Part shown: piece by piece, positions 1-21,827 of the stretch
Numbering within the stretch: the stretch's first letter is position 1
Layout: the number at the start of each line of letters is the position of its first letter
NCBI GenBank assembly: GCA_943704415.1
Contig: CALSCO010000379.1
Location: 1 to 21,827 of the forward strand
Length of the DNA: 21,827 nucleotides
Source of the DNA: Parvularia atlantis
Taxonomy: Eukaryota > Opisthokonta > Rotosphaerida
Reading direction: 5' to 3'
Position numbers and translations under genes: made by a program
Notes under the pieces: generated by a model
The model's database searches: none
What the model was told of the DNA's origin: nothing
Seen by the model: the letters and a program-made list of their open reading frames with translations, nothing else

Positions 1-194
1 CCGCCCCCGCCCCCACCCCCGTGGCACGTCATGGCCCACACACGACCCGCGCACAACCCGCCCGGACGCGGGGGCGCCGACCCGCGCCCGGCGCGCCTTG
101 TCGCCACACGCGCCAGACCGGCTATGACGTTTCACAGTGTGATTGGCTGGCGTGCTTTCACGTCCCCTCCAGTCAGCGCGCAGCAAGCCCAAAC
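1..194 (+). promoter_or_regulatory. Upstream region of ARPC3 with GC boxes, CRE-like and CCAAT-like motifs
   Basis: No gene is supported here; short open frames look like shadows of GC-rich DNA. The first 20 bases are a C-rich GC-box-like run. CACGTCA lies at 25-31 and TGACGT at 125-130, both matching half or core CRE/bZIP sites on opposite strands. GATTGGCT, an inverted CCAAT box, has its ATTGG core at 142-146, about 50 bases before the ARPC3 ATG. These are sequence matches only; promoter function is inferred from position. Confidence 0.4.
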
Positions 195-1020
195 ATGCCC
201 GTGCGCCGCGCCTTGCTCTCGCGCGCCTCCGCCTCCGACGCCGCCGCGCCGCCCGCAGGCCTACCACTCGCAGTTCAACGAGGACAAGGGCGAGTACAAG
301 ACCCTCGGCAACATGTTCCTGCTGCCGATCAAGACCAAGGTTCGCGGCCCCGCGCCGCAGGCCGACGCGGGCAAGCCGGACGTGATCGACGAGGTGCGGC
401 CGCGCTTTGCGGGGCACGCACGCCGCGCTGACACACACGCGCGCACGGCAGGCGATCGAGGTCTTCCGCGCCAACGTCTTCTTCCGCAACTTTGAGATGG
501 ACGGCAACGCCGACCGCGTCCTCGTCTACCTGATCCTGTTCATCTCCGACTGCCTCCAGGTGCCGTCGAGAAAGTCCCCCCCCCCCCCCTCTAACGCGCG
601 CGCGCTGCCGCGCCAAGGTCTGCGCCAAGTGCACGGACAAGAACGACGCCGCAAAGAAGCTCAACACGCTCGCGCTCGAGTCGTTCATCGTCCCTGGCGA
701 GAAGGGCTTCGTGCTCGGCGGCATGTACGCTCCGGCCGGCCGCGACACGGGTGCGGGCTGCCGCGTGTGCATCGGGCGACCGTGCTCACGCCGCCGGGCA
801 GAGACGCTGCGGCAGTACATCTCGCAGCTGCGCCAGGAGCTGACGCTGCGCATCATCGACAAGATCTACCCGGACGGCACGCCGAGCAAGGTGCTGTCTG
901 AGGCCCGTGCCCGCGCCCGTGCATATGCTCACGGCCCCGGTCGTGGGCGCGCAGTGGTGGATCTGCTTCGCCAAGAAGCGCTTCATGAACAAGAGCTTGA
1001 CCGAGTCCAACAAGGCCTGA
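195..1020 (+). CDS. ARPC3: Arp2/3 complex subunit 3 (p21-Arc)
   Basis: Structural subunit of the seven-protein Arp2/3 complex that nucleates branched actin filaments in the cytoplasm. Exons are 195-200, 259-393, 452-559, 618-750, 802-890 and 955-1020, giving 178 residues, the same length as human ARPC3. The first exon codes only Met-Pro and is followed by the family start AYHS. Later family hallmarks are LGNMFLLPIKTK, DEAIEVFRANVFFRNFE (split by intron 2), LAL-ESFIVPGEKGF, LRQYISQLRQE and the C-terminal WWICFAKKRFMNKSL. Introns are 51-64 bases, three of them exactly 58; intron 3 contains a 14-base C tract. The tiny first exon makes the start dependent on intron 1, but the protein is complete and the identification is firm. 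Confidence 0.96.
576..589 (+). repeat. C14 homopolymer in ARPC3 intron 3
   Basis: A run of 14 C residues sits in the 58-base intron 3 of ARPC3 (560-617), just before a CTCTAAC branch-point-like motif. It probably serves as a pyrimidine tract and is a likely site of length variation or sequencing slippage. Confidence 0.7.
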
Positions 1021-1147
1021 TGCGCCCCCCTCCTCAGTCTCTGTGTTGTCCACCCGTTCCGTGCTGTGTGCGCACACGTACCGGCAGCGCGCACTTTTCC
1101 CCATTGGAGTCCCAACCGCCCAGCCCACTGGCACCACCCGCCGACAG
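1021..1147 (+). promoter_or_regulatory. ARPC3-MESH1 intergenic region with inverted CCAAT box
   Basis: A 127-base gap between two same-strand genes. ATTGG (inverted CCAAT) lies at 1103-1107, about 41 bases before the MESH1 ATG, a spacing close to that of the ARPC3 motif. It follows a short T/C-rich stretch (CTTTTCCCC). No other element is recognised. Promoter function is inferred. Confidence 0.35.
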
Positions 1148-1896
1148 ATGGACGGCGCACTGCTGCACGCGATCGACTTTGCCGCGCGCAAGCACACGAA
1201 CCAGCGCCGCAAGGACAGCGCCGCGACGCCGTACATCAACCACCCGTGCGGGCGAGGAAGGGGCCGGCCCTCCCCCATCCGTGCTGAATGCGCGTTGCGC
1301 AGCATCGGCGTGGCGTGGATCCTGTACAACGAGGGCAGCGTGCGCGATGTGGCCGTGCTGCAGGTTCGCCGGGAGGCGCTCGCACGCCCCGCACGCTGAA
1401 GGGGAGCGGCGCGCACAGGCGGCGGTCCTGCACGACACGGTCGAGGACACAGACACGACGTTTGACGAGCTGCGCGCTGAGTTTGGCCCGGTCGTCGAGT
1501 GCGCTCGCACACCGGCACACCTGCTACGCGCTCACGCCCACGCCCCGGGCGCGACAGGGGCATCGTGCGCGAGGTCACCGACGACAAGAGCCTCGAGAAG
1601 CAGGGTGAGCGCCTGCCGCTGCCGACAAAATGGGCTCTGATGCCGCGGCAGAGCGCAAGCGCATGCAGATCGAGCACGCGGCGCACGCCTCCAACGAGGC
1701 CCGCCTCGTCAAGCTCGCCGACAAGATCTACAACCTGCGCGACCTGCAGCGCGAGATGCCGCAGGGCTGGACGGCCGAGCGCGTGCAAGAGTACTTTGCG
1801 TGGGCCAAGCGCGTGACCGACCACTGCCGCGTGGCCAACGCCGCGCTCGCGGCCGTGCTCGACGACATCTACGCGCGCGGGCCGGTCCGGGCCTGA
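1148..1896 (+). CDS. HDDC3: MESH1/HDDC3-type HD-domain (p)ppGpp / NADPH hydrolase
   Basis: Metazoan SpoT homologue family. Family members hydrolyse ppGpp in vitro and act as cytosolic NADPH phosphatases in human cells. Exons are 1148-1245, 1303-1363, 1419-1498, 1558-1604 and 1652-1896, giving 176 residues (human 179). Visible hallmarks are FAARKH near residue 11, TPYINHP (His32), VLHDTVEDTDTT with the HD pair His58-Asp59, REVTDDKSL, and KLADKIYNLRDL carrying the second metal Asp. The end has EGW-like QGWTAERVQEYFAWA. All metal-binding positions of the HD fold appear intact and no synthetase or regulatory domain is attached, so it is a stand-alone hydrolase. Introns are 47-59 bases. The gene is convergent with the PH-LIM gene, 38 bases apart. 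Confidence 0.95.
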
Positions 1897-1934
1897 CGTG
1901 CTGCGCCATTCGCCACTGCATGCCCCCCACATCG

Positions 1935-5210
<3,276 letters not shown>

Positions 5211-5242
5211 GTCACGCGCTCTGCAAGTCGGTATATGACAGC
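5211..5242. promoter_or_regulatory. 32-base divergent gap between PH-LIM and PEX6 start codons
   Basis: The ATG of the predicted first PH-LIM exon (minus, 5210) and the PEX6 ATG (plus, 5243) are only 32 bases apart. The gap includes GTATATGAC at 5231-5239, one of very few AT-rich patches nearby. If both starts are right, the 5' untranslated regions must overlap or be nearly absent. If PH-LIM really starts at 5051, the spacer grows to about 190 bases. Confidence 0.35.
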
Positions 5243-9540
<4,298 letters not shown>

Positions 9541-9623
9541 GGGTCAGACAAGCGTTGGGATTGGTCTCTCCACAAAGGGACAGACACAAAGGCGCCAACA
9601 CACAGAAGGCGCGGTTCTCCACC
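9541..9623. other. 83-base convergent gap, PEX6 / coiled-coil gene
   Basis: Gap between two stop codons on opposite strands. It is less GC-rich than the flanking coding DNA (GTTGGGATTGG, CCACAAAGGGACAGACACAAAGG) and must hold both 3' ends. I see no AATAAA signal and no hairpin. Confidence 0.4.
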
Positions 9624-10087
9624 TCATGCATCGTCGTCGTGGTGCACGCCGTGGCCGTTGGCGGGCGCGACCGCAGGCTGCTGCTGCGCGTCTTGCGCCG
9701 GCTGCTGGCCGATGCCCAGATGCGCGGCGATGGCGTCGACCACGCGGAGCATGGCGCTCATGGCGTCCTTGACCTCGAGCATGTCGGTCTTGAGCGTGGC
9801 CACGTCGTCCTTGAGCGTGCGCACGTCCTCCTTGAGCGTGGTCACGTCGGTCTTGAGCGTGGCCATGTCCTCCTTGACCTCGAGCATGTCGGTCTTGAGC
9901 GTGGCCACGTCCACCTTGAGCGTGCGCACGTCCTCCTTGAGCGTGGCCACGTCGTCGCTCAGCGACGCGTGCTGCAGCTCCACGAGAGCGTGTCTTTCGT
10001 GGGCGTTGTTGGTAAGACAGGCGGTGCGAGATGCCAGGGGCGCGAGAAAGCGTACTGCGAAGCGACGTCCAGCGCGTCGACGTTCAT
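9624..10087 (-). CDS. Small heptad-repeat coiled-coil protein, function unknown
   Basis: Two exons, 10056-10087 and 9624-9993, joined across a 62-base intron (donor GTACGC, branch-like CTTACCAAC, acceptor AAAG), give 133 residues. I do not recognise the family. Residues from about 24 to 95 are consecutive heptads of the form DVxTLKx, with Val or Met at one core position and Leu or Val at the other, and Asp/Glu and Lys outside. That pattern predicts a continuous parallel coiled coil. The helix runs into a hydrophobic segment (AMLRVVDAIAAHLGI) and a disordered Gln/Pro/His/Asp tail ending HHDDDA. There is no signal peptide or membrane segment. The start ATG and the splice give a clean frame (MNVDALDVASQ-HALVEL). 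The gene is divergent from NOB1. Confidence 0.7.
9766..9957 (-). repeat. 21-base heptad repeats with a 105-base duplication
   Basis: Inside the coiled-coil gene, 21-base units repeat in tandem. A block starting TCCTTGACCTCGAGCATGTC at 9766 recurs at 9871, exactly 105 bases (five heptads, 35 residues) later, and is followed each time by nearly the same units. This points to a recent in-frame duplication of a five-heptad block. Confidence 0.8.
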
Positions 10088-10386
10088 GGTGGCACGGCGA
10101 AGCGGTGGCGCGGTGGCGGGCGAGGGGCGGAAAGTGAGCGGTGCGCGCCAAACGCGGCGCGCTTTGGTACCTGCGCGCCATGTCGTCTGGCGCCAGCCGC
10201 AAGGGCGCCAGGATGGGCGACGAGCAACGGGTCCCGCATGGCTTCAGCTCACGGCCTCCTGCGTGTCCGCGCACACGAGCGTCGCGCCTTGCTACCTTGC
10301 GGCGCGGCGGTCTTGGTCGACGACGGGCAGCAGCGACGCAGATATGTATACTGCCCTAGATTACATTCACTAGCACCACAGTACAC
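10088..10386. promoter_or_regulatory. Divergent intergenic region with TATA-like element before NOB1
   Basis: At 299 bases this is the longest gene-free gap in the window. Most is GC-rich and featureless. The last 50 bases turn AT-rich, with GATATGTATA at 10341-10350 followed by TAGATTACATTCACTAG, ending just before the NOB1 ATG at 10387. The composition change and spacing (37 bases before ATG) suggest a core promoter for NOB1, or a short AT-rich leader. Confidence 0.4.
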
Positions 10387-11969
10387 ATGTCCGGGGCCAT
10401 GCTGCGCGCGCTGGTGGTGGACACGGCGGCGCTGCTGGAGAACGTGCGGCTGGACGGGCTTGCGAGCGAGCTGGTGACGGTGCCGGAGGTGCTGGCCGAG
10501 GTGCGCAGCGAGGCCGCGCGGCGCCAGCTCGCGCTGCAGCCGCAGGAGATCAAGACGCGGCTGCCCTCGCCCGACGCCGTCAAGTTTGGTGCGTGCGCAA
10601 TGCCGACGCGGCGCGGCGTGCCTGACGTGCACGCAGTGGCCGAGTTTGCCAAGCAGACGGGCGACTACCCGAGCCTGTCGGCCGTCGACCTGCGCGTGCT
10701 GGCGCTCACGTACATGCTCGAGGTCGAGCTCGCTGGCACGGCCGCACACCTGCGTTCGCAACCCGAGAAGGTGCGCCGCCTGTTGCGGACCGCGTTCGAG
10801 AGGCTGAGGCCGCGCCGCCGCAGCAAACGGTCGTGCACGAGGGTTGCCCGGCCGAGGACCACCCGCCGCGCGTGGACGGCCTGCCCGGCTTCTTCTCGCC
10901 CGCGACGAGCGCGCCGGCGTCTGTCGTGGGCGGCGACGACGAGCCCGAAGACCTGCCCGATGACGTGCCCGAGGCCGACGAGCCGGCGGGCGATGATGGC
11001 GAGTGGCAGACGGCGCCGGGCCGGCGGCGGCGCGGGAGACGCACACAGGAGTCGATGTGGACGGCCGACGGCATGATCGGCACCACGACGGCCGCTGAGG
11101 AGGACGCCGACGCCGACGAGGCCGGCTGGATCACGCCGGCCAACGTGGCCGACCTCGAGGCGCAGCAAGCCGCACGCCGCACGCGCACAGAGGAGGCCGC
11201 GCCGCCACGGACTCTCGTCGGGTGCATCACGGCCGACTTTGCGATGCAGGTGCGCCGCGGCAGCTGCACTGCGGCGCATGTGACGCTCGCTGTGCAGAAC
11301 GTGCTGCTGCAGATCGGCCTGCACATCCAGGACATTAACGGGCGGGTCATCCGCTACGCAAAGACGTTTGTGCTGCGGTGCCACGCCTGCTTCAAGTGCG
11401 CGCCCCCTCGCCCACGGCCCGCCGCGGCCGGCCGTGGCTGAGCCGCACGCGCGCGCACAGGTCGACCAAGGATATGACGAAAAAGTTTTGCCCCTCGTGC
11501 GGCAACAGCACGCTCATCCGCACCTCGGTCAGCGTCGGCGCGGACGGCGTGCTGCAGTATCACCTCAAGGCCAACTTCCAGTACAACCTACGCGGGACCA
11601 AGGTTGTGCCCGCACGCATGCGTGTCTCTCGCCTGCTCACGCGGCGCGCCAGTACGCCATCCCAGACACCAAGGGCGGGCGCGCGGCCAAGAACCTTGTG
11701 CTGCGCGAGGACCAGAAGGAGTACGTGGCGGCGGCCAACCGTGCGCGGCGCGTCGAGAAGGCACGCTCGCACGCGCGGGCAGATGGCACGGTCGCTCACG
11801 CGCGACGCAGATGGACTTTGCCGACCCGGACTACGTCTCGCCGCTGGTGTCGGGCAGCACGCGGTCGGACGGGCAGCGCGGCGGGGCGCACGGTGTCCGC
11901 GTCGGCTTTGGCCGCAAGAACCCGAACGAGCCGCGGCACTACACCGGCAAGAAGAAGAACGCCAAGTGA
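10387..11969 (+). CDS. NOB1: NOB1, PIN-domain endonuclease of 18S rRNA maturation
   Basis: Nob1 cleaves 20S pre-rRNA at site D in late 40S particles. Exons are 10387-10588, 10637-10770, 10824-11249, 11298-11395, 11461-11602, 11653-11760 and 11811-11969; 422 residues. The PIN domain opens with ALVVDTAALLE (catalytic Asp12), followed by VPEVLAEVRSEAAR and the second acidic cluster SAVDLRVLALTYMLE. A long acidic linker carries GEWQTAPGRRRR, then GWITPANV. The zinc ribbon has Cys282/285 (CHAC) and Cys297/300 (CPSC). The C-terminus has LRGTKYAIPDTKGGR and the basic tail HYTGKKKNAK. Intron 6 (11761-11810) is GC-AG and is required to keep frame. The stop lies 21 bases from the convergent PP2C stop. 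Confidence 0.94.
11761..11810 (+). other. GC-AG intron of NOB1
   Basis: AAG|GCACGC donor and GACGCAG acceptor, 50 bases. The length is not a multiple of three, so it must be removed to join VEK to MDFADPDYVSP in frame. No GT donor in the correct phase lies nearby. The internal GCTCAC is branch-point-like. Confidence 0.7.
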
Positions 11970-11990
11970 GCTTGGTGTGAATCTCACACG

Positions 11991-13019
11991 TCAATCAAGC
12001 GCGGCAACGATCACCGTCGCGTTATCAGCCTGCTCGATCGTCCCCGCGCGCTTGAGCAGCTCCTGCAGCGCGGTCTCGAGGTCGAGTTGTCTGTGCACGC
12101 GCGCGGCTGAGCGGCAGGAGCGCAGGGCGGGGCTATGCACCTCGCGACCATCTTGACCGCGCCCTTGGACGTGATCGTCTCCCACAGGCCGTCGGACGCG
12201 ACGATGAGGTAGCGGTCGCCCTCGGCCAGCTCGTGCACGGCCACGTGCGGCTCGCTCGACGCGCCCACGCGGTGCGCGACCTCGTCGCCGAGCGAGCGCG
12301 ACATCGCCAGGCCCGGGTACGGCATCGTCCCCTTGTACAGGCGCAGCGGCCCTGCAGCGCGCCGTCAGTCGCTGCGCACGGCCGCCACCGCTGCTGCCGC
12401 ACCCCCGGCGGCCTCGGCCTCCACCCGCCCGCCGGCCGCGACCGCGCGCGCGACCTCGTCCGGCGCATCGTCCCAGTGGTCGTCGCTGCGCGCCGTGTCA
12501 GCACTGCGCTGCGAGCCGAGCCCGCGCGCACATCGACAACTCCTCGGCAGCGAAGCGCGGCGCGGACGGCGTGCCGGCGTCGTCGTCGGCGGCCGCGGCG
12601 GCCTGCTGCGCGCGCTGCCGCCCGAGCACTACGCGGCTGTCGCCGACGTTTGCGACGACGACGCGGCCGCGACGGACGAGCACGAGCGAGGCGGTGGTGC
12701 CGCTCATGTACAGGTCGATGCCCGACTCGCCCGCGAGCGCCGCATCGACGTCGGCGAAGAGGCGCACGAGCGCGGCGCGCGGGTCGGCGTCGATCGCAGC
12801 CGCGCCGAGCGTGCGCAGGCGCGGCGGGAGGTGCTGGAGCACCCACTGGGCGACGTCGCCGCCGCGGTCGCCGTGGCCGTCGAGCACGAGCAGCAGGGCT
12901 GTCGCGCCCTCGCCACCGTCGCCGTCCAGGCCGAACGCGAGGTCGACGGCGGCGCGGTCCTGGTTGTACGGCCGCGCCCCCTGCGCCGTGCCATGCCGGG
13001 CGTCCGTGACGCCGCGCAT
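11991..13019 (-). CDS. PP2C-family (PPM) Ser/Thr protein phosphatase
   Basis: Metal-dependent phosphatase catalytic domain with no added domains. Exons are 12532-13019, 12403-12485, 12141-12351 and 11991-12090; 293 residues. PPM motifs appear in order: YNQDRA near the N-terminus, [10 protein letters not shown] (metal Asp-Gly), [30 protein letters not shown] in the usual LT-DHkp position, [21 protein letters not shown] (metal Asp) and ADNATVIV (metal Asp). All metal-ligand aspartates are present, so it should be active. Residues about 142-155 form an Ala/Asp-rich insert between motifs. The start at 13019 gives [20 protein letters not shown], the normal PP2C opening, with no targeting peptide. 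The substrate cannot be read from the sequence. It is divergent from SmD3. Confidence 0.93.
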
Positions 13020-13183
13020 GCCTACCGACCGCTAACCGCAATGCGCACCGGGACGCACGCAGTCGACCCCACTCAGCGCCCGACGTGGCTGTCGCTCTCT
13101 CTTTTGCCCGGCCGCCTCACTCGCCGCCTCCCGCCTCGCGCAGCAGCAGCCCGCGCCCGCCCCGCTCCACCGCCGCGAAAGCC
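13020..13183. promoter_or_regulatory. Divergent promoter region PP2C / SmD3
   Basis: 164 bases between opposite start codons. It contains CGACCGCTAACCGCAATG near 13025-13042, and a CTCTCTCTTTTGCCC pyrimidine patch near 13094-13108 on the SmD3 side. No TATA or CCAAT box is seen. A bidirectional promoter is inferred only from gene orientation. Confidence 0.3.
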
Positions 13184-13846
13184 ATGTCGACCATCGGCGT
13201 GCCCATCAAGCTGCTGCACGAGGCGCAGGGCCACATCGTCACGTGCGAGCTCAAGACCGGCGAGGTGCACCCTCGCCGCCTCTCTCTCGCTCGCTGTCTC
13301 GCTCACGCCAGGGCGCGCGCCCGCACCCCCCGCCGCACGCCGCCAGATCTACCGCGGCAGCCTCGTCGAGGCCGAGGACAACATGAACTGCCAGATGGCG
13401 CAGGTGTCGATGACGACGCGGTGCGCCGCTGCCCTTTCCCTTTCCTCGCTGCTCAACGGCCAACCGCGCGGCGCGGCGCGCAGGGACGGCCGCGTGTTCG
13501 CATTAGAACAGGTGTATATCCGCGGCTCGCATGTGCGCCTCTTCATCATCCCCGACGCGGTGTGCGCCCGTCCTGCCCACGACGGCCCCACTCACACCCG
13601 CGCAGCTCAAGAACGCGCCCATGTTCAAGAAGGTTGGCCAGGCAGCCAAGGCGCGCGCCGGTGCTGCGCGTGGGAAGTCGTCGGCGATGCGCGGGCAGGG
13701 TGCGTGGGTCCGATTCGCTCGCTTGCTCGGCGATGTGCTGACGGACCGCCGCAGTAAAACGCGGCGGCCGTGGCGGCCCCGGCGGTCCTGGCCGTGGCGG
13801 CCCCGGCGGTCCTGGCCGCGGCGGCGCTCCTCGCGGCGGCCGGTGA
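13184..13846 (+). CDS. SNRPD3: Spliceosomal Sm protein D3
   Basis: Core member of the heptameric Sm ring on U1, U2, U4 and U5 snRNPs. Exons are 13184-13264, 13347-13420, 13484-13559, 13606-13699 and 13755-13846; 138 residues. It begins [20 protein letters not shown], close to animal SmD3. The Sm1 motif continues [15 protein letters not shown], Sm2 is [18 protein letters not shown], then LKNAPMFKK. The C-terminus is an RGG/Pro-Gly repeat ([13 protein letters not shown] twice), the expected target of arginine methylation and SMN-type assembly. Introns are 46-82 bases. The first (82) is the longest well-supported intron here apart from those at the PH-LIM 5' end. All exon phases close. Confidence 0.96.
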
Positions 13847-13966
13847 GTGTGCGGCGTCGAGTCAAAAGCAAGAACGAGGCGAGCAAGCCGGCGACCGATG
13901 TGGGCGAGTGTTAGAGAGAGAGAGAGAGAGAGAGAGGAGCAGGTGTCGTTTTCGCTCGGCAGGTCG
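13847..13966. other. Convergent gap SmD3 / MOB1 with (AG)12 microsatellite
   Basis: 120 bases between opposite stop codons, holding both 3' ends. A perfect (AG)12 run lies at 13913-13936. The rest includes GTCAAAAGCAAGAACGAGG but no clear polyadenylation signal. Confidence 0.6.
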
Positions 13967-15264
13967 TTACACGCGCGGTGGCACTGGCGGGGGGCGCGCG
14001 GGCTTGTTGGGCGGCGGTGGTGTGTGGGAGGGCTTGGCCTGTGCGAGCGGCGTTGGCGGTGATGTCGGCTTGCCCGCTGGCGGCGCTGGTGGTGATGTCG
14101 GCTTGCCCGCTGGCGGCGGCGGTGGCGGCATCGGCTTGCCGACTGGCACGAGGAGCCCGCCTGGTAGAAAGTGAGCACATCGACCGACCAGCCCTCGCGC
14201 GCACCGGAGCTTGAGGCCTGCCGCGACGCACGGGGCGCGGGCATGGTCGGCGGGCCGCTGTCCTGCTGGAGACGCTTGATCATGTCCGCCTGCAAACGCG
14301 CCCCTCTCAGCCGCCGCACACGCCGGCACGCGCCGCACCAGCGGACTGAACTCCTTGTCCTCGACCAGCCGGAACTCGGTCGCAAAATAGTACAGGTGCA
14401 TGAACGCCAGGTTGACGTGCGTCTCGGCCCCGAGCTCTGCCGCTCGTGAGCGTGCGCCGCTCGCTGGCCGCCGCGCACACGCACCGGTGATCGTGTCAAA
14501 GTGGTGGATGAAGAGGTGCGCGTAGACGCGCGTGAGGCGCTTGAAGATGTTGGCGCAGGTCGCGCGAAAGTCCTTCGGGTACGGCACGGCTGGCGCGCGT
14601 CCCTCAGCCTCTGAACGAAGCGCCCACACGGGGTGCGCACCGGTCGTCGGCGGGAAGACGATCTCGTCGGCCAGCAGGTTGTCGATCCATGTCATGAGCA
14701 GGTCGATGTACTCGGGCGCAGGCACGACCGTCGCCGTCTTGAACCGCACGCTGCGCTCATCCTTCCACAGGTAGTCAAATCTGGCGCGCATCGGTCAGCG
14801 GCCCCTGCCGGCTGCGCGCACGCCCGCGCACTGGGTGCCCGCGGCCATCTTCGGGCAGGTCTGCGTCGTGCACGCGTCGCTCAGCGCGCCGTAGATGACG
14901 TTGGCGCGGTTGAAGAAGTCCACGACTGCGCACGCACGTTGGGGCATCGCACGTGCGGGCGTCGCGGCGCCGCACCGTGCACCGCCAGCCAATCGTTCAG
15001 GTCGCTCTCGGGCGGCAGGCGCACCGACTGCGCATCGCGCGGTTGGCGCACGGCAAGCGCACAGCACGCGCACGCGCACCTCGCGCACGTTACGTCCGGC
15101 CTTGAGCAGCGCCTTGGACTTTTTGTGCAGCTCGTAGCGCAGCGTCCCTGCGCCACCGCGTCAGGGCCATCATCGCGTCGCCCCGCGGCAGCACGCGCAC
15201 CCGGCTCGTGCCGGCGCTTCGGCTTGAACGTCTTCTCCTTGGCGAACACAGCGCTCAGCATCAC
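13967..15264 (-). CDS. MOB1: MOB1-family kinase activator with proline-rich C-terminal tail
   Basis: Mob1 binds and activates NDR/LATS kinases in the Hippo / mitotic-exit network. Exons are 15201-15264, 15080-15147, 14976-15027, 14832-14925, 14641-14780, 14485-14589, 14339-14436, 14205-14289 and 13967-14160; 299 residues (human MOB1A 216). The start resembles animals: FAKEKTFKPKRRHEPGT. Then come LPPESDLNDWLAVHVVDFFN, zinc Cys80 and Cys85 (DACTTQTCPKM), PEYIDLLMTWIDNLL, FPKDF-like YPKDFRATC and zinc His164/His169 (VYAHLFIHHFD). From about residue 236 a tail of PPPPPPAGKPTSPPAPPAGKP type follows, absent from ordinary MOB1; it offers SH3, WW or profilin ligands. Exon phases all close, and the last intron (14161-14204) leads directly into the tail. 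The start lies 27 bases after the histidine kinase stop. Confidence 0.93.
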
Positions 15265-15291
15265 CGCCGCAACAAATCGGTCACAGCCGCA
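15265..15291 (-). other. 27-base gap between kinase stop and MOB1 start
   Basis: Both genes are on the minus strand. Only 27 bases separate the TGA of the histidine kinase (15292-15294) from the MOB1 ATG at 15264. This leaves no room for a separate 3' end plus promoter unless transcripts overlap. Confidence 0.6.
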
Positions 15292-18200
15292 TCAACACGA
15301 GATACAGCGACTGTGCGCGCGCGTGACGACCTCGGTGTCGTGCTCGCTCGGCACGGCCGCGACGGTGCGCCGCCGAAGCGCGACGCCCCAGCGCGTGTGC
15401 AGCGCCGCCGGCGCGTCGTCGTCCGCGGCGGCCGCGTGCAGCGACGACAGCTTCGGTCCGTGCAGGTGGCACGGGAAGCGCGCGGTGAAGGCCGCGCCGT
15501 GGCCCGGCTCGCTGCGCACGTCCATCGACCCGCCGAGCTCGCGCAAAACGAGGTTGCAAAACTGAAGCCCAAAGCCGCGCCCGCCCACGCCGGCGCCGCT
15601 CGCGCCCTCGCCGCGCTGGTCAAAGATCGCGTGCACGCTCCGCTGCTCGGACGGCGTCAGGCCCTCGCCCGTGTCGCGCACGACCAGCACGAGCATGATG
15701 CCCGCCGCGGCCGCCCCTAGCGGGCCCGAGCGCACAAAGTCGAGCTGCACGATGACCTCGCGAACGCGCGCGCGCGCCGTCGCCCGGAGCGCGTTCGAGA
15801 CGAGGTTAATCACGATCTGCACCAGCCGGTGCGCGTCCGTGCGCACGACGAGCTCCGAGAACGGGCGCGGCGGGTGCTGGAACACGAGGTGCGTGCTGTT
15901 GCAGCGCGCCTGGGCCGCGAAGATGTCGAGCGTGCCGCGGACAATGTCGACGGGCCGGATGGCGTCGTGCGGCTGGCACAGCGGCCCGGCCCCGTCCACG
16001 CGCGACAGGTCCAGGATCTCGTTGACGATGCGCGACTGGCACCCGCGCGGTGAGAGCGGCCCGCGCGCACGCCCCCGCACGACGCACACACCTGGTGGCT
16101 TACGCACTTGGCGATCGACCGGTACAGCGCCAGGTCGTCCAGGTTGAGCCACGCGAGTTTGTTTAGCAGGTAGGCCACGTCGAGGCGACGCCGGTCGACC
16201 ATAGACGCGGGCCGCTGCGTCGGGGCCGCGTCGGCGTGCTGGCGCGAGCGCGTGAGGAGATCGCTCAGCTGGCCCTGCTGCCCGCGCGCGCTCGTCTGGA
16301 GCAGGTCCAAGCTGTTCATGACCCCGTTGAGCGGGTTGCGGATCTCGTGCGAGACCAGGTCGACAAAGATCGCGTGCTTACGCCGGTGCTCCTCGGCCTC
16401 GCGGGCGCGCGCGTGCGACTCGCTCGTCGCCACCGCCACCGCCTCCATCCGGTCCGCCTCGAGCCGCCGCTGCGCGCTCACGTCGCTGACAACGCCGACC
16501 ACGCCGCGCACGCGGCCCGACTCGGGCTCGATGTCTTGCGCGCTCTGGAACCGGAGCCACTCGAGGCTGCGCGCCGCACCCGACCGCACCACGCGCACGT
16601 CCAGCCACAGCGGGTCGCGCTGGAACACGGCCGCGTACCACGCCGCGTCGAACGCCGGACGGTCATCCGGGTGCAGGCGCTCGTGCCACCTGAGCACCGT
16701 CTGCGCGGGCTCCTCGCCTTCGGCACCGAGCAGCTGCAGCCACCGCTGGTTGGCGTACGTCAGGCGGCCCTGCGCAGCGCCGAGGCGTGAGTGCGCGGCG
16801 CCCTCTGCGAACGGGTGCGCATGCCTGCGCGTCTGTGCGGAAGATGCCGACAGGGCTCATCTGCGTCAGGTAGCGGTGGCGGTCGTAGCTGTCGGCCAGC
16901 ACGTGCGTGCGCTCGAGCACGAGGCGTTGCAGGTGTCGGCGCACCCAGCCGAGCTGCGCGACCGACTGCACGCGTGCGACGAGCTCCTTGATTGAAAACG
17001 GCTTGCAGACAAAGTCGCTCGCGCCCAAGCCGAGCGCGCGCAGGCGAACCTCCTGCGTCACATGCGTCGACACGAGGATCAGCGGCAGCAGCCGCGTGCG
17101 CATGTCGGCCTGCAGGTGCTGCAGCAGCTCGAGGCCGCCCATGCGCGGCATGACCATGCTTGCCACGACCACGTCCGGGACGTCGCGCGTGGCCGTGCAC
17201 GAGATAAGCGCGCGCATGATGCACTCGAGCGCCTCTTTGCCGTCGGCGGTCACGCGCACGTCGAACGTCTGGCCAAACGCCGCCTCGATGTACTGCGCCG
17301 CACGACAGCGTGAGACAACGCTACGCAGCGGTCCGCGCGGTACCTGCCGCGTGTCGTTGTCGCTCTCGGCCACGAGCACGCGCACGCGCCGGTTCGCCAG
17401 GCTCTCGGACAGCAAATGCGACGCCGGCACGTGGCTGAGCATCGGGTCGCTCATCCAGGCGGGGGCGGGGGGCACGCGCACGTCCGGCCGGCCCTCGTGC
17501 CACTCGACGACGATCTCGCTCGCGGGCTGGGCGTCCTGCGTCGCCGAGGCCACGGCGGCCATGTGCATGTCCGTGTCGTGCTCCGTCGCCGTCACCGCAG
17601 CGTCGACCGCCGCTGCACCTGGCCACGGGTCCGACGAGGAAGAACGCTGGCCCGACGACCGCCGCGACTGCGCGTCGCCGCCGCTCGCGCTCGTCGATGA
17701 CACGGGCGAGACCGGATGCGAGCCGTCGTTGCTGTTGTCGTCACCGCCGCGCCCGTGCACCGTCCGGCTGCTGTCGGTGCTGGCGTTGTCGCCGCCCTGG
17801 ACGATCTGCTCGGGCGGGAGATGCGCGCAGCCCAGCGGGATGTAGGCCGTGAAGACGGAGCCGCGGCCCTCGACGCTGCGCACGCTCATGCACCCGCCGT
17901 GCAGCTTGACGAGCTCGAGGGTCATGGCCAGGCCGATGCCCGAGCCCTCGTGCGCGCGCGCGTGCGTAATCGGCACCGTCGCGCGGAAGAAGCGCTCAAA
18001 TACGTGCGGGACGTCCTTGGCTGCGATGCCGCACCCGGTGTCCTCCACGCACAGCACGGCCGCGTCCGTGCGCTGCAGATCCGCGTGGACCTCGTCCAGC
18101 GGCGGGGCGAAGAGCACGTGCGGAGGGCATGAGACGTCTGCAGGCGGCAGCGTGCCGCGATTGAGCGTCACGACGATGCGCCCGCTCGGCGTGTACTTGA

Positions 18201-19163
18201 ACGCGTTCGAGAGCAAGTTGAGTACGATCTTCTCCCACATGTCGGCGTTGATGTACGCGGGCTCGCCCAGCGCCGATGCATGCACGAGGAACTGCAACCC
18301 CGCCGCCTCGACCACGGAGCGGAACATGCTCGCAACGTCGATTGTGACCCGCGCCAGGTCCACGGGTGCGAACGTGGCCGTGTGGCGCTCGGTCTGGATC
18401 TGGCTGTAGTCGAGCAGGTGGTTGACGAGCTTAAGCAGCGCGCGCGAGTTGCGGTGGATCATCGCCATGCGCTCGCGCTGCACGGGGCTGAGGGGCACGT
18501 CCTTGTCGTTGGCCATGTCGGTGATCGGGCCCTCGATGAGCGTCAGCGGCGTGCGCAGCTCCTGCGACACGCGCGCGAAAAAATGCGCCTTGCTGCGACC
18601 GATCTGCGTCAGCATCTGCGCGCGCGCGCGCGCGTCAGTTGAGAGCGCGCGCACACATTCTTACACGTGCCTCGGCGCGCGCGAGCTCGGCCTCGTGCGC
18701 GGCGGCGAGGCGCAGAGCGTTGGACAGCTGGCCGACGAGCAGGTCCATGTGCAGCTGGTACTTGTCGTCGAACGCGCGGAAGCTGTTGAGCCCGACGATG
18801 AGCACGCCGCGCACGCCGTGCGCCCCGCCTGTGTCGATCTTGCACATGTACGCCTGCGAGCACGTCTGGCCGCTCGGCCCGTCTGCGCCCCCGCGCGCGT
18901 AGTCAGACACCCAGCCTTGGCACGCCACACCGCGCACCCGGGAACGGCGCACCAAAGCGCTCGGCAATGTCGGCCACGACGAGCCGTCCGCCGGGCGAGC
19001 GCCGCAGTGCCGCCACGGGCCACGTGTCATCGCCCGCCGCGCTCAAGTGCGACACCATGGCTGGGTGGTCGGACGGGAGCACGGCCGCGGCGCACAGACG
19101 GTAGAGCTGCGCACGGTGGCGTCAGCGGGAAATGTGGACGTTGTCATGCGCGCGCTCTCACGT

Positions 19164-19195
<32 letters not shown>

Positions 19196-19886
19196 CTGCC
19201 ATCGTTGCAGGCCAGGTACAGTTGCATGAAGAGCACGTCGAGGCACTGGCGTGACAAGACAGCGCGGCAGGCCGTGCAGACGTCGGCAATCGTGCGCGCG
19301 GCCGACAGGCCCATCGCGAGCTCGTGCACGCGTTGCATACGCTGGCTAACCATGACGCGCTGCGTCGTCTCCATCGCCTGCGAGGGCCGTCAGCACCGGG
19401 CGACGCAGCGCGCGCGCGCGCGCGCGCGCACGATTGACATCGACCCGGCCCAGCTTCCGTCGTCCTCGCGCGCGGCCGACATCGTGCCCTTAAAGTACGT
19501 CTCCTCAAAGCTTTCGCCGCGCTTGATGATAAACTGCTCGTCGTACCACTCGAGCGTCCGCCCGGCGCGCACGGCCGCGAGGTTGGGCGCAAGCCGGTCC
19601 TCCCAAATGTCTGGCCAGACGAGGTGCGCTGCGCGGACGTCAGACAGCGCGCGGGGGGCCGCGGCCGCGTCGCACCGGGCTGGCAGAGTGAGCCCGGGTG
19701 CAGCTTGGCAAACATGGGGCGCGCGGCGTCATTGTAGAGCGTGATGGCGTCGGGGCCCCAGTAGAGGATCATGGGGAAGCGCGAGTCGAGCATCAGCTGC
19801 ACCGTGCAGCGCAGGCGCGGCGACCAGCTCGCGAGCTCGCCGCGTCGCTCGCGCTCGGCCAGCAGCGCCGCGATACCGTCGTGCAT
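15292..19886 (-). CDS. Dual-module sensor histidine kinase: PAS-GAF-HK(pseudo)-REC(pseudo)-PAS-HK
   Basis: Predicted soluble sensor, 1385 residues. Exons are 19676-19886, 19432-19628, 19162-19377, 18953-19106, 18665-18882, 17344-18615, 16825-17292, 16092-16769 and 15292-16035. PAS is near 25-130 (VQLMLDSRFPMILYWGPD, YNDA); GAF is near 150-320, with a GDGDGDGDGDD insert. In kinase 1 (about 333-620) the H-box reads RVSQELRTPLTLI with Gln350 instead of His; N-box LNLLSNAFKYT, G1 EDTGCG and G2 GSGIGLAM are intact. A Ser/Asp-rich linker follows. In the receiver (about 743-870), VLVAESDND replaces the acidic pair partly and VVVASMVMPRMGG has Ser801 instead of the phospho-Asp; the Lys in CKPF remains. 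PAS 2 contains HPDDR. In kinase 2, SHEIRNPLNG has His1053, with INLVSNAL, RDTGEG and GGRGFGLQ. No receiver follows. Intron 7 is GC-AG. There are no membrane helices. Confidence 0.92.
16770..16824 (-). other. GC-AG intron of the histidine kinase
   Basis: CAG|GCATGC donor and GCGCAG acceptor, 55 bases, phase 0. It joins FRTDAQ to GRLTYANQRWL, the start of the second PAS domain. The 55-base length is not a multiple of three, so removal is required, and no in-phase GT donor is nearby. Confidence 0.65.
18618..18634. repeat. Alternating GC run at a kinase intron acceptor
   Basis: Seventeen bases of alternating G/C directly before the acceptor of intron 5 (18616-18664), preceded by a CTGAC branch-like motif. 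Confidence 0.65.
19162..19197. repeat. GTCGCC hexanucleotide repeat coding Gly-Asp
   Basis: On the minus strand this codes GDGDGDGDGDD within the GAF domain of the histidine kinase, at the end of exon 3. It is an in-frame hexanucleotide microsatellite, so copy number could vary without breaking frame. Confidence 0.75.
19408..19429. repeat. Alternating GC run at a kinase intron donor
   Basis: Twenty-two bases of alternating G/C, beginning just inside the donor (GTGCGC on the minus strand) of intron 2 (19378-19431). Confidence 0.65.
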
Positions 19887-20011
19887 CGGTGGGGCGAAGT
19901 GCGCAGGCAGTGCGTCACACGGCGACCGGGTCCAGTGTCATGGTATCGAAATTCGCAGTCACGTGCGCGCCCGTGCTTGTCGCGCGCTGACCTCTGCGCG
20001 CCAGCACAGCC
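19887..20011. promoter_or_regulatory. Divergent promoter region kinase / thiolase
   Basis: 125 bases between opposite start codons. It holds one less GC-rich patch, GTGTCATGGTATCGAAATTC near 19935-19955. No standard box is recognised. Confidence 0.3.
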
Positions 20012-21600
20012 ATGCGCGCCGTGTACATCGTCGCCGCGAAGCGCACGCCGTTCGGCGCGTTTGGCGGCAGCCTCAAGGTGCGTGCGCGCGCGCGTGTTTG
20101 GCTCGCATCAGACGCGCACGCGCAAGGATCACTCGGCCACCGACCTCGCCGTGCACGCGGCCAAGGCGGCGCTGGCCGAGTCCAAGGTGCGCGCCACCGC
20201 GACCGGCGACAAGCGCGGCTGCTGACGCCCTCGCACAGGCGCCGCTGGACGCCTTCGACACGGTCAACTTTGGCAATGTGCAGCAGACGTCCAACGACGC
20301 CGCCTACCTCGCGCGCCACGTCGGCCTGCGCGCGGGCCTGCCCGTGCCCGTGCCGGCGCTGACCGTCAACCGCCTGTGCGGCTCCGGTGCGGCCGCGGCG
20401 CGTGCGAGGCTCCCGCTCAGACGCTCGCGCGCAGGCTTCCAGGCCGTGATCAACAGCATGCAGGAGATCCAGCTCGGCCTGGCCGAGCTCTCGCTCGCGG
20501 GCGGCACCGAGAGCATGAGCCAGGCGCCGTACGTCGTGCGGGTGCGTCGAGGGGCGTGCGCGTGTGGCCGGCGCTGATGGCGCACAGGGCACGCGCTTTG
20601 GCGCGCCGCTCGGCGCCAACATCCCCTTCGAGGACTCGCTCTGGGCGGGCTTGTACGACACGTACCCAAAGGCGCGCGGCGTGTGGCGCGTGGCGCTGCC
20701 GCTACTGCTGACGGGGGGGCCTGCAGCTGCCGATGGGCATGACGGCCGAGAACCTCGCGGCCAAGTACAATGTGACGCGCGAAGAGAGCGACAAGTTTGG
20801 CTTGCGCAGCCAGACGCGGTACGCGCAGGCGCACAAGGCCGGCGTGTTCCGCGCCGAGATCGCGCCGATGGAGGTCAAGATGAAGAAGGGCCCCGTGACG
20901 CTGGACAAGGACGAGGGCCCGCGCGAGACCTCGCTCGAGGCGCTGCAGAAGGCGCGTCGGCCCGCGCGCCCGCCCGCCGCACCTGACAGCACCCACAGCT
21001 CAAGCCCACGTTTAAGAAGGACGGCGTCGTTACGGCCGGCTCGGCCTCGGGCATCACCGACGGCGCCGCGGCTCTCGTGCTCGCGAGCGAGGACGCTGTC
21101 AAAAAGTACGGCCTCAAGCCGCTCGCGCGCATCGTCTCGTACCACTACGCCGGCGTCGACCCGAGCATCATGGGCATCGGCCCGTGCCCCGCCGTTCAGG
21201 TGCGTGTGGCGTGTGTGTCGCGCAGCCGGCCTCCCTCACACAGCGCACGCAGGGCGCGCTCAAGAAGGCTAGCCTCAGCCTGGACAAGATGGACCTGCTC
21301 GAGGTCAACGAGGCGTTTGCGCCGCAGGTGATCGCGGTCGCGCGCGAGCTTAAGATTGACGTTGAGCGCCTCAACAAGAACGGTGCGCGGGTGCTGCGGC
21401 GCGCCACTCGCCGGCCGTGCCGCTCATGCAGCGCAGGCGGCGCAATTTCGCTCGGCCACCCGCTCGGCGCGTCGGGCGCGCGCATCACGTCGCACCTCAC
21501 GCATGACCTCATCCGCACGAAGGGCAAGTACGCCGTCGGCTCTGCGTGCATCGGCGGCGGACAGGGCATCGCCATCGTGCTCGAGAACGTGCACGCGTGA
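20012..21600 (+). CDS. ACAA2: 3-ketoacyl-CoA thiolase / acetyl-CoA acyltransferase, ACAA2-like
   Basis: Thiolytic cleavage of 3-ketoacyl-CoA in beta-oxidation, or acetoacetyl-CoA metabolism. Exons are 20012-20077, 20127-20186, 20239-20386, 20435-20541, 20588-20680, 20727-20951, 20999-21199, 21253-21382 and 21437-21600; 397 residues, equal to human ACAA2. The start [16 protein letters not shown] matches the uncleaved N-terminus of mitochondrial ACAA2. Cys89 (NRLCGSG), His351 (GHPLGASG) and Cys381 (ACIGGGQG) form the catalytic set; NEAFAP is present. There is no PTS1-type C-terminus (ends VHA) and no visible PTS2, so mitochondria are more likely than peroxisomes. The intron at 20952-20998 is GC-AG. 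Exon 5 may end at 20671 instead of 20680 with another GC donor, which would give 394 residues and better match the animal spacing. Confidence 0.94.
20952..20998 (+). other. GC-AG intron of the thiolase
   Basis: AAG|GCGCGT donor and CCACAG acceptor, 47 bases, with CTGAC 13 bases before the end. It joins LEALQK to LKPTFKKDG, exactly where animal ACAA2 reads QLQK-LPPVFKKDG. The nearby GT donors do not keep frame. Confidence 0.75.
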
Positions 21601-21676
21601 CCGGGTGCCAGTCACGGTTCGCGGCCACGCTGCATTTCCACGGGCCCGACATTTCCACGACCTGTCCATCTGAGCC
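21601..21676 (+). promoter_or_regulatory. Short intergenic region with paired CATTTCCACG motif
   Basis: 76 bases between the thiolase stop and the next ATG. CATTTCCACG occurs at 21633-21642 and again at 21650-21659, 17 bases apart in the same direction. It is a candidate promoter element of the last gene. Function is inferred from position. Confidence 0.35.
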
Positions 21677-21827
21677 ATGTCGAAGTGCGGCGCGTGCGGC
21701 GTCGTGAACGACCCCAACAACCAGGTGCGGCCGCGAGCGTGGCGCGCGGTGGCGTGCGTGTGGTGCGGCGGGGCTGTGCGTCGTCGGGTGGGGGTGGCGG
21801 GCGCGGCTGATCACGTCACGAGGGGGG
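21677..21827 (+). CDS. First exon of an unrecognised CxxC protein (truncated by window end)
   Basis: ATG at 21677 opens a 48-base exon coding MSKCGACGVVNDPNNQ, followed by a GTGCGG donor at 21725 that matches the local donor consensus. The short KCGACG motif is a possible zinc-binding knuckle. The rest of the window (21725-21827) reads as intron, longer than usual here, with a CTGAT branch-like motif near its end. Too little is visible to name a family. Support comes from the clean start, the donor and the upstream gap. Confidence 0.45.
   Translation, partial: MSKCGACGVVNDPNNQVRPRAWRAVACVWCGGAVRRRVGVAGAADHVTRG

Follow-up and report, generated by a model that had tools for sequence, protein, structure and literature searches.

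The window, a whole contig of 21,827 bases (C94; 70.5% GC) in an assembly of 16.25 Mb and 616 contigs, carries a gene that, judged from its sequence, descends from the fungal dual hybrid histidine kinase (HHK) family and is an incomplete member of it. Its first kinase (HK1) is a predicted pseudo-histidine kinase with a predicted DHp and ATP-binding (CA) fold, and the receiver that follows (REC1) is a putative pseudo-receiver. No internal His-Asp relay is expected in this chain, because HK1 lacks its His, REC1 lacks its Asp and the second receiver (REC2) is absent; the output would therefore be either in trans or phosphate-free. A possibility, which we find plausible if somewhat short of probable, is that C94 is a non-relay member of the family, a pseudokinase-pseudoreceiver that would work in trans on full-length paralogues.

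Structure of the gene

The hand-spliced model (Table 1) is open over all 1390 codons, with no stop and no frameshift. Its introns, seven GT-AG and one GC-AG, measure 47-56 bases each, and in a splice-aware alignment 8/8 have a column and phase common to at least four of eight paralogues. A 37-nt intron 4 in our first model was dropped for a 55-nt intron that agrees with the paralogues. Three introns had been called by script in the CA1 insert and linker; two of them had no paralogue counterpart, and the hand model reads through all three. Third-position GC was 0.90-0.94 by segment, compared with 0.92-0.94 in the four paralogues computed.

The domain order is PAS/GAF-like sensor, HK1, REC1, PAS, HK2. 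The six-frame search of the contig returned two HisKA, two HATPase_c and one receiver match. Pfam on the protein gave HATPase_c in two stretches, HisKA, a single receiver and a PAS between; this run used the first model, which is 6 residues longer, with numbering shifted by +6 after about residue 260. The family alignment profile had 14 rows, one of them also the first C94 model. Two HisKA-HATPase modules in one chain are the mark of a dual kinase, and C94 has both. Of the receiver expected after each kinase it has REC1 and not REC2, and of the phospho-His and phospho-Asp expected in both modules it has His1058, with Gln355 and Ser806 standing at the sites of the first. The sensor region gave no Pfam family above cut-off; its mean identity to 13 fungal dual kinases was 31% in the PAS-like and 23% in the GAF-like part. 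The GC-AG intron (16824-16770) lies inside the middle PAS. A Mob1-like gene comes after the roughly 60-residue C-terminal tail of the kinase gene.

Table 1. Coordinates of the dual kinase gene and its parts in the window
Feature	Position	Strand	Basis or remark
Whole dual histidine kinase gene	15292..19886	minus	hand-spliced model, 9 exons, 1390 aa
Exons 1-5	19886-19676, 19628-19432, 19377-19162, 19106-18938, 18882-18665	minus	hand-spliced model
Exons 6-9	18615-17344, 17292-16825, 16769-16092, 16035-15292	minus	hand-spliced model
Sensor region, PAS-like and GAF-like, with introns	18616..19886	minus	alignment to 13 fungal dual kinases
HisKA (DHp) of kinase 1	18391..18591	minus	PF00512, 46 bits
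ATP-binding (CA) domain of kinase 1	17833..18234	minus	PF02518; all boxes canonical
REC1, putative pseudo-receiver, contains intron 17343-17293	16966..17379	minus	PF00072 at 16966-17271, 59.6 bits
PAS between REC1 and kinase 2, ends approximate	16464..16881	minus	PF13188, PF08448, PF08447 above cut-off
HisKA of kinase 2	16245..16367	minus	PF00512, 32.5 bits; His1058 CAC 16349-16347
ATP-binding domain of kinase 2	15469..15837	minus	PF02518, 70.4 bits; F-box altered
C-terminal tail in place of the paralogues' REC2	15292..15468	minus	no PF00072 match there

Phospho-acceptor sites of the two modules

We use the standard motif names, that is, the H, N, G1, F and G2 boxes of the kinase and the five residues of the receiver. 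Both sets are described in PMC4965123 and PMC8510515. An earlier note on this DNA had pointed to a Gln in the H-box of HK1, a Ser at the phospho-Asp position of the receiver, a Ser in its acidic pocket and intact ATP boxes in kinase 1, and all four readings held. The H-box reads VSQELRTPL, and the codon of Gln355, read directly, is CAG (18564-18562, minus strand). The phospho-Asp position is taken by Ser806 (AGC, 17160-17158, minus strand) within VVVASMVMPRMGG, where the paralogue C5 has AIISDVMMPRLDG; this codon sits outside the interval given in the note (17293..18615), one exon further on. The acidic pair is Glu-Ser (GAG-AGC, 17367-17362, minus strand) as against Asp-Asp in intact paralogues, the stretch reading VLVAESDND in C94 and VLLVDDNAD in C5. 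Our residues 355 and 806 are 350 and 801 of the note, as start and exon choices differ. Despite Ser for the phospho-Asp and the Glu-Ser pair, REC1 scored 60.8 bits in Pfam on the protein model, and its conserved Ser and Lys remain, in VST and CKPF respectively. In kinase 1 every ATP-binding box is canonical: N (NLLSNAFKYT), G1 (DTGCG), F (FERFFR) and G2 (GSGIGL). A predicted kinase fold whose autophosphorylation residue is replaced, here by Gln, is what defines a pseudo-histidine kinase.

It is very improbable that Gln355 reflects a base-call or assembly error. CAG is one base away from CAC, but such an error would leave Ser806, the Glu-Ser pocket and the missing REC2 unexplained, and the genome has a single 100% match to HK1, followed by one of 55%. 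Ser806 and Ser755 are each two base changes away from Asp, and Gln355 one from His. An alternative exon mending REC1, which the earlier note had named as a finding that would overturn its reading, did not appear. Ser806 is deep inside the exon after intron 17343-17293, and this intron has the paralogue column and phase in 7/7 models covering it. Such an exon is unlikely because all eight introns of C94 sit at paralogue positions.

A further possibility was that the phospho-His had been displaced, His348 substituting for Gln355 from one heptad ahead on the same helix. C94 has KAHFFARVSQ there, the eight other HK1s have no His at that position, and a displaced His has been suggested, according to PMC11481889, for a Caulobacter kinase. 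Yet His348 lacks the E-R-P context of an H-box, and REC1 would be unable to accept the phosphate anyway, so that we give this idea hardly any credence. We found no precedent for a displaced His or a pseudo-kinase in the literature searched on RdsA and Dictyostelium DhkD.

Kinase 2 retains SHEIRNP, NLVSNALRAT, DTGEG and GRGFGL, and does not retain the F-box. The contig gave no PF00072 match besides REC1; with REC2 absent, the predicted chain is left with no intact receiver, and His1058 of kinase 2 is its only recognizable classical phospho-site. The absence of REC2 had been overlooked in the earlier note, as had the related genes elsewhere in the genome. DHp2 is fast-evolving, with a nonsynonymous difference to C5 of 0.37 vs 0.20 for the intact pair C5-C130, and in CA2 the difference is barely raised (0.44 for C94-C5 vs 0.41 for C5-C130). 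The proposal that the first module feeds an intact second kinase thus found no support, since the F-box is altered, DHp2 is fast-evolving and the recipient REC2 is missing. Because no internal His-Asp transfer is possible, a sensory module acting on kinase 2 would be left without output.

C94 could instead be a working kinase without a receiver. HK2 would autophosphorylate His1058 and pass the phosphate on in trans, the acceptor being either a free response regulator or a receiver in another dual kinase, with HK1-REC1 only a regulatory insert. In its favour, kinase 2 has the H, N, G1 and G2 motifs and both Pfam domains above cut-off, and other loci of the genome encode intact receivers. We nonetheless consider this unlikely, though it deserves to be kept in view: the F-box is altered, DHp2 has diverged, and a search of the assembly for an Hpt protein gave 0 matches; introns may hide one.

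The paralogue family and its relatives

HisKA, receiver and HATPase searches, followed by spliced models, gave a dual-kinase family of eleven loci in the same genome, C94 included, plus a broken fragment, C135. All four phospho-sites (H1, D1, H2, D2) and the two ATP sites are kept in C252, C5, C130 and C294; in the last of these, no alignment was obtained for the middle PAS. C462 and C502 keep H1 and D1 and run off contig ends, and C521, a near duplicate of C462, runs off its contig past the H-box. C533 keeps HK1, REC1, H2 and D2, and its second ATP site is ruined (NLLGQAANST, DPSLV). C276 gave no HK1, REC1 or REC2 match; a GAF-like region is joined directly to PAS-HK2, and its second ATP domain (Pfam match 43.7 bits) shows Ser at the first Asn position of the N-box and lacks DxGxG. 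The fragment C135 keeps the His of its H-box and has at least one in-frame stop.

The second pseudo-receiver of the genome is REC1 of C39, with VASPDD for the acidic pair and, in VVSHVFVRGMDG, His for Asp; H2 and D2 of C39 are intact. This REC1 begins at base 729 of a contig whose start limits the gene upstream. The first 728 bases gave no HK1 match and contain a serine-rich stretch. An 80-residue stretch within them, perhaps what is left of a DHp, scored 6.4 bits against the DHp1 profile, a value reached by 5/2000 shuffles. In eight other members, CA1 and REC1 are 168-678 bases apart. C39, whose contig starts there, either lacks CA1 or has a linker longer than in all eight members measured.

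The earlier note had suggested a comparison with dual kinases, asking whether the two substitutions are conserved in orthologues. Within the genome, His is kept in 8/8 other HK1 H-boxes (the near-duplicate C521 counted) and Asp in 7/7 of the remaining REC1s preceded by a readable HK1; no C94 orthologue from another species was found among the matches listed. H2 is kept in 8/8 members where it is readable and D2 in 6/6 members that have REC2. The best matches of the C5 kinase, among the 120 best listed, were Basidiobolus, unnamed eukaryote transcripts and chytrids.

We then surveyed C94 together with 347 distinct proteins from three homologue searches (the best 120 of thousands per search). These were chosen by similarity and are biased towards intact proteins, and only sites covered by a profile hit were counted, uncovered sites being excluded. 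Among the matches listed, 2/547 readable HisKA sites were non-His (C94 and P0328, which also has Gln) and 2/621 readable receiver sites were non-Asp (C94, and P0340 with Asn). C94 was the only chain with both substitutions among the 347 matches listed. Every readable site of the fungal proteins listed had the expected His or Asp; P0328 and P0340 are jgi entries without a fungal label.

A 2014 study by Lavin is reportedly the one cited for dual HHKs in early-diverging fungi. According to PMC4965123 the group was formerly held to be restricted to Basidiomycota, and PMC5285503 records its later finding in early-diverging fungi. The frequencies given in PMC12632262 are 0.9% of bacterial HisKA domains missing the His and 2.0% of receivers missing the Asp. 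Fungal pseudo-receivers are put at ~3% apart from Rim15 (PMC8510515), or at ~5%, mostly Rim15, in the 2025 review (PMC12632262), which names yeast Rim15 as the sole fungal pseudo-receiver with a published characterisation. In the literature searched, outside which most subscription papers fall, we came across no fungal dual kinase that combines a pseudo-HK1 with a pseudo-REC1. The component parts of C94 are thus of known kinds, and their combination is apparently unreported in that literature.

In trees with 13 chytrid, Basidiobolus and Bifiguratus sequences, the members of this genome form one group (support 100/100 for HK2 and 100/99 for the N-terminal half); the expansion is therefore lineage-specific among the rows used. 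The branch of C94 is 2.7 in the HK2 tree, and its end branch of 1.77 in the N-terminal/HK1 tree is the second-longest, after C533. C94 and C39 group with support 68/74, and their losses in REC1 may be one shared event or two separate ones, both being compatible with this support. C276 groups weakly with C130 (89/70) on a very long branch, and its losses look separate.

Conservation of the first ATP domain and possible role

The sites counted are those that do not vary among 16 sequences, namely C252, C5, C130 and 13 fungal ones from outside the genome, with at least 14/16 letters present. In its front half, C94 keeps 17/19 of them in the sensor PAS, 8/11 in GAF, 18/25 in DHp1 and 40/43 in CA1, and in its rear half 24/40 in REC1, 7/9 in PAS2, 19/27 in DHp2 and 24/34 in CA2. 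The contrast between CA1 and REC1 within C94 gave a Fisher p of 0.0005, this and the following p-values being rough as sites within one domain are not independent. Compared with C294, C533, C462 and C502 pooled (C39, a partial row with 16/30 in REC1, and C521 were left out), CA1 of C94 is ordinary (40/43 vs 163/172; p=0.71), REC1 is depleted (24/40 vs 129/157; p=0.005) and DHp1, with 7/25 invariant sites lost, is intermediate (p=0.06). Nonsynonymous differences followed the same order: CA1 0.27 and REC1 0.41 for C94-C5, 0.29 and 0.37 for C94-C130, and 0.31 and 0.40 for C94-C252, compared with 0.22 and 0.22 for the intact pair C5-C130. dN/dS was unusable, as third-position GC above 90% limits synonymous differences. 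CA1 is the best-kept signalling module of C94. This fits one half of the earlier note's picture, that of an allosteric or nucleotide-binding module.

For the HK1 exon, AlphaFold2 predicted a DHp-CA fold of the ordinary type, with a mean pLDDT of 83.8. Most CA blocks exceed 90; model residues 161-180 and 211-230 are at 50-72, and the second of these stretches is close to where the ATP lid is expected. The model matches PDB structures of HK853, GacS, RetS and DivL (4q20).

Could the gene simply be decaying, its phospho-sites and REC2 lost under relaxed constraint after duplication, on the way to a pseudogene without present function? The long end branch and the absence of REC2 are what this predicts, and other relatives are broken (C135) or stripped (C276). 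On the other side, the 1390 codons are open, with splice sites common with the paralogues, third-position GC is paralogue-like, and the ATP domain is kept selectively where decay would be even. Decay thus seems to us a minority prospect, albeit a serious one.

Action in trans on paralogues would accommodate the retained ATP domain. CA1 would still bind ATP and set the shape of a dimer, and the DHp helices would most likely pair with full-length paralogues (e.g. C5, C130, C252; C294 completes the candidates in the genome), raising or lowering the partner's relay as DivL does on CckA and RetS on GacS. However, the branch of 2.7 and the fast DHp2 also suit relaxed constraint, DHp1 has lost 7/25 invariant sites and the partner is assumed. 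Moreover, intact boxes are no proof of ATP binding, as DivL is described as binding weakly despite its own (PMC4211667).

Known systems offer partial likenesses. C94 has the domain order PAS/GAF-HK1-REC1-PAS-HK2 of Fimicolochytrium P0004 and aligns with fungal dual kinases along the chain. It differs from them in lacking REC2 and in the replacement of the His of HK1 and, in REC1, of the Asp and the acidic pair; the Cryptococcus Tco2 group was compared via relatives such as P0004. Caulobacter DivL, as presented in PMC4211667, carries Tyr for the His within an otherwise retained set of boxes (H, N, G1, F, G2) and functions without kinase activity, an indication that an H-box substitution with intact boxes can make a kinase core a sensor module. 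HK1 of C94 is like it in the replaced residue and retained ATP boxes, but has Gln, whereas DivL has PAS domains and one HK module without a second kinase or pseudo-receiver. Pseudomonas aeruginosa RetS is, according to PMC5992135, a hybrid without autophosphorylation that acts on another kinase, as we propose for C94; unlike it, RetS has lost its G-boxes and kept three phospho-sites, the opposite of HK1 of C94. The same source gives three ways in which RetS acts on GacS, namely taking phosphate, dephosphorylating and blocking its partner. The first would be closed to C94 because it uses the receiver Asp. As in bacterial PsRs, plant PRRs and fungal Rim15 (PMC8510515, PMC12632262), REC1 lacks the phospho-Asp; unlike them, it is placed between two kinases of one chain. 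In ShkA the pseudo-receiver binds the HisKA within the same chain and inhibits it (PMC12632262); by analogy, REC1 could bind and inhibit HK2.

We also considered that the family had split into complementary part-kinases, a full relay arising in some pairings that need mixed dimers. C94 is short of H1, D1 and REC2, C39 of D1 (perhaps the HK1 catalytic domain too) and C533 of the second ATP site, C276 retains only the second His, and the intact CA1 of C94 or C533 would phosphorylate the His of another module. If true, this would be a combinatorial sensor made of reciprocally damaged tandem kinases, but we hold it improbable, and the part given to C39 is weakened by the linker-gap comparison (168-678 bases in eight members).

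Returning to C94 as a putative regulator in trans, pseudo-histidine kinases and pseudo-receivers are known singly, mostly in bacteria and plants, and here one of each would stand side by side in a dual kinase of fungal type. Its intact and variously damaged sister genes form a natural series for the role of the extra module of dual kinases, one that lets us ask why an ATP domain persists without a phosphate relay.

A paralogue with a damaged second ATP site

In the spliced model of the dual kinase on contig C533 (L013), the first kinase and receiver (HK1 and REC1) and the phospho-His and phospho-Asp of the second pair were all intact. In the same model the second ATP site was ruined, with an N-box reading NLLGQAANST and a G1 box reading DPSLV. 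Judged from sequence, this damage pattern is the mirror image of that of C94, the dual histidine kinase gene of the window.

Other degenerate relatives

The second pseudo-receiver of the genome was found on contig C39, with His replacing the Asp. It lies near the contig start, and the 728 bases upstream contained a serine-rich stretch and no HK1 match. The C276 family member lacked both HK1-REC1 and the second receiver; its HK2 ATP site was degenerate, and the second H-box was all that was kept. The HK1 copy fragment on C135, near in sequence to C462/C521, was broken and carried at least one in-frame stop.

Coordinates of kinase relatives and of neighbouring frames in the window
Feature	Location	Positions	Strand
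Pseudo-receiver with upstream stretch	C39 (L018/L042)	1-1230	
Reduced family member	C276 (L043)	3974-7052	
HK1 fragment	C135 (L020, G000)	about 2807-3185	
ARPC3 match	window	534-1637	+
PH domain match	window	3494-4822	-
Mob1/phocein match	window	13970-14794	-
Thiolase N-domain match	window	19768-20577	+

Relay partners and the H-box

Hpt is a required component of the fungal relay. No Hpt (PF01627) match was obtained in the genome (G000) at E<=0.001, where introns or assembly gaps may conceal one. The His-to-Gln change of C94 also occurred in P0328, a hybrid kinase from jgi whose H-box reads MSQEIRTPM.
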